Notes under the pieces: generated by a model
What the model was told of the DNA's origin: nothing
The model's input: the letters and a program-made list of their open reading frames with translations, nothing else
The model's database searches: none
Position numbers and translations under genes: made by a program
Shown: positions 1 through 64,000 of the stretch, piece after piece
Numbering within the stretch: the stretch's first letter is position 1
How the letters are laid out: every line of letters starts with the position of its first letter
Source: Bacillota bacterium
GTDB lineage: Bacteria > Bacillota > Clostridia > Monoglobales > Firm-18
Direction of reading: 5' to 3'
DNA: 64,000 nucleotides
Assembly: GCA_022706765.1 (NCBI GenBank)
Contig: JAKJBX010000007.1
Coordinates: forward strand, 1-64,000

Positions 1-3000
1 ATAATCATGTGTTGGGTCAAACTGCCATGTTTTCCCGCTGCCACCATTGTCCGTATATGTGAATGGCAGCATATTGCTATCGTCCGCCGTCTCCCAGTTC
101 CCCTGTGTGCCAGGTTTACCTGCTGCGCTATATGAAGTTACCCTTGTTGTAAAGATATTCAGATTATTTTGATGACCTTCAGGGTGGAACTGGTTTACAA
201 CTTCAACAGGCAAAACTGTCCTGTTCGGCACTGTGCCGTCAATAAAATATTCCAATTCAGCATTAACTACCGGAGCATAGTCCGACTTGCCTTTAATGGT
301 AGGGTTGCCGATATCATCGCAATAATTGCCTTTTGCGATGGCGGCAATATTTATACTGTCTTTTGAGTCTTTGTTTTGATATGCCAATGTATCAAAATTG
401 ACTGTTCCGCTTGTCACTTCAAATTCAAACATAATCCAACAAGCGCCGGACATTTCGTCAATTTGTCCTGATGCTAAAAACTGGCTGAACCAAGTTTTTG
501 AATTTGCGCCGATAGTGTAATCGTTTGGTAGAGATACATAGTTATTATTAATTGGAACAAGTGGAATACTACTTAGTTCATTTCCATTTACAACGAATTT
601 AGGTGCATAAACTGTTTCTCTGCTGAAATCCGCCCAAACCTGATTCCAGTCCCAATTCATCGGGTCAGCACCAACTTTAGTAATCTTCACATTGCCGCTT
701 ACACCTGCAGGATTCCAAAATACAGGGTCATAATAAAGGTGGCTTCCTGTAAATGTATTTTCATTGCGGTTGTGATAGCCGAAGAACGTATATGTGCCTT
801 TCCCCAAGTTTCCGAAATGCGCTATTGTGGTTGAAGCAGCACCGTTATCGGCAAGGTCATTTACTGTTGGGAATTCTATATTATCATCAAACAAGTAATA
901 ATGAGGGTTAGTTACAGTTCCCGAATCTTTTGTAAATTCCAACTTTTGCGGCTCGACATTTCCTCCCAGATCTTCTACGGTATTAGTCCGGCTTGCAGAG
1001 GTCAGCATCGTGCCGGAGGATCTTTCAATTTCTATGGTAGTTGTCAAACCAGGACCTTCTAAATACATTGAAAATTCCGGTATATTAACACTTATGGTTT
1101 TGTTTGCCCCTACGCTTATAAGGGTAGTGCGTGCTTTTTCTACACGCTGTTGTCCCCTCCAGTTGACATATGCTACTGCCCTAAACGATTGGGATGACGA
1201 CATTGTATTTCTGACGTCAAAAGAAATCTGATTGCCTTTTCCCAGCTTTGGCCCCACCGTGTAGCGCAGGTTCTGCACAGTTAAACTGCCAGAGCTGCCT
1301 CCACCACCGCCGGACGGGGCTGTGACGTACAGAACACAAATTCCAATGGGCTTGCCGATATTATGTGACATTTTAACATAATATGTATTGCCCGCTGTCA
1401 GGTTATATGTAAAACTGAAGGTATCTTTATCGTTCCCTCCGGAATTGTCGCCCGTCAGCCTACTTTTGGAAGCGTCATACAACTCGCCGTATACATTCCC
1501 ATAGCCTGCACTTGAAAAGGTATATTTCCCCGATAATGATGGCTTGAATTTGCAGTAATCCACATCACCGGCGTTATCCATGTAGCCTATAAAAGTGGAA
1601 TTATCCGTAGATTGGCCGTTTGGCGGTGTTATGCTATAGGCGTTGTCGAATGAATTTCCAAATAAGCCCCTGTTTATCGGATACAGATTGACATAAAGCC
1701 AATCTTCAAGACCGCTCCCAATATAGTCAACAAATGAAATAACTATTATTTGATGCCCCCAACGCTGACCTGGATTAAAATGTGTATCATCATGCGAATG
1801 TGGTTCTATGTCTATCGTTATGATTTTTGTCTCATTTGCTCTAAGTCTATCTATTGAAGCACCAGCAATTCTGGCGTCGTTATAACTTTGGTTGTTTTCA
1901 GTCTCATATGATGTATTTATATAAGGCATTATTGACACGGCATAGTTTTTTTTGTTTTTCACGGTAATCATAAATCTTTCCCTAACATTATCAGTAAAAT
2001 ATCTCTCTAAGAAATAATCATTTGACATAAACGCAACTTCAACATCCAATGTATCATTGCTTGTGTTGAGTTGTATTCCATAAGGGGTATATGACATCGG
2101 GGTCACACCGCTGCCTGTGCTTTTGTTATTTTTCTGTTTTACGCTCTGTATAAGCCTTTCTTTATCTTCAGCAGTAAAATTATAGATAGGTTCAGCTGGG
2201 GAGCGCAATTGCATGTTTTCGGCTATTTCAGTATTATCACTGCGCCCATATCTTGTTATCAGCCCGCCTGATACCTCCACAGTTTCAGCAACCATGACAT
2301 TGCTGTTGCCATATACTCCTGCTCCCTCGAAAATAATCGTCTTTATTTTCAAAATATCCTTATCACTCGGCAAAACAATCGAAGGATAAAATTCCTCTGT
2401 TTCACCTGCCTCCACACGCTTTGCAATACCCTGGTAATTGGTCATATAATTATTCTCGTCATAAAACGCAATGCCTACAGTAACCTGCTGTGATGTGGAG
2501 TTATTGTTTGTAAGGACCACATTCGCCTGTGCCTTCTCACCGGGGGTAATTGCAACAGAGTCCACTACGTCGTCAATCGCTATATGTGTGTTTGCCTGCA
2601 TAAGGAATGGTGCGCTTGTAATTTCTTGCCTCCTGTTGACGTACTGGGAAGCAGTGCCATTGTTAAAGGTTGTATATCCGCATTCTGTCAGCAAATAATT
2701 GCTTACAATAGCCTGATAGGTGCCTTGCAATGGATTAGGTGTCTTGTATGAATATGTAAAGAACCCGCCCTCACCAGACTCTATGCTGTCAACCTGTTCA
2801 CAATTATCCTCAGGATTATATATGCTTATAGAGATGTTTTCGCCCTGCCCCGCGCTTATATTACCCGAAACAGAAATAACATTTGTCGTGCTGTTAAAGT
2901 TTGCAGTCAGATTTGAAATATCAATAAGCTTTGCTACTGAAATCTTGTAGCTTCCTTGATTTGCAATCGCATTAACTTGTATATAATAATCGTTCCCTGA

Positions 3001-4368
3001 TACAAAATCAAAGCGCATTTGTTGGATTGAAACGAGGTCGCCATATGTTTCATCGGTGTAACCAGCCCCATCAGTCACAAAAATATGAGAGCCTTCAAAT
3101 CCTGTCATACTCACGCCGTATTTTCCAGTTACCGTAGGCGTAAACTTAAACCAGTCCACATCATCGCTGGTGTTAATACTGCCCGACATTTGCATTGTGG
3201 TACTCTTTATCAATGTTGCTGTGGACAAGCTGTTTCCATAATAGTCAGCCTCATTGGGGAGCATTGTAAGCGGGATATGAATACCGTTACTCGAATCATC
3301 CCAAATATACAGAAACGCCTGTTCAAGATTCGATGCTCGTGGCACAGTCCTTGAAAGTACGACCATTTCTGTCCTGCCAGCCGCAATCTTGGTATCTGCC
3401 GAAGCAAAATCTATCATGTTATCATTTGAATCACAGAACCCTATGGAGAACTGAATATTCTTCATGTTTGCACTTGTATTATATGCCTCAAACTCCAGTG
3501 TTACTTCTTGCCCCGCTAACAAAACATTTTCATAATACGAGTCACCGTACCGAATAGAAATGGAAACATCCAAGTCGCTAAGCGGTATGTTTGCAAATGC
3601 AGCGTATTGTGCGGACAAAGAATAGTCGCCAGTACCACTTGCCTTGTCTATTTTTACATAGTACGTCTGCCCTTGTGTGAGATATGCGATAAAATGCACA
3701 GAATTACTTGCTTGCACAGCCTGTGTGGAATTGTACAGTGTTGCTCGCACATCATTTGCACCAGAGCAATTAAAAATATAAAATCCGCTGTTCTGCGCAG
3801 TAAATTTAATATAATCGGCATCTCCAGCCGTATTGATTGAGCCAGCGATTTCATGGTTGATGTCGCTGATTGAGGATGCGTCGGCAAAACTATTCCCATA
3901 ATAGTCCTCCACTGTAGGATGCATAGTAAAAGCGATATGCGGTCCTGTGCTATTCAAAGTGTCCCATATGTACACAATCGCTTGCTCCACACTTGCGTTT
4001 TCCGGTATCATACTTGAAACAACGGCTGTTTCTGTTGCTCCTGCCGCAATGGTAACATCATCCAAAGCAATTTCTACTATGTTTTTGTTTGCGTCGTACA
4101 TTCCCACGAAAAACTGAATCATTTTGAGTTCCGCACTGGTGTTATGCGCCGTAAGTTCCAGGGCCAATTCTTTCCCGGCTAACAAAACATTTTCGTGATA
4201 TGTGTTGTCGTACAGAATGGAAATTGAAACATCCAAGGTTTCCAACTGAACATTAGAAGTAAGCGGAACGCCTGTAGAGAGGCGCACGTCCCCCTCCGTA
4301 AAAGCTATATTGCATAGCAAGCACAAAACCAGTACAAAAGTGAATATGCTTTTTAAATATGTCCGCAT
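1..4368 (-). CDS. large secreted protein with three PPC-like domains (3' end outside window)
   Basis: One uninterrupted minus-strand frame runs from an ATG at 4368 (after the SD GAGGAGG) off the left edge, at least 1456 codons. Residues 1-25 are a signal peptide (MRTYLKSIFTFVLVLCLLC). About residues 43-260 and 260-477 are two tandem copies of one unit: a beta-rich part (LDVSISI, NVLLAG, AYNTSA) followed by a bacterial pre-peptidase C-terminal (PPC)-like domain (DYYGNS, GSINT, DxDxxKF, YYVKI). A third PPC-like domain lies near residues 900-1015 and ends in a GGGGGSSGS linker. The remaining part I do not recognise. PPC domains are usually found on exported enzymes, but no catalytic domain is visible in this portion. 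An exported or surface protein is inferred. The region is AT-rich compared with the rest of the window. Confidence 0.85.
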   Translation of the reverse strand, partial: MRTYLKSIFTFVLVLCLLCNIAFTEGDVRLSTGVPLTSNVQLETLDVSISILYDNTYHENVLLAGKELALELTAHNTSAELKMIQFFVGMYDANKNIVEIALDDVTIAAGATETAVVSSMIPENASVEQAIVYIWDTLNSTGPHIAFTMHPTVEDYYGNSFADASSISDINHEIAGSINTAGDADYIKFTAQNSGFYIFNCSGANDVRATLYNSTQAVQASNSVHFIAYLTQGQTYYVKIDKASGTGDYSLSAQYAAFANIPLSDLDVSISIRYGDSYYENVLLAGQEVTLEFEAYNTSANMKNIQFSIGFCDSNDNMIDFASADTKIAAGRTEMVVLSRTVPRASNLEQAFLYIWDDSSNGIHIPLTMLPNEADYYGNSLSTATLIKSTTMQMSGSINTSDDVDWFKFTPTVTGKYGVSMTGFEGSHIFVTDGAGYTDETYGDLVSIQQMRFDFVSGNDYYIQVNAIANQGSYKISVAKLIDISNLTANFNSTTNVISVSGNISAGQGENISISIYNPEDNCEQVDSIESGEGGFFTYSYKTPNPLQGTYQAIVSNYLLTECGYTTFNNGTASQYVNRRQEITSAPFLMQANTHIAIDDVVDSVAITPGEKAQANVVLTNNNSTSQQVTVGIAFYDENNYMTNYQGIAKRVEAGETEEFYPSIVLPSDKDILKIKTIIFEGAGVYGNSNVMVAETVEVSGGLITRYGRSDNTEIAENMQLRSPAEPIYNFTAEDKERLIQSVKQKNNKSTGSGVTPMSYTPYGIQLNTSNDTLDVEVAFMSNDYFLERYFTDNVRERFMITVKNKKNYAVSIMPYINTSYETENNQSYNDARIAGASIDRLRANETKIITIDIEPHSHDDTHFNPGQRWGHQIIVISFVDYIGSGLEDWLYVNLYPINRGLFGNSFDNAYSITPPNGQSTDNSTFIGYMDNAGDVDYCKFKPSLSGKYTFSSAGYGNVYGELYDASKSRLTGDNSGGNDKDTFSFTYNLTAGNTYYVKMSHNIGKPIGICVLYVTAPSGGGGGSSGSLTVQNLRYTVGPKLGKGNQISFDVRNTMSSSQSFRAVAYVNWRGQQRVEKARTTLISVGANKTISVNIPEFSMYLEGPGLTTTIEIERSSGTMLTSASRTNTVEDLGGNVEPQKLEFTKDSGTVTNPHYYLFDDNIEFPTVNDLADNGAASTTIAHFGNLGKGTYTFFGYHNRNENTFTGSHLYYDPVFWNPAGVSGNVKITKVGADPMNWDWNQVWADFSRETVYAPKFVVNGNELSSIPLVPINNNYVSLPNDYTIGANSKTWFSQFLASGQIDEMSGACWIMFEFEVTSGTVNFDTLAYQNKDSKDSINIAAIAKGNYCDDIGNPTIKGKSDYAPVVNAELEYFIDGTVPNRTVLPVEVVNQFHPEGHQNNLNIFTTRVTSYSAAGKPGTQGNWETADDSNMLPFTYTDNGGSGKTWQFDPTHDY

Positions 4369-4513
4369 GAAGTATCCTCCTCTTTTTGAAGTACCTGTCG
4401 TATGATATGATAACCTTAACAAATTAAAGATATCAAACTCACTTTAACATTTGCATAACAACTGTATCCCCGTCAGCAATGGCCCTATACTTAATGCCAT
4501 TGGCAACGCCTGA

Positions 4514-5117
4514 CTACTTCTGGCTGTCGAGGGATTTGTTCAACTTAAACTTAATCTCTCGAATATTCAACTTAGGATATTGGGTATGCACTGTAATAAT
4601 GTCTGTTTGTGCAACATCGCCAACAGCAGTGTCCTCATTCTGGGTTAACGAGTACAGATCAACGACTTCAAGTATATTCGAATAATAGCGTATGGTGAAC
4701 TCCTTGGCATCCAATGACTGTATGTTCTATTGTATACGGTATCTTCAACACAAGTTATCATTGCGGTATTTTGAATATCAATTACAATGGGCTGTTTAGT
4801 AAAGACAATAACTGTATTGCTCTCTGGACCCGTCCTTGTGGAATCCATCGCCACGACTTTGTATATATATTCTGTTCCGGGTGTAAGACCTGTGTCAAGG
4901 CAACTCGTTCCAAAGATCATATCTATTCCCTCACCATTACGATACAACACGTAATAGGTTCAGTACTGTCCTGTGCAGAGGACCATGACAGCTTCACAAT
5001 TTTGTCCGTAACATCCTGCTTTTTTATAGGAAGCAACACAGGCGCAATGAAGGCAGGCTGAAGATATATAAAAACTCTAGCGAAGTATGCAGACAAATCT
5101 GCGTTTCTAACAATCAC
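4514..5117 (-). pseudogene. frameshifted fibronectin type III protein remnant
   Basis: Three minus-strand reading frames join into one protein if two frameshifts are allowed. The upstream part (5117-4960) reads VKLSWSSAQDSTEPI. A shift near 4955 brings in YYVLYRNGEGID and GLTPGTEYIYKVVAMDS, the typical E-F strands of a fibronectin III fold. A second shift near 4700 leads into KEFTIRYYSNILEVVDLYSL and a stop at 4514. No convincing start or SD precedes it. It lies directly upstream of, and in the same direction as, the large PPC protein, so it may be the rest of a neighbouring surface-protein gene. Sequencing error cannot be excluded, but two shifts in one short gene favour decay. Confidence 0.6.
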
Positions 5118-5476
5118 CCCATTTTAATACACCTAACAAGCAGATTCAAAAAACATGAATATTTTGTTATATTTTACAGCATTATACTGGAAAATGTCAA
5201 CAAGCATGGCGTTAAATTTTATAAATTGTGTATTATACCAAAATGTTTTAACTTATTCTGAAAATATATGCATTTGTTTTTGTGTATTATGGACAATAGG
5301 GTAAAACATGAATGCCAATCCGGCTATCCATAATATACTTCAATTTGTTATCCTACGTGTTTTGTACAATGAGATGGATTGTATAGAACTCTTGCAGCAC
5401 TGTCAAATAACGACCGAGTTTCAGACATTTTGAAATTGTTCAAAAACCACGCGTATATGGACGAAATACTTGAATA
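5118..5476. other. AT-rich stretch without a supported gene
   Basis: This is AT-rich intergenic DNA between the fibronectin remnant and the recombinase remnant. A short open stretch on the plus strand (5373-5522) has protein-like composition but no start codon or SD and runs into the recombinase end; it may be a gene fragment. I see no promoter pair or terminator that I would defend. Confidence 0.4.
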
Positions 5477-6044
5477 TCAACGTCCGCAAAATTGGCGTTT
5501 TTCGGATTTCAGGTACTGGTAAAGGGTTGCACGTTTGATTCCCGTAAGATTGGAAATCTCCATGACGGTGTACTGCTGAGATTCATAAAGCTTCACTGCT
5601 TTTGAGATAGGCTCAGGGTCAGTCTTTGGTCGTTCGCCCACTCTGCCTCTGGCGGCGGCTAATCCTTCACGTGTCCTGTCGGCAATGACATCACGCTCGA
5701 ATTGGGCAATTGCAGACATCAGCGCAAAAAGGAGCTTTCCCGTGCTGGACTTGGTGTCAATGCTTTCTTTAAGAGACACTAAATTGACGCCCTTACTTTG
5801 AAACAGTTCCATCAGCTCAATCAAATCCTTAGTTGAACGTTCGAGCCGGCTTAAAGATTCTATGACCACGGTATCATGCGCCGTCACCCGTTCCAGCATT
5901 TTTTGAAGCTCGGGGCGATCTCGTTCCGGTCATCTTTTCATTATAAATCATATCAACCCCATACTTCTCAAGCGCATCCAACTGGCGGTCAAGGTTCTGC
6001 CCTTCTGTGCTAACCCTGGTATAGTTAAAGATATAATTTTTCAT
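5477..6044 (-). pseudogene. serine recombinase (resolvase/invertase family), frameshifted
   Basis: The N-terminal part (from ATG at 6044, SD AAGGGATG) reads MKNYIFNYTRVSTEGQNLDR, with the catalytic serine in YTRVSTEGQ, and continues to NEKMTGT. The frame is then lost near 5925-5935. The other frame resumes with RDRPELQKMLERV, VIESLSRLERSTKDL and FERDVIADRTREGLAAARGR, the resolvase core and E-helix. The C-terminal helix-turn-helix (YTVMEISNLTGIKRATLYQY) is intact, and the gene ends at 5477. Repaired, it would be about 185 aa, the usual size of a Hin/Tn3-type recombinase. Such enzymes act on DNA at res/hix-type sites. Together with the adjacent excisionase-like remnant it suggests a dead mobile element next to the tRNA operon. 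Confidence 0.85.
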
Positions 6045-6082
6045 AAAATCATCCCTTCTATAAAAAATAGGCAAGCAGCTCA

Positions 6083-6263
6083 TCAGAGCCGCTTGCCTTT
6101 GCTGCATTTTTTAACGATGTACTCCTCTGTCGATATTTTGGGGATTTTCCACACCTTTCCGAACTGAAACGCCTGAATTTCTATACATGCCGTTGCGTCC
6201 TATTCTCATCAGCTCACAAGCTTCCTTCACATTTAAGACATCATCATACTGTTGTCCGAACAT
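6083..6263 (-). pseudogene. excisionase-like helix-turn-helix protein, frameshifted
   Basis: From ATG at 6263 (SD GAGGTG) the frame reads MFGQQYDDVLNVKEACELMR and IGRNGMY, the start of an excisionase/MerR-type DNA-binding helix-turn-helix. The frame then breaks. In the next frame EIQAFQFGKVWKIPK and STEEYIVKKC follow, the normal second half of the same domain, ending at a stop at 6083-6085. A few residues around the turn are missing, so an internal deletion caused the shift. Intact members are about 65 aa. The recombinase remnant starts 38 nt downstream in the same direction, so both probably formed one excision/integration module. Confidence 0.7.
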
Positions 6264-6362
6264 GATTCATCACCTCTATAAAATGTATTAACAAGCAGGC
6301 ATTCAACAGCTAAAATTTAATGCAGTAACTACTGCAATTGACTTAAAACAGGGTAAGACAAG

Positions 6363-6423
6363 ATGGGATTGGGCGGTAAATAGGGCAACGAAATCCGGAC
6401 ACGAAAAAACCGCCCAATCCCAT
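6363..6423. repeat. 15-bp perfect inverted repeat overlapping the tRNA terminator
   Basis: Arms 6363-6377 and 6409-6423 are perfect complements (ATGGGATTGGGCGGT). The right arm is also the 3' half of the tRNA-operon terminator, so two alternative hairpins share one arm. It could be a back-up terminator or the end of the decayed island. Confidence 0.6.
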
Positions 6424-6445
6424 ATATAATGGGGTCTAAGGCGGT
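6404..6445 (-). terminator. terminator of the tRNA operon
   Basis: On the minus strand ACCGCC, then CCCCA, pair with TGGG and GGCGGT and are followed by six T residues. It begins 8 nt after the CCA end of tRNA-Lys. Confidence 0.75.
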
Positions 6446-6453
6446 CTTTTAGG

Positions 6454-6529
6454 TGGTGACCCATCCGCGATTCGAACGCGGGACACCTTGATTAAAAGTC
6501 AAGTGCTCTGCCGGCTGAGCTAATGGGTC
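6454..6529 (-). tRNA. tRNA-Lys (TTT)
   Basis: 76-nt cloverleaf read on the minus strand, beginning GACCCATTAGCTCAGC. The anticodon stem-loop is CTTGACTTTTAATCAAG with anticodon TTT, the T arm contains GTTCGAATC, and CCA is encoded. It is the last gene of a five-tRNA operon. The decayed recombinase island begins just beyond its 3' end, a usual place for integration. Confidence 0.96.
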
Positions 6530-6605
6530 GTATGGATATATGGTCATGGCACAAAGCCAAAGAGTTTTACACTTGTGCGTCATGCTGTGAAAACGCACAA
6601 AAAAG

Positions 6606-6681
6606 TGGCTGGGCTGGCTGGACTCGAACCAACGAATGCCAGAGTCAAAGTCTGGTGCCTTACCGACTTGGCTACAGCCCA
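6606..6681 (-). tRNA. tRNA-Gln (TTG)
   Basis: 76-nt cloverleaf starting TGGGCTGTAGCCAAG, with the weak first pair usual for tRNA-Gln. The anticodon loop is CCAGACTTTGACTCTGG with TTG. The T arm GGTTCGAGTCC is regular and CCA is encoded. Confidence 0.96.
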
Positions 6682-6686
6682 ACATT

Positions 6687-6763
<77 letters not shown>

Positions 6764-6825
6764 CATAGTAAAAAACCGCCGCTGCCGTCTGATGCTTCAA
6801 AGGGCGCCGACAATATTGGTACAAG

Positions 6826-6902
6826 TGGCGCGCCTGAAGAGATTCGAACTCCTGACCCATTGCTTAGAAGGCAATTGCTCTATCCTACTGAGCTACAGGC
6901 GC
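6826..6902 (-). tRNA. tRNA-Arg (TCT)
   Basis: 77-nt cloverleaf GCGCCTGTAGCTCAGT... with anticodon arm TTGCCTTCTAAGCAA (TCT), T arm GAGTTCGAATCTC, and encoded CCA. It lies just downstream of the MITE-like insertion in the operon. Confidence 0.96.
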
Positions 6903-6936
6903 AAAGATATAAAATTTGCGCAACGGTATGGAATTA

Positions 6937-7096
6937 GGGCGTGTTGCTACTAAGTGAATGTGCGGATTTTGAGCGTATTTTGTGTCAGACAAGGCAAATT
7001 TCCGAAGGCATAATTTGTTTATGGCAAGGGAATTTAACGCAGTATGGCGCAAAATGCGCCAAAAATGGGTGCGTTTAACTTGGTGGCAACACGCCC
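6937..7096. mobile_element. 160-bp palindromic MITE-like element inside the tRNA operon
   Basis: The ends are inverted repeats of about 22 bp, GGGCGTGTTGCTACTAAGTG on the left and GGGCGTGTTGCCACCAAGTT read inward from the right. The similarity continues, imperfectly, almost to the centre, so the whole element can fold into one long hairpin. The flanks show TA on both sides, compatible with a TA target duplication as in IS630/Tc1-type elements. There is no coding frame. It separates tRNA-Gly from tRNA-Arg, while the other spacers are much shorter, so it seems to have inserted into a working operon. Confidence 0.7.
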
Positions 7097-7099
7097 TAC

Positions 7100-7173
7100 T
7101 GGAGCGGGTGATGGGAATCGAACCCACACAATCAGCTTGGAAGGCTGAGATTCTACCATTGAACTACACCCGC
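7100..7173 (-). tRNA. tRNA-Gly (TCC)
   Basis: 74-nt cloverleaf GCGGGTGTAGTTCAAT... with anticodon arm CAGCCTTCCAAGCTG (TCC), T arm GGGTTCGATTCCC, and encoded CCA. It is the first gene of the operon, 35 nt downstream of the -10 box. Confidence 0.96.
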
Positions 7174-7207
7174 ATCTCAAGCCTGCCATCAATAGCAGAC
7201 TTTTAAA

Positions 7208-7236
7208 ATTATAACAGGATTATACGCTTTTGTCAA
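7208..7236 (-). promoter_or_regulatory. promoter of the tRNA operon
   Basis: Perfect consensus on the minus strand: TTGACA (7236-7231), 17-bp spacer, TATAAT (7213-7208). This fits strong constitutive tRNA transcription. Confidence 0.9.
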
Positions 7237-7398
7237 GCATTTTTTCATCTTATGGGAAATTACGTAAAAGCGGCGTAATTTCTGTGCTCCGGCGAAATGA
7301 ATTCGCCTTTGCTTGCGCTCACGCGGCGAGCGGATGCGTTCGAGAAAGCGCATACGCACTCGAACGCTTTATTCTGTTCCCGGCAACGGGTTTCGGCT

Positions 7399-7436
7399 CC
7401 GCACCAAAAAGTGCCTTGGGGCACTTTTTGGTGCGG
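7399..7436 (-). terminator. 17-bp hairpin terminator of the dehydrogenase operon
   Basis: Perfect inverted repeat CCGCACCAAAAAGTGCC with a 4-nt loop, 8 nt after the E1 stop codon. There is no clean T-run outside the stem, but the stem contains an A/T block. A weaker hairpin (GCGTTCGAG/CTCGAACGC, 7336-7367) lies further on, so transcription is probably stopped before it meets the tRNA promoter. Confidence 0.7.
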
Positions 7437-7443
7437 AGGCCGT

Positions 7444-9915
7444 TTATACGCCCAGTTTGTTCCGTCTGATCTGCTCGACCTCCGTGAAGCTGTTGCTTGC
7501 TACGTGTCCGGCAAGCGGCATGATCTTTTGGTGGATGGCGTCAATAATCCAGTCCGCTTGGGGGAAGAAGTCCGTTTCCAGCTCAAAGCAGGGGGTGATC
7601 CAGTTTCTTGCGCCCACGCTGACGGGTGGTGCGTCAAGGTAGTCGAAGGCAAGCTCGGTGATGTTTGCGGCGATGTTCTTGACGAAGGAACCACGTTCGC
7701 AAGCATCGCTGGCAAGCACGATTTTGCCTGTCTTTTTGACGGATTCAACGACTTTTTCATAGTTAAATGGCACGATGGAGCGTGCGTCGATGATTTCGGC
7801 GCTGATGCCGTATTTGTCTTGCAGGATGTCCGCCGCCTCGGTCGCTTTATACAGTGTTGCGCCGATGGTCAGGATGGTGACGTCGCTGCCGGCACGCTTG
7901 ACGTCCGGCTCACCGAACGGGATTTCATAGTAGCCCTCCGGCACGCCGTCTTTATGGAACTGCTCACCGATTTCGTAAATCCTCTGGCTCTCAAAGAATA
8001 CAACGGGATCGGTGCCCGCAAGCGCCGTATTCATGAGCCCTTTTGCGTCATAAGGGGTGGCGGGGAATACGCATTTGAGCCCCGGGATATGTGCGACCAA
8101 ACTCGTCCAGTCCTGCGAGTGCTGTGCGCCGTACTTTGAGCCGATGGATACACGCAACACCACCGGCATTTTCAGCACGCCGGCGCTCATGGACTGCCAC
8201 TTGGACAGCTGGTTGAACACCTCGTCGCCTGCTCTGCCGATGAAATCGCAGTACATCAGCTCGACCAGCGCCCTGCCGCCGCTCATGGCGTAGCCGACTG
8301 CGCTGCCGACGATCGCCGCCTCGGAGATGGGGGAGTTAAACAGCCGGTGATACGGCAGTGATTCGGTTAACCCACGGTAGACCGCAAACGCGCCGCCCCA
8401 GTCCCTGTTGTCCTCGCCGTAGGCGACCAGGGTGGGGTCTTTATAGAACTTGTCGATGATCGCCTCAAACAGACCGTCGCGCAGCTGGTAGACCTTGTTC
8501 TTGGAAACGGGCTTGCCGTTTGCGTCATAGGCGTAGCGGATCTTGTTCTTGATTTGCTGAACTCTCGGGTTTTCTTCAAGCGGAATCAGCACATCTGGCG
8601 TCCTGTCCTCCATCTTTTCGATGTTGGTTTCCGAGAACATAATGCCCTCGATCGCCGCAGGGTTTTTGGCAAGGCTCATCCTCGGCGACACCGTATCGTC
8701 GATGGCGAGCTTGATCGCCTTGGTGATGAGGTCCTTCGCATAGGCGTCGATTTCGGCGATTTTCTCTTTGTTTGCGACCTTGGCGCTGATCAGCTGTGCG
8801 CTGTATCCTTTGAGCACGTCGTTTTCCGCCCACAGGTCCAGCTCTTCCCTGGTACGGTAGCTGCCCGAATCGGACGGCGAATGCCCCGTCATGCGGTAGA
8901 CGATGGTGTCGAGCAGCACGGGCCCTTTGTTTTGTTTGAGGATGTCGATCTTGCGGCGCATGGCGTCGATGACCGCCAGCGGGTTGTTGCCGTCCACACG
9001 CTCGGCGTGCATCTGGTCGGGGTTGACGCCGGCGCCGACCCTTGCGAGGACGTTGTACGCCATTGTCTCGCCGACGGTCTGACCGCCCATGCCGTAGAAA
9101 TTGTTAAAGAAGTTGAAGATGATCGGCAGTCCGCCCTTGAAGCCCTCTTCCCACAGCTGCGACAGCTGATCCATCGCCGCCATGCCGAGCGCCTCCCACA
9201 CAGGACCGCAGCCGAGGGATGCGTCGCCGACGTTGGACACGACGATGCCGCCCTTTTGGTTGACCCTTTTGTATAATGCGCCGCCCATCGCGATCGTGGC
9301 GCTGCCGCCGACGATGGCGTTGTTCGGATAGATGCCGAAATCGGTGAAGAAAGCGTGCATCGAACCGCCCAGACCCTTGTTGAAGCCGGTCTCGCGGGCA
9401 AAAATCTCTGCCAGCGCACCGTAGACCAAAAAGTCTATGGCAATGTCCTTGATGCGCCTTTGTCCGCCCTCGACCACCTTCAAAATGGCGCCGTCCATAA
9501 AGTTTTTCATAATGCCGTACAGCTCGTCGTCGCCGAGCTTTTCGATGCAGGACAGCCCCTTGGCGAGGATCTCGCCGTGGCTTCTGTGTGAGCCGAAGAT
9601 GTTGTCCTCACGGGTCAGCAGATATGCTTGACCGACCGCGGACGCCTCCTGACCCAACGACAGGTGGGCGGGACCGGGGTTGTTGTATTTGACGCCGTTG
9701 TACTCGCCTGCGGTTTTGATATCCAAGAGCATGGCTTCAAACTCACGGATAATCGCCATATCCCTGTAAATGCGGATAAAGTCGTCGTTTGAAAAGTTGG
9801 CTTTCTCGTCCTTAACGGTTTTTTGATACTGATTGACCGGGATGTCGGTGAACTTGACAAATCCGCTTTTACGCACATCCTGCGGACTGACCACCTGTGA
9901 TTTTGGCATGGACAT
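7444..9915 (-). CDS. 2-oxoacid dehydrogenase E1, fused alpha and beta subunits
   Basis: An 823-aa thiamine-diphosphate enzyme that decarboxylates a 2-oxoacid and passes the acyl group to the lipoyl arm of E2. Residues about 35-450 are an E1-alpha domain ([14 protein letters not shown]; diphosphate-binding [17 protein letters not shown] near 229 with [19 protein letters not shown]). From about 475 an E1-beta domain follows ([54 protein letters not shown]). The two subunits are usually separate genes. It is last in the deoR-E2-E3-E1 operon. Two ATGs (9915 and 9909) follow the SD AGGAG. Substrate (pyruvate, acetoin or branched chain) cannot be told from sequence alone. Confidence 0.92.
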
Positions 9916-9944
9916 TCATCTCCTATACAGTTTTATACTAAAAA

Positions 9945-11294
9945 TTAGCACGCGAAAATGGTCTCTCTTATGATTTCGCAAACGGTCGGGTGGGGGAAGA
10001 CCAGCTCCTTGATGTCGCTGACCCGCATCTCCGTCTCCACCATGATGGCTGCGCCGTAGATGATTTCCGACGCGTAGTTGCCGATCAGGTGGGCGCCCAG
10101 CACCGTCCTGCGCTTTTTGTCGATGATCAGCTTGCAGATCCCGTCGCCGGCCAGGTTTTCGGCGACATACCTGCCGCTGTACATCATCTGCTGCGACACG
10201 ATTTCCACGTCCAACCCTTTTTCCTTTGCGGTCTCCTCCGTCTCGCCCACCGAGGCGACCTCGGGGCTGGTATAGATGACGGACGGGATGGCGTTGTAGC
10301 GCATCACATCACGCTTGCCCAGGATGTTGTTGACGGCGACCTCCGCCTCACGGTATGCCGTGTGGGCGAGCATATACCTGCCGTTGACGTCGCCTGCGGC
10401 ATAGATGCCTGCGACGTTGGTCTGCATCCTGCGGTCGGTGACGATTGCGCCCCGTTCGCAGTAAACGCCTGCGGCTTCAAGACCGATGTCTTTGGTCGAA
10501 GCCCGCCTGCCGATGGACAGCAGCACCTTGTCGGCGGGGACGGAAACGGTCTTGCCGTCCTGCTCGTAGACCACCGCGTTTTCGGTGACCTCGACGACCC
10601 TTGCGCCGAGATGAAAGACGACGCCCTTGTCGGTGTAGTTTTTGAGCAGGATGGCGGAAATCTCACGGTCGGTCGGTCCGGCAATGGTGGGCAGCATCTC
10701 GATGACGGTCACCTTTGCGCCGGCAGAGTTGAAATAGGACGCCATTTCAAGCCCGATGACGCCGCCGCCGATGACCACAAGGCTTTCCGGAACGGCGGGA
10801 AGGTCGAGTATCTCACGGTTGGTCAGCACCAGACCGTTCGCCAGCCCCTCCTTAACGCCCTTGATCGGGGGGATGACAGGCTCCGAGCCTGTGCAGATCA
10901 GGAGGTTCCTGCCCTCGTATGTATCGCCGCCGACCCTGACGGTGTTTTTGCCGGTTAGCATGCCTTCGCCCGTGACGACCGTGACTTTGTTCGCTTTCAT
11001 CAGCGCCGCCACGCCCGAAACGAGCGTTTTGACCACCCGGTTTTTGCGCGCGACGACCGCCGCATGGTCGATCGACGCCCCTGAAATATTCACGCCGTAC
11101 TGCGCGCCGTGTTTAGCGTAGTCGAGCACCTTTGCGCTGTGCAGCAGCGCCTTGGACGGGATGCAGCCCTCGTTGAGGCACACACCGCCAAGCGCGCGCT
11201 TTTCTATCAGCAGGACTTTTTGTCCCGCATGTCCCGCACGTTCGGCAGCAAGGTAGCCCGCAGGACCTCCGCCGAGAACGATCAAATCAAACAT
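9945..11294 (-). CDS. lpdA: dihydrolipoyl dehydrogenase (E3)
   Basis: A 449-aa FAD flavoprotein that reoxidises dihydrolipoamide on E2 with NAD. The N-terminal GGGPAGYLAAERA binds FAD. The redox disulfide is in GGVCLNEGCIPSKALLHSAK, a second dinucleotide fold has VVIGGGVIGLEMASYF, and the FAD motif IYAAGDVNG follows. The C-terminal catalytic His-Glu pair is in FPHPTVCEIIRE. Length is slightly short for the family (about 460-470). It sits between E2 and E1 with short gaps, so it is the dedicated E3 of this complex. Confidence 0.95.
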   Translation of the reverse strand: MFDLIVLGGGPAGYLAAERAGHAGQKVLLIEKRALGGVCLNEGCIPSKALLHSAKVLDYAKHGAQYGVNISGASIDHAAVVARKNRVVKTLVSGVAALMKANKVTVVTGEGMLTGKNTVRVGGDTYEGRNLLICTGSEPVIPPIKGVKEGLANGLVLTNREILDLPAVPESLVVIGGGVIGLEMASYFNSAGAKVTVIEMLPTIAGPTDREISAILLKNYTDKGVVFHLGARVVEVTENAVVYEQDGKTVSVPADKVLLSIGRRASTKDIGLEAAGVYCERGAIVTDRRMQTNVAGIYAAGDVNGRYMLAHTAYREAEVAVNNILGKRDVMRYNAIPSVIYTSPEVASVGETEETAKEKGLDVEIVSQQMMYSGRYVAENLAGDGICKLIIDKKRRTVLGAHLIGNYASEIIYGAAIMVETEMRVSDIKELVFPHPTVCEIIRETIFAC

Positions 11295-11311
11295 TTGGTT
11301 TTAGCCTCCCT

Positions 11312-12628
11312 CTATAATGCCAGCGTCAGGCTGAAATTTTCAAGATTTTTGACGATTTCCTGCAAGAACCTTGCAGCAGGCGCACCGTCGACCGCCCTGT
11401 GGTCAAAGGTGAGCGACAGCCCCATCGCCGGATAGGCTGCGCCGTTTTTAGTGCGCTCCGTGATGCCGCACACGCCGAGTATGCCAGTTTGAGGCGGGTT
11501 GAGCACGGGGGTGAAGGACTCGATCCCCAGCGTGCCGAGGTTGGTGATGGTAAAGGTGCCGCCGGTCAGCAGATCGGGGCTGATCGTCCCCTCCTTGCAG
11601 GCAGCCGTCAGCGCCTTGGTCTGCTGCGAGATTTCCGTCAGCGACAGCGTTTCCGCGCCAAACAGCGTCGGCACCATAAGCCCCCTCGGCGTGTCGCAGG
11701 CGACGCCGATGTTGGCGGTGTTGTAAAGGCGCATCGTTTCGCCCATGAAGTGGGCGTTCATGTCCTTGTGTTTCAGCAGCGCCCTTGAAACGGCGTAGAC
11801 GATGATGTCGTTGATGGTGATGTTCGGCAGCCCCAGCGCTTCCGCACGGTCTTTGAGCTTTTTGCGGAAAGCGATGACGTCACTTGCGTCAAACGAGGAA
11901 TTCAGCGTCAGCTGCGCGCTGTTTGCCAGCGAAGCGTGCATGGACTTGGCGATCAGCTTACGGATGTTCGACAGCTTCACATCCTCGAACGCCGCGCCGC
12001 TCTGCGGCGTATGCACCGCAGCGGGCGCACTGAGATCCACCGCCGATACCCTGCCGCCGATGCCCGTGCCCTCAATGTCTGCGCCGCTCTGCCGGTACTC
12101 GTCCTTTGCGCCGGGGGTCGCCAGCTTGCCGAGTTCGATGACCTTCTGCACGTCACGTTCGATCACCCTGCCGTTTGCACCGGTCGGCTGCGCATAGCGC
12201 ACATCCGCGCCGCTCTTTTCGGCAAGGTTTCTCGCACGGGGGGATATTTTGATAAAGTCGCCGCTTTGGACGGGTTGGACGGCTTCGGTTGCGGATGCTG
12301 CTTCGGCGGGCTTTTCGACGGGCGTTTCTGTGACAACGGGCGCTGCTTGCGCCTGTCCGGCGCGGGGGTCAAACTGCGCCGTATCCTCGCCGTCGCTGCC
12401 GACGACGCACACATTCAGCAGACACTCCACGTCGTCTCCCTCGTCGAAGAAGATCGCCAGCATGGTGCCGTCAACCTTTGCCTCCTCCTCAAAGGACGCC
12501 TTGTCGGTCTCGTAGGCAAACAGCACATCGCCGGCGCTGACCTTGTCGCCGACCTTTTTGTGCCACTTGGTAATGATGCAGCTTTCGACTGACTGCCCCT
12601 GCTTGGGCATGATAATCGGTGTCGCCAT
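11312..12628 (-). CDS. dihydrolipoamide acyltransferase (E2)
   Basis: A 438-aa core subunit of the 2-oxoacid dehydrogenase complex. Residues 1-80 are a lipoyl domain with the lipoylated lysine in ETDKASFEEE (about residue 44). An Ala/Pro/Glu linker follows. A peripheral-subunit-binding domain is at about 128-165 (SPRARNLAEKSGADVRY, GANGRVIERDVQ), then a shorter second motif of the same type (GADIEGTGIGGRVSAVDL, 185-205). The acyltransferase domain ends with the catalytic DHRAVDGAPAARFLQ near residue 412. It is the first enzyme gene after the DeoR regulator. Confidence 0.94.
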   Translation of the reverse strand: MATPIIMPKQGQSVESCIITKWHKKVGDKVSAGDVLFAYETDKASFEEEAKVDGTMLAIFFDEGDDVECLLNVCVVGSDGEDTAQFDPRAGQAQAAPVVTETPVEKPAEAASATEAVQPVQSGDFIKISPRARNLAEKSGADVRYAQPTGANGRVIERDVQKVIELGKLATPGAKDEYRQSGADIEGTGIGGRVSAVDLSAPAAVHTPQSGAAFEDVKLSNIRKLIAKSMHASLANSAQLTLNSSFDASDVIAFRKKLKDRAEALGLPNITINDIIVYAVSRALLKHKDMNAHFMGETMRLYNTANIGVACDTPRGLMVPTLFGAETLSLTEISQQTKALTAACKEGTISPDLLTGGTFTITNLGTLGIESFTPVLNPPQTGILGVCGITERTKNGAAYPAMGLSLTFDHRAVDGAPAARFLQEIVKNLENFSLTLAL

Positions 12629-12670
12629 TTAACAATCATTCCTTTCCTTGATAAAAATCTCTGTTAAACC

Positions 12671-13429
12671 TTACAGCACGGTCCGCTTTCCGCCCCTGCC
12701 GAGTTGCCTGATGATGTCCTTAGGGAAACGGTCGTCGCTGATCAGCGTGTCGATGTCGCCGGGTTTTGCGAAAGTAAAGGGCAGGTTTTTGCCCAGCTTG
12801 GAGCTGTCCATCAGGACGATGACCTTGCTTGCCTTTTCGATGACACGCTTTTTGATTTCACATTCGTTAAAGTCGCCACCGGTAAAGCCGTTCTTCATGG
12901 AAAAGCCCGACGCCGCCATAAATGCGATGTCGATGTTGATATTGTCCAGAAAATTGAGCGCCGTGATCCCCGAAAACGACAGGTTTTCACGGCTGAGGCT
13001 GCCGCCGATGGCGTTGACGGTCGCATTCGGGTTTTTGATACATTCGAGCGCGATGTTCGGCGAGCTGGTGGTGATGAACAGCTTTTGGCTGTCCAAAAAC
13101 TGCGCCAGGCACATCACCGTCGTGCCTGAGTCCAAAAAGATGGAGCGGTCCTCCTCGATGCAGCCGAGCGCCTTTTTTGCGATGGCGGTTTTCTCCGCCA
13201 TGTTTTCAAGCGTGCGGGTGGCATACAGCTCTTCCTTGATCCTCGACAGGTGCGAAATGCTCTTTGCGCCGCCTTTTGTGCGGACGGCGACGCCCATTTC
13301 TTCCAGCTTTTGAAGGTCGCGCCTCAGCGTCATTGACGACACGCCGGGCAGCAGCGCTTCCAGCTCGGTCAGCTTGACCTCGCCCTTTTCCTGTATGTAT
13401 TGTTTGATTTGCGCAATACGCTCCTGCAT
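12671..13429 (-). CDS. DeoR-family transcriptional regulator
   Basis: 252 aa. Residues about 1-57 form a DeoR winged helix-turn-helix (MQERIAQIKQYIQEKGEVKL, SSMTLRRDLQKLEEMGV). The rest is a DeoR C-terminal sugar-phosphate-type sensor (IFLDSGTTVMCLAQFL, ITTSSPNIALE, NAIGGSLSRENLSFSG, MDSSKLGKNL). It is the first gene of the minus-strand operon, 42 bp before E2, and an inverted repeat lies just downstream of its own promoter, so autoregulation and control of the dehydrogenase genes is likely. A DeoR with a 2-oxoacid dehydrogenase is unusual; the effector is unknown. Confidence 0.9.
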   Translation of the reverse strand: MQERIAQIKQYIQEKGEVKLTELEALLPGVSSMTLRRDLQKLEEMGVAVRTKGGAKSISHLSRIKEELYATRTLENMAEKTAIAKKALGCIEEDRSIFLDSGTTVMCLAQFLDSQKLFITTSSPNIALECIKNPNATVNAIGGSLSRENLSFSGITALNFLDNINIDIAFMAASGFSMKNGFTGGDFNECEIKKRVIEKASKVIVLMDSSKLGKNLPFTFAKPGDIDTLISDDRFPKDIIRQLGRGGKRTVL

Positions 13430-13444
13430 TTTTTCACACCCCTG

Positions 13445-13482
13445 ATGTTAAATTATAACACAATCATTATAATTATTAACAT
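13445..13482 (-). promoter_or_regulatory. putative operator of the deoR-E2-E3-E1 operon
   Basis: Inverted repeat with arms ATGTTAA..ATTATAA and TTATAATTATTAACAT (14 of 16 with a 2-nt gap) around an 8-nt centre. It begins 5 bp downstream of the -10 box and ends before the SD, the position of a repressor site. Confidence 0.6.
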
Positions 13483-13486
13483 TTCT

Positions 13487-13515
13487 ATCATATACCAACC
13501 GGCCGCATCTGTCAA
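13487..13515 (-). promoter_or_regulatory. promoter of the deoR operon
   Basis: TTGACA (13515-13510), 17-bp spacer, TATGAT (13492-13487) on the minus strand. Confidence 0.85.
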
Positions 13516-13551
13516 GCCTTTGTTAGGGGAAATAATATTTCCAAAAACCTA

Positions 13552-13580
13552 TTGCATAATTTTTCTAAGTATGATAGAAT
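13552..13580 (+). promoter_or_regulatory. possible plus-strand promoter into the RNA region
   Basis: TTGCAT (13552-13557), 17-bp spacer, TAGAAT (13575-13580). TTGCAT-17-TATAAT is also used before rpsJ and modA in this window. A transcript from here would run antisense to the minus-strand RNA and end at the terminator at 13775-13812. Confidence 0.45.
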
Positions 13581-13599
13581 GCTTCTAACGGAAGCATGG

Positions 13600-13696
13600 A
13601 CAAACAAAAAAGCGGCAGGTCAACGTGTTAGCGCACATTGAGCCCTGCATACAGGTGAAACCACCACCCATACGCAACCGGATAACCAGCACCGCT
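13600..13696 (-). ncRNA. candidate structured small RNA with own promoter and terminator
   Basis: The transcript would start at about 13696 and end in the T-run at 13611-13605. It folds into a three-way junction. A closing stem pairs GCGGTG..GGT with ACC.TGCCGC. Hairpin 1 is an 11-bp stem, GCGTATGGGTG with CACCTGTATGC, including three G-U pairs. Hairpin 2 is CAATGTG with CACGTTG, with one U-G pair. The G-U pairs would be A-C mismatches on the other strand, so the minus strand is the RNA strand. The start predicted from the -10 box falls at the first base of the closing stem. I do not recognise the family; the SRP, 6S and common riboswitch cores are absent. Confidence 0.65.
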
Positions 13697-13701
13697 ATCT
13701 T

Positions 13702-13730
13702 AGTATAGCACATTCTTCCTCCGTTTTCAA
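13702..13730 (-). promoter_or_regulatory. promoter of the candidate small RNA
   Basis: TTGAAA (13730-13725), 17-bp spacer, TATACT (13707-13702) on the minus strand; predicted start 13696-13695. Confidence 0.75.
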
Positions 13731-13774
13731 GGGGGGGATGGCTGGCGTTTCGGGAATTCTGACAGGACTTAACA

Positions 13775-13812
13775 GCGTGTAGGGTTTGCTTTTGGCAGCC
13801 TGCACGCTTTTT
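13775..13812 (+). terminator. plus-strand terminator in the RNA region
   Basis: GCGTGTAGG pairs with CCTGCACGC (one U-G pair, valid only on the plus strand) and is followed by TTTTT. No gene precedes it on this strand, which suggests a non-coding transcript from about 13590. Confidence 0.6.
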
Positions 13813-13834
13813 ATATTTTGGAAGTGTTTCCGGT

Positions 13835-13957
13835 AAACCGGGGCACGGCGTCCGGCGGCAAACGGGCGCCTGTTCTCGGGATTATCGGAAATCGGCGGTG
13901 TATCACCGGACGAGTAAGCTGCGGGAATGGCTTTTGTACGCCTGCGTCGGTGCCCCA
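13835..13957 (+). ncRNA. possible structured RNA upstream of veg
   Basis: GGGGCAC (about 13840) pairs with GTGCCCC (about 13950), enclosing further stems: GGCGTCCG/CGGGCGCC (with a U-G pair that favours the plus strand), CGGTG/CACCG and CTCG/CGAG. It is GC-rich inside an AT-rich gap. I could not match it to a known riboswitch, and no clear promoter or U-run defines its ends. Confidence 0.35.
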
Positions 13958-13990
13958 GCTTAAAAGTTTATGAAATTTTTCAAAAAATAC

Positions 13991-14019
13991 TTGCCAAAAC
14001 CATAAAAACTTGCTATAAT
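13991..14019 (+). promoter_or_regulatory. veg promoter 1
   Basis: TTGCCA (13991-13996), 17-bp spacer, TATAAT (14014-14019). Confidence 0.8.
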
Positions 14020-14038
14020 GTAAATTTTTCTTTACATT
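14017..14038. promoter_or_regulatory. inverted repeat between the veg promoters
   Basis: AATGTAAA and TTTACATT separated by 6 bp. It overlaps the -10 of promoter 1 and the -35 of promoter 2, so a bound protein would affect both. Confidence 0.4.
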
Positions 14039-14059
14039 TCTTGAAAACTGTGGTATAAT
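14031..14059 (+). promoter_or_regulatory. veg promoter 2
   Basis: TTTACA (14031-14036), 17-bp spacer, TATAAT (14054-14059). The predicted start, about 14066, leaves a short leader with the SD GAGGTG. Confidence 0.8.
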
Positions 14060-14099
14060 AAATCCAGTATAGTAAAGAATGAAGAGGTGTTATAAGAAG

Positions 14100-14351
14100 A
14101 TGGGCGAGAGGGACGAACTGCTTAAAATCCGGAATGTGCTGGAAAACAGCATCGGGCAAAAGGTTCGGCTGACAGCTAAGAAGGGCAGAAAGAAATCAGT
14201 GGTCAGGCAGGGTGTGATTGAGGAAACCTTCCCCAGCATATTCATCGTCAAGCTCGATAACACCATCCAGCAGTTGTCGTCGTCGTCACGGCGCGTATCA
14301 TACAGCTACACCGACGTTCTCACCAAGGCGATCGAGGTCGTACGGTGCTGA
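14100..14351 (+). CDS. veg: Veg protein
   Basis: 83 aa from the ATG at 14100; the in-frame ATG at 14079 lies too close to the second transcription start and lacks an SD, while GAGGTG stands 10 nt before 14100. The sequence has the Veg (DUF1021) pattern: IRNVLENSIGQKVRLTAKKGRKKSVVRQG, then EETFPSIFIVKLD and RRVSYSYTDVLTKAIEV. Veg folds as a small Sm/KOW-like beta barrel; in Bacillus subtilis it is highly expressed and stimulates biofilm formation. Two strong tandem promoters agree with high expression. Confidence 0.88.
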   Translation: MGERDELLKIRNVLENSIGQKVRLTAKKGRKKSVVRQGVIEETFPSIFIVKLDNTIQQLSSSSRRVSYSYTDVLTKAIEVVRC

Positions 14352-14367
14352 TTTTGCAAAATAATGC

Positions 14368-14396
14368 TTGACAACAGCGGTTTTGTGTGTTAAGAT
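14368..14396 (+). promoter_or_regulatory. promoter of the infC-rpmI-rplT operon
   Basis: TTGACA (14368-14373), 17-bp spacer, TAAGAT (14391-14396); start near 14403. Confidence 0.85.
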
Positions 14397-14402
14397 ACCA
14401 GC

Positions 14403-14522
14403 GAATTGAATATTTATTTAAAAGAAGAAGTTATCCGCATCACTTCTCACCTCACGGCGATTTTCGGCTTTGAGTGTTGAACATTAAAGGTCCGGCGGGT
14501 AGCTTTTGCTGCCCGCTTTTTT
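14403..14522 (+). promoter_or_regulatory. infC leader with attenuator terminator (L20/infC-leader type)
   Basis: The leader ends in a strong intrinsic terminator, GCGGGTAGC/GCTGCCCGC with a TTTT loop and six T residues (14495-14522), about 210 nt before the infC start. Upstream lies a segment containing GCATCACTTCTCACCTCACG that could form an antiterminator. In Firmicutes this operon is controlled by L20-mediated attenuation in the leader. I assign it by position and architecture; a second perfect hairpin (14522-14550) follows. Confidence 0.65.
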
Positions 14523-14700
14523 GTTGGTTATTACAGCGTAATAACCAACAACAATTAATTCATTCCTTAGCAAAGGTTTCCGGCGATGCGCTTATTACTT
14601 TCCCCACGACAGGCAGCCACGGGAAAAGCCCTTGGCAAAGATTTCCGGCAAGGTAAAAGCCCTTGGTAAAGGGTCATGGCGATGCTTACTATCAACATAG
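14522..14700 (+). repeat. repeat-rich spacer before infC
   Basis: It holds a perfect hairpin (TTGGTTATTAC/GTAATAACCAA) and one copy of the dispersed motif ATTCATTCCTTAGCAAAGG with CGGCGATG. Related pieces (AAAAGCCCTTGGCAAAG, AAGCCCTTGGTAAAGG) follow in tandem. The same motif recurs at 15990, 16101, 40831 and 59521. No gene is seen. Confidence 0.55.
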
Positions 14701-14732
14701 TAACTCGCAACTATATTTGGAGGTGTAATGTT

Positions 14733-15251
14733 ATCAGCAAAGAATTGATGATCAATGAAAAAATCAGGGACAAAGAGGTTCGCTTGATTGGCGACGACGG
14801 CGCACAGCTTGGCATTATTCCGCTCAGGCAGGCGCTTGATATGGCTGCCGACAAGAATCTGGATTTGGTGAAGATTGCGCCGCAGGCAGTTCCGCCGGTG
14901 TGCAAGATCATGGACTACGGCAAATACCGGTTCGAGCTTGCCAAAAAGGAAAAGGAACAGCGCAAAAACCAAAAGATCGTTGTCGTTAAAGAGGTTCGCA
15001 TAACCCCGAACATTGACGACCACGACTTTAACACCAAGCTGAGCAATGCTATCAAGTTCTTGAAAGCGGGCGACAAGGTCAAGGTCACCGTGCGTTTCAG
15101 GGGCAGGGAAGTGACGCATTCGTCCCTCGGCGAAGTGCTGCTCGTGCGCTTCGGCGAAGAGATCCAGCAGTACGGCACAGTGGAAAAGCGGCCTAAGCTC
15201 GAAGGTAAAAATATGTTTATGTTCATCTCGCCCAACGCCAAGCCGGAATAA
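14733..15251 (+). CDS. infC: translation initiation factor IF-3
   Basis: IF-3 binds the 30S subunit, prevents premature 50S joining and checks the start codon. The N-domain has INEKIRDKEVRLIGDDGAQL and PPVCKIMDYGKYRFE. A Lys-rich linker and the C-domain follow (KEVRITPNIDDHDFNTKL, FLKAGDKVKVTVRFRGRE, KNMFMFISP). The SD GGAGG (14719-14723) stands 9 nt before an in-frame ATC at 14733, and ISKEL then aligns with the usual N-terminus. No ATG, GTG or TTG is in frame at a usable distance. The next in-frame ATG is 14748, and the ATG at 14728 is out of frame. A rare AUC start is therefore inferred, as is typical of infC autoregulation. Confidence 0.93.
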   Translation: MSKELMINEKIRDKEVRLIGDDGAQLGIIPLRQALDMAADKNLDLVKIAPQAVPPVCKIMDYGKYRFELAKKEKEQRKNQKIVVVKEVRITPNIDDHDFNTKLSNAIKFLKAGDKVKVTVRFRGREVTHSSLGEVLLVRFGEEIQQYGTVEKRPKLEGKNMFMFISPNAKPE

Positions 15252-15330
15252 TTCCGTCCGGGCTTGGGACGAGCATTGATTATAATGCCGTGCCTTAACC
15301 GGTACATCAATACGAAAGGAGATTTGTATT

Positions 15331-15531
15331 ATGGCAGGTAAAATTAAGACGCATAAGGGTGCTGCAAAAAGATTTTCGCTGACCAAATCGGGAAAAGTTA
15401 AAAGAGGTCATGCGTTTCGCAGTCACATATTGAACAAAAAGACGACCAAAAGAAAAAGAACGCTGCGCAAGCTCGGCTATGCATCCGATGCGAATGCCGC
15501 AACCATCAGAAAGCTGATTCCGTACAAATAA
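15331..15531 (+). CDS. rpmI: 50S ribosomal protein L35
   Basis: 66 aa, very basic, with the family start [20 protein letters not shown] and the block [20 protein letters not shown]. Part of the large subunit. Second gene of infC-rpmI-rplT, SD AAAGGAG before the ATG. It is co-transcribed and thus under the L20-type leader control. Confidence 0.96.
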
Positions 15532-15551
15532 TTTAACAGGAGGTAGTTAGA

Positions 15552-15905
15552 ATGGCAAGAGTCAAGGGTGCGATGCACACCAGAAAAAGACATAAAAAAA
15601 TATTAAAGCTTGCAAAGGGTTTCCGAGGCTCACGCAGCAGACTGTTCAAAACGGCTAACGAAGCGGTTATGAAGTCGCTGATGCACGCATATATCGGCAG
15701 AAAGCAAAAGAAGAGGGAATTCCGTCAGTTGTGGATCGCGAGGATCAATGCGGCGACCCGCGCCAACGGCATGAACTATTCCACCTTTATGAACGGGCTC
15801 AAAAAGGCGGGTATCGAGGTCAACAGGAAAATGCTCTCGGAAATCGCCATCAGCGATGCGGCAGCTTTTTCGTCGCTGGTCGAGAAGGCAAAGTCGGCAA
15901 GATGA
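15552..15905 (+). CDS. rplT: 50S ribosomal protein L20
   Basis: 117 aa with the usual basic N-terminus ([30 protein letters not shown]) and the globular RNA-binding part ([20 protein letters not shown]-type, here [20 protein letters not shown], then [20 protein letters not shown]). It binds 23S rRNA early in assembly and in Firmicutes represses its own operon by binding the leader. SD GGAGG 7 nt before the ATG. Confidence 0.96.
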
Positions 15906-15947
15906 GATAACTAAACCAAGGGTGTCGCCGAAGGCGATTCCCTTTAT

Positions 15948-15992
15948 CATTTCACCGCATTTCTTTGCGAAGCAAAGAAATGCGGTGAAATG
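15948..15992 (+). terminator. 21-bp perfect hairpin after rplT
   Basis: Arms CATTTCACCGCATTTCTTTGC and its exact complement with a GAA loop. No T-run follows, so it may be a repeat element as much as a terminator. The right arm recurs at 16076-16095. Confidence 0.55.
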
Positions 15993-16130
15993 AAGATAAT
16001 TCATTCCTTGGCAAAGGGTCACGGCGATGAGCTTGTTACTATTCCCTTAGCAGAAAGTCATGGGAAAAGCCTTCGCAAAGAAATGCGGTGAAATGAAAAT
16101 CATTCATTCCTTGGCAATGGGTTGTGGTGG
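15972..16130 (+). repeat. tandem copies of the dispersed ATTCATTCCTTGGCAAAGG repeat
   Basis: Two units of GCAAAGAAATGCGGTGAAATG followed by A-rich DNA and ATTCATTCCTTGGCAA occur here, separated by GATGAGCTTGTTACTATTCCC. They fill most of the gap between rplT and ktrB. Confidence 0.6.
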
Positions 16131-16164
16131 GCAGGTTGTCCCCAATTCCTGATGAGGTGTTGTT

Positions 16165-17523
16165 GTGCTCAGACAAATAGTGCGAAGGATCATTCGTTTT
16201 TATAAAACACAAGCCATCATTTTCGTGTTTTTGGCTTTAATATTCATTGGTGCGGTGCTGCTTGACCTGCCGATTGCCGTCCGTGACGGCAAGAGCGTGG
16301 GTTTTTTGGACGCGCTGTTCACCGCGACGTCCGCAACCTGTGTGACAGGGCTGACGGTTGTTGACACCTACCAGCACTGGTCACTATTCGGGCAGATTGT
16401 TATCCTTTTGCTCATTCAGACAGGCGGGCTGGGCTTTATGACAATGGCCACTATTTTTTCATTGGTCTTAAAGCGCACGATTTCGCTCAGTGAGCGTCTG
16501 TTCATCAGCGAAACCCTAAACTATGACAATATGCACGGCATTGTGCGTCTCGTTAAACACATCATCATCGGCTCTTTTGCAATCGAAGCCATCGGTGCGG
16601 CGCTGCTGTCCATCCGTTTCATCCCGGAGTTCGGCGTGGCAAACGGTATCTATAAAGCCATCTTCCATGCGGTATCGGCGTTTTGTAACGCAGGCTTTGA
16701 TCTCATGGGTCAAAAAGCGCCGTTTTCCAGCCTTGTCAGCTATGTGTCCGATCCGCTGGTGGTATTCACCGTCACCTCGCTGGTCGTCATAGGCGGCATC
16801 GGCTTTTTTGTTTGGGAGGACCTCATCGGCGGCGTCAGGCGGCTGAAGCTGCACACCAAAATTGTGCTTTGGACAACGTTTATTCTGATTGTATCGGGCA
16901 CGGCGCTGTTCTATCTTTTTGACGGCAGCAACCCCGAAACCATGCTGGAGCTTGGCTCGTTTGACAAATTTATGGCGTCCTACTTCCAGTCGGTCACCAC
17001 CAGAACGGCGGGCTTTAATACCATCCCGCAGGACGGCATGACCTCGTCGTCAAAGCTGTTGTCCATGATTTTAATGTTCATCGGCGGCTCGCCCGGCTCG
17101 ACGGCGGGCGGCATCAAAACAGTCACCTTTGGCGTCCTGGTGCTCACGGCGCTTGCAGTCGCACGGGGCACGTCAAACGTCAATGCTTTCGGCAAACGCC
17201 TGTCCCACAGCGTGATTTTTCGCTCCCTGACCATCATCATGCTGGCCATATTCTCGGTTATGACCGCAACCGTTATCCTGTCGCTCACCGAGCATGCTCC
17301 TCTGTCGGTGGTCGCTTACGAGGCGGTATCGGCGTTCGGTACCGCCGGGCTGAGCCTCGGCATCACCCCGTATTTGACAAATGCAGGGAAAAACACTATA
17401 ATAATTCTGATGTTCTTCGGCAGGGTCGGCGTCCTGACCATCGCCCTCGGGCTGATGAAGAGCATGAACAGTGGCGCAAAGGATAGCATAAAATACCCCG
17501 AAGAAAAAATCATGGTCGGGTAG
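16165..17523 (+). CDS. ktrB: TrkH/KtrB-family potassium channel subunit
   Basis: 452-aa membrane protein carrying K+ (possibly with Na+) across the membrane. Four pore-loop repeats are visible through their filter motifs: TSATCVTGLTVVDT, SAFCNAGFDL, TTRTAGFNTIP and SAFGTAGLSLG. About ten hydrophobic segments cover the rest. The size suits KtrB better than the longer TrkH. GTG start after the SD GATGAGGTG. The gating partner ktrA follows after a 104-bp palindrome. I found no c-di-AMP riboswitch in front of it. Confidence 0.92.
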   Translation: MLRQIVRRIIRFYKTQAIIFVFLALIFIGAVLLDLPIAVRDGKSVGFLDALFTATSATCVTGLTVVDTYQHWSLFGQIVILLLIQTGGLGFMTMATIFSLVLKRTISLSERLFISETLNYDNMHGIVRLVKHIIIGSFAIEAIGAALLSIRFIPEFGVANGIYKAIFHAVSAFCNAGFDLMGQKAPFSSLVSYVSDPLVVFTVTSLVVIGGIGFFVWEDLIGGVRRLKLHTKIVLWTTFILIVSGTALFYLFDGSNPETMLELGSFDKFMASYFQSVTTRTAGFNTIPQDGMTSSSKLLSMILMFIGGSPGSTAGGIKTVTFGVLVLTALAVARGTSNVNAFGKRLSHSVIFRSLTIIMLAIFSVMTATVILSLTEHAPLSVVAYEAVSAFGTAGLSLGITPYLTNAGKNTIIILMFFGRVGVLTIALGLMKSMNSGAKDSIKYPEEKIMVG

Positions 17524-17524
17524 G

Positions 17525-17628
17525 TTGGATAAAATTTCGCGCGTATATCGGCTTTTCGCTCCGCCTTGTGTATCCACGATACACGGCGGCATCGCAAAAA
17601 ACCAATCTGCACGCGGAATTTTATCCAA
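17525..17628. repeat. 104-bp imperfect palindrome between ktrB and ktrA
   Basis: The ends TTGGATAAAATTTCGCGCG and CACGCGGAATTTTATCCAA are inverted repeats, and further inward GTGTATC/GATACAC form the tip. It starts 2 nt after the ktrB stop codon. It may be a transcript-stabilising hairpin, a terminator without a T-run, or a MITE relic. Confidence 0.6.
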
Positions 17629-17723
17629 GAGTGAATGAGATGAGATTATACAATCGCACATTATATATAGATGATATATGGATTTGACACTGTGTTCTTG
17701 ATTTGAAAGGACTGATATAATAA

Positions 17724-18377
17724 ATGAAGAGTTTTGCGGTTATCGGTGTGGGGCGTTTCGGCAGGTCTGTGGCAACAACGCTCTATTCCCTCGGCTGCGA
17801 GGTGCTGGTCATCGACAGGAACGAGGAGGTCATCCAAAGCATAGCGGACGAGGTGACCCATGCCATCACGGTAAAGACGCTTGACGAAGCGGTGATGAAA
17901 TCCCTCGGTATGCGTAATTTTGACGCTGCCATCGTCGCCATCGGCGACGAGCTGGAATCCAGCGTGCTCGTGGCGCTGATGCTCAAAGAGATCGGTGTGA
18001 AGTACGTCATAGCTAAGGCGACAGGCGAGCTTCACGCCAAGGTGCTGAGCAAGATCGGGGTAGACAAGATCATCCAGCCCGAGCATGACATGGGCGAGCG
18101 TGTTGCGAATCAGCTGGTCAACACCCATGTGATCGACCTCATTGAGCTGTCGCCCGAATACAGCATTGCGGAGGTCATGCCGCCGTGTCAGTGGGTGGGC
18201 AGATCCTTGCAGGAGCTTGACCTGCGCGTCAAACATAAAATCAACGTCATCGCCGTCAAAAAGGATGCGGAGGTCAACATCAGCCCCGGACCCGAATACG
18301 TCATCCAACAGGACGACGAGCTTGCGGTCGTCGGCAGTATCAATACGATCAAGGCGCTGCTCAGGGACCGGGCATGA
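17724..18377 (+). CDS. ktrA: TrkA/KtrA-family potassium uptake regulator
   Basis: 217-aa cytoplasmic RCK protein that gates KtrB. The N-terminal Rossmann fold has FAVIGVGRFGRSVATTLYSL for nucleotide binding, with the acidic residue in VLVIDRNEE. The C-terminal RCK_C part begins near residue 135 (LSPEYSIAEVMPP) and ends with IQQDDELAVVGSINTIKAL. In KtrA the N-domain binds ATP/ADP and the C-domain c-di-AMP. Its last codons overlap the next start (ATGA). Confidence 0.93.
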   Translation: MKSFAVIGVGRFGRSVATTLYSLGCEVLVIDRNEEVIQSIADEVTHAITVKTLDEAVMKSLGMRNFDAAIVAIGDELESSVLVALMLKEIGVKYVIAKATGELHAKVLSKIGVDKIIQPEHDMGERVANQLVNTHVIDLIELSPEYSIAEVMPPCQWVGRSLQELDLRVKHKINVIAVKKDAEVNISPGPEYVIQQDDELAVVGSINTIKALLRDRA

Positions 18378-19138
18378 AGCACATCACCTCGTCCGAAAAC
18401 AAGCTGTATAAAGAAACCAAAAAGCTGTTGCAGCATACCCACCGTGCAAAGGCGGGGCTGTTTATCGCCGAGGGTGAGCGTCTGGTCGCCGACGCCCTGC
18501 AAGGCGGCGGCGTGCGTTATGTGTTTGTCAGCGAATCCTACGGCGGTACACAGGGCGGCTTTGAGCCGGCGTATTGCCTGCCGGACAGGCTTTTTGCGGG
18601 CATTTCCGACACCAAGACCACCCAGGGCATCGCCGCCGTGTGTGAAATACGGACGGTTGACGTCCAAGACGTGCCGCAGGGGCTGCTGGTGGTCTGTGAC
18701 GGCGTCGCCGACCCGGGCAACCTCGGCGCCATCATCCGGACAGCGGAGTGTGCGGGGGCAGTCGCCGTGCTTTTGCTGGACGGCTGCGCCGACCCCTATA
18801 ACCCCAAGACAGTGCGCGCCACCATGGGCAGCATCTTTCGCATCCCCGTATGCCGCACCGGGACAACGACGCTCGGCAGTTTAAAGGGCTATGACATTGC
18901 GGCGGCGGTTTTAGACGGCTCACGCAATTTATATGACATAACATTCGGAAAAAACACAGCGGTTATCATCGGCAGCGAGGCGCACGGTGTGTCAGACGAG
19001 GCGGCGGCATACGCCGGCATACGCCTCAAAATCCCGATGTCGGGCGGTGCGGAGTCATTAAACGCTTCGGTTGCCGCCGGCGTGATACTTTATGAGATAC
19101 ATCGGCAAATATGTTTTGGTGAACGGAGCATACTATGA
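18374..19138 (+). CDS. TrmH/SpoU-family RNA 2'-O-methyltransferase
   Basis: 254 aa. An N-terminal substrate-binding part (KHITSSENKLYKETKKLLQ, GLFIAEGERLVADAL) precedes a SPOUT knot domain with the three family motifs GVADPGNLGAIIRTAECAG, IIGSEAHGVSDE and PMSGGAESLNASVAAGVIL. These enzymes methylate ribose in rRNA or tRNA with S-adenosylmethionine; the exact target cannot be read here. It overlaps ktrA by 4 nt and dprA by 4 nt, so the three are co-translated. Confidence 0.93.
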   Translation: MKHITSSENKLYKETKKLLQHTHRAKAGLFIAEGERLVADALQGGGVRYVFVSESYGGTQGGFEPAYCLPDRLFAGISDTKTTQGIAAVCEIRTVDVQDVPQGLLVVCDGVADPGNLGAIIRTAECAGAVAVLLLDGCADPYNPKTVRATMGSIFRIPVCRTGTTTLGSLKGYDIAAAVLDGSRNLYDITFGKNTAVIIGSEAHGVSDEAAAYAGIRLKIPMSGGAESLNASVAAGVILYEIHRQICFGERSIL

Positions 19139-20259
19139 AGGAGCTTTTATATCAGCTTTGGCTGAGCGGGCTGCAAGGCATTTCCACAGTCAAAATACAC
19201 AGGCTGCGTGACCATTTCGGCAGCTTTGAGGCAGTCTATGATGCCGGTGCGGCGGACTACGAAAAGGTCGGAGGCGTCGGTGCGCAGCTGTCGCTGCTGG
19301 ACAAATCCATGGATGCGGCACGCAGGATTTTAGAGATATGCGACAGGGAAAACATTCAAATCATCAGCTATTACGATGAAAAATACCCCAAGCGCTTAAA
19401 GGAGATCGACACCGCCGCACCCGCGCAGCTGTATGTGCGGGGCACGCTGCCGCCGGTTGACGAGCTGCTGACCATAGCGGTTGTCGGTGCACGAAAGTCG
19501 AGCCTTTACGGCAACGCCTGCGCCGCCGATATAGCGCAGGAGCTGTGCCGTGCGGGCGCGGTGGTGGTCAGCGGTATGGCACGGGGCGTCGACTCCGCAG
19601 CGCACCGGGGCGCATTAAAGGGCGACGGTAAGACCATTGCGGTGCTGGGCTGCGGCGCAGATGTCTGCTATCCGCCCGAGCATGCCGAGCTGAAGCGCAT
19701 TATCGAAAGCAACGGTGCGGTGGTTTCCGAGTTTCCGCCGGGTACGGCGCCTCATGCGTCGAACTTTCCGGCACGAAACCGCATCATCAGCGGGCTGTCG
19801 GTTGCGACGGTTATGGTCGAGGGCAAGGCGACCAGCGGCTCGACCATAACCGCAAGGCTGGCGATGGAGCAGGGGCGGGAGGTCTTTTGCGTCCCAGGCT
19901 ATATTGACAAGCCGCTCAGCGTCGGTCCGCACCAGCTCATCCGTGACGGCGCAAGGTTGATCACGTCGGCAAAGGACATCATCGTCGATTTGGCAAGGGA
20001 CTATCCCGAGCTGATGGTGGAGGTCATGCTGGGCGAGGAGGCGCAGGTGCGCATCAGTGATGCCCGGTATGAAAAGCTGCCGTCCGAGCAGCGTATGGTC
20101 ATCGGGGTGTTAAAGGACAGCTATCCCACCCACATCGACGACATCTGCCACCAAACGGCGATGGAGACGGCAATGGTCAACCAGTGCCTGCTGATGCTTG
20201 AAATCGGCGGACTGATTACCTCCCTGCCGGGAAAGCAGTACATCCTGTGCAGGAACTAA
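19135..20259 (+). CDS. dprA: DNA-processing protein DprA
   Basis: 374 aa. An N-terminal SAM/HhH-like part (LSGLQGISTVKIHRL) leads into the Rossmann-like DprA domain with VVGARKSSLYGN, VSGMARGVDSAAHRGAL, AVLGCGADVCYPPEH, FPARNRIISGLS and TSGSTITARLAMEQGREVF. The C-terminus is a winged-helix (about 310-370). DprA loads RecA on incoming single-stranded DNA during transformation. Its place directly before topA is conserved in Firmicutes. Confidence 0.95.
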   Translation: MKELLYQLWLSGLQGISTVKIHRLRDHFGSFEAVYDAGAADYEKVGGVGAQLSLLDKSMDAARRILEICDRENIQIISYYDEKYPKRLKEIDTAAPAQLYVRGTLPPVDELLTIAVVGARKSSLYGNACAADIAQELCRAGAVVVSGMARGVDSAAHRGALKGDGKTIAVLGCGADVCYPPEHAELKRIIESNGAVVSEFPPGTAPHASNFPARNRIISGLSVATVMVEGKATSGSTITARLAMEQGREVFCVPGYIDKPLSVGPHQLIRDGARLITSAKDIIVDLARDYPELMVEVMLGEEAQVRISDARYEKLPSEQRMVIGVLKDSYPTHIDDICHQTAMETAMVNQCLLMLEIGGLITSLPGKQYILCRN

Positions 20260-20282
20260 GCGCTCTATATAGGAGGAATAAT

Positions 20283-22352
20283 ATGGCGGACAATCTGGTG
20301 ATTGTGGAATCCCCCGCAAAAGCGAAAACGATAAAGAAATATTTGGGCAAGAATTATGCGGTTGTGGCGTCAATGGGACACCTGCGCGACCTGCCCAAAA
20401 GCAGCCTCGGAGTGGACGTGGCGCATGACTTTGCGCCGAAGTACATCACGATACGGGGCAAGGGCGACCTGATGGCGAAGCTGAAAAAGGAAGCGAAGAA
20501 TGCCAAAAAGGTCTTTTTGGCGACAGACCCTGACCGTGAGGGCGAAGCGATTTCGTGGCACCTGACGCAGGCGCTGGGGATCGACGACAAAAGCACTTAC
20601 CGTGTGGCGTTTAACGAAATCACCAAGTCGGCGGTACAAAACGCTATCAAATCGCCGAGGAAGATCAACTATAACCTGGTCGACGCCCAGCAGGCAAGGC
20701 GTGTGCTAGACAGGATTGTGGGCTATTCCATCAGCCCGCTGCTGTGGAAGAAGGTCAAAAAGGGGCTCAGCGCAGGGCGTGTGCAGTCGGTTGCGACCCG
20801 CCTGATCGTCGACCGTGAGCGTGAGATCGAGGCGTTTGACCCGCAGGAGTACTGGACGATCGACGCCTTTTTGCAGCAAAAGGGTAAAACCGAAACCTTT
20901 GCCGCCCATTTTTACGGCAAGGACAAAAAGATTGCGCTGAAAAACGCGGCGCAGACGCAGGAGGTACTGTCCGCCGTCAAAAATGCCGAATATAAGGTAG
21001 CGTCGGTCAAGGCGGGTGAAAAGTCCCGCCACCCCGCGCCGCCGTTCATCACCAGCACCCTCCAGCAGGAGGCGTCGCGCAAGCTGAACTACACCGCCAA
21101 AAAGACCATGCAGGCGGCGCAGCAGCTCTATGAGGGCGTGGACGTTGCGGGGCTGGGCACCGTCGGTTTGATCACCTATATGAGGACCGACTCCCAACGC
21201 ATCGCTGCCGAAGCGCAGGCGCAGGCGCTGGAATACATCGAAAAAAGCTTCGGCAAGGACTATCTGCCCGAAAAGCCGAGAACCTATAAATCCAAAAAGG
21301 GCGCGCAGGACGCCCACGAAGCCATCCGACCGACCGACGTCACGCTGTCGCCGGACAAGGTCAAGGGCTCTTTGAAAGCCGACCAGTTCAAGCTCTATAA
21401 GCTGATTTGGGAACGCTTTCTCGCCAGCCAGATGCAAAGCGCTCTGTTTGCCACGGTTACCGCCGATATCATGGCGGGCGGCTATACCTTCAAGGCGAGC
21501 GGCTCCAAAATGAAGTTTGCGGGCTTTATGAAGCTCTATGTCGAGGGCAGGGACGAGGCGGAGGACGAGGAGGGCAATATCCCTGTGCTGGAAGCCGGCG
21601 AGGTCTTAAAGCTCGGCAGGCTTGAGGATAAGCAGCATTTCACCAGCCCGCCGCCGCGCTACACCGAGGCGACGCTGATCAAGGCGATGGAGGAGGAGGG
21701 CATCGGCAGACCCAGCACCTACGCTCCGACCATCACCACGATATTGGCGAGGGGCTATGTCGCCCATGAGGGCAAAGCGCTCATTCCCACCGAGCTCGGC
21801 ACGGTGGTCACCGACCTGATGGTCGAATATTTTACGCAAATCGCCGACGTCGAGTTCACGGCGAATATGGAGCAGCAGTTTGACGAAATTGAAGAGGGCG
21901 ATACAAAGTGGGTGGAGGTCATCCGCAGCTTTTATGCGCCCTTTGAGCAGACGCTGAAAAAAGCAGAGGACGAAATCGGACAGATTGAGCTTGCGCCCGA
22001 GGTGTCGGATGTGCCTTGCGAAAAATGCGGGCGTCTGATGCACATCAAGATGGGGCGGTACGGCAAGTTCCTTGCCTGCCCGGGATTCCCCGAGTGCCGC
22101 AACGCCAAGCCGATCGTGTCGGAGGCGGGGGTGGACTGCCCGCTGTGCGGCGGTAAGGTGCTGATCAAAAAATCCAAAAAGGGTAAGGCATACTACGGCT
22201 GCGAAAACAACCCCAAATGTGCGTTTATGTCGTGGGACAAGCCCATGGAGCGCAAATGCCCGACCTGCGGCAGCTACCTGCTGCAAAAGCAGGGCAGGGG
22301 CGAGCGGATTTATTGCAGTAATAAAGAATGTGGCTACATCGAAAAAAAATAA
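20283..22352 (+). CDS. topA: DNA topoisomerase I
   Basis: 689 aa; ATG at 20283 after the SD AGGAGG, rather than the upstream in-frame ATG at 20247, which overlaps dprA. Type IA enzyme relaxing negative supercoils. TOPRIM domain at the N-terminus ([30 protein letters not shown]). The catalytic tyrosine is in [12 protein letters not shown]. Three four-cysteine zinc ribbons close the protein ([38 protein letters not shown]). Confidence 0.97.
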
Positions 22353-22421
22353 GCTGAGAAAATGCGCATATTCAATTTTTCAATTGCATTTATTGTGATA
22401 CTTTTAGGAAGGAATCCATCA

Positions 22422-23705
22422 ATGATTACCATTATAGGCGCAGGACTTGCGGGCTGCGAGGCGGCATGGCAGGCGGCGAACATGGGCGCAAGGGTTACGC
22501 TCTATGACATGAAGCCGCAAAAGAAATCCCCCGCACACAAAAGCGACAGCCTTGCCGAGCTGGTTTGCAGCAACTCCCTGCGTGCGGACGGGCTTGCCAA
22601 TGCGGTCGGCTTATTAAAGGAAGAAATGCGGCGCTTAGGATCGCTGATCATGGCATGTGCGGACGCCACCCGTGTGCCTGCCGGCGGTGCGCTGGCGGTC
22701 GACCGTGACGGCTTTTCACGCATGGTGACTGAGAAAATCCGGAGCCATCCCAACATCGTCTTTATACCGTCAACCGAAATCACCGATATTCCGGACGGCA
22801 TTGTGATCATCGCCTCGGGGCCGCTGACCTCCGATGCACTGGCGGATAGGATAAGAGCCTTAACAGGCTCGGAATACCTGCACTTTTTCGACGCCGCCGC
22901 CCCGATCGTCACCTTGGAGAGCGTCGACGGCGAAACGACCTACCGTGCGGCACGCTACGGCAAGGGTGGCGACGACTACATCAACTGCCCGATGGACAGG
23001 GCGCAGTACGGCGCCTTTTGGGAGGCGCTCACCACCGCCGAGGAGGCGCAGGTCAAGGACTTTGAAAATAATGTGTTCGAGGGCTGTATGCCCGTTGAGG
23101 TGATGGCAAAGCGGGGGCGTGACACCCTGCTGTTCGGACCGTTAAAGCCGGTCGGACTGCCCCGCCCGGACGGCACGATGCCCCATGCGGTCGTCCAGCT
23201 TAGGCAGGACAACGCCGAGGGCACGCTGTATAACCTGGTCGGCTTTCAGACGCACCTGAAATTTGCAGAGCAAAAGCGGGTGTTTTCTATGATACCGGGG
23301 CTTGAAAACGCCGATTTTGTACGCTACGGCGTGATGCACCGCAACACCTACATCGACTCGCCGAGGCTGCTCGACGCCGCCTACTGTTTAAAATCCGACC
23401 CGAGGATCTTCTTTGCAGGACAAATCACGGGGGTCGAGGGCTATGTCGAAAGCGCGTCCAGCGGACTGGTCGCCGGCATCAACGCCGCCAATGCCCTGCA
23501 CGGCAGAGAAAAGCGTATTTTCCACAAAAACACCGCGCACGGCGCGCTTTCGGCATACGTCAGCGACGAAACGGTCAAACACTTCCAGCCGATGAACGTC
23601 AACTTCGGTCTGATACCGCCCCTCGACGTGCGGATCAAGGCGAAGAAAGAGCGGTATGAAGCCATTGCAGTGCGTGCACTGAACTATATCAATGACAGCA
23701 TTTAG
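22422..23705 (+). CDS. trmFO: methylenetetrahydrofolate-tRNA-(uracil-54-C5)-methyltransferase
   Basis: 427 aa from the ATG at 22422 (SD AGGAAGG); the in-frame ATG at 22362 only adds a hydrophobic stretch. FAD enzyme that makes T54 in the tRNA T-loop using methylene-THF. FAD fold [18 protein letters not shown], then [26 protein letters not shown] and the C-terminal [20 protein letters not shown] and [11 protein letters not shown]. topA-trmFO is a conserved Firmicutes pair. The 3' end overlaps the convergent gene by three bases. Confidence 0.96.
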
Positions 23706-24160
23706 CAGCTGCTTATCAAATATTGAAGTGAATCCACCCATATTTTTGATCGTGAGATTGCAAAGACAAATTTTTTATACTCTTTTGTATGGATGATGAG
23801 TAATCTTTTTTTGAACCACAGATCAACATATTCGACATTTTTGATGTTTTGAAGCGAAACATCAACTAACAGTTTTCTAAATTTATCTTCGCTTTTGAAT
23901 ATGATGTTCATCGGGGCACTGATTAAGGATGGGAAGAGTGCCCATACATTGAACTCTTCCTTTAAGAATATAAGCCGTGTGTTTGTGAGAATTGCCGTAC
24001 CCTGCAAGGAATAATAAGGTCTTTTACGGTAATAGCAGTAATCCTGCCTGAGGAGTATGTTTTCGGGTTCATGATTATAATAGTCATCAAGAGGCGTCCT
24101 GCATTTTATGCAGATGTTGATGTGTTTGGGATTTTTCTTATTGCAGATATGGCATTTCAT
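23702..24160 (-). CDS. zinc-ribbon protein with GRAM/PH-like domain
   Basis: 152 aa from the ATG at 24160 (SD GGGAGGT 7 nt upstream); longer starts have no SD. Two CxxC pairs at the N-terminus ([18 protein letters not shown]) form a zinc ribbon. The rest looks like a GRAM/PH-type bacterial domain ([49 protein letters not shown]). Function unknown; such proteins are often membrane- or lipid-associated. The gene is AT-rich compared with its neighbours and points against them, so it was perhaps acquired. Confidence 0.7.
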
Positions 24161-24313
24161 CGCAGATACCTCCCAATTTAGTGCAATAGATAAATACAGT
24201 ATAGCATAACGCCGTACAAAAATAAAGTTATTGTTCGGATTTGCCGTTGAAGACATGAATTTTGGAAGAATGCAGTTATTTATAAAAAATTGCATTTTTT
24301 CTTAAAAAAAACC

Positions 24314-24342
24314 TTGCATTTGCCAAGCATATGCTGTATAAT
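24314..24342 (+). promoter_or_regulatory. promoter of the S10-spc-alpha cluster
   Basis: TTGCAT (24314-24319), 17-bp spacer, TATAAT (24337-24342); start near 24349, giving a leader of about 265 nt. Confidence 0.85.
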
Positions 24343-24348
24343 AGTCAA

Positions 24349-24609
24349 GCGTGACCTGACAGACGATGATCCGGGAGGTTGCTATCCGCAGGGATAGGGT
24401 ATTTCCGGGGAGATTGTCCAGTTTTCAAAACCGGGCGGCAGTCACGTAAGCTGCAATCTAATAAATGCGTTGGCGGAAGCGGGGAAAGCCCTGTGTCCGT
24501 CTGTGCGTTAGGTGTGGTTTTTGCCCAGTCATCCGCAGCATGCGGAAGCTGGGTTTCAGTTTCAGCCCGCTCGATACGCCCGGGCGAGTGTATAGTTTTT
24601 AAGGAGGAA
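24349..24609 (+). promoter_or_regulatory. long leader of the S10 operon
   Basis: About 260 GC-rich nucleotides without a credible reading frame, rich in short self-complementary blocks (GGAAGCGGGGAAAGCC, GCATGC, CGCTCG/CGGGCGAG). Its position and size suit an autoregulatory ribosomal-protein leader, but I cannot match it to a named leader family. Confidence 0.5.
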
Positions 24610-24615
24610 ATGAGT

Positions 24616-24930
24616 ATGGCAACCGTAAAAGAGAAAATCAGGATCAGATTAAAGGCGTATGACCATGTTTTGCTTGACCAGTCGGCGGAAAAAATCGTCG
24701 ATACGGCAAAGCGGACAGGCGCAAGGGTTTCGGGACCGATTCCGCTGCCCACCGAAAAAGAAGTGATCACCATCCTTCGTGCGGTGCACAAATACAAGGA
24801 CAGCAGAGAGCAGTTCGAGCAAAGAACCCACAAACGTCTGATTGACATACTTTCACCGTCGCAGAAAACGGTTGAAACACTCATGAGATTAGACCTGCCG
24901 GCAGGGGTCGATATAGAAATTAAGCTGTAA
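24616..24930 (+). CDS. rpsJ: 30S ribosomal protein S10
   Basis: 104 aa; ATG 24616 chosen because AAGGAGG is 8 nt upstream, against 2 nt for the ATG at 24610. Sequence [42 protein letters not shown] and [13 protein letters not shown] is typical. Component of the 30S head and NusE of the antitermination complex. First gene of the cluster, followed by an attenuator-like hairpin. Confidence 0.96.
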
Positions 24931-24934
24931 CGGA

Positions 24935-24957
24935 AAAAAGCGCCTTCGGCGCTTTTT
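24935..24957 (+). terminator. hairpin between rpsJ and rplC
   Basis: AAAAAGCGCC/GGCGCTTTTT, a compact 10-bp stem with the look of an intrinsic terminator. It lies inside the operon, followed by another stem (GTTGGGGGC/GCGCCTTCAAC, 25016-25036), so partial termination or regulated readthrough is possible. Confidence 0.6.
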
Positions 24958-25066
24958 GGTGCGCTTGCCGCATCCGGATGCAGAGCATGATTTCTCAGAG
25001 CCTTGCAGGTTTAATGTTGGGGGCAAAGCGCCTTCAACCAAATAAATCGAAAGGAAGTCACAGAGT

Positions 25067-25702
25067 ATGCAAAAAGCAATTTTGGCAAGAAAGCTTGGCA
25101 TGACCCAGATCTTTGACGAGGTCGGCAGGCTGATTCCCGTCACTGTCGTCGAAGCGGGACCGAATGCGGTCGTGCAGAAAAAGACCGTTGAGAACGACGG
25201 TTACAGCGCCGTACAGGTCGGGTTCATAGACCTTGCGGACAAAAAGACGAACAAGCCGAGGAAGGGTCACTTTTCCAAGGCGGGCGTTGCGCCCAAGAAG
25301 TATTTGAAGGAGTTTCGTCTTGACAGCACCGACGGTTTAAACGTCGGCGACGAGATCAAGGCGGATGTTTTCGCGGACGGCGATAAGATCGACGTCACGG
25401 GCGTCACAAAGGGCAAGGGCTTTGCGGGCACGGTCAAAAGATGGGGCACGCACAGAGGTCCGATGACCCACGGTTCAGGCTATCACAGGGGCCCCGGCTC
25501 CATGGGCGCCTGCTCAAGCCCCGGTCGTGTTATGAAAGGCAAGAAGCTCCCGGGTCACCTCGGTGTGGAAAAGGTCACCATCCAAAACCTCACCATTATT
25601 AAGGTTGACGCCGACAAGAACCTCATCCTGGTCAGGGGCGGCGTTCCGGGACCGAAAAACGGTCTGCTCATCATCAAAAACACGGTCAAGGGCCGTAAAT
25701 AG
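25067..25702 (+). CDS. rplC: 50S ribosomal protein L3
   Basis: 211 aa. [20 protein letters not shown] at the start and the central loop [37 protein letters not shown] that reaches to the peptidyl-transferase centre. Normal length. SD AAAGGAAG. One of the first proteins assembled on 23S rRNA. Confidence 0.97.
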
Positions 25703-25722
25703 TCGGAAAGGAGGAAAAAGTC

Positions 25723-26343
25723 ATGCCAAAAACTACATTATATGATATAAATGCCCAAAAGGTTGGCGAGATAGAGCTCAGCGACGGCATCTTCGGCGCA
25801 AACATCAACAGCGAAGCCATCCACACGCTGGTCGTCAACTACCTGGCAAACCAAAGACAGGGTACGCAAAGCACCAAGACCCGCACTGAAGTACGCGGCG
25901 GCGGCAGAAAGCCGTGGCGTCAGAAGGGTACGGGCCGTGCGCGTCAGGGCAGCATCCGTTCACCGCAGTGGACGGGCGGCGGCGTTGCGCTGGGTCCCAA
26001 GCCCAGGAGCTACCGCTTCTCGGTCAACAAAAAGCTGCGCAGGGTAGCGCTGAAATCGGCGCTTTCCTCAAAGGTGGACACCGGCAGCATCATCGTCGTC
26101 GACGATTTGACGCTTGACACATTCAAAACCAAGGATTTCGCAAAAATCCTTTCAAAATTCGAGGTCAGCGATGCGCTGATCGTTACGGCGGACAAGAACG
26201 AGAACGTCGTCAGAGGTTCCCGCAACATCCCGAACATCAAGTCCACGTTGGTGACGACGCTGAATGTTTACGACATCGTCAAGTATGACAAATTTATCGT
26301 CACAAAGGACGCCGTCGCAAAGATTGAGGAGGTGTATGCGTAA
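25723..26343 (+). CDS. rplD: 50S ribosomal protein L4
   Basis: 206 aa. The extended loop lining the exit tunnel is visible ([40 protein letters not shown]). The globular part follows ([34 protein letters not shown]). SD GGAGG; overlaps rplW by one base. Confidence 0.97.
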
Positions 26344-26639
26344 TGCAAAGGACTGCATATGACATCATCAAAAGACCGATCATCACCGAAAAATCCATGG
26401 CTCAGGCGGCTGAAAAGAAGTATGTGTTCGAGGTCGCGAAGGACGTAAACAAAATCGAAATCAAAAAGGCTGTCGAGCAGGTGTTCGGCGTCAAGGTGCA
26501 AAAGGTCAACACCATGAACGTACTGGGCAAGATGAAACGGCAGGGCGTACACACCGGCAAACGTCCGGACTGGAAAAAAGCCATCGTCACGCTGACCGCC
26601 GACAGCAAGACCATCGAATTCTTCGACGGTATGAACTGA
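26343..26639 (+). CDS. rplW: 50S ribosomal protein L23
   Basis: 98 aa: [55 protein letters not shown]. Sits at the tunnel exit and serves as docking site for trigger factor and SRP. Its start follows rplD directly (TAATG). Confidence 0.97.
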
Positions 26640-26670
26640 TTATCAGACTGTTAATAAGGAGTGAAAAACA

Positions 26671-27504
26671 TTGGCTATAAAGAAGTATAAACCGACCACG
26701 CCTTCGAGACGTTTTATGACGGTGTCAACCTTTGAAGAAATCGACAAGGTAGAGCCCGAGAAGTCGCTTCTCGTGAGCTTAAAGAGCAAGGCGGGCAGGA
26801 ACAATACCGGCAAGATCACCGTTCGCCACAGAGGCTGCGGCGCCAAGAGAAAATACAGGATCATCGACTTCAAAAGGGATAAGGACGGCGTAGCGGCTCA
26901 GGTTCTCTCCATCGAGTACGACCCGAACCGCAGCGCGAACATCGCACTGGTGCAGTATGAGGACGGCGAAAAAACCTACATTCTCGCACCGGTCGGTCTG
27001 AAAAAGGGCATGACGATCATGTCCGGCCCGACCGCCGACATCATTCCCGGCAGCGCAATGCAGATCAAAGACATCCCCGTCGGTACGCTGATCCACAACG
27101 TCGAGCTGTACCCCGGCAGAGGCGGGCAGCTTGTCCGCAGCGCAGGCAATTCGGCGCAGCTGATGGCAAAAGACGCCGAGTATTCACAGGTGCGTCTGCC
27201 GTCGGGCGAGGTGCGCATGATCAGAACCGAGTGCAGAGCGTCCATCGGTCAGGTCAGCAACACCGACCACGAGAACATCTCCATCGGTAAAGCGGGCAGA
27301 AAGCGCCATATGGGCTTCCGTCCGACCGTCAGGGGCAGCGTCATGAACCCCAACGACCATCCGCACGGCGGCGGCGAGGGAAAGTCGCCCATCGGCCGTC
27401 CGTCACCCGTCACCCCCTGGGGCAAGCCGGCGCTGGGTCTTAAAACCAGAAAGCACAAAAAAGCGTCTAACAAGTTCATCGTTAAGCGCAGAGGCTCAAA
27501 ATAA
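26671..27504 (+). CDS. rplB: 50S ribosomal protein L2
   Basis: 277 aa from a TTG start (SD AAGGAGTG). Family blocks: [51 protein letters not shown] and the C-terminal [20 protein letters not shown] with the conserved histidine near the peptidyl-transferase centre. Confidence 0.97.
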
Positions 27505-27563
27505 AGAGCATCCCGCCGCATAAAATTTGATTTACGCAATTCTCGAAAGGAGGAATTTCCAGA

Positions 27564-27842
27564 ATGGGTCGTTCAGTCAAAAAAGGACCGTTTGTGAGTG
27601 AAGTGTTGATAAAAAGAGTCATAGATATGAACAAATCGGGCGAAAAAAGGGTTCTTAAAACATGGTCCCGTCCCTCCACCATTTTCCCCGAGATGGTCGG
27701 ACACACCATCGCAGTGCATGACGGCAAAAAGCACGTGCCGGTGTATGTCACGGAGGACATGGTCGGACACAAGCTCGGCGAATTCGCCCCCACAAGAACG
27801 TACAGGGGACACGCCGGCGCAAAGACTTCAAAAGTGAAGTAA
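27564..27842 (+). CDS. rpsS: 30S ribosomal protein S19
   Basis: 92 aa: [51 protein letters not shown]. Head of the 30S subunit, binds 16S rRNA with S13. SD AAAGGAGG. Confidence 0.97.
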
Positions 27843-27869
27843 ATCCTATTTGAAAGGAGGCACAAGAGG

Positions 27870-28424
27870 ATGCCAAATGTCGCAGTCGCAAAAAACAATC
27901 ACGTGCGCATTTCAGCGCAAAAGGTTAAAATCGTGATCGATTTAATCCGCAGCAAGCCGATAGGTCAGGCGATCGCAATACTTCGCAACACACCGAAGGC
28001 GGCAAGCAAGCCTGTTGAAAAGCTATTGCTTTCGGCAATCGCCAATGCCGAGAACAATCACAATATGGATGTAGACGCTTTGTATGTCGCAGAAATCTTT
28101 GCAAATCAGGGGCCGACAATGAAGCGTGTGCAGCCGAGGGCACAGGGAAGGGCGTTTCGAATTTTGAAGCGCACCAGCCACATCACCATCGTGCTCAAAG
28201 AAAAGGAGCAGCCGGCAGCGCCTGTTAAAGAGGACACCGCATCAAAGGCGAAAAAGCCCGCAGCCAAGAAACCGGCGGCCAAGAAACCTGCCGCAGCTAA
28301 AAAGCCCGCAGTCAAAAAGGCGGCGGACACCGAAGAAAAACCCAAGAAGCCGAGAGCAGCCAAGAAAAAAGCTGAAACCGCTTCTGACGTCGTAGAAACC
28401 GCTGCGGACGCAGCACAAGAATAA
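27870..28424 (+). CDS. rplV: 50S ribosomal protein L22 with Lys/Ala/Pro-rich tail
   Basis: 184 aa, whereas the family is usually about 110-115. Residues 1-112 are normal L22 ([59 protein letters not shown]). From about residue 115 a low-complexity tail follows, made of [11 protein letters not shown]-type repeats, then acidic-mixed sequence ending AADAAQE. Such histone-H1-like tails on L22 occur in some Firmicutes and probably extend into solvent or contact rRNA. SD AAAGGAGG. Confidence 0.95.
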
Positions 28425-28444
28425 TTCGGGCAAGGAGGTAGATT

Positions 28445-29134
28445 ATGGGACAAAAAATACATCCGCATGGATTACGCGTAGGCGTTATTAAAGATTGGGA
28501 TTCCCGTTGGTTTGCAGACGACAAGAGCTTTGGCGACAGCATCGTCGAAGACTACAAGATTCGTAAATTTTTGAAAAAAGCGCTTTATCAGGCGGGAATA
28601 TCAAAGATAGAAATCGAGAAAAAAGCAAACAAGGTCAAAATCATCATCTTCACCGCAAAGCCGGGCATCATCATCGGCAAGGGCGGTGCGGAGATCGACA
28701 GGCTCAAAAACACCGTACAGAAAATGATCGGCAAAGAGGTGTCGCTGAACATCTCGGAGATCCGCAACGCAGACCTCGACGCACAGCTTGTCGCGGAGAA
28801 CATCGCGTCGCAGCTTGAAAGACGTATCTCTTTCAGAAAAGCGATGAAGGGTTCCATGGGCAGAACCATGAAAATGGGTGCAAAGGGCATCAAAACCCTG
28901 TGCTCGGGCAGACTGGGCGGTGCGGAAATCGCGCGCTCGGAGCACTACCACGAAGGTACCATCCCGCTTCAAACCATCAGGGCAGACATCGACTACGGCT
29001 TTGCGGAGGCGAACACCACCTACGGCAAGATCGGCGTCAAGGTGTGGATTTATAAGGGTGAGATCCTTCCCGAGAGCAGAAAGGCACCGAAGGCGGAAGG
29101 AGGAAAGAGTCATGCTGTCCCCAAAAAGGGTTAA
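28445..29134 (+). CDS. rpsC: 30S ribosomal protein S3
   Basis: 229 aa. N-domain [22 protein letters not shown] domain with the GxxG loop in [15 protein letters not shown]-domain [20 protein letters not shown] and [14 protein letters not shown]. Lines the mRNA entry tunnel. Its last 23 nt overlap rplP. Confidence 0.97.
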
Positions 29135-29537
29135 ATATCGCAGAGTTTTCCGTGGCAGAATGACGGGCACGGCAACCAGGGGCAACACCGTCACATACGG
29201 CGATTACGGCTTGCAGGCGTTAGAGCCGGCATGGATCACCGCCAACCAGATCGAGGCGGCGCGTATCGCCATGACACGTTATATCAAGAGGGGCGGTCAG
29301 GTCTGGATCAAGATTTTCCCCGACAAGCCGGTTACCCAAAAGCCCGCCGAAACACGTATGGGCAGCGGTAAAGGCTCGCCCGAATACTGGGTAGCGGTCG
29401 TCAAGCCTGCCAGAGTGATGTTTGAAATCGGCGGCGTCAGCGAGGATGTGGCAAGAGAAGCTATGCGCCTTGCCGCGAACAAGCTCCCCGTCAAATGCAA
29501 GTTCATCCGAAAAGAAAGTGAGGGTGAGAGTGTATGA
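29112..29537 (+). CDS. rplP: 50S ribosomal protein L16
   Basis: 141 aa. [78 protein letters not shown]. Start 29112 follows the SD GGAAGGAGG that lies inside the rpsC end. Binds near the A site of 23S rRNA. Confidence 0.96.
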
Positions 29538-29734
29538 AAATCGGCAAATTAAGGGATTTATCCATAAACGAGCTGACCGAAAAGCTAAAAGACTCCAAGA
29601 CAGAGCTTTTTAATCTGCGTTTTCAGCAGGCGACCAACCAACTCGACAACCCTATGAGAATCGTTGAGGTTAAAAAGACCATTGCAAGAATCAACACGCT
29701 TCTTAAAGAAGAAGCGCTGAAAACTGCGAAATAA
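29534..29734 (+). CDS. rpmC: 50S ribosomal protein L29
   Basis: 66 aa two-helix protein: [51 protein letters not shown]. Overlaps rplP by 4 nt (ATGA). Located near the tunnel exit beside L23. Confidence 0.96.
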
Positions 29735-29747
29735 GGAGGGATTTTAG

Positions 29748-30005
29748 TTGTCAGAGAGAAATTACCGAAAGACCAGAATCGGCAGGGTCGTCAGCGACAA
29801 AATGGACAAGACGATCACCGTTGCCATCGAGGACAGCGCGTCGCATCCTCTTTATAAAAAGGTCATCAAGCGCACATATAAGCTCAAAGCGCACGACGAG
29901 AACAACGCCTGCGGCGTCGGCGACAAGGTTAAAGTCATGGAAACAAGACCCTTGTCGAAGGACAAAAGGTGGCGCCTTGTTGAGATTATTGAAAAGGCAC
30001 AATAG
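29748..30005 (+). CDS. rpsQ: 30S ribosomal protein S17
   Basis: 85 aa from a TTG start after [47 protein letters not shown] and [16 protein letters not shown] are the family blocks. Early-binding 30S protein with an OB fold. Confidence 0.96.
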
Positions 30006-30041
30006 TTTGACTATTTTATTTCGTGAAAGGAGGACGTCACC

Positions 30042-30410
30042 GTGGTACAGCAGCAAACACTGTTAAAGGTAGCCGATAACACAGGCGCAAAGGAAATCAT
30101 GTGCATCAGGGTTATGGGCGGCTCGGTCAGACGTTACGGGAATGTCGGCGACGTGATTATTGCTTCGGTCAAAAAAGCAACGCCCGGCGGAGTTGTTAAA
30201 AAAGGCGACGTTGTGAAAGCGGTCATCGTGCGCTCGGTCAAGGGTGTGCGCAGACAGGACGGCTCATATATCAAGTTCGACGAGAACGCAGCAGTTATCA
30301 TCAGGGACGACAAAAACCCCAGGGGAACACGTATCTTCGGTCCGGTTGCAAGGGAGCTTCGTGATAAGGAATATATGAAGATCCTCTCGCTGGCGCCGGA
30401 AGTCCTATAA
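30042..30410 (+). CDS. rplN: 50S ribosomal protein L14
   Basis: 122 aa from a GTG start after [38 protein letters not shown]-type block ([20 protein letters not shown]), [20 protein letters not shown]. Interface protein of the 50S subunit. Confidence 0.97.
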
Positions 30411-30435
30411 TGCGAGCAGCGAATTTCAACACAAA

Positions 30436-30478
30436 TCACATTGCGCCGGAGGCGTTTTAGTCAAATTTGTGTTATAAG
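30436..30478 (+). repeat. hairpin in the rplN-rplX gap
   Basis: ACACAAAT and ATTTGTGT lie either side of an inner stem CGCC/GGCG. It fills the unusually wide gap between two genes normally a few bases apart and could be an RNA-processing or regulatory structure. Confidence 0.4.
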
Positions 30479-30494
30479 GGAAGGATGGCTTAAA

Positions 30495-30815
30495 TTGAGT
30501 AATAAACTGCACATAAAAAAAGGGGACACCGTCATTGTGCTCTCGGGCAAGGACAAAGCCAAAAAGGGCAAGGTGCTTTCCGTAATCCCCAAAAAGGAAG
30601 CAGTCATCGTTGAGGGTGTAGCCATGGCGACCAAGCACAAAAAGCCGAGGCGGCAGGGCGATGCCGGCGGGATCATCCATCAGGAGACTCCCATCAGAGC
30701 CTGCAAGGTTATGCACGTTTGCGGCAAGTGCGGACGCCCGACGAGAATCGGCAGGCAGGTGCTTGAAAGCGGCGAGATCGTCCGTGTATGCAAGCACTGT
30801 GCCGAAATAATCTGA
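30495..30815 (+). CDS. rplX: 50S ribosomal protein L24
   Basis: 106 aa from a TTG start; the earlier in-frame ATG at 30441 lacks an [25 protein letters not shown] is the KOW motif, then [20 protein letters not shown] and a zinc-like [15 protein letters not shown] end. Assembly initiator of the 50S subunit. Confidence 0.95.
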
Positions 30816-30846
30816 GCAATGCACGAAAGGAGGATGGCATAAACAG

Positions 30847-31389
30847 ATGGCAAGAATGAAGGACTACTATATCAAAGAAGTTTCACCTGCGCTGATGAAA
30901 AAGTTTAACTATAAAAGTGCGATGGAGATCCCGAAGCTGGACAAAATCATTGTCAACATGGGCGTCGGCGATGCCAAGGATAACGCTAAGATCCTGGATT
31001 CAGCGGCAAGCGAATTGTCACTGATCACCGGTCAAAAGGCGGTCATCACCAAGGCGAAGAAGTCGGTCGCGGCATACAAGCTGCGTGAGGGCATGAGCAT
31101 CGGCTGCAAGGTAACGCTGCGAGGCGAAAGAATGTACGAGTTTTTAGACCGCTTGTTCAATGTGGCGCTGCCCCGTGTCCGTGACTTCCGCGGCATCAGC
31201 GGCAATGCGTTTGACGGCAGAGGCAACTATTCCTTTGGCATCAAAGAACAGATCATCTTCCCTGAGATCGACTATGACAAGATCGACAAAATCAGGGGCA
31301 TGGACGTTGCGTTTGTCACCACGGCAAAGACCGACGAGGAAGCCAAGGAGCTGCTGCTGCTTATGGGCGCGCCGCTGGTCCGAAACTGA
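30847..31389 (+). CDS. rplE: 50S ribosomal protein L5
   Basis: 180 aa. [80 protein letters not shown]. Binds 5S rRNA and contacts S13 in the 30S head. SD AAAGGAGG. Confidence 0.97.
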
Positions 31390-31463
31390 TCGGGAAAAGA
31401 GGACGGCGTCTTTGGTTTTAAGGCGCAAGCAAGTGCGTATTTGAGATACGAGGAGGATTTATA

Positions 31464-31649
31464 GTGGCTAAAAAATCGATGATTTTAAAACAGCAGAAAA
31501 CGCCGAAGTTCAAGGTCCGCGCGTACAACCGCTGCAAGATCTGCGGCAGGCCGCACGCTTACCTGCGCAAGTTCGGCATTTGCAGAATATGTTTCAGAGA
31601 GCTTGCTCACGAGGGCAAAATCCCCGGGGTCAGAAAGGCAAGCTGGTAA
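31464..31649 (+). CDS. rpsN: 30S ribosomal protein S14, zinc-binding type
   Basis: 61 aa from GTG (SD GAGGAGG). The zinc motif [20 protein letters not shown] marks the type-Z form, which does not need the zinc-free paralogue. Ends PGVRKASW as usual. Confidence 0.96.
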
Positions 31650-31735
31650 GACTGTCCGGGCGTATGCCCGCCATGCTCAACAATAAGTCAGTACAGGGCC
31701 GCCGGTGCGGCCGTATACCGGAAGGAGGTTACATT

Positions 31736-32134
31736 ATGCAAATAACAGACCCAATTGCAGATTTGCTGACAAGGATAAGAAATGCCAACAGCGCCAAGCA
31801 CGAAACGGTAGATATTCCCGCATCAAATATCAAAAAGGCAATGGTCCAGATACTGTTTGAAGAGGGTTACATCAAAAAATACGAGGTCACCGACGACGAC
31901 AGGCAGGGCAACATCCGCGTATGGCTCAAATACGGCGAGGGCAAGAAGCAGGTCATCGCAGGACTTAAAAGGGTGTCGAAGCCCGGTCTTAGGGTTTACG
32001 CAAACCGCGAGGAGCTTCCGAGGGTCTTAAAGGGGCTCGGAATCGCGATCATCTCGACGTCCAAGGGCATCATGACGGACAAAAGGGCAAGGCGTGAAAA
32101 CGTCGGCGGCGAGGTTTTGGCATTCGTCTGGTAA
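31736..32134 (+). CDS. rpsH: 30S ribosomal protein S8
   Basis: 132 aa; ATG 31736 follows GGAAGGAGG, so the longer frame upstream is not used. [58 protein letters not shown]. Central 16S binder, in many bacteria the repressor of the spc operon. Confidence 0.97.
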
Positions 32135-32182
32135 TCAAAAGTTTATGCTTTCGCAAAGCTATTTCTGTTGGAGGTGAAATAA

Positions 32183-32731
32183 ATGTCACGTATAGGAAAG
32201 ATGCCCATCGCAATTCCGGCGGGCGTGGACTTTAAGCTCAGCGGCGGCAACAACGTCGTGGTCAAGGGTCCGAACGGCACGCTGTCAAGGGAATTGCACG
32301 GCGATATGATTATTAAGGTCGACGGTTCGACCGTTACGGTTGAGCGTCCGTCCGAGCAGAAGCTGCACAAGTCGCTGCACGGGCTGACGAGGACACTTAT
32401 TGCAAACATGGTCGACGGTGTGACAAGCGGCTTTTCCAAGCAGCTCGACATCAACGGCGTCGGTTACCGTGCGCAAAAGCAGGGGAAGAAGCTGGTGCTC
32501 ACACTGGGTTACTCTCATCCCGTCGAAATGGAAGAGCCTGACGGCATTACCATCGACGTGCCTGCGCCGAACCAAATCATTGTCAAGGGCGCAGACAAGC
32601 AGCTGGTCGGTCACGTCGCGTCGAAGATCAGGGAGAAAAGACCGCCTGAGCCGTACAAGGGCAAGGGCATCAAATATTCCGACGAGCGTATTCGCAGGAA
32701 AGAGGGTAAGGCAGGCGCCAAGAAGAAGTAA
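32183..32731 (+). CDS. rplF: 50S ribosomal protein L6
   Basis: 182 aa. [54 protein letters not shown] and the end [20 protein letters not shown]. Near the factor-binding site. SD GGAGGTG. Confidence 0.97.
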
Positions 32732-32774
32732 AGTGATTTCTTTTTGGCAGCATTACGGAAGGAGTGTGAAGCAC

Positions 32775-33137
32775 ATGATCAAGAAGATCGGAAGCAATAT
32801 CGCAAGAAAGAGGCGCCACATCCGTGTCCGCAAGAAGATCAGCGGCACAGCGGCATGTCCGAGACTAAACGTTTACAGAAGCCTTAAAAATATATATGCC
32901 CAACTCATCGACGATGACAAGGGCGTAACGCTTGCACAGGCATCCACACTTGACGCCTCGCTGAGCGGCAGCTACGGCGGTAATAAGGACGCCGCAAAGG
33001 CTGTCGGCAAGCTGATCGCCGAAAAAGCGGCGGCGGCAGGCATCAAGCAGGTCGTGTTCGACCGTGGAGGCTACCTCTACCACGGACGTGTGCAGGAGCT
33101 TGCAGAAGGCGCCCGGGAAGGCGGACTGGATTTCTGA
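32775..33137 (+). CDS. rplR: 50S ribosomal protein L18
   Basis: 120 aa from the ATG at 32775 (SD AAGGAGTG). [40 protein letters not shown] and [25 protein letters not shown] in pieces. Binds 5S rRNA with L5. Confidence 0.96.
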
Positions 33138-33179
33138 TTTTTTTAAGGTCGTTATAAATGATGATAAAGAGGTGAGTTT

Positions 33180-33710
33180 ATGGCAAAGAGAATCGACGCA
33201 GGAACAGTTGATATTAAAGAAAAGGTTGTTACCATAAATCGTGTTGCCAAGGTTGTCAAGGGCGGACGTACGTTCCGTTTCAGCGCACTGGTCGTCGTTG
33301 GTGACGAAAAGGGTCGGGTCGGCTGCGGCATGGGCAAGGCTGCCGAAATTCCCGATGCGATCCGCAAGGGCATTGAGGACGCAAAGAAGAACATGATCGA
33401 GGTACCGCTCGTCGGCACGACGATTCCGCACCAGATCATCGGCAAGTATTGCGCAGGCGAGGTGCTGTTAAAGCCCGCCACAGAGGGTACGGGCGTTATC
33501 GCCGGCGGCTCGGCGCGTGCGGTATTGGAGCTTGCGGGCATCCGCGACATCCGTGCGAAGTCCCTGCGTTCAAACAACCCGAGAAACGTAGTCAACGCAA
33601 CCATACAAGGGCTTGCGTCGCTTCGCAACGACGAAGTCGTGGCAAAGCAGCGCGGGATCACCACAACGCAGGTTTACCGTGGCAAGTCTGACGAAGCGGC
33701 AAACGCATAA
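33180..33710 (+). CDS. rpsE: 30S ribosomal protein S5
   Basis: 176 aa. [80 protein letters not shown]. Has a role in decoding fidelity. SD AGAGGTGA. Confidence 0.97.
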
Positions 33711-33723
33711 GGAGGATTAAAAG

Positions 33724-33906
33724 GTGGCTAATCAATTAAAGGTTACGCTTGTGAAAAGCACGATCGGTCGCAAGGACGACCAAATAGCTACTGTTGCGGC
33801 GCTCGGTCTGCGTAAGATCCGCAGCGAGGTCGTGCACAACGACACCCCTCAGATCAGAGGCATGGTCAACAAAGTCAAGCATTTGGTTACAATCGAAGAG
33901 ATATAA
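33724..33906 (+). CDS. rpmD: 50S ribosomal protein L30
   Basis: 60 aa from GTG (SD AAGGAGG). [54 protein letters not shown]. Small globular 50S protein. Confidence 0.96.
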
Positions 33907-33935
33907 TTGAAAAGACAAGAAGGAGGTGTGGCAAA

Positions 33936-34376
33936 ATGAAACTGAGTGAATTGTCACCGGCCGTTGGTTCGAGCAAAGCGCCGAAGCGTAAAGGCAGAGG
34001 TCATGCAAGCGGCAACGGCAAAACGGCGGGCAAGGGTCACAAGGGTCAGAACGCACGAAGCGGCGGCGGCGTACGCCCGGGCTTTGAGGGCGGACAGATG
34101 CCCCTTTACAGACGTTTGCCCAAGCGTGGTTTTACGAATATTTTTGCGAAGAAATACGTTGAGGTCAATGTTGAAGAGCTGGTTAAATTCGACGCGGGCA
34201 CAGAAGTTACGGCGCAGCTTTTGAAAGAGACGGGCGTTATTTCTAAGATAAACGACGGGATCGTGATCCTCGGCAGGGGAGAGATCGGCGTAGGGCTGAC
34301 CGTCAAGGCGAAGCGGTTTTCTAAATCGGCGGAGGAAAAGATCGTCAGCGCCGGCGGAAAGGTAGAGGTGGTTTGA
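33936..34376 (+). CDS. rplO: 50S ribosomal protein L15
   Basis: 146 aa. [58 protein letters not shown]. The N-terminal extension threads into 23S rRNA. secY starts right after its stop. Confidence 0.97.
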
Positions 34377-34377
34377 G

Positions 34378-35655
34378 TTGTTTCAGATTCTCAGAAACGC
34401 CTGGAAGATACCCGATTTAAGGAAGAAAATCCTTTTTACGTTTTTTATGATCGTCATATTCCGTTTGGGCTCCTATGTTCCGGTACCGTTCGTCGCAAAG
34501 GAAGCGCTGCAACAGATGATCCAGAGTGCGGGCGACAACTCGCTGCTCAATTTCTTTGACACCTTCTCGGGCGGCGCATTCGGTAATGCGACGTTGTTTG
34601 CGATGAGTATCACCCCATACGTCAACGCCTCCATCATCATGCAGCTGCTCACCATCGCCATTCCGGCTTTGGAGCGTCTGCAAAAAGAGGGCGAAGAAGG
34701 CAGGAAAAAGCTTGCGCAGTGGTCAAGGTATCTGACGGTCGTGCTCGGCTTTGTCCAGGCGCTCGGTCTGTACTTCACGCTGGCAAGCAATCAGGTGAAC
34801 GCCATCACGGCGCCCGGTTTTGTTTCGGGCATGACGGTGGTGCTGTCGTTTACGGCGGGTACCGCGTTCCTGATGTGGATCGGCGAACAAATCAATGAAA
34901 AGGGTATCGGCAACGGTATCTCACTGCTCATCTTTGCGGGTATCGTATCCCGCGGACCGAGCATGATCATGGCAATTATCGCAGGCAACATGAACGTTTT
35001 TGCGGTCATCGGTCTGCTGATTTTGGCGCTGTTGGTCATTGCGGCGGTCGTCACGATGAACACCTCGGAGCGCAGGATCCCCGTCCAGTACGCTAAGCGT
35101 GTGGTGGGCAGGAAGATGTACGGCGGGCAGAGCACGCACATCCCGATCAAGCTTTTGTCGGCGGGCGTTATCCCGATCATCTTTGCGATGAGCATTATGC
35201 AGTTCCCCGGAACGCTGGCAGGTTTCTTCGGCAAGACTTCGGGCAGCGGCGGCTGGCTTGGCACGGTGCTTGGCTGGCTTTCACCGAGCAGCGCTTTCTA
35301 TTCGGTTGCGTATTTCCTGCTCATATTGTTCTTCACCTATTTCTATACGGCGGTCCAGTTCAACCCGATTGAAATTGCGAACAATATGAAGAAAAACGGC
35401 GGCTTCATCCCCGGGCTTCGTCCGGGCAAGCCGACCAGCGACTTCATCACGAGGGTGCTGTCACGCATCACCATCGCCGGCGCGATTTTCTTAGGCGTCA
35501 TCGCTGTGCTCCCGATTACAATGGCAAGTTCGAGCTTTGCGGGTATCAGCATTGGCGGAACCTCCGTACTGATTGCGGTCGGCGTTGCGCTCGACACCGT
35601 CAAGCAGATGGAATCACAAATGCTCATGCGCCACTACAAGGGCTTTTTAGAATAA
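34378..35655 (+). CDS. secY: preprotein translocase subunit SecY
   Basis: 425-aa integral membrane protein with ten hydrophobic segments, the channel of the Sec translocon. Typical blocks: FTFFMIVIFRLGSYVPVPFV, GNATLFAMSITPYVNASII, GEQINEKGIGNGISLLIFAG, PIKLLSAGVIPIIFAMSIMQ, NGGFIPGLRPGKPTSDFI. TTG start one base after the rplO stop. Conserved place between rplO and adk. Confidence 0.97.
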   Translation: MFQILRNAWKIPDLRKKILFTFFMIVIFRLGSYVPVPFVAKEALQQMIQSAGDNSLLNFFDTFSGGAFGNATLFAMSITPYVNASIIMQLLTIAIPALERLQKEGEEGRKKLAQWSRYLTVVLGFVQALGLYFTLASNQVNAITAPGFVSGMTVVLSFTAGTAFLMWIGEQINEKGIGNGISLLIFAGIVSRGPSMIMAIIAGNMNVFAVIGLLILALLVIAAVVTMNTSERRIPVQYAKRVVGRKMYGGQSTHIPIKLLSAGVIPIIFAMSIMQFPGTLAGFFGKTSGSGGWLGTVLGWLSPSSAFYSVAYFLLILFFTYFYTAVQFNPIEIANNMKKNGGFIPGLRPGKPTSDFITRVLSRITIAGAIFLGVIAVLPITMASSSFAGISIGGTSVLIAVGVALDTVKQMESQMLMRHYKGFLE

Positions 35656-35709
35656 TCCCGTAAAACGGAACCGTATCGGCAAAGCAATGACGGAAAGGGA
35701 ATGGTTATC

Positions 35710-36345
35710 ATGATGAGAATGCTGATCATGGGTGCGCCGGGCAGCGGCAAGGGCACACAGGCGGAATCTCTTGTCAAAAGGCTCTCGATCCCGTCGATTT
35801 CAACGGGCGATATGCTCCGCAGCGCTATTGCGGAGGGCACGGAAACCGGCAAACAGGCGGGGCGTTATATCAAGGACGGCAAGCTCGTCCCCGACGAGGT
35901 CATCATCGGCATCGTCATTGAGCGCATCGGCCGTGAGGATTGCAAGGCGGGCTATATGCTCGACGGCTTCCCGCGGACCCTTGGTCAGGCGGAGGCTATG
36001 GCAAAGGAGGGCATCGACATCGACGCCGCACTGTTTTTGGACGTCCCCGACGAGGTGATCATGAAGCGTCTCGGCGGCAGGCGTGTGTGCAGCTGCGGCA
36101 GCATCTACCATGTCGTGTCAAAGCCGTCGTCAAAGGGAGATGTTTGCGAGGTGTGCGGCAAGCCGCTGACCGTCCGTGAGGATGACAAGCCGGAAACCAT
36201 TGCCAAGCGTCTGGAAATCTACCATGTGCAGACGAAGCCGGTCATAGATTATTATGCGGCGCAGGGCAAGCTGCTCACGGTGGACGGCACCCGCAACGTC
36301 GAAGAGACGACGGAGCTGGTGCTCAGCTTGATCGGCAGGGGTTAA
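35710..36345 (+). CDS. adk: adenylate kinase
   Basis: 211 aa from the ATG at 35710 (SD AAAGGGA at 8-9 nt; the ATG at 35701 touches the SD). Converts ATP and AMP to two ADP. P-loop LIMGAPGSGKGTQAE, NMP domain STGDMLRSAIAEGTETG, DGFPRTLGQAEAM, and a four-cysteine zinc lid (CSCGSIYH..CEVCGKPL). Standard place after secY. Confidence 0.96.
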   Translation: MMRMLIMGAPGSGKGTQAESLVKRLSIPSISTGDMLRSAIAEGTETGKQAGRYIKDGKLVPDEVIIGIVIERIGREDCKAGYMLDGFPRTLGQAEAMAKEGIDIDAALFLDVPDEVIMKRLGGRRVCSCGSIYHVVSKPSSKGDVCEVCGKPLTVREDDKPETIAKRLEIYHVQTKPVIDYYAAQGKLLTVDGTRNVEETTELVLSLIGRG

Positions 36346-36349
36346 ATTT

Positions 36350-37102
36350 ATGGTCAATATCAAATCGTCTTCGGAAATCATCAAAATGCAAAGGGCGGGC
36401 GAAATCGTCGCACTGGCTTTCAAAGCGGTCGGCGAGGCGGTCAGCGACGGCGTTACGACCGCCGAGCTGGACGCCATTGCGTCCGAGGTCATCAGAGCCA
36501 AGGGTGCGGTTCCGTCCTTTCTCAACTATAACGGGTTCCCGAAAAGTATCTGCACGTCGGTCAACGACGTGGTGATCCACGGCATCCCGTCCAAAGACAT
36601 TGTTTTAAAGACAGGCGACATCATCGGCGTGGACATCGGGGCATATTTTGAAGGTTACCACGGCGATCGCGCCGTGACCTTCGGGGTCGGCGAGATCTCC
36701 GGGGCGGCAAAAAACCTGATCGCAGCGGCTGAACGGGCATTTTATACAGGCATTGCGCAGGCGCGGGAGGGAAATCGGGTCACCGATATTTCCTCGGCAG
36801 TCCAAAAGTATGTTGAGGGCTGCGGCTATTCCGTGGTGCGGGATTTTGTCGGTCACGGGCTGGGCACACGCCTGCACGAGTCGCCGGAGGTCCCGAATTT
36901 CGGACAGCCAGGCAGAGGCTCCAGGCTATATGCGGGCATGACCCTTGCGGTCGAACCCATGATCAACGCAGGCGGCGCTGAGGTGGCGGTCGGAAAGGAC
37001 GGCTGGACGGTCACGACCGTCGACGGTTCCTTGTCGGCGCACTATGAGCATTCTGTCGTCATCACAAAAAACGAGCCGTTGCTGCTGACTGTTTTGACCT
37101 AA
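36350..37102 (+). CDS. map: methionine aminopeptidase type I
   Basis: 250 aa. Removes N-terminal Met from new proteins. The five metal ligands are in GVDIGAYFEGYHGDRAVTF (two Asp), GHGLGTRLHESPEVPNFG (His), AVEPMINAGG (Glu) and HYEHSVVITKNEP (Glu). Four nt after adk; its stop overlaps the start of the KOW gene (TAATG). Confidence 0.96.
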   Translation: MVNIKSSSEIIKMQRAGEIVALAFKAVGEAVSDGVTTAELDAIASEVIRAKGAVPSFLNYNGFPKSICTSVNDVVIHGIPSKDIVLKTGDIIGVDIGAYFEGYHGDRAVTFGVGEISGAAKNLIAAAERAFYTGIAQAREGNRVTDISSAVQKYVEGCGYSVVRDFVGHGLGTRLHESPEVPNFGQPGRGSRLYAGMTLAVEPMINAGGAEVAVGKDGWTVTTVDGSLSAHYEHSVVITKNEPLLLTVLT

Positions 37103-37425
37103 TGTCCATTGGTATCAGAAAGAACGGAGTGACACATGTGGAGGTAAATCCCGGCGACATTGTACTGTCAAAGGCAGGTCGTGACAAAGGCGACTATTTT
37201 GTCGTGATGACCGTCGACGGCGACTATGTGCAAATTTGCGACGGACGGCGGCGCAAGGTCTGCAAAACGAAGCGGAAGAAAATCAAGCATTTGGGCTTCG
37301 GCATCGGACATTCCGAGTATATAGAAAACAAGTTAAAGAACGCTCAGAAGGTGACGAATTCGGAAATACGCCGGGAGCTCAGCGAATATTATTCGGCAAA
37401 TGAGATTCATGAAGGAGAGTGTTAA
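37102..37425 (+). CDS. KOW-domain RNA-binding protein
   Basis: 107 aa. The first half is an L14e/KOW-like barrel ([40 protein letters not shown]), the second half a helical tail ending [20 protein letters not shown]. Genes of this type sit between map and infA in many Clostridia and are taken to be ribosome- or RNA-associated; no function is proven. The start could also be the GTG at 37138. Confidence 0.85.
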
Positions 37426-37426
37426 T

Positions 37427-37645
37427 GTGGCAAAGGACGATGTGTTGGAGCTTGAAGGGATCGTTGTTGAAGCACTGCCAAACGCAATGTTTCAGGTAGA
37501 GTTGGAAAACGGGCACAGGATACTTGCCCACATTTCAGGCAAGCTCAGAATGCATTTCATCAGAATTCTGCCAGGCGATAAGGTCACGGTTGAGATGTCA
37601 CCCTATGATCTGACTAAAGGAAGAATAACTTGGAGGGCAAAATAA
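37427..37645 (+). CDS. infA: translation initiation factor IF-1
   Basis: 72 aa from GTG 37427 (SD AAGGAGAG); the ATG at 37400 lies inside the KOW gene. [56 protein letters not shown]: an OB fold that blocks the A site of the 30S subunit during initiation. Confidence 0.97.
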
Positions 37646-37691
37646 GGCGACCGCGCCTTTGCCTCAGCATCCTATGAAGGGAATGATTGAA

Positions 37692-37805
37692 ATGAAAGTA
37701 AGGCCATCGGTAAAGAAAATATGTGAAAAATGCAAGGTCATCAAAAGAAAAGGCAGAATCATGGTAATTTGTGAGAACCCGAAGCATAAGCAAAGGCAGG
37801 GCTGA
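37692..37805 (+). CDS. rpmJ: 50S ribosomal protein L36
   Basis: 37 aa, too short for most automatic ORF lists. [20 protein letters not shown] then [17 protein letters not shown]. The zinc ligands Cys, Cys, Cys, His are all present, so it is the zinc form. Between infA and rpsM, its usual place. Confidence 0.95.
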
Positions 37806-37957
37806 TTGCGGTTGACGCCGGGCAGCGGCTGATGCATAGCGGTAGAAGCGGCACATCTTGCGTAGCTGCTTGTACCGACTATCATTTGCCCGTATCAAAT
37901 CAAAGGCTATGCAAAAGCAAGGGCGAACAGGGTATATTTTTCGGAGGTGAATAGTAA

Positions 37958-38326
37958 ATGGCAAGAATATCAGGTGTTGACTTACCAAAAGATAAAAGAG
38001 TAGAGATAGGCTTAACATATATTTTTGGTATCGGCGTCAGCAGCTCAAAGAAGATTTTGAAAAAAACAGGCATCAATCCTGACATACGTGTCAAGGATTT
38101 AAGCGACGACGAGGTTGCAAAGCTTCGTGAGATCATCGACAACGACTTTAAGGTAGAGGGTGACCTCCGCCGTGAGATTGCGCTTGACATCAAGCGTTTG
38201 CAGGAAATCGGCTGCTATCGTGGCGTCCGTCACAGAAAGGGTCTGCCCGTCCGGGGTCAGAGGACCAAGACAAACGCGCGTACCCGAAAAGGGCCTAAGC
38301 GTACGATGGCGAATAAGAAGAAATAA
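37958..38326 (+). CDS. rpsM: 30S ribosomal protein S13
   Basis: 122 aa. [60 protein letters not shown], ending in a basic tail. Contacts L5 and the P-site tRNA. A 152-nt gap before it has GCATAGC/GCTATGC arms that may pair in the mRNA. Confidence 0.97.
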
Positions 38327-38345
38327 TTTGTAAAGGAGTGATCAT

Positions 38346-38744
38346 GTGGCTAAGACAGATACAAGAAGAAGAACCGGCAAAAGGCGTGAGCGTAAGCATA
38401 TCGAAAAGGGCGCGGCACATATCAGAAGCACCTTTAACAATACACTCGTGACCATCACCGACGTTGCGGGCAACGCAATCTCGTGGGCGAGCGCAGGCGG
38501 GCTGGGGTTCAGAGGATCCAGGAAAAGCACCCCCTTTGCCGCTCAGATGGCTGCGGAAACCGCCGCAAAGGCTGCTATGGAGCACGGCATGAAGTCCATT
38601 GAGGTTTTCGTCAAGGGACCCGGATCCGGCAGGGAAGCGGCGATCCGTGCGCTTCAAGCGGCAGGTCTTGAAGTGAATATGATCAAGGACGTCACACCCA
38701 TTCCGCACAATGGATGCCGTCCGCCGAAAAGAAGAAGAGTATGA
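38346..38744 (+). CDS. rpsK: 30S ribosomal protein S11
   Basis: 132 aa from GTG (SD AAAGGAGTG). [78 protein letters not shown]. Platform of the 30S subunit. Confidence 0.97.
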
Positions 38745-38769
38745 TTTTATATAGGAGGTGTTTTCTCTA

Positions 38770-39396
38770 ATGGCAAGGTACACAGAGGCAGTTTGCAGGC
38801 TTTGCAGACGTGAAGGACAAAAGCTGTTTTTAAAAGGTGAGCGATGCTACACCGAAAAGTGCGGCATCAACCGCCGTCAATATGCGCCCGGTCAGCACGG
38901 ACAGGGCAGAAAGAAAATGTCGGAATACGGCTTGCAGCTTCGTGAGAAGCAGAAAGCAAGACGTTTCTACGGCGTTTTGGAAAGCCAGTTCAGGAAGTAT
39001 TTTGACATGGCAAACAAGAAAGCGGGCGTCACAGGTGAAAATCTGCTGTCCATCTTGGAGAGCAGGCTTGACAACGTCGTCTACCGTTTAGGCTTCGGCA
39101 CGTCGCGTCCCGAGGCGCGCCAGCTCGTCACACACGGACACTTCACCATCAACGGCAAAAAGGTCGACATCCCGTCATACCTCGTAAAGCCCGGTGAGGT
39201 CATCTCGATCAAAGAGAAAAGCAGAGGCTCGGAGAAAATCAAGAGCGTGCTGGATTCCACGTCGTCAAAGGCTGTTCCGAAGTGGCTTGACCTCGACCGC
39301 AACACGCTGTCGGCAAAGGTCATTTCGCTGGCGGCAAGGGACGACATCGACCTCCAACTCGAAGAGCATCTCATCGTTGAGTTGTATTCTAAGTAA
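38770..39396 (+). CDS. rpsD: 30S ribosomal protein S4
   Basis: 208 aa; ATG 38770 chosen (SD AGGAGGTG). [20 protein letters not shown] with a zinc-type CxxC near the N-terminus, [20 protein letters not shown] and the S4 RNA-binding domain [20 protein letters not shown]. Early 16S binder. In many Firmicutes it is a stand-alone gene; here it lies in the alpha operon. Confidence 0.97.
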
Positions 39397-39461
39397 TATT
39401 TACCCTCGGTCACCATTGTGCTGGTGTGTGAAGAAAACTTTGATTATAGGAGGGTTTAGAA

Positions 39462-40412
39462 ATGATTGAAATAGAAAAGCCATCTATTGAATGTATCGAG
39501 CTCAGCCCCGACGGCGGCTACGGTAAGTTTGAGATAGAACCGCTGGAACGCGGCTACGGTATCACACTTGGCAATTCGCTGCGCAGGATACTGCTGTCGT
39601 CGTTGCCGGGCGTTGCGGTATCGTCCATCAGGATCGAAGGCGTTTTGCACGAATTCTCGACCATCCCCGGCGTCAAGGAGGATGTCACGGAAATCGTGCT
39701 GAATATCAAGGAGCTGTGCGCAAAGCTTTACGGGGACGGACCGAAGGTCGTCTACATCGAAGCGGAGGGCGAAGGCGAAATCTGCGCAAGACACATCAAG
39801 GCGGACGCCGATGTGGAAATTTTAAACGGCGATCTGCACATTGCGACCCTCAACGAGGACGCCAAGCTGTATATGGAAATCACGCTGGGCAAGGGCAGGG
39901 GCTATGTGTCCGCCGAAAAGAATAAAGTGACCAATCAGGGCATAATCGGCACCATTCCGGTGGATTCGATCTTCTCACCGGTACGCAAGGTGAACTACAC
40001 GGTGGAAAACACCCGTGTGGGTCAGGTGACCGACTATGACAAGCTGACCCTGGAGGTCTGGACCGATTGTACCATTCAGCCGGATGACGCAATCTCGCTG
40101 GGCGCAAAGATCCTCAGCGAACATTTGAACCTCTTCATCGACTTGACCGACGACGCGCGTAATGCCGAGATCATGATCGAAAAGGAAGACAGCAAGAAGG
40201 AAAAAGTCCTTGAAATGACCATTGAGGAGCTTGACCTGTCGGTGCGTTCGTACAACTGCTTGAAGCGTGCGGGCATCAACACCGTTGAGGACCTGACAAA
40301 CAGGACCGAAGAGGATATGATGAAGGTGCGCAACCTCGGACGCAAGTCGCTCGAAGAGGTCATTCACAAGCTTCATGCATTCGGTATGGATTTGGCAAAG
40401 GAAGAAGATTAA
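39462..40412 (+). CDS. rpoA: RNA polymerase alpha subunit
   Basis: 316 aa. N-terminal assembly domain ([39 protein letters not shown]), linker, and C-terminal DNA/activator-binding domain with [20 protein letters not shown] and [26 protein letters not shown]. Confidence 0.98.
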
Positions 40413-40436
40413 TTTTAGTGGAAGGAGGCAAACACG

Positions 40437-40778
40437 ATGGCGATTAACAGAAAGCTGGGCAAGCCGACAGACCAAAGAATTGCTCTGCTGCGTAATCAGA
40501 CGACCGCACTGCTCGAACACGGCAAAATCGAAACGACTGTGACCCGTGCAAAGGAAATCAGGAGCACGGCGGAAAAAATGATTACCCTCGGCAAAACCAA
40601 CACATTACATTCTCGCCGCCTTGCTCTTAGCTATGTCACGAAGGAGGATGTCGTCAAAAAGCTGTTTGACGAGATCGCGCCTAAGTATACGGAAAGAAAC
40701 GGCGGATATACAAGGATCATCCGAACGGGACCCCGCAGGGGCGACGCTGCCGAAATGGCGATCATCGAATTGGTATAA
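40437..40778 (+). CDS. rplQ: 50S ribosomal protein L17
   Basis: 113 aa. [60 protein letters not shown]. Last gene of the cluster, followed by a strong terminator. Confidence 0.97.
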
Positions 40779-40788
40779 TTAGATATGT

Positions 40789-40825
40789 AAAATGCCCTGC
40801 GCCGAAGTGAGACGCAGGGCATTTT
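40789..40825. terminator. bidirectional terminator rplQ / metY
   Basis: AAAATGCCCTGCG and CGCAGGGCATTTT, a perfect 13-bp stem with A and T tracts on both sides. It ends the ribosomal cluster; metY is convergent. Confidence 0.9.
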
Positions 40826-40830
40826 ATTTA

Positions 40831-40856
40831 ATTCATTCCTTGGCAAAGGGTTTCGG
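40831..40856 (+). repeat. copy of the dispersed ATTCATTCCTTGGCAAAGG repeat
   Basis: ATTCATTCCTTGGCAAAGGG followed by TTTCGG, the same core as at 14558, 15990, 16101 and 59521, again between genes and next to a hairpin. Confidence 0.6.
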
Positions 40857-40874
40857 CTTCACACTAATATTTCC

Positions 40875-42137
40875 TTATATTCTTTCAAGGCTTTGGACGA
40901 TGTCGTCAATGATGTCGTCGACATTTTCCAGCCCGACGGACAGGCGTATCATACCCGGGTCGATGCCTGCGGCAAGGAGCTGCCGGTCGGTGAGCTGGCG
41001 GTGGGTTGCGCTGGCGGGGTGGAGCACGCAGGTGCGGATGTCCGCCACATGCACCTCAATGGACGCCAGCTTTAAGCCGTCCATAAACCTCACGGCATTT
41101 TCCTTTCCGCCCTTGATCACAAACGATATGACACCGCTTGCGCCTTTTAAGTATTCCCGGGTGAGCGGGTAGTATTTGTCGCTTTCCAGTCCGGGATAAC
41201 TGACGCTTTCGACCTTGCCGGACGCCGCCAAAAATCTTGCGACCGCCAGGGCGTTGCTGCAATACCGCTCCATCCTGAGCGCAAGGGTTTCCAGCCCGAG
41301 GTTCAGCAAAAACGCCGAGTTTGCGGACGGGTAGACGCCGTAATCCCGCATCAGCTGCATCCTTGCTTTGATGATATAGGCGGACTTTCCGTAGCTTCCG
41401 ACGTATGTAATGCCGTGATAGGAGTCGTCCGGATCGGTCAGCTCAGGGAACTTGCCGTTTGTCCAGTCGAAGCTGCCGCTGTCGACGATCACGCCGCCGA
41501 CCTGCACCGCATGTCCGTCCATGTACTTCGAGGTGGAGTGGACAACGATGTCGGCGCCGTATTCAAAGGGCTTGCACAGGATGGGCGTCGCAAAGGTGTT
41601 GTCAATGATCAGCGGGATGCCGTGGCTGTGTGCGACCTTGGCGAATTTGCGGATGTCCAAAACGCTGAGCGCAGGGTTGGCGATCGTTTCGCCGAAGATC
41701 AGGCGGGTATTGTCTTTGATTGCGGCGCCGATGGTTTCCGCATCCGCGTCCGCATCAACAAAGATACACTCGATCCCATGGTTTTTGAGGGTCACGGCAA
41801 AAAGGTTCACTGTGCCGCCGTAAATCTGCGACGTGCTGACAAAGCTGTCGCCCGACTTGCAGATGTTCAGCACGGCAAGCAGCGACGCTGCCTGCCCCGA
41901 GGCGGTGCACATCGCGCCGACGCCGCCTTCGAGGTCGGCGATCTTCTGTTCCACCGCCATAACCGTCGGATTGGCAAAACGGGAATATATCAGCGCCTTG
42001 GTCGGCTCGTCAAAGACCTCGCCGACCGCCTCGGTCGAGTCAAAGACATAGGTGGTGCTTTGCACGATGGGCACCATCTTCGGCTCGGTATTCTTCGGTC
42101 GGTACCCGCAATGTATACATTTGGTTTCGTCACGCAT
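40875..42137 (-). CDS. metY: O-acetylhomoserine sulfhydrylase-type PLP enzyme
   Basis: 420-aa Cys/Met-metabolism PLP enzyme. Start MRDETKCIHCGYRPKNTEPK; YSRFANPTVMAVEQKIADLE; PLP-binding FGETIANPALSVLDI, IIDNTFATPILCKPFEYGAD and the Schiff-base lysine in VVHSTSKYMDGH; C-terminal VHVADIRTCVLHPASATHRQ. It makes homocysteine from O-acetylhomoserine and sulfide. The long GDSFVSTSQIYGGT part and length favour MetY over cystathionine synthase. SD GAGGAGG; single gene with its own promoter. Confidence 0.9.
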   Translation of the reverse strand: MRDETKCIHCGYRPKNTEPKMVPIVQSTTYVFDSTEAVGEVFDEPTKALIYSRFANPTVMAVEQKIADLEGGVGAMCTASGQAASLLAVLNICKSGDSFVSTSQIYGGTVNLFAVTLKNHGIECIFVDADADAETIGAAIKDNTRLIFGETIANPALSVLDIRKFAKVAHSHGIPLIIDNTFATPILCKPFEYGADIVVHSTSKYMDGHAVQVGGVIVDSGSFDWTNGKFPELTDPDDSYHGITYVGSYGKSAYIIKARMQLMRDYGVYPSANSAFLLNLGLETLALRMERYCSNALAVARFLAASGKVESVSYPGLESDKYYPLTREYLKGASGVISFVIKGGKENAVRFMDGLKLASIEVHVADIRTCVLHPASATHRQLTDRQLLAAGIDPGMIRLSVGLENVDDIIDDIVQSLERI

Positions 42138-42167
42138 TTTTGCCGCCTCCTCATATCGAATACACCT

Positions 42168-42196
42168 ATCATACTATAAACAGCGCCGTTTTGCAA
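42168..42196 (-). promoter_or_regulatory. metY promoter
   Basis: TTGCAA (42196-42191), 17-bp spacer, TATGAT (42173-42168) on the minus strand. No S-box or T-box leader is present. Confidence 0.7.
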
Positions 42197-42212
42197 CAAC
42201 CGGCGGAAAAAA

Positions 42213-42452
42213 CTACCGGTGTTTTGAAAAAACCTCGAAAGCAAACCGTACCCCGTGGCAAAAGCCTTTTTCAAAATTACCAAAGGCCGTATCTTCAATG
42301 ATTAAATCTTTCTCGTCGATAATTCGGAGCAGCAGTTTTTTATCCTGTTTGGATAAAGTTTGCGACAGCTGCATACGGTTGTATTGCAGCGTTTTGGAAT
42401 CTTTTCTGACAACCGAATTTTCATTGGTAATTTTGTTCAATATTTTATCCAT
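42213..42452 (-). CDS. small hypothetical protein, DUF6809-like
   Basis: 79 aa, SD AAGGAG. Helical: KQDKKLLLRIIDEKDLIIED then FEKGFCHGVRFAFEVFSKHR. The last part resembles small Clostridia proteins (DUF6809 type) ending in a GFxxG(V/L)(R/K) motif; this is a tentative match. It diverges from the XRE regulator at 42594, with an inverted repeat over its -10 box, so it is probably that regulator's target. AT-rich islet. Confidence 0.55.
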   Translation of the reverse strand: MDKILNKITNENSVVRKDSKTLQYNRMQLSQTLSKQDKKLLLRIIDEKDLIIEDTAFGNFEKGFCHGVRFAFEVFSKHR

Positions 42453-42480
42453 AAATACTCCTTATAGATTTATATTTTAA

Positions 42481-42511
42481 CTCTATAAGGTTATTATATA
42501 TCCTTGTAGAG
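42481..42511. promoter_or_regulatory. operator-like inverted repeat over the 42213 promoter
   Basis: CTCTATAAGG and CCTTGTAGAG (9 of 10 complementary) with an 11-bp centre that contains the minus-strand -10 box (42498-42493). A half-site (CTCTATA) occurs again at 42535-42541, before the XRE promoter. Confidence 0.6.
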
Positions 42512-42522
42512 GTTTTTGTCAA
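42493..42522 (-). promoter_or_regulatory. promoter of the small hypothetical gene
   Basis: TTGACA (42522-42517), 18-bp spacer, TATAAT (42498-42493). Confidence 0.8.
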
Positions 42523-42541
42523 GTTATTTTTTCACTCTATA

Positions 42542-42570
42542 TTGATAAAGATTGTGCTTTTAAGTATAAT
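42542..42570 (+). promoter_or_regulatory. promoter of the XRE regulator
   Basis: TTGATA (42542-42547), 17-bp spacer, TATAAT (42565-42570). Confidence 0.8.
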
Positions 42571-42593
42571 TTATTTGAGAAGAAGGTGAAAAT

Positions 42594-42806
42594 ATGCTGA
42601 AATGTTACATAAGACATAGGATGGCTGATAAAAATATTGACGATATTTCGCAATTGATAACCTTATCAGGTGTCAGCAGAAATTCTATTAACAAACTTTA
42701 TCGAGGAATCAATATTAAAACTGTAAAAATTGAAACCTTGATGAAGCTTTGTGACGCATTGCAGTGCAAACTTTCCGATTTGATTGAATATAATAGCAAA
42801 CAATAA
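42594..42806 (+). CDS. XRE/Cro-CI-type regulator
   Basis: 70-aa single-domain helix-turn-helix protein of the YozG/SinR-like short type: LSGVSRNSINKLYRGINIK with the recognition helix, and TLMKLCDALQCKLSDLIEY at the end. SD GAAGGTG. Divergent from the small hypothetical gene with an inverted repeat between them; autoregulation is likely. The pair has the layout of a small regulator-target or toxin-antitoxin unit, but toxicity is not indicated by sequence. Confidence 0.85.
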   Translation: MLKCYIRHRMADKNIDDISQLITLSGVSRNSINKLYRGINIKTVKIETLMKLCDALQCKLSDLIEYNSKQ

Positions 42807-42827
42807 ACAATGACATCTATTTTGACA

Positions 42828-42857
42828 ACGCCCCTGCAAGTTAACTTGCAGGGGCGT
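42828..42857. terminator. bidirectional terminator after the XRE gene
   Basis: ACGCCCCTGCAAGTTAACTTGCAGGGGCGT is described here by its arms ACGCCCCTGCAAGTT and its exact complement: a perfect 30-bp palindrome, flanked by short T and A tracts. Confidence 0.75.
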
Positions 42858-42925
42858 TTGCTTATACGACAGGAAACAAGTGCATGAATTCCGTGGCAAA
42901 AATCAAATTCGTTGGGGATTATCGG

Positions 42926-42954
42926 TTGCCAACCACCGCGGATTTTGGTATAAT
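42926..42954 (+). promoter_or_regulatory. modBC promoter
   Basis: TTGCCA (42926-42931), 17-bp spacer, TATAAT (42949-42954). The leader of about 75 nt is too short for a Moco riboswitch. Confidence 0.8.
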
Positions 42955-43033
42955 CGAAACACAGCGTCATTTCGGCTTTGGATTTGCACAGGGGTTGGAA
43001 AAGCGCTGAAAATTCTGATTCCGGAGGGGTCAC

Positions 43034-43732
43034 ATGGGCAACGCACCACTAATACTTACACTGAAAACAGCGTTTACCGCCATCATCATCACCTTCCTTT
43101 TGGGCATTTATGCGGCAAGGCTGGTCATCTCTGCGCCAAAGCGTGTCCGTGCGGTGATGGACGGCGTCTTTACCCTGCCGCTTGTGCTGCCGCCGACTGT
43201 GCTGGGCTTCTTCCTGCTGCTCACCTTCGGCAAAAACAGCTTTATCGGTCAGCTTTTAGCAAGGTTTGACATGCGCATTGTCTTTTCGTGGAGCGCAACC
43301 GTCATTGCGGCGGTGGTGGTGGCGTTCCCGCTGCTGTACCGCACCGCCCGGGGCGCATTCGAGCAGCTCGACCAAAGTATCGTCCTTGCCGCACGCACAC
43401 TGGGGCTGTCCGAGGGCAAAATCTTTTGGCGCATCATCCTGCCCAACAGCATCCACGGCGTCATTGCCGGCACGATCCTGGCGTTTGCGAGGGCGCTGGG
43501 GGAATTCGGTGCGACCCTCATGATCGCCGGCAATATCCCCGGCAAGACCCAAACGGTGTCGCTGCTCATCTATACCGCTGTTTCCGGCGGCGATATGGCG
43601 CTTGCCATGCGGTGGGTCATCGTCATTTCGGGCATCAGCTTGGCAACGGTCGTCGCCATGAACCTTTTCCTCGCCAACCCGCACCTTTTCAGAAAGGAGC
43701 GCAAAAAAGATGAGTATCTATGCGAAGATTAA
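43034..43732 (+). CDS. modB: molybdate ABC transporter permease
   Basis: 232-aa membrane protein with about five hydrophobic segments. The ABC-permease coupling loop is GLSEGKIFWRIILPNSIHGV followed by FARALGEFGATLMIAGNIPG, the form typical of ModB. SD GGAGGGG. Overlaps modC by 23 nt, so the two are translationally coupled. Confidence 0.92.
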   Translation: MGNAPLILTLKTAFTAIIITFLLGIYAARLVISAPKRVRAVMDGVFTLPLVLPPTVLGFFLLLTFGKNSFIGQLLARFDMRIVFSWSATVIAAVVVAFPLLYRTARGAFEQLDQSIVLAARTLGLSEGKIFWRIILPNSIHGVIAGTILAFARALGEFGATLMIAGNIPGKTQTVSLLIYTAVSGGDMALAMRWVIVISGISLATVVAMNLFLANPHLFRKERKKDEYLCED

Positions 43733-44732
43733 GAAAAAGCTGCATGGCTTTTGCCTGGACGCAGAGCTTGACATCGGCAACGAACGTTTCGGGCTTTTAG
43801 GGGCGTCGGGCTGCGGCAAAAGTATGACGCTGCGCTGTATTGCGGGCATCGAAAAGCCTGACAGCGGCAAAATCATCATCGACGGCAACGTCGTGTTCGA
43901 CTCGGAAAAGCGCATCGACCTCCCGCCCCAAAAGCGCAACGTGGGGTTGATGTTCCAGGGCTATGCGCTGTTCCCGAACATGACGGTATTCCAAAACATC
44001 GCCTCCGCCCTGTCGGTGCCAAAGCCGCAGCGTGCCGGAGCGGTGATGCGCCAAATCAGCCTCTTGCGCCTGAACGGCTTGCAGGACCGTTACCCGCACC
44101 AGCTGTCAGGCGGGCAGCAGCAAAGGGTAGCACTGGCACGGCTTTTAGCGAAAAACCCCAGCATCATCCTTTTGGACGAGCCGTTTTCCGCACTGGACTT
44201 CCATTTGAAATTAAAGCTCGAAAATCAGCTCTACGAGGCGTTTGAGGGCATCGAAAAGAGCATCGTGCTCGTGTCGCACAACCGTGACGAGGTGTACCGC
44301 TTTTGCGCCCGGGCAGCCGTCATGGCGGACGGCAGGGCGGAGCATGTGGGCGGCGTCACCGAGCTGTTCAAAAGACCCGAGACCGTCAACAGCGCAAAAA
44401 TCACCGGCTGCCGTAACATCTCCAAAATCAAAAAAATAGACGCGCACACCGTTGAAGCGCTGAGCTGGGGCATCACGCTTAGCGCTGCCGAGCCGGTGTC
44501 GGACGATGTCAGGGCGGTAGGCATACGGGCGCATATGGTCGGCATGACGGACGCCGAGGGGCAAAACGTCTTTGCGTATGACAGCATGAAAATCGGCAGG
44601 TCACCTTTTTCGACCACTGTGCTTTTCGGCTTCGGCGGCGATGCGCCGCTCATCTGGGAGACCACCCGGTATGAGGAGGCTAAGGCAAGGTATGTTTATC
44701 TTCCGGCAGACCAGCTTTTGCTTTTAAAATAA
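43710..44732 (+). CDS. modC: molybdate ABC transporter ATP-binding protein
   Basis: 340 aa. Walker A GASGCGKSMT, signature LSGGQQQRVALARLL, Walker B IILLDEPFSALD, switch His in LVSHNRDEVYRFC. After residue 230 a MOP/TOBE-like regulatory part (ISKIKKIDAHTVEALSW, VRAVGIRAHMVGM). Energises ModB for molybdate or tungstate import. Confidence 0.92.
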   Translation: MSIYAKIKKKLHGFCLDAELDIGNERFGLLGASGCGKSMTLRCIAGIEKPDSGKIIIDGNVVFDSEKRIDLPPQKRNVGLMFQGYALFPNMTVFQNIASALSVPKPQRAGAVMRQISLLRLNGLQDRYPHQLSGGQQQRVALARLLAKNPSIILLDEPFSALDFHLKLKLENQLYEAFEGIEKSIVLVSHNRDEVYRFCARAAVMADGRAEHVGGVTELFKRPETVNSAKITGCRNISKIKKIDAHTVEALSWGITLSAAEPVSDDVRAVGIRAHMVGMTDAEGQNVFAYDSMKIGRSPFSTTVLFGFGGDAPLIWETTRYEEAKARYVYLPADQLLLLK

Positions 44733-44736
44733 TATG

Positions 44737-44765
44737 TTGCATTTTAGGCAAAATTGGTGTATAAT
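44737..44765 (+). promoter_or_regulatory. modA promoter
   Basis: TTGCAT (44737-44742), 17-bp spacer, TATAAT (44760-44765). modA therefore has its own promoter behind modBC. Confidence 0.8.
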
Positions 44766-44767
44766 AC

Positions 44768-44799
44768 ATTCCATTAAGGAATGCATTCCTTAATGGAAT
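44768..44799. promoter_or_regulatory. perfect 32-bp palindrome at the modA start site
   Basis: Arms ATTCCATTAAGGAATG and its exact complement, without a spacer. Each arm is itself a shorter inverted repeat (ATTCC..GGAAT). It begins 3 bp downstream of the -10 box and covers the likely start, the place of a repressor operator; as RNA it would be a 5' hairpin. Confidence 0.75.
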
Positions 44800-44823
44800 A
44801 ATATAATTAAGGGAGTGTTTAAA

Positions 44824-45609
44824 ATGAAAAAGCAACTGATCGCATTGACACTGTGTGTCCTAATGCTCGCAGGCTTTTCGGCATGTGCGCCCAAGGCACC
44901 CGAGCCTGTCGCGCAGCAACCGTCGGAGCTATCCGTTTCGGCGGCGGCAAGCCTCAAAGAAACCCTGACCGAGCTTCAAACGCTTTACAACGCCAAGAAG
45001 CCCAACGTGACGCTGAATTTCAACTTTGCCGCATCGGGCGACCTGCAAACCCAAATCGAAAACGGTGCGCCGGTCGACGTGTTCATCTCCGCCTCGACCA
45101 AGCAGACCGATAAGCTCAAAGACGGAGGGCTGCTGCTGGACGGGTCGACCAAAAACCTGCTGGTTAACAAGGTCGTTCTCGTCGTCCCGGCGGACGCCGA
45201 AACCGTAACCTTTGACGACGTTGCGACCGGCAAGGTCAAACAGATCGCCATCGGCGAGCCATCCTCCGTCCCCGCAGGACAGTATGCGAAGGAAATCTTT
45301 GAGAGCCTCGGTACATATGCCGCCATTGAGAAAAAAGCCGTGTTCTGTAAGGACGTCACACAGGTGCTGACCTATACCGAGCAGGGCGAGGTCGATGCCG
45401 GCGTGGTTTACCTGACCGATGCGAAAAAATCCGCTAAGGTCAAGGTTGCCGCAGACGCGCCCGAGGGCAGCCATAAGAAGGTCATCTATCCCGTAACCAT
45501 CATCAAGGCAAGTAAGAATGTTGAAGGTGCGCAGGACTTTGTCGCTTTCCTATCCACGCCTGAGGCAAAGACCGTATTTGAAAAATACGGCTTCACCATG
45601 GCGGAATAA
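44824..45609 (+). CDS. modA: molybdate-binding lipoprotein
   Basis: 261 aa from the ATG at 44824 (SD GGGAG); the GTG at 44815 overlaps the SD. Signal peptide with lipobox MLAGFSAC, so membrane-anchored outside the cell. Binding-protein fold: SVSAAASLKETLTELQTLY, NFNFAASGDLQTQIENGAPV, DVFISASTKQTDKL, CKDVTQVLTYTEQGEVDAGV: the ModA pattern with the oxyanion-binding Ser/Thr. Gene order B-C-A is unusual; A-B-C is commoner. Confidence 0.92.
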   Translation: MKKQLIALTLCVLMLAGFSACAPKAPEPVAQQPSELSVSAAASLKETLTELQTLYNAKKPNVTLNFNFAASGDLQTQIENGAPVDVFISASTKQTDKLKDGGLLLDGSTKNLLVNKVVLVVPADAETVTFDDVATGKVKQIAIGEPSSVPAGQYAKEIFESLGTYAAIEKKAVFCKDVTQVLTYTEQGEVDAGVVYLTDAKKSAKVKVAADAPEGSHKKVIYPVTIIKASKNVEGAQDFVAFLSTPEAKTVFEKYGFTMAE

Positions 45610-45762
45610 TCCGCAAACGGCACATATAAAAGCCACCTCCAATGCTGAACTGCGCCAATTTGTGCAGACAGAATAAAAAGTCTTATTGAGAAAAATAATA
45701 TTCATTTAACAAAGTGATAAATCAATGCTTTCAATATGCGTTGGATAATTTGGATAAAAAAG

Positions 45763-45787
45763 GCGCCTTATCAATTTGATAAGGCGC
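45763..45787. terminator. terminator between modA and the zinc-ribbon gene
   Basis: GCGCCTTATCA/TGATAAGGCGC, 11-bp stem with ATT loop; a stretch of A precedes it, so it works best for the minus-strand gene, and may also serve modA. Confidence 0.65.
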
Positions 45788-45826
45788 ATGTGTTTTGCGG
45801 TGAAAATTACCCGAGTAAGGGGAATT

Positions 45827-46096
45827 TTATTTGCTCGCTGCAAAACATTCACTGCACAGAATAGGGCGGTCATTTCTTGGTTTAAAGGGAACGATTGCTT
45901 CCCCGCCGCAGCTTGCGCATGTTGCGGTATGCATTTCCCTTGACGCTTTGAGCGTCTCTTTCCTTGACACTCGGCAATCCTTGCAGCGTGTTGGCTCGTT
46001 TTGGAAGCCCTTTTCTGCATAGAATTCCTGTTCTCCTGCGGTGAAAATAAATTCGCTTCCGCAGTCCTTACAGCTCAGTGTTTTGTCCTCGTACAT
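45827..46096 (-). CDS. small double zinc-ribbon protein
   Basis: 89 aa from the ATG at 46096 (SD GAGGGG); the longer frame upstream runs through the tRNA-like sequence. Pairs CKDCGSEF.., CKDCRVSR, CASCGGEA and CSECFAA give two Cys4 sites. Similar to the widespread zinc-ribbon proteins with the pattern CxxCGxxFxFTxGEQxFY (here CKDCGSEFIFTAGEQEFYAE). Function unknown, probably nucleic-acid or protein binding. Confidence 0.8.
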   Translation of the reverse strand: MYEDKTLSCKDCGSEFIFTAGEQEFYAEKGFQNEPTRCKDCRVSRKETLKASREMHTATCASCGGEAIVPFKPRNDRPILCSECFAASK

Positions 46097-46124
46097 TGTT
46101 TTACCCCTCACTTTGAATTTTTCT

Positions 46125-46193
46125 TCGCCACGACCGGATTTGCACCAGTTTCTCTGTCGACGCAGCACTCTAACTGACATGAGCTACGTGGGC
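46125..46193 (-). other. tRNA-like relic
   Basis: A 69-nt minus-strand sequence has a tRNA layout: partial acceptor (CCACG/CGTGG), D arm TAGCTC..GAGT, T arm ACTGG TGCAAAT CCGGT with the right spacing. The anticodon arm is short and poorly paired (CTGCGTCGACAG), the T loop has TGC instead of TTC, the D loop lacks the GG pair, and no CCA follows. It lies 4 nt beyond the sigH stop. A degenerated tRNA is the simplest reading. Confidence 0.5.
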
Positions 46194-46197
46194 ATTA

Positions 46198-46842
46198 TTA
46201 TATGATATGATTCATACTTTTAGCAAGCTTGCGTTTAATACGCTGCAAAGCGTTGTCGACCGCCTTGGTGTGCGTGCTCAGTGCAGAGGCAATCTCCTGA
46301 TACGGACGACCCTCGAAATACAGCGCCAAAATATTCTGCTCAAAAGGGCTGAGCGTTGTTTTGATGAGGTTTTGTAGCGCCGCGTTTTTTTCCTTGGCAA
46401 GCATGATTGCCTCGGGGTCGAGTGAGGAATCTTCCGCAATAAAGTCGGAAAGAAACCGCTCAGCCTCGTCGTCATAAAGCGGTCTGTTCAGGGAAACATA
46501 TGTATTAAGCGGCATATGCTTGTTGCGTGTTGCAGTTTTGACAGCGGTCATGATCTGCCGCGTGATGCAAAGCTCAGCAAAGGCAGAAAAGACGGTCTGC
46601 ATTTCGGGGTTAAAATCCCTGACGGCCTTAAACAGCCCGATCATGCCTTCCTGGATGATGTCGTCGGTGTCTGCGCCAGCTAAAAAATACGACCTGGCCC
46701 TCGCACGCACCAAATTCTTGTATCGGCGGATGATCTCTTCGAGCGCATCCGAGTTTCCGGCGGCGGCAAGATGGGCAAGTCGTTCGTCGGCGATGCTTTG
46801 CAGGTTGTCCCCAAAGGCGGAGTCTCCATGGTTATTGTGCAT
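46198..46842 (-). CDS. sigH: RNA polymerase sigma factor SigH
   Basis: 214 aa, sigma-70 family. Region 2: LVRARARSYFLAGADTDDII and QEGMIGLFKAVRDFN, with FSAFAELCITRQIM; region 4: LSPFEQNILALYFEGRPYQE and ALSTHTKAVDNALQRIKRKL. SigH starts the stationary-phase and sporulation programme in Firmicutes. Its presence supports a spore-former. Single gene with a consensus promoter. Confidence 0.92.
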   Translation of the reverse strand: MHNNHGDSAFGDNLQSIADERLAHLAAAGNSDALEEIIRRYKNLVRARARSYFLAGADTDDIIQEGMIGLFKAVRDFNPEMQTVFSAFAELCITRQIMTAVKTATRNKHMPLNTYVSLNRPLYDDEAERFLSDFIAEDSSLDPEAIMLAKEKNAALQNLIKTTLSPFEQNILALYFEGRPYQEIASALSTHTKAVDNALQRIKRKLAKSMNHII

Positions 46843-46877
46843 TTTGCTGCCACCTTTCGGGGGAGTGTTCTGCTAAC

Positions 46878-46906
46878 ATTATAAATTTTTTGTGAGTATT
46901 TGTCAA
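46878..46906 (-). promoter_or_regulatory. sigH promoter
   Basis: TTGACA (46906-46901), 17-bp spacer, TATAAT (46883-46878). Confidence 0.85.
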
Positions 46907-46915
46907 GGAAAATGT

Positions 46916-46944
46916 TTTACAAGTCGATATTTTTGTGATATAAT
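46916..46944 (+). promoter_or_regulatory. promoter of the 46966 membrane gene
   Basis: TTTACA (46916-46921), 17-bp spacer, TATAAT (46939-46944), almost back-to-back with the sigH promoter. Confidence 0.8.
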
Positions 46945-46965
46945 ACTAAAAAGAGGTGGATGGAT

Positions 46966-47760
46966 TTGGATAATATCCTGTTCTTGTCGGCGGTTTTTTG
47001 TGCATTTCTGCCATTAACGACAATTTTTGCGCTGACGCCATACATCGCACGAAAGGGCACCTGCTTCGGCGTTATGCTGATGGAGGACGCACAGCGGTCA
47101 CAAAAAATCAAAAAAATCAAGCGGGATTATACCATAGCGGCGGTCGCCTCCGGAATATTTTTTGCGGCGGTGTGCGTCATGGAGATGAACTTCTATGTCC
47201 TGCTGCTGTCGATCATCGGCTATTGCATCGTGGGGCTTGCGCTTTACATCACCTTTAACGCCATGCTGCGAAACCTTGTGATGACGGAGGACTGGGAAAA
47301 CCTCCAAAAGGAAATCGGCGTGCGCTACATCCCAAATCCCCGCAAAATACGGACGATCTCAGCCCTGTGGTATCTTTTATACATTCCGGTTGCGGCGGCA
47401 CTGTGGATAATCAGCGCCGGTAGCGCCGCCCCCTATGCCTTAGTGATACCGGTCTGTACGCCGGCGGTCGGGGCGATGGTGCTGATCGTGCATTTTATGG
47501 TGACAAATTGCGGACAGTATGTTAACAAAATGCGTCTTAAAGACGCCATTGAGGAAAACCTGCGCCAGCGCAGGCGGTGGTCGGTTTTTATCTTTGCGCT
47601 GGGGCTTTTGCTCCAACTGCTGCTGGCGGCATTGCAGCTCGGGCTTTTGGGCGTCATCCCGAGCACCGTCGTCGTTACTGCCGCTCCGTTTGCTTTCACA
47701 CTGGTCGTCACCGCCGCCACAGTCGTCTTTGCTTTGCGGAACAACAGACCTTTCCGCTAA
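46966..47760 (+). CDS. membrane protein of unknown function (DUF1648/DUF5808-like)
   Basis: 264 aa from TTG 46966 (SD GAGGTGG at 6 nt); ATG 46960 touches the SD. About seven hydrophobic segments. The first loop has YIARKGTCFGVMLMED followed by KIKKIKRDYTIA, the pattern of DUF1648/DUF5808-type membrane proteins. The last four codons and the stop (RPFR) are inside the terminal repeat of a palindromic element, so the native C-terminus may have been replaced. Confidence 0.7.
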   Translation: MDNILFLSAVFCAFLPLTTIFALTPYIARKGTCFGVMLMEDAQRSQKIKKIKRDYTIAAVASGIFFAAVCVMEMNFYVLLLSIIGYCIVGLALYITFNAMLRNLVMTEDWENLQKEIGVRYIPNPRKIRTISALWYLLYIPVAAALWIISAGSAAPYALVIPVCTPAVGAMVLIVHFMVTNCGQYVNKMRLKDAIEENLRQRRRWSVFIFALGLLLQLLLAALQLGLLGVIPSTVVVTAAPFAFTLVVTAATVVFALRNNRPFR

Positions 47761-47908
47761 CCCATGCGCGGCGGCAAAACGGTCTTTTTCCAGCCCGGCG
47801 GCACGGTCAGAACCTGCCAATACACAAAGTATTGGCAGAACCCGTCCGCACCACCCGACAGAAAAAAGTCTCGGTTATCCGCCTGCACCCGGGTTAGCGG
47901 AAAGGTCT
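47746..47908. mobile_element. 163-bp palindromic element at the 3' end of a membrane gene
   Basis: Perfect 18-bp terminal inverted repeats AGACCTTTCCGCTAACCC. The inner halves are also similar (GGCGG, CTTTTTYC, GGCGGCACGG against GGTGGTGCGG) up to a central hairpin CTGCCAATAC/GTATTGGCAG, so the whole folds back on itself. The left end overlaps the coding sequence before it. The end motif TCCGCTAACC recurs in the element at 58138. Confidence 0.65.
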
Positions 47909-47923
47909 AACAAATAAATAAGC

Positions 47924-47954
47924 AAACAAGGAGCGGTGTTGCCGCTCCTTGTTT
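47924..47954. terminator. bidirectional terminator
   Basis: AAACAAGGAGCGG/CCGCTCCTTGTTT, perfect 13-bp stem. It serves the leuCDB operon from the minus side and the membrane gene from the plus side. Confidence 0.8.
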
Positions 47955-47974
47955 AATGTGGTTAAAAACGCATT

Positions 47975-49267
47975 TCACTTCTTCACATATCCGCTTTCGG
48001 ATACGAGGGCTTGCCCCTGCTCGCCCAGCGCCCATTCCAGCAGCGCCTGCGTCCGCTCGCCCGTCCTGCCCTTTACCGTGACGGCAAAGTAGCTGACAGT
48101 GAAGGGATAGCGCTTTGCCTGTATCGTCTGCGGCGTCGGGGGAATGCCGTCGATTTCAAGCAGCTTGACGTTAGGGTTTTTAATCATTTCATTGGCGTAG
48201 TAATACACTGAATAGCCAATGGCAGCCCTGGTGTTTTCGTAGTTTGCCACCGCCGTGATCAACTCGCCCATGCCCTGGATGACCTGATGCGTCGGCGGGC
48301 TCATCAGCGTGCGCCCCTCCATCACAAGGTTTTCCATGATGGTTTGGCTGCCGGAGTTGGCGTTTCGCTGATAGGCGACGATTTCCTCGTCCGCACCGCC
48401 GACCTCTTTCCAGTTGGTGATGACGCCCTCGTAAATCTGTCGCACCTGCTCTGCCGTCAGGGAGTTTACGGGATTGTCCTTATGGGTCAGGAATACAAAC
48501 CCCTCGGTGGCAAAGGGACGGATATCCAACTCGACGCCCGCAGCCTTTGCAAAATCAAGCTGCTCAGCGTTCGGCTCGGCGACAAAGATGATGTCGCACT
48601 CGCCATTTATCAGCCGCACATACGCCCCGTGGGTCTTACTTGACACGGTCAGCGACTCGGCGGCGGTGTTTCCGATACCCAGCAGCTTTTTATAAAGCGC
48701 ATTCACAAACGGAACGGTCGCCGTCGAGCAGTCTATCCTCGGAAAGCCTTTTAAATCGTATGCCGCAGGGGCAAACCGTGCGTCAATGTCAAAAACCGGG
48801 GCCTCCCCGCTGTCGGCTATGTAAATCATTTGGCTCTGTTCATACCACGTCACCGTCTTGCCCAAAACACCTTCGGCAATCACCCTGAGGGGAAGAAAAG
48901 TCCTGCCGCCGATGATCTGCGGCGGCACGTCGGTCGGGATTTCCGTGACCTTGCCGGCAGTTTCGCGCTTTATGACGGTGCTGCTGATTTGCAGCGTCAC
49001 GAGGCTTTGGGCATCGGATAAAATGACCGTCTGCGTGTCCTCGACCCACGCCACGTCATAGCCGAACCCTTCAGCGATCACACGGACGGGCACGAGCGTC
49101 CGCCCGTCAATGACCACGGGGGTCACGTCGGGGTTCTGCGCATCTACAAAGCCCATCTCGCCGCTTAGCAGTATGCGGGGCTCGCCGATTTTGAGGTACA
49201 TGGTGTCGGCAAATACCGCGGTGGACAGCAGTAAAATTACCGCCGTCACCAAAGCCGTCTTTTTCAT
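47975..49267 (-). CDS. PstS-like binding protein fused to a copper-amine-oxidase-type domain
   Basis: 430 aa from the ATG at 49267 (SD AAAGGATC). Signal peptide MKKTALVTAVILLLSTAVFA. Residues about 25-150 are a copper amine oxidase N-terminal-like domain in two halves (VIDGRTLVPVRVIAEGFGYD; IIGGRTFLPLRVIAEGVLGK). Residues about 165-430 are a phosphate-type periplasmic-binding fold (IDCSTATVPFVNALYKK, NSLTAEQVRQIYEGVITNWK, RNANSGSQTIMENLVM). No lipobox. It follows leuB by 4 nt, so it is co-transcribed with leucine genes, which is unexpected. The ligand is unknown. Confidence 0.85.
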   Translation of the reverse strand: MKKTALVTAVILLLSTAVFADTMYLKIGEPRILLSGEMGFVDAQNPDVTPVVIDGRTLVPVRVIAEGFGYDVAWVEDTQTVILSDAQSLVTLQISSTVIKRETAGKVTEIPTDVPPQIIGGRTFLPLRVIAEGVLGKTVTWYEQSQMIYIADSGEAPVFDIDARFAPAAYDLKGFPRIDCSTATVPFVNALYKKLLGIGNTAAESLTVSSKTHGAYVRLINGECDIIFVAEPNAEQLDFAKAAGVELDIRPFATEGFVFLTHKDNPVNSLTAEQVRQIYEGVITNWKEVGGADEEIVAYQRNANSGSQTIMENLVMEGRTLMSPPTHQVIQGMGELITAVANYENTRAAIGYSVYYYANEMIKNPNVKLLEIDGIPPTPQTIQAKRYPFTVSYFAVTVKGRTGERTQALLEWALGEQGQALVSESGYVKK

Positions 49268-49271
49268 GGCA

Positions 49272-50339
49272 TCAGATCCTTTCAGTGATAAGATCGCCCA
49301 TTTGTATTGTGCCGAGGACTGTGCAGCCGTCGGTCGCAATGTCCGCCGTCCTGTAATTGTCGGACAGCACGCTGTCTACGGCATTGTCAATCGCCTGCGC
49401 CTCTGCCTTTAAGCCGAACGAGATGTCGAGCATCATGGCGACCGAAAGGATGGTGGCGATCGGGTTGGCAATGTTCTTGCCCGCAATGTCGGGCGCACTG
49501 CCGTGAATGGGTTCATAAAGTCCCCGTGTGCCCTCCCCCGTTGACGCCGACGCCAGCATACCGATCGAGCCGGTGATCTGGCTTGCTTCGTCGGACAGGA
49601 TGTCGCCGAAGATGTTGCTGGTCAGCATCACGTCGAACTGTGCGGGGTTGCGCACAAGCTGCATCGCCGCGTTGTCGACCAAAATGTTGATGACGGACAC
49701 GTCGGGGTACGCCTTGGCGACCCGTGCGACAGTTTCGCGCCACAGGCGCGAGCTTTCGAGAACGTTCGCCTTGTCCACCGAGTGCAGGACTTTTTTCCTG
49801 CCCCGGGCGATTTTGAAAGCGGCATGTGCGATACGTTCAACCTCGGGGACGGAGTAGCGCTCGGTGTCAAACGCGCTGTCCCCCTCGCGACCGCTTTCGC
49901 CGAAGTAAATGCCGCCCGTCAGCTCACGCACGACGACGATGTCAAAGCCCTTGCCGATGATGCTGTCTTTGAGGGGCGACGCCGCAGCCAGCGGTGCATA
50001 GACCTTTGCGGGTCGGATATTCGCAAAGCATCCGAGCCCTGCCCTCAGCCCCAACAACCCCTGCTCGGGGCGCACCCTGGCGGTGGGGTCGTCCCATTTC
50101 GGACCGCCCACTGCGCCCAACAGCACGGCGTCCGCCGCCTTGCAGGCATCGAGGCTGAAATCGGGCAGCGCCACGCCGTATTTGTCAATGGCGCAGCCGC
50201 CCATCTCCACAGGGATGAGGTTAAAGCTGTGTCCGAATTTCTGCGCGATCTTTTTGAGGACCTTTACCGCCTCGGCGATGATCTCGACGCCGATGCCGTC
50301 CCCCTCGATCACTGCAATGTTTTTATTCAAGATTTTCAC
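49272..50339 (-). CDS. leuB: 3-isopropylmalate dehydrogenase
   Basis: 355 aa. Third enzyme of leucine synthesis, NAD-dependent oxidative decarboxylation. [97 protein letters not shown]. Its start overlaps the leuD stop by 4 nt. Confidence 0.96.
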
Positions 50340-50830
50340 TTCCTTAGTTTATTCTTAATATATGCGATCTCGCCGCCCGCCGCAATGATCTGCCGCATGA
50401 ATTCGGGAAACGGCTCGGAGGCATAGGTCCTGCCGGTAGTCTTGTTGAGGATTGTGCCCTTGGACAGGTCGACTTCCAATTCGTCGCCGGCGTGCATCTC
50501 GTCCAAAATGTCGTCACATTCCAAAATCGGCAGCCCGATGTTGATAGCGTTGCGGTAGAATATGCGTGCGAAGGAGCGTGCGATGACGCAGGACACGCCG
50601 CTGCCCTTGATGGCGATGGGGGCGTGCTCCCTGGACGAGCCGCAGCCGAAGTTATATCCCGCTACCATGATGTCGCCCTGCTGCACTCTGCCCGAAAAGG
50701 TCGGGTCGATGTCCTCCATGCAGTTTTTTGCCAGCTCCTCGGGGTCGATGGTGGTCAGGTATCTTGCGGGGATGATGACGTCGGTGTCGATGTTGTCGCC
50801 GAACATATGCGTTTTACCTCTGAGTATCAT
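50336..50830 (-). CDS. leuD: 3-isopropylmalate dehydratase small subunit
   Basis: 164 aa from the ATG at 50830; the longer frame lies inside leu[41 protein letters not shown] and [14 protein letters not shown] are typical of the short archaeal/clostridial LeuD. Forms the isomerase with LeuC. Overlaps leuC by 4 nt. Confidence 0.95.
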
Positions 50831-52092
50831 TTGCTTACCTCCTCGGGTGCGGATATTTTGCCCGTGATGGCGGACGCCGCCGCCACGGCAGGGCTTGCTA
50901 AGTAGACTTCGCTTTCGATGTGACCCATCCTGCCGATGAAGTTCCGGTTGGTGGTCGCCACGCATTTTTCGCCCTTGGCGAGGATGCCCATATGCCCGCC
51001 GAGACAGGGTCCGCAGGTTGGGGTGCTGACCGCCGCGCCGAACTCGACCATGGTCTGGATCAGCCCCTCCGCAATGGCTTGCAGGTAGATTTTCTGTGTG
51101 GCAGGGAACACGATACAGCGTACGCCGCCGGCAATCTTTTTACCCTTCATAATTTCCGCCGCCGCGCGCAAGTCCTCAATACGCCCGTTGGTGCAGGAGC
51201 CGATGACCACCTGGTCGATCTTGATGTCGCCGAGGTTTTTGACCGTTTTGGTGTTGGACGGCAGGTGCGGACACGCCACCGTGTAGTCAAGGGAAGCAAG
51301 GTCGATCTCCACCACCTGCGCATAGGGCGCGTCGGTGTCCGCCGCATAGACGGTGTGGGGCTTGGTTGAATGTGCGTTTATGTATTCGAGCGTCTTGCCG
51401 TCGACGGGGAAGATGCCGTTTTTCGCGCCCGCCTCGATCGCCATGTTGGCGATGGTGAAACGGTCGTCCATCGACAGCGCATCGATGCCGTCGCCGGTGA
51501 ATTCGAGCGACATATACCTTGCGCCGTCCACGCCGATCAGTCCGATAAGGTGCAAAATGACGTCCTTGCCGCTGACCTTTTTGGCGGGCTTGCCCGTTAA
51601 AATGACCTTGATAGCGTCCGGAACCTTGAACCAAAGCTCACCTGTCGCCATGCCCGCCGCCATATCGGTGCTGCCGATACCGGTCGAGAAGGCGCCGAGC
51701 GCGCCGTAGGTACAGGTGTGCGAGTCCGCGCCGATGACCACGTCACCTGCGGTGACCAGTCCCTTTTCAGGCAGCAGCGCGTGCTCAATGCCCATCTGAC
51801 CCACCTCAAAGTAGTTTTTGATGGCATATTTCTTTGCAAATTCCCGGACGTCCTTTGCCTGCTGCGCCGATTTGATGTCCTTGTTGGGGCAGAAGTGGTC
51901 TGGTACCAGTGCGATCTTTTCGTTGTCAAATACCTTTCCCGCACCGATTTTTTCAAACTCCGAAATAGCCAGCGGAGAGGTGATGTCGTTGCCCAGCACC
52001 AAATCAAGGCGTGCCGTGATCAACTCGCCCGCTTTCACGCTGTCCTTTCCCGCGTGTGCCGCAAGTATCTTTTGCGTCATTGTCATTGCCAT
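50827..52092 (-). CDS. leuC: 3-isopropylmalate dehydratase large subunit
   Basis: 421 aa. Carries the 4Fe-4S cluster with cysteines in [12 protein letters not shown] and [30 protein letters not shown] near the N-terminus. Length fits the two-subunit type. SD AGGAGGT. It is the first leu gene here; leuA and ilv genes are not in the window. Confidence 0.96.
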
Positions 52093-52165
52093 GTCTTAAT
52101 ACCTCCTGTTTATGTACCCGGCGCACAGGGGGGACCCTTTGTGACCGGGGAAATAACATATTGAC

Positions 52166-52531
52166 CTATTCCAGCGTGTGCTCCAAGCCGAGCGAGAAGA
52201 TCCGCCGCACATGGTTGTCGCCGAGGGAATAGTAGGACTGTCTGCCCTTGCGGCGCACCAAAACAAGACGTGCATGCCGCAAAATACGCAGCTGGTGCGA
52301 TACCGCCGACTGGGTCATTCCGACCGCCTCGGTCAGGTCGCAAACGCACATCTCTCTGACCTGCAATGCACAGAGGATCTTGGTTCTGGTCGCATCACCG
52401 AAAACCTTAAAAAGCTCCGCCACATCATACAAAACCTCGTCCCCGGGCATTTGTGCGGCAACCTCGGCGCCGACGGAGGCGCCTGCCGCTTCCTTGCAGA
52501 TGTTGTTCAAGTCCCCGTTCATTCCCTTCAT
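52166..52531 (-). CDS. ArsR/SmtB-family metal-responsive repressor
   Basis: 121 aa. Winged helix with FKVFGDATRTKILCALQVRE, then MCVCDLTEAVGMTQSAVSHQ, the alpha-3 site (CVCDL) that binds soft metals in ArsR/CadC members, and RQSYYSLGDNHV. An N-terminal extension holds another Cys (NNICKEA), as in CadC. It is 73 bp upstream of leuC in the same direction; no efflux pump is adjacent, so its target is unclear apart from its own promoter. Confidence 0.9.
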   Translation of the reverse strand: MKGMNGDLNNICKEAAGASVGAEVAAQMPGDEVLYDVAELFKVFGDATRTKILCALQVREMCVCDLTEAVGMTQSAVSHQLRILRHARLVLVRRKGRQSYYSLGDNHVRRIFSLGLEHTLE

Positions 52532-52539
52532 AATTAATA

Positions 52540-52561
52540 TGAATGAGTGCTCATATATTCA
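52540..52561. promoter_or_regulatory. ArsR-type operator
   Basis: TGAAT and ATTCA spaced 12 bp apart with an inner TGAG/CTCA pair, the usual 12-2-12-like form of ArsR/SmtB sites. It adjoins the -10 box. Confidence 0.65.
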
Positions 52562-52588
52562 TTATAGCACGAACTTGTTCCTTGTCAA
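52561..52588 (-). promoter_or_regulatory. arsR promoter
   Basis: TTGACA (52588-52583), 16-bp spacer, TATAAT (52566-52561). Confidence 0.8.
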
Positions 52589-52726
52589 GAAGTTTTTATA
52601 AAAAATGTTTATTTCCGGCTACATCACTCGCAACTGCCCTTTTTGAAACCGAATTGTAAAAAACATTTGATGAATTATCTGTTATAATGTAGATATACCT
52701 ACTTATTTGGAGGGGGCTGGACGGTT

Positions 52727-54334
52727 ATGCGGAAAACAGCCATAGCGTTAATATTTGCACTGCTTTTGACATGCGGTGCAGCCGGCGCATCGGCGCTCGG
52801 CGGGGTGGACAACCACTGGGCGGGCAAATATGCGGCGGCGCTCTATGATATGGGCATATTCAAGGGCGACGATGCGGGCAGCGCCAATTTGGCGAGCAAC
52901 ATCCGGCGCATTGAGTTTTTGGCGCTGCTGGTGCGCGCCGTCTATTCCGAAGAAGAAATTATATCAGGCAAAAAGAGCTTTTCCGACGTCGCCTACGGCA
53001 CGTGGTACTATGATATTGCCAGCTTTGCCAAGCAGGAGGGCATTGTTCAGGGCGACGATGCGGGACAGCTTTTGCCCAATGATAACATCAAGCGTGAGGA
53101 AATCGTGCTGATGCTCGTCCGCACGCTGGAACTGAGCGGCGGCGCCGCGCGTTTTAGCGATATAGACAGCAGGTATCCCTATTATGAACAGATTGCGGCT
53201 GCTGCTGCAAGCGGTATTATCCGCGGCTATTCCGACGGCACCTTTGCCCCGAAAAACAATGCGACCAGGGGGGAGGCGGCGACGATGATCGCCCGTATGC
53301 TCGGGCTGACCTTTGACGAGGAGCAGCCCTCGGGCGGCGAGATTATCAACCTGACGTGGCACCACGTCGGTGCGGTCGGCATCACAAGCACAGGGGACTA
53401 TATGCAGGGACTGAATGTCATATCACCCACGTGGTTTCGCATCCGCAGCTTTTCAGATGAAAAGCCTGCGTCATATGAGTACAAGCTGGACGGCAGCAAC
53501 AACTATTATTTGCAGGACATCGGCAATACGGCGTACATCAGGGACGCTAGGGCAAACGGCTATCAGGTGTGGGCGCTGTTTAAGTCCAACGACTTTTCGG
53601 CGAACAACAACAGCGGCTTTTTAAACGACGAAGCGGCGCGCAAATCCGCCGTTGCGCTGATGAAAACCATGATTGAAAAATATGATCTTGACGGCATCAA
53701 CATGGATTTTGAGAATATGCTGGTGAGCGACAGGGATGTGTATACGCAGTTTGTGAAGGAAATGAGTGAGATGATGGCGGACACGGGCGCAGTGCTGTCG
53801 GTGGACGTCACGAAATACAGCAGTATGGGCGGTACATGGTCGCTGTGCTATGACAGGGCGGGGATCGCTAAATACGCCGACTATGTCGCCCTGATGGCGT
53901 ATGACCAAAACGGTGCGGGCTCATCAGTCGCGGGCAGCGTCGGCGACCTGCCATGGGTGGAGGCGGCCATCCAAAAAACGCTGACCGAGGTACCCGCCGA
54001 AAAGCTGATTTTGGGCGTGCCGTTTTATGCAAGGCTGTGGCAGACCAAGGGCGGCAAGGTCATCAAGACCAGCGCCATCGGTATGGATACGGCACAGAGG
54101 ACCATCGCCGAGGCAGGCGCAAAAATTGTCTATGATGAAAAGACGGGGCAAAACTATGCCGCATGGGAAAAGGACGGCATAAAGTTTGAGATTTGGATAG
54201 AGGACAGCATGTCGGTAGAAGCGCGGATCGCACTGATGAAAAAATACAATTTGGCGGGCATCGCCTCATGGAGCAAGGGCTTTGAAACGCCGTCCATATG
54301 GGGCGTCATTAACGACAGCCTGTACGGCAAGTAG
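52727..54334 (+). CDS. SLH-domain protein with GH18 (YaaH-like) domain
   Basis: 535 aa. Signal peptide 1-23. Three SLH repeats: about 25-65 (NHWAGKYAAALYDMGIFKGD), 85-125 (FSDVAYGTWYYDIASFAKQE) and 140-185 (DIDSRYPYYEQIAAAAASGI, GYSDGTFAPKNNATRGEA), which hold proteins on secondary wall polymers. From residue 205 a GH18 fold: catalytic DGINMDFENM (about 322-331, Glu acid), VALMAYDQNGAGS, LGVPFYARLW, GIASWSKGFE. Close to spore-lytic YaaH/YdhD-type hydrolases that cut N-acetylglucosamine bonds in peptidoglycan. SD GGAGGGG. Confidence 0.9.
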   Translation: MRKTAIALIFALLLTCGAAGASALGGVDNHWAGKYAAALYDMGIFKGDDAGSANLASNIRRIEFLALLVRAVYSEEEIISGKKSFSDVAYGTWYYDIASFAKQEGIVQGDDAGQLLPNDNIKREEIVLMLVRTLELSGGAARFSDIDSRYPYYEQIAAAAASGIIRGYSDGTFAPKNNATRGEAATMIARMLGLTFDEEQPSGGEIINLTWHHVGAVGITSTGDYMQGLNVISPTWFRIRSFSDEKPASYEYKLDGSNNYYLQDIGNTAYIRDARANGYQVWALFKSNDFSANNNSGFLNDEAARKSAVALMKTMIEKYDLDGINMDFENMLVSDRDVYTQFVKEMSEMMADTGAVLSVDVTKYSSMGGTWSLCYDRAGIAKYADYVALMAYDQNGAGSSVAGSVGDLPWVEAAIQKTLTEVPAEKLILGVPFYARLWQTKGGKVIKTSAIGMDTAQRTIAEAGAKIVYDEKTGQNYAAWEKDGIKFEIWIEDSMSVEARIALMKKYNLAGIASWSKGFETPSIWGVINDSLYGK

Positions 54335-54351
54335 GAAGGGGCACGGGTTTT

Positions 54352-54585
54352 ATGGCAGGCAAAATACTGGTTGGGCTGTGTTACGGCTTCATCACCGTTT
54401 TATTGATGCGGGGCAGTCTTGCAATGCCGCAGCTGCTGTCACAGATCTTAGGCATTACTGCTGCGGCGCTTTGCGTGCGCAAGGTGATTGCGGACGCGCC
54501 GCAAATTTGGGCGGCGGTCGGCTTCACGGCAGGGGCGGCGCTTGCGATTGCGGCGTCGGGCGTGATGCCGGAATGGGGATGGTAA
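54352..54585 (+). CDS. small hydrophobic protein of unknown function
   Basis: 77 aa with two or three membrane segments (LVGLCYGFITVLLM; LLSQILGITAAALCV; WAAVGFTAGAALAIAASG). SD GAAGGGG. Seventeen nt after the GH18 gene, so likely in its operon. I do not recognise the family. Confidence 0.55.
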   Translation: MAGKILVGLCYGFITVLLMRGSLAMPQLLSQILGITAAALCVRKVIADAPQIWAAVGFTAGAALAIAASGVMPEWGW

Positions 54586-54611
54586 TTCGGCATATAGGGG
54601 TGAAATAGTCT

Positions 54612-55256
54612 TTGAGAATGCGAAAAAAGAAGCACGGGCGCTCACGCCTTGACGACTGCGGTCCTTTGGTGGTGGCAGCGCCCGAGGAATACAGGGGGCA
54701 GTGGCAGACGGAGTTCGGCAGCGGCAACCCTGTCCATATTGAGATAGGCTGCGGCAAGGGCGGATTTATCACCGGACTTGCGGCGCAAAACCCCCGCATC
54801 GGCTATGTGGCGATCGAAAAGCTGATCGACGTGCTGGTGCTCGCCGCCGAAAAGGTCAAGGAGTCGGGCCTTAAAAACGTGCGCTTCATCCTCGGCGACG
54901 CAGCGGTTTTGGAGAGCTATTTTGCCGAGGGCGAGCTTGGGGGCATCTATATCAACTTCTGTGACCCGTGGCACAAAAACCGCCACGAAAAGCGGCGGCT
55001 CACGCACCCAAGCTTTTTGGACATCTACAAACGGCTGCTGCAAAAGGACGGCCGGATATGCTTTAAGACCGACAACCAAAAGCTGTTTGAATATTCCTTG
55101 AACAGCTTTTGCGCAAACGGCTTTTTGCTCAAAAATATAACCCTCGACCTGCATAACAGCAGTATCGAGGGCAATATTATGACCGAATATGAAAAAATTT
55201 TCAGTGAGCAGGGGCAGCCGATTTACAGGCTGGAAGCCTCCTGCTTGGCGAAGTAA
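54612..55256 (+). CDS. trmB: tRNA (guanine-N7-)-methyltransferase
   Basis: 214 aa. TTG start at 54612 gives the family N-terminus [34 protein letters not shown] binds S-adenosylmethionine; [20 protein letters not shown] and [12 protein letters not shown] follow. Makes m7G46 in tRNA. Its 3' end overlaps the convergent response-regulator gene by 34 bp. Confidence 0.94.
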
Positions 55257-55939
55257 TAGCCGACGCCCCGGCGTGTTACGACGAAAGCGGGGTTGGATGC
55301 GTCGTCCTCTATCTTCTCGCGCAGGCGGCGGATGGTGACGTCGACCGTACGCACGTCGCCGTAATATTCATAACCCCAAACCTTTTCCAAAAGCGCCTCT
55401 CTCGAAAAAATCTTTTCGGGTTGCAGGGCAAGGAATTTTAAAAGCTCAAACTCGCGGAGGGTCAGTTCAATGACCTTTCCGCTTTTTTTGACCTCATAGC
55501 GCTCGATGTTGATTTCCAGCGTGCCGTGGGTGATGCTGGTGGTGTCGGCGCTCATGTTGAGGTAGGTCAGGTCGGTCGCCACGCGGCGGAGGTTCGCCTT
55601 GACCCTTGCCATCAGCTCACGGATGGAAAACGGCTTGGTGATGTAGTCGTCCGCGCCGAGCGCAAGCCCCAGTACCTTGTCGACCTCCTCCTCACGGGCG
55701 GTAATCATCAGGATGGGGGTGGAAAGACGCTCCCTGAGCTTTCTGCACACCGTAAAGCCGTCCATTTTCGGCAGCATCACGTCCAGCAGGATCAGGTCGG
55801 GGTTGGATTCGAGCGCAATACGCACCGCCTCCTCGCCGTCAAAGGCTTCGAGCACTTTATAGCCTTCTTTTTTCAGGTTGAACCGCAGTATATCAACGAT
55901 TGGCTCCTCGTCGTCAACGACCAAAATTGTACGTTCCAA
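55223..55939 (-). CDS. OmpR/PhoB-family response regulator (WalR-like)
   Basis: 238 aa. Receiver with acidic pocket [14 protein letters not shown], phosphoacceptor Asp in [13 protein letters not shown], Thr in ITAREEE and Lys in [15 protein letters not shown]-binding winged helix [51 protein letters not shown]. Sequence is nearest WalR/YycF, which controls wall hydrolases; fitting this, an M23 peptidase lies 12 nt upstream. No histidine kinase gene is adjacent, so the partner must be elsewhere. Confidence 0.92.
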
Positions 55940-55951
55940 TCAAACTCCCCC

Positions 55952-57523
55952 TCAGTTTATATACTTGGACGGGTCTTGCGCAACGCCGTTCTTGCGGACC
56001 TCAAAGTGCAGATGCGGACCGGTGCTGTTGCCCGTATTGCCCACCTTGGCGATCAGATCGCCCTTGGCGACCTTTTTGCCCACCGACGTCAGCAGTGCGC
56101 TGCAATGTCCGTAATAGGTGACAAATCCGCCGCCGTGGTCGAGCTTCACCAAATAGCCGTAGCCGCTCTCCCAACCCGCAAAGGTGACGGTGCCGCCATC
56201 CGCCGCATAAATCGGTGTGCCGGTCGGCGCCCCGATGTCAAGACCGCTGTGGAAGCCCCTGCCGCGCTTGCCGAAACGTGATGTGACCGTGCCGTATGTG
56301 GGGCGCGCGAGCCTGCCGGAGGACGCCACGGTCGAAAGGCTCTTTTTGGTGCCGACGCTGACCTGTGCCGCCACAGGCTCCGACAGCACCTTTTCGGATT
56401 TGACGTTGGTCGCGACGACTTCGCCGTTGACCTTGACGACCTCTTCAACCACGTATTTCTTGCCTTCGACGCCTTCCCTGACGGTCTTTTTGTTGCCTGA
56501 GGGCATATTCTCATCCTGCGTTTGCGTCGTTTCAAACGGGATATTCTTTTCGCCCTCAAAGACATAGGCGACCTGTACCGATAAAAGCGGCACGGATTTT
56601 TTGATGGCGAGCACGTCGCCTGCGTGTATGGTTTCGCTGACGCCGCTGTTCAGGCTCATCAGCTCCTCGACGCTCATGTTATATTTCATGGCGATGCCCC
56701 AAAGCGTGTCGTTGGCGGTCACGGTATAATCCGAGCCGGCTTCCGCCTTGGCGGTCAGCGCAGCCAAAGCGCCGTCGTGCGTTTTGATGTACCCGAGCGG
56801 GACATATTCCTGTCGGACGGCGACGTCTTCGACAAAGCTGACGGTCATATCCGTGCCGTCCTCTTTGTACTGGTCCTTGATTTGCGACAGCGCGGCTTCG
56901 GCGTCCTCAGCTTTGAGGGTCGCGCAAATCAGCCTGTCGCCGACATATACCGCATAAGCCTGCTGAACCTCGTCAAAGGTGGACAGGATATTTTGGCGCA
57001 GCTTTTCGTCTTCCGTCATGTTCTTGCCCAGCGCCAAACGGGGGATATAAACCGCTTTGCCTACGGGCGGGACCTCCGTGCCCAGCGTGGCGGAAAGCGA
57101 CGACAGCGTTTCGGCAACCAACGCTTCAAAATGCTTGGCATCGTCCACGACGCCCATTGGTTTGCCGCTGAGCAGCACCTCGCTTGCCATGCGGATGTCC
57201 GCGGCGGCGATCGAGCCGTAAAGCAGCATCACGGTCACGATCGTTGCCGCCGTGTAAAGCGAAACGCTTTTCACGTAAGACAGCATTTCACGCATACCGA
57301 TGAGACGCTTTATGAACAGTTTTCCGCTGTCGGCGGAAAATCTGATTTTGTATGTGCTTAAATTCTTTTCAAGCTGTTCGCATGGTTTGGACTCAGCCGT
57401 CGGACGCACGATTTTGGTTTCCGCGACCGCAACAATGTTTCCCTTTCGCATAGGTCTTGACGTGTTTATCATAACATCAGCCGCCTCGAAAGCAAAACGT
57501 CCGGTTTTTAAGTCGTAAAGCAA
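55952..57523 (-). CDS. membrane-anchored M23 peptidase with LysM and G5 domains
   Basis: 523 aa. A cytoplasmic N-terminus of about 75 residues precedes one membrane segment (SLYTAATIVTVMLLYGSIAA). Then a coiled spacer, a LysM domain near 270-315 (YTVTANDTLWGIAMKYNMSV), a G5 domain near 325-400 (FETTQTQDENMPSGNKKTVR) and a C-terminal M23 endopeptidase (HSGLDIGAPTGTPIYAADGG, YYGHCSALL, GPHLHFEVR). The zinc ligands H..D and HxH are present, so it should be active in cutting peptidoglycan cross-bridges or stems. Upstream partner of the response regulator. Confidence 0.9.
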   Translation of the reverse strand: MLYDLKTGRFAFEAADVMINTSRPMRKGNIVAVAETKIVRPTAESKPCEQLEKNLSTYKIRFSADSGKLFIKRLIGMREMLSYVKSVSLYTAATIVTVMLLYGSIAAADIRMASEVLLSGKPMGVVDDAKHFEALVAETLSSLSATLGTEVPPVGKAVYIPRLALGKNMTEDEKLRQNILSTFDEVQQAYAVYVGDRLICATLKAEDAEAALSQIKDQYKEDGTDMTVSFVEDVAVRQEYVPLGYIKTHDGALAALTAKAEAGSDYTVTANDTLWGIAMKYNMSVEELMSLNSGVSETIHAGDVLAIKKSVPLLSVQVAYVFEGEKNIPFETTQTQDENMPSGNKKTVREGVEGKKYVVEEVVKVNGEVVATNVKSEKVLSEPVAAQVSVGTKKSLSTVASSGRLARPTYGTVTSRFGKRGRGFHSGLDIGAPTGTPIYAADGGTVTFAGWESGYGYLVKLDHGGGFVTYYGHCSALLTSVGKKVAKGDLIAKVGNTGNSTGPHLHFEVRKNGVAQDPSKYIN

Positions 57524-57740
57524 AACATCACCTCTTGATTACGCCCCGCCGCAAGGGAAATGCGCACCAGTCGGGACAGTTTTTCCTTTGTAGAGCACCT
57601 TGGACGTCTGCTATTTTATACTATTTCAATGAAAATTGCAATACTTTTGTAACATTTCATCTTATGCGATGTCTGAAAATTGTGTGAACACTGCACCGGT
57701 TTTGTGAAAAAATCCTCTGCCCGCACCGCAAAAACCGTGA

Positions 57741-58121
57741 TCACAAAAGGTTGCCAAGCCCGATGACGCTTGACTTTTTCAAGTGGGTGACGCTAAGGCG
57801 CAGCGCCGAAAGCTGTGCGACGGCGTCCGGTTTTTCCCGCAGAAAAATATAAGACCCCAAATAGTCGATTGCCACGTCGGTGTCTTCGAGCTCGTTGTGG
57901 TCAAACAGGATGGCAAGGTACGGCTCGGTTTTGTCCCATTGCTGCGAGAACTCATCAAAAAGCCGCTCGCACCCGTCCCAGTCCTCCTCCGCAAGGGCGA
58001 CGGAAAGCTGCGACAGCGCCTCATCGAGTGACGCTGTCACCCGGGCGGTGTAATATGCGGAAAAAATGACTGCCAATATTATAACTATGAGCAGTATTGC
58101 CGAAAATATGACTGTTTTCAT
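57741..58121 (-). CDS. DUF4363 protein
   Basis: 126 aa from the ATG at 58121 (SD AAGGA). One N-terminal membrane segment (VIFSAILLIVIILAVIFSAY), then an extracytoplasmic helical part (SLDEALSQLSVALAEEDWDG, FDHNELEDTDVAIDYLG). DUF4363 genes typically follow DUF421 genes in sporulating Firmicutes, as here. Function unknown. Confidence 0.75.
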   Translation of the reverse strand: MKTVIFSAILLIVIILAVIFSAYYTARVTASLDEALSQLSVALAEEDWDGCERLFDEFSQQWDKTEPYLAILFDHNELEDTDVAIDYLGSYIFLREKPDAVAQLSALRLSVTHLKKSSVIGLGNLL

Positions 58122-58137
58122 GACGCATCCTTCTTTC

Positions 58138-58271
58138 AAACCTGTCCGCTAACCTTGACAGGGCGGTAAAAAGACCTGTTTACCGCCCTGCGTCACATCC
58201 GGAACCCGCCTGCGCCACAGGACGAAAAAAGCCCTCAATTTCTTGCTCATGCAAGGTTAGCGTTCAGGTTT
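58138..58271. mobile_element. 134-bp palindromic element at the end of the DUF421 gene
   Basis: Ends AAACCTGTCCGCTAACCTTG and AAACCTGAACGCTAACCTTG (inverted, 18 of 20). Inside is a perfect hairpin CAGGGCGGTAAA/TTTACCGCCCTG (58159-58190). The right end encodes the last four codons and stop (KPER) of the DUF421 gene. The end motif CGCTAACC is shared with the 47746 element. Confidence 0.65.
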
Positions 58272-58754
58272 GTTTATTTTCGCGATGTCCTTTTGGGTCA
58301 GCGGTTTTTCCGCCTTATTCGGGAACACGCTGAGCTGTCCGTTGGTCTCCAAAATGGCGTATTGGATGTCCTTGATGTTGGCGTATCCCGCCAGGCGCAG
58401 CTCCTCCATCAGGTCGTCACGGTCAAAGCGGATGCGCGCCATCTCGTCCAGCAGAATGTTGCCGTTGTGGATGAGCACGCTGGGTTTGCCGCCGAGAAAC
58501 CGCCGTGCGGACTTGCTTTTCAGACCAATCAGCGAAAAGGCGATTTCCAGCACAAAAATGGTCGAAATGGGCAGCAGCCCCGCAAACAGCGGCACGCCCG
58601 TCTCCTGCATCGGGATCGAGGCGAGCTCCGACATCATAATGGTTACCACCAGCTCGGCGGGGGTCAGCTGACTGACCTGCCGCTTGCCCATCAGCCGAAT
58701 GACCACCATGACCGCAAAATATAGGATGACCGTTCTCAAAAAAGAGATTGCCAT
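58257..58754 (-). CDS. DUF421 (YetF-like) membrane protein, C-terminally shortened
   Basis: 165 aa, while DUF421 proteins in this operon type are usually about 220 or more. N-terminus with three membrane segments (FLRTVILYFAVMVVIRLMGK; ELVVTIMMSELASIPMQ; PISTIFVLEIAFSLIGL), then GGKPSVLIHNGNILLDEMAR, DLMEELRLAGYANIKDIQYA and ILETNGQLSV. It stops at LTQKDIAKINKPER, before the usual second repeat. The last codons lie in a palindromic element, which probably cut the gene. SD GGGAAG. Confidence 0.8.
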   Translation of the reverse strand: MAISFLRTVILYFAVMVVIRLMGKRQVSQLTPAELVVTIMMSELASIPMQETGVPLFAGLLPISTIFVLEIAFSLIGLKSKSARRFLGGKPSVLIHNGNILLDEMARIRFDRDDLMEELRLAGYANIKDIQYAILETNGQLSVFPNKAEKPLTQKDIAKINKPER

Positions 58755-58849
58755 AATGCTTCCCGTCCCCTTTCCGTAAAAATATTGGAATTATGTATTG
58801 CAAATGTTTTGAAAGTATGGTAATATATTGCCCAGGGAGTGTGGCAATT

Positions 58850-59392
58850 ATGAGCCGAACACGATTTATTACAAGAACAGCCGTCATTTTAGCGCTTGCG
58901 ATCGTTTTTCAAAACCTTCGCCTTGTAATTGGTGCGTGGCCGCAGTCGACACTGATCATCGGCTCGCTCGTCAACCTCACCCTGATTGTGGCGACAGGCG
59001 CCGTCGGGCTGGTTGCGGGGCTGGTCATCAGCTTTGTCACCCCGATCGTCGCATTTGCACAGGGACATCTTCCGCATGTTTGGTTCATGCCCGTCACGAT
59101 GATAGGCAATGCTGTTTTGGTATTGGTGTATTATCTGTTCAAAAATTCCCGCTTTGCGGAGCCTTTTAACGCCTTTTTGGGCATTATCATCGGTGCGCTT
59201 GTCAAATGGGCGGCAATGTACTGGCTCGGCGTCGTGGTGGTTTTAGGGATGTTTGTTCCGGATTTGCCGCAAAAAAAGGCGGCTGCCATTGCCGCTGCCT
59301 TTAATTTCCCTCAGCTTATTACCGCAACCGTCGGCGGTGTGCTGGGCATTCTTGTCATCAAAGCGTTAAAACGCAGCAATATGGTCGATTAG
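58850..59392 (+). CDS. ECF-transporter S-component-like membrane protein
   Basis: 180 aa from the ATG at 58850 (SD AGGGAGTG). Five or six hydrophobic segments; pattern FITRTAVILALAIVFQNLRL, GSLVNLTLIVATGAVGLVAG, LPHVWFMPVTMIGNAVLVLV is typical of vitamin-type ECF S components with unknown substrate. Its last four codons (MVD, stop) coincide with the first bases of tRNA-Val. Confidence 0.75.
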   Translation: MSRTRFITRTAVILALAIVFQNLRLVIGAWPQSTLIIGSLVNLTLIVATGAVGLVAGLVISFVTPIVAFAQGHLPHVWFMPVTMIGNAVLVLVYYLFKNSRFAEPFNAFLGIIIGALVKWAAMYWLGVVVVLGMFVPDLPQKKAAAIAAAFNFPQLITATVGGVLGILVIKALKRSNMVD

Positions 59393-59459
59393 CTCAGTTG
59401 GTTAGAGTACTTGCTTGACATGCAAGGGGTCACTGGTTCGAGCCCAGTATCGACCACCA
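59383..59459 (+). tRNA. tRNA-Val (GAC)
   Basis: 77-nt cloverleaf GGTCGATTAGCTCAGTTGG..., anticodon arm TTGCTTGACATGCAA (GAC), T arm GGTTCGAGCCC, CCA encoded. The first 10 nt are also the end of the ECF gene. A 14-bp terminator follows 5 nt later. Confidence 0.96.
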
Positions 59460-59464
59460 TATAT

Positions 59465-59499
59465 AAACCCTTGTAAACATTTGTTTATAAGGGTTTTAA
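59465..59499 (+). terminator. terminator after tRNA-Val
   Basis: AAACCCTTGTAAAC/GTTTATAAGGGTTT, 14-bp stem with one G-U pair, then TTTTAATTT. Confidence 0.8.
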
Positions 59500-59759
59500 T
59501 TTATCTGGGGACGGATATAAATTCCTTGGCAAAGGTGCGGCTATTGCACGTTTGAAAAAATGATTGTATCAAACCTGTCCTTCGGGAATACAAATAACCG
59601 TATGGAGAGCGTCCTATTTACTGCGGGCGGTGCGTCTGCCGTCCCCGATGCGCTCGGCGCATACGGTAAACGCGCGATACTCAAAGCCTATGTGGAACGT
59701 TAGGCAAGACAATTCAAATATGAACACATTTTTGAATTGCCTTGCATAAGGGGATGTGA
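59500..59759. other. gap between tRNA-Val and ispD
   Basis: It holds a copy of the dispersed repeat (ATTCCTTGGCAAAGG, 59521-59535). An inverted repeat CCGTATG/CATACGG spans 59599-59668, and a hairpin (GCAAGACAATTCAAA/TTTGAATTGCCTTGC, 59704-59746) lies just before ispD. A 47-codon frame (59560-59703) lacks an SD and is not called. Confidence 0.5.
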
Positions 59760-60485
59760 ATGTTGAATTTCTTTAAAAAGGAAGCCCGTCGGCCAAAAAC
59801 CGCCGCAATCATCGTTGCGGCAGGGCAAAGCACGCGCATGAACGGGCAAAGCAAGCAGTTTGCGGAGCTTTTGGGCAAGCCTGTGCTGGCATATGCGCTC
59901 GAAGCCTTCGAGCAGTCGCCGTCGGTGGACGAGATTTATGTGGTCTGCCGTGAGCACGACATCCTGCTGGTGTCGGACATCGTCGGGCATTTCGGCATCA
60001 CCAAGGCGGTCAGCATCCTTCCGGGCGGGGCGACCCGCTGCGAGAGCGTGCGGTGCGGGCTGGACGCGGCGGGCGGCTGTGACTTCATCGCCATCCACGA
60101 CGGCGCAAGACCCTGCATCCTGCCCGAGCATATCGATGCAGCGGTTGCGGCTGCGCAGCAGTGCGGTGCGGCTGCGCTCGGCGTCCCTGTGGCGGACACC
60201 TTAAAAGCCGTGGGCGAGGACGGCGTGATCACCGGCACGCTCGACAGGCAGGGCGTGTGGCAGATCCAAACGCCGCAGGTCTTTGCGGGTGAGCTGATTC
60301 GCAGCGCACACCAAAACGCACTGGAAAAGCACATTGAGGCGACCGACGATTGTTTGCTGGCGGAAGCCGTCGGCGCAAGGGTATTGGTCGTCGAGGGCTC
60401 GCCGGACAACATCAAAATCACCAGACCCGACGATTTGCTTTTGGCAAGCGGCATTTTGCTGCAAAGAGGCGGGGTGGTGCTGTGA
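59760..60485 (+). CDS. ispD: 2-C-methyl-D-erythritol 4-phosphate cytidylyltransferase
   Basis: 241 aa. Transfers CMP to MEP in the non-mevalonate isoprenoid pathway. CTP-binding loop [60 protein letters not shown] short basic N-terminal extension ([13 protein letters not shown]) precedes the fold. SD AAGGGGATG. Overlaps ispF by 4 nt. Confidence 0.95.
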
Positions 60486-60973
60486 GAGCGGGCATCGGTT
60501 ATGACGTCCACAGGCTTGAAAAGGGCAGGCGGCTCGTGCTGGGCGGCGTGGAAATCCCCTATGAATACGGGCTTTTGGGGCATTCGGACGCGGACGTTTT
60601 GGCGCACGCCGTGATGGACGCCCTGCTCGGGGCGGCGGCGCTCGGCGACATCGGCAGGTATTTTCCCGACACCGACGGGAAATATAAAGATATATCCAGC
60701 ATGGTTTTGTTGGGAAACGTCGGGGACATGCTTGCCCAAAGAGGCTTTGCTATTTGCAACATCGACACGGTCGTTGCGGCGCAGCGTCCCAAGCTTGCCC
60801 CGTATATCGACCGGATGTGCGGCAACATGGCAACGGCGCTTGGCATAGCGGCTGACCGTGTTTCGGTCAAGGCGACCACAACTGAGGGGCTTGGGTTCGA
60901 GGGCAGAATGGAAGGCATTTCAGCCCGGGCAATATGTATCATCGAAAGGAATGATCAGGATGTATCAAAATGA
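60482..60973 (+). CDS. ispF: 2-C-methyl-D-erythritol 2,4-cyclodiphosphate synthase
   Basis: 163 aa from GTG 60482 (GTGA overlap with ispD). [13 protein letters not shown] carries the Asp and His zinc ligands, [20 protein letters not shown] the others; then [18 protein letters not shown] and [20 protein letters not shown]. Forms MEcPP from CDP-ME2P. ispD and ispF are often neighbours or fused. Confidence 0.96.
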
Positions 60974-61655
60974 CAACTTTTCCACGCAGTATCAGCTTGA
61001 CACACAGACGGCGCTGAACGCTTATATCGTCAAGGTGTTCGGCATTATGTTCGCAGGGCTTGCGCTGACGGCGGCGACCGCCCTGTACTTTGCGGCAAGC
61101 GGGCTTGTCGTGCGGATGGGCGCGTTTATCTATGTGCTGTTCATTGCCGAATTTGCGCTGGTGGTTGGGCTCACCGCCTCCCTCGGCAAAATCCGCTACG
61201 GCACGGCGGTAACGATGTTTTTAGTCTATTCGCTGCTGAACGGAATCACGCTGTCGGTGATTTTCTATGTGTACCCGGTGGCGAACATCGGTCTGGCGTT
61301 TGTCGTCACGGCGGCGGCGTTCGGGATCATGACCCTTTACGGCGCCCTCACCGGGACCGATCTGACGGGTTTTGGCAATTTAGCGGGCATGCTGCTGGTC
61401 GGCGGCATTTTGACGATGGTCGTGAATATTTTCCTGAAAAGTTCACAGCTGGACTACATCGTGTCGCTGGTAATGCTGGTGGTGTTCGTCGGGCTGGTGG
61501 CATATGACACGCAAAAGCTCAAAGGCTATTTCTACGCCACGCAAAACGACGCCGCCATGCAAAAGAAGCTGGGCGTACACGGCGCATTGTCGCTGTATTT
61601 AGACTTCATCAATATTTTCCTGTTGCTGCTTCGCCTGTTCGGCAGGAGACGGTAG
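60960..61655 (+). CDS. Bax inhibitor-1/YccA-family membrane protein
   Basis: 231 aa from the ATG at 60960 (SD AAAGGA). Seven hydrophobic segments. Family features: [20 protein letters not shown] at the start, [35 protein letters not shown] with the conserved Asp, and [22 protein letters not shown]-1-type proteins are pH-sensitive calcium leak channels in the one structurally studied bacterial case; the role here is unknown. Overlaps ispF by 14 nt. Confidence 0.9.
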
Positions 61656-61658
61656 ACC

Positions 61659-62168
61659 ATGGGAATGATCATCAAAAAGGGCTTTAAGCTGATTGTTATG
61701 CATCTTATGACGCTTGCGCTGACGTTCTTCTTTACCATCGCGATGGGGTATTTTGTGCAAAGATGGGGGTTTTTGCCCGTGTCGGTCGTGATGATGCCTT
61801 TTTACTTTGCGTTGTTTTATCAAGAGGGCTGGAAGTGGGGCAGGGTCGAGGGCAAGCCCTACCACCCTGTAAAGGCGACCCCTTTGCGTGCGCTGGCGGC
61901 ATCGGTCGTGCCGGGCGTTGTTCCCGCTTTCTTTATCATAGCGTCGCTGACCGGCATCAGTTATCCGACCGTCGGCACAGCGCAAAAGCTGTGGTATTTT
62001 GCGTTTATCGGGTTCTTTGAACAAAGGGACTTTTTTTCGTTGTCCGAGCTGCTGATAGCGGCGGCGGTGATGCCGGCTGCCGTCACCGCCGGCTATTGGG
62101 CAGGCATGAAGAACTTTGTGCTGTTCGACAGGCTGTTTCCCCAAAAAAAGTCCGCAAAAAAACCATGA
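61659..62168 (+). CDS. membrane protein of unknown function
   Basis: 169 aa, four hydrophobic segments (LIVMHLMTLALTFFFTIAMG; GFLPVSVVMMPFYFALFYQ; SVVPGVVPAFFIIASL; LLIAAAVMPAAVTAGYW) and a basic end KKSAKKP. Three nt after the BI-1 gene, so co-transcribed. I do not recognise a family. Confidence 0.65.
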   Translation: MGMIIKKGFKLIVMHLMTLALTFFFTIAMGYFVQRWGFLPVSVVMMPFYFALFYQEGWKWGRVEGKPYHPVKATPLRALAASVVPGVVPAFFIIASLTGISYPTVGTAQKLWYFAFIGFFEQRDFFSLSELLIAAAVMPAAVTAGYWAGMKNFVLFDRLFPQKKSAKKP

Positions 62169-62248
62169 TCCGGCAAGTGAGCAGATATATTTTGTGTTTT
62201 GAACAAATCTTTGACCGCATGTGTGCGCAAAATTTAGTAAACTCTTAT

Positions 62249-62277
62249 CTTGTGTATTGCAAGGATATACGTTATAA
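62249..62277 (+). promoter_or_regulatory. pyk promoter
   Basis: TTGTGT (62249-62254), 17-bp spacer, TATAAT (62272-62277). Confidence 0.7.
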
Positions 62278-62329
62278 TGGATATGTTTTGTATATCTAAG
62301 GGCATAAACAGGAATGGACGTGTATAAAT

Positions 62330-63775
62330 ATGAGAAAAACTAAGATTATTTGCACCCTCGGTCCCGCTGTTGCGGGCGAGGGCGTTTTGAGAGAATTGAT
62401 GCTGAGCGGGATGAACGTGGCAAGGTTTAATTTTTCGCACGGCTCATATGAGGAGCACGGCGAAAGGATCGGGATGTTCAAGCGCCTGAGAGAGGAGCTG
62501 GACCTGCCTGTCGCCATGCTTTTGGATACCAAGGGTCCCGAAATTCGCATCAAATGCTTTAAAGGCAACCGGGCGGAGCTGAAGCCCAACCAGCGATTCG
62601 TGCTGACGGCAAGGGACGTCGAGGGCGACGAGGGCATCGTGTCCGTGACCTATGCGGATCTATACAAATGCGTCAGCAAAGGCGAGCGGATACTGATTGA
62701 CGACGGTCTGGTCGCCCTCAGTGTCGAGGACATCGACAGCGCTAATCAGGACGTCGTGTGCCGGGTAATCGACGGCGGCGCCGTCTGTAACAACAAGGGC
62801 GTTAACGTCCCCGATTCCAAAATTGTGATGCCGTATGTCAGCCGCAAGGACTATGACGACGTCATTTTCGGCATCCAAAACGACTTTGACTTTATCGCCG
62901 CCTCCTTTTGCCGGAGTGCGGAGGATGTGTATGAGATCCGTAAAATTCTTGCCGAAAACGGCGGTGAAAGCATACATATCATTGCAAAAATTGAAAACAA
63001 CGAGGGCGTCGAAAACATCGACGACATCATCGAGGCGGCGGACGGTATCATGGTCGCGCGGGGCGACATGGGTGTCGAGATTGCGATGGAGGAGCTTCCC
63101 TACATACAAAAGGTGCTCATCAAGAAATGCTACCGGGCGGGCAAGATCGTTATCACCGCAACCCAGATGCTCGATTCCATGATAAAAAATCCCCGCCCCA
63201 CCCGTGCCGAGGTAACCGACGTCGCCAACGCCATCTATGACGGCACCAGTGCGATCATGCTGTCGGGCGAAACGGCGGTCGGCAAGTATCCGGTCGAAAG
63301 CGTCCACACCATGTCGCGTATTGCTCGGCGGACCGAGGCGTCCATTCACTACAAAAAGCGTTTTCTGCGCAACGAGGTAGAAGAGCTGTTCAGCACGACC
63401 AACGCCATCAGCCATGCGACCTGCGCAACGGCGCACCATTTGGACGCCAAAGCGATCGTGACGCTCACCCGCAGCGGTCACACCGCGAGGATGGTGTCCA
63501 GATACCGCCCGCAGTGCAACATTATCGCGCCGACCTCAACGCGCAAGGTGTACTACCAGTTAGCGCTGTCCTGGGGGATTACGCCCGTCATGCAGGAGCC
63601 GCAGCATGACATGGACGAACTGTTCGAGGGTGTCGAGGAAATCGCCATCAGCACGGGTCTTGTCCAAAACGGCGACCTGGTCGTCATCACCGGCGGCTTC
63701 CCCGTGACCAGCCAGTCCAAGACCAATCTCTTGAAGGTCCAGGTGCTCGGCGAGGTTGCAAAGCCAAACGCATAA
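62330..63775 (+). CDS. pyk: pyruvate kinase
   Basis: 481 aa. Makes pyruvate and ATP from PEP and ADP. KTKIICTLGPAVAG, VARFNFSHGSYEEH, LLDTKGPEIRIK, IIAKIENNEGVENIDDIIEA, GIMVARGDMGVEIAMEELP and TATQMLDSMIKNPRPTRAEV with the substrate and Mg/K ligands, C-domain ATCATAHHLDAKAIVTLTRS. It lacks the extra PEP-utiliser domain found in Bacillus and many Clostridia enzymes (about 585 aa). Single gene with promoter and terminator. Confidence 0.96.
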   Translation: MRKTKIICTLGPAVAGEGVLRELMLSGMNVARFNFSHGSYEEHGERIGMFKRLREELDLPVAMLLDTKGPEIRIKCFKGNRAELKPNQRFVLTARDVEGDEGIVSVTYADLYKCVSKGERILIDDGLVALSVEDIDSANQDVVCRVIDGGAVCNNKGVNVPDSKIVMPYVSRKDYDDVIFGIQNDFDFIAASFCRSAEDVYEIRKILAENGGESIHIIAKIENNEGVENIDDIIEAADGIMVARGDMGVEIAMEELPYIQKVLIKKCYRAGKIVITATQMLDSMIKNPRPTRAEVTDVANAIYDGTSAIMLSGETAVGKYPVESVHTMSRIARRTEASIHYKKRFLRNEVEELFSTTNAISHATCATAHHLDAKAIVTLTRSGHTARMVSRYRPQCNIIAPTSTRKVYYQLALSWGITPVMQEPQHDMDELFEGVEEIAISTGLVQNGDLVVITGGFPVTSQSKTNLLKVQVLGEVAKPNA

Positions 63776-63783
63776 TATATCCA

Positions 63784-63818
63784 ACCACCTCATATACTCC
63801 CTATATGAGGTGGTTTTT
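63784..63818 (+). terminator. pyk terminator
   Basis: ACCACCTCATATA/TATATGAGGTGGT, 13-bp stem, then TTTT. The right arm contains GAGGTGG, which could serve as SD for the gene that follows. Confidence 0.9.
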
Positions 63819-64000
63819 GTGTTCGGTTCGATATTGATGGTGCTGAAAAAAACAAACATATTGATCGGGGTACTGATGCTATCGATTGCGTGGATGGCAT
63901 ATGTGGCGCTGACCTCCATTATGCCGGCGAACGCTCCGACTGCGCTTGACACACTGGTGATCGATGCGGGTCACGGCGGCATGGACGGCGGCGCGGTGGG
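63819..64000 (+). CDS. cwlD: N-acetylmuramoyl-L-alanine amidase CwlD-like (cut by window end)
   Basis: The visible 60 residues contain a membrane anchor (ILIGVLMLSIAWMAYVALTS) and the start of an Amidase_3 domain, LVIDAGHGGMDGGAVG, with the zinc-binding His. This combination is typical of CwlD, which acts in making muramic-delta-lactam for spore cortex. Start GTG 63819 (SD GAGGTGG inside the terminator arm) or ATG 63837 (no SD). Confidence 0.8.
   Translation, partial: MFGSILMVLKKTNILIGVLMLSIAWMAYVALTSIMPANAPTALDTLVIDAGHGGMDGGAV

Follow-up and report, generated by a model that had tools for sequence, protein, structure and literature searches.

A predicted antisense RNA in a Bacillota genome belongs to a dispersed module that resembles a transcription attenuator

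The window that we analyzed is a stretch of 64,000 nucleotides from a Bacillota bacterium (contig JAKJBX010000007.1, forward strand). On its minus strand, a promoter of the form TTGAAA-17-TATACT (13730–13702) has 10 of 12 consensus matches and a TG ahead of the -10 box, as the earlier note had seen in calling it near-consensus. The predicted product is an antisense RNA of about 93 nt (13604–13696, minus strand) with a closing stem, three hairpins, and a U-run at its 3' end (13611–13606), which the note had also described. A promoter on the plus strand, TTGCAT-17-TAGAAT (13552–13580), faces it and is predicted to start a leader near 13587. Opposite the antisense RNA, the leader contains the stretch CCCATACGC (13667–13675, plus strand), a putative pre-emptor or antiterminator that is complementary to the 5' arm of an intrinsic terminator, with one mismatch in this copy. 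The terminator itself, which is the putative attenuator, consists of GCGTGTAGGG..CCTGCACGC plus five T (13775–13812, plus strand).

In related copies, a conserved stretch joins the terminator to the start of a small gene. Here the stretch is present (13820–13898, plus strand), and both the open reading frames and the alignment of copies indicate that no small gene of its own follows it. The next gene downstream is veg (14079–14351, plus strand; PF06257, E = 2.1e-26), which has promoter-like sites of its own at 13991–14059 according to the promoter scan. The window copy retains intact RNA parts, and the antiterminator pairing is predicted when this copy is folded by itself. Because the small gene has been lost, this copy is probably either a relic or an element that acts on veg by read-through, at most as a modest input.

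The predicted fold of the antisense RNA has a free energy of -42.9 kcal/mol, compared to a mean of -28.8 for shuffled sequences (z = -4.95; none of 200 shuffles equaled it). The plus strand of the region (165 nt) is less distinct from its own shuffles (z = -1.98), so the strand asymmetry that the earlier note reported, with hairpins that need G-U pairs on one strand only, is real. The note had drawn a three-way junction, but the closing stem and three hairpins make this a four-way junction. It had also placed the start of transcription at the first base of the closing stem; that start is predicted rather than mapped.

Covariation supports the predicted antisense fold, and the compensatory changes that the note had proposed to look for were found. 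In an alignment of 35 sequences, 96.8% of the cells pair, and 28 of the 31 pairs have changed on both sides. The covariation score of these sequences was 0.555, while slid partners gave 0.09 or less, and none of 500 shuffles matched it; an earlier set of sequences gave support as well. Since fitting the alignment to the model biases it towards the structure, we also folded each RNA by itself. Single-sequence folding gave exactly three hairpins in 65 of 66 RNAs.

The element is not unique within its genome. A 181-bp region of the window matches 13 other sites (74–82% identity, E ≤ 4e-18), for a total of 14 copies. Each unit is about 180 bp and has two facing promoters, one for the leader and one for the RNA of about 93 nt that is antisense to it. 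When we aligned the 14 copies with their flanks, both strands were organized: a plus-strand promoter of the type TTGCAA-17-TAAAAT, the form found in most copies, faces a minus-strand TTGAAA-17-TATAAT, and both promoters are kept across the 14. Further along the plus strand come the terminator (AGCGTGTAGG...CCTGCAYGC-TTTTTT) and the conserved stretch; most copies then have a short gene preceded by a ribosome site. Across 66 units from this and other genomes, the minus promoter scored 9.6 out of 12 on average (6.6 for shuffled sequences) and the plus promoter scored 9.0 (7.2 shuffled). The minus promoter sits a few nucleotides ahead of the modelled RNA in nearly all of the units.

The short genes behind this genome's copies encode either DUF6809 (PF20648; two above the cut-off and one below) or a family of about 70 amino acids. 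The latter has a CxxC...HxxC pattern and occurs at six loci (L063, L064, L066, L068, L070, and L071); the members that we compared to Pfam, NCBIfam, and PHROGs had no match. A DUF6809 gene at 42231–42434 of the window (minus strand) has no attenuator unit ahead of it, so genes of this family can occur apart from the module.

Two other repeats occur near these units. At L063 and L069, a shared stretch beginning with CCCGAGGTATCCGAACCCGCATAGG interrupts the unit after the attenuator terminator, and the unit resumes about 300 bp further on; another repeat has therefore been inserted between the terminator and the gene. The window contains no stretch of this type. It does contain a second dispersed repeat, TTCCTTGGCAAAGGGTTT, at 14563–14580, 16004–16021, 16107–16124, and 40836–40853 (four matches when as many as 3 mismatches are allowed, against 0.09 expected). 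This repeat is found at many of the loci that we examined in the genome and lies upstream of the modules at L063, L064, L069, L070, and L073.

The two larger hairpin loops of the antisense RNA vary from copy to copy. Among the 14 paralogs, identity is 33% in one loop and 38% in the other, as against 95% elsewhere, and all 14 pairs of loops are distinct. Between orthologs from four species of genus g230, the antisense regions are 95–100% identical, as compared to 83–91% for the 500 bases after the leader. Divergence among paralogs together with conservation among orthologs is what we would expect if every antisense RNA has to fit the leader opposite it; free drift of the loops would not account for the conservation between orthologs. 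In the L138 ortholog, both loops have changed and the stems have not. From these patterns we infer that the loop differences would make each copy respond mainly to its own antisense RNA. YUNR loop motifs were not enriched.

To examine the distribution of the unit, we built a covariance model (R1) from the 14 copies. R1 gave no matches in 50 further genomes from the order, but a search of 391 genomes from the class with R1 detected a single copy in G358 and three copies in G417. A second model (R2) identified at least 31 copies in four genomes of g230, and G417 proved to have at least 10 copies, with predicted antisense RNAs at, for example, 376,897–376,993 (plus strand), 831,328–831,425 (plus strand), and 2,185,090–2,185,186 (minus strand). 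R2 and a third model (R3) found units in G155, G521, G646, G670, G682, G781, G790, and G828, and weakly in G593, where the unit (L200) is decayed at best. We discarded a hit in G336 (L122) as a chance match. Across the phylum, at least 9 of 398 genomes contain units, including the genome that we started from; these represent at least six genera, and G840 can be added to them. Overall, the covariance searches place the unit in at least seven genera of Bacillota beyond this one. A scan of a collection of genome contigs with the window's own, atypical variant gave chance matches only.

Searching sequenced phages and plasmids with blastn gave no copies. One unit lies on a viral contig from IMG/VR, ahead of a gene for a secreted protein (L181:12550–12644; E = 2.9e-11 with R3); this contig may represent a prophage or host DNA that was misassigned. 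Two attenuator units occur in tandem, about 330–360 bp apart, at L140/L156 and at L158, and the first of the two has a variant with a short hairpin 1.

All of the 38 distinct units that we compared (38/38) have an intrinsic terminator on the plus strand, with a hairpin of about -11 to -23 kcal/mol and at least five T, between the antisense region and the gene. It lies 73–136 nt past the antisense region. The 5' arm of the terminator is complementary to the part of the leader that faces hairpin 1 of the antisense RNA, and this complementarity is kept with different sequences: CCATACACA pairs with TGTGTATGG in g230, CCATGCACA with TGTGCATGG at L157, CCTATACGC with GCGTGTAGG in this genome, and CCTACAC with GTGTAGG in G358. 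An initial comparison of pairing energies with shuffled leaders gave a weak signal (14/38 at p ≤ 0.05), because the arm is also similar to the opposite arm of hairpin 1, so we replaced it with a comparison of cognate and swapped pairs. Cognate pairs of antiterminator and arm were stronger than swapped pairs (p = 5e-5 for all 33 and also for the 19 from outside this genome). Inside this genome alone the difference was not significant (p = 0.12), as its copies are too alike.

Folding also links the antisense region to the terminator. The predicted probability of the terminator was 0.49 for free real leaders, 0.90 if the antisense region was shuffled, and 0.96 if it was blocked. At equilibrium, the free leader still favors the terminator in 18 of the 38 units, and for these units the co-transcriptional order of folding may matter.

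At the level of sequence, then, the units have the parts of an antisense attenuator: facing promoters, an untranslated leader, a terminator, and a pre-emptor that the antisense RNA covers. The element is very likely the antisense component of a transcription attenuator that acts in cis, with read-through of the leader set by the antisense RNA, which probably decides whether transcription of the opposite gene stops early. The plus-strand promoter would start the leader, while the facing promoter would produce the antisense RNA opposite the initial part of the leader. If the leader is free, the stretch of the type CACC-ATACACAAC would pair with the 5' arm of the terminator and transcription would run into the gene. 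Binding of the antisense RNA would instead mask this stretch, so that the terminator would form and transcription would stop. The model presumes that both RNAs are made, that they begin to pair from the loops, and that their pairing causes termination. It may also explain why the hairpins need G-U pairs on one strand: these pairs hold the antisense hairpins together but correspond to A-C mismatches in the sense strand, which would leave the sense strand free to act as an antiterminator.

The genes behind units from other genomes are varied. They encode XRE-type HTH proteins, response regulators with GGDEF domains, BspA-type leucine-rich repeat proteins, other secreted proteins, a SymE-like protein (PF08845, E = 1.8e-11), and a small membrane protein that resembles DUF4190 (below the cut-off). 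The cassette is thus not specific to any one function. None of the annotated units precedes a gene for a replication initiator, as the targets are XRE, DUF6809, GGDEF, SymE-like, LRR, or uncharacterized proteins; the target at L191 has just a weak match to RPA, below the cut-off.

Many of these targets are small proteins and a known type I pair has SymE as its toxin, which raises the possibility that the units are type I toxin-antitoxin cassettes, with an antisense RNA that blocks translation of the mRNA for a small toxic protein or destabilizes it. We consider this quite unlikely. Most targets are not known toxins, and GGDEF, XRE, and BspA-type proteins are among them. Also, the antisense RNA does not overlap the ribosome site or the coding region: it lies far upstream, and the conserved terminator, which begins 73–136 nt past the antisense region, comes before the gene. 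We dropped a narrower version, an antitoxin of the RatA/TxpA type against holin-like toxins, as no hydrophobic toxin is encoded opposite the RNA.

The dispersal of 14 copies, with 74–82% identity to the window copy, would also suit a mobile DNA repeat, similar to MITE or REP elements, whose hairpins serve transposition rather than control by RNA. This seems very unlikely, given that the covariation favors a minus-strand RNA held by G-U pairs, that both promoters are retained, and that the antisense region is better conserved between orthologs than the genes that follow it. Least credible, in our judgment, is the stand-alone, trans-acting small RNA of the earlier note, whose position opposite a leader would be incidental. 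An RNA with its own promoter, fold, and terminator, conserved stems, and exposed loops is compatible with that proposal, but the opposing promoter, leader, terminator, and antiterminator are kept alongside it, both in this genome and in other genera. What holds of the note's claim to a new small RNA is the promoter, the conserved fold, the terminator, and the absence from Rfam; the RNA is neither stand-alone nor unique, as it makes up the antisense side of a dispersed module with two promoters.

If the antisense attenuator is the correct reading, a broader one is possible, although we would stop short of calling it probable: a widespread chromosomal cassette that attaches to unrelated genes in unrelated lineages and whose loops change as whole blocks, which would give each copy an insulated antisense channel of its own and make the family a natural set of orthogonal RNA regulators.

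No Rfam family matches the window element, in agreement with the earlier note, which recognized no known RNA core. At the gathering thresholds, the matches within the window were tRNAs and one S10-Clostridia leader, all of them away from the element, and a permissive scan of 13400–13900 gave chance matches only. Families of plasmid antisense RNAs (ctRNA) were absent from the matches at the element even at E ≤ 10, and from 18 other loci at gathering. We found no matching family in the open-licence literature, leaving aside the individual entries of a list of 3161 candidate RNAs compiled from human microbiomes (PMC8040213). A chromosomal antisense attenuator of this design, ahead of varied genes in many Bacillota, seems not to have been described before.

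It resembles several known systems. In pT181, the antisense RNAI (87 nt) acts on the untranslated leader of repC, in which a pre-emptor base-pairs with a terminator's 5' arm, and binding of RNAI frees the terminator (PMC5703833). The family shares the short antisense RNA, the untranslated leader, and the pairing of pre-emptor and terminator arm. However, pT181 is one locus that controls replication of staphylococcal rolling-circle plasmids, with the terminator at the ribosome site, whereas the family is chromosomal, has many paralogs ahead of unrelated genes, and has the terminator ahead of the ribosome site; nor does Rfam's pT181 RNA family match the window element. The RNAIII/repR system of pIP501, an Inc18 plasmid, is similar in that a convergent antisense promoter lies halfway along a long leader, with a terminator upstream of the ribosome site (PMC5703833), but on its plasmid it acts together with CopR in controlling repR, and no rep gene follows the annotated units. 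Anti-Q of pCF10 is also made from a convergent promoter and induces a terminator in the opposing prgQ transcript (PMC6540685); unlike the family, it belongs to the pheromone-linked control of conjugation on one plasmid. RnaG-icsA and RNAbeta-fatDCBA extend the likeness to genes that do not serve replication, in which an antisense RNA causes premature termination (PMC8383071), but these are single loci in Proteobacteria rather than a dispersed family with variable loops. By analogy, the family would work like pT181, pIP501, Anti-Q, RnaG, and RNAbeta, yet it lies outside their RNA families according to Rfam.

The attenuators in these papers are single loci, mostly on plasmids, while here there are up to 14 paralogs per genome. 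A conserved family ahead of regulators, surface proteins, and small uncharacterized proteins would make antisense attenuation a general chromosomal mechanism, and it would offer a natural test of partner specificity in RNA pairs as well as ready orthogonal parts.
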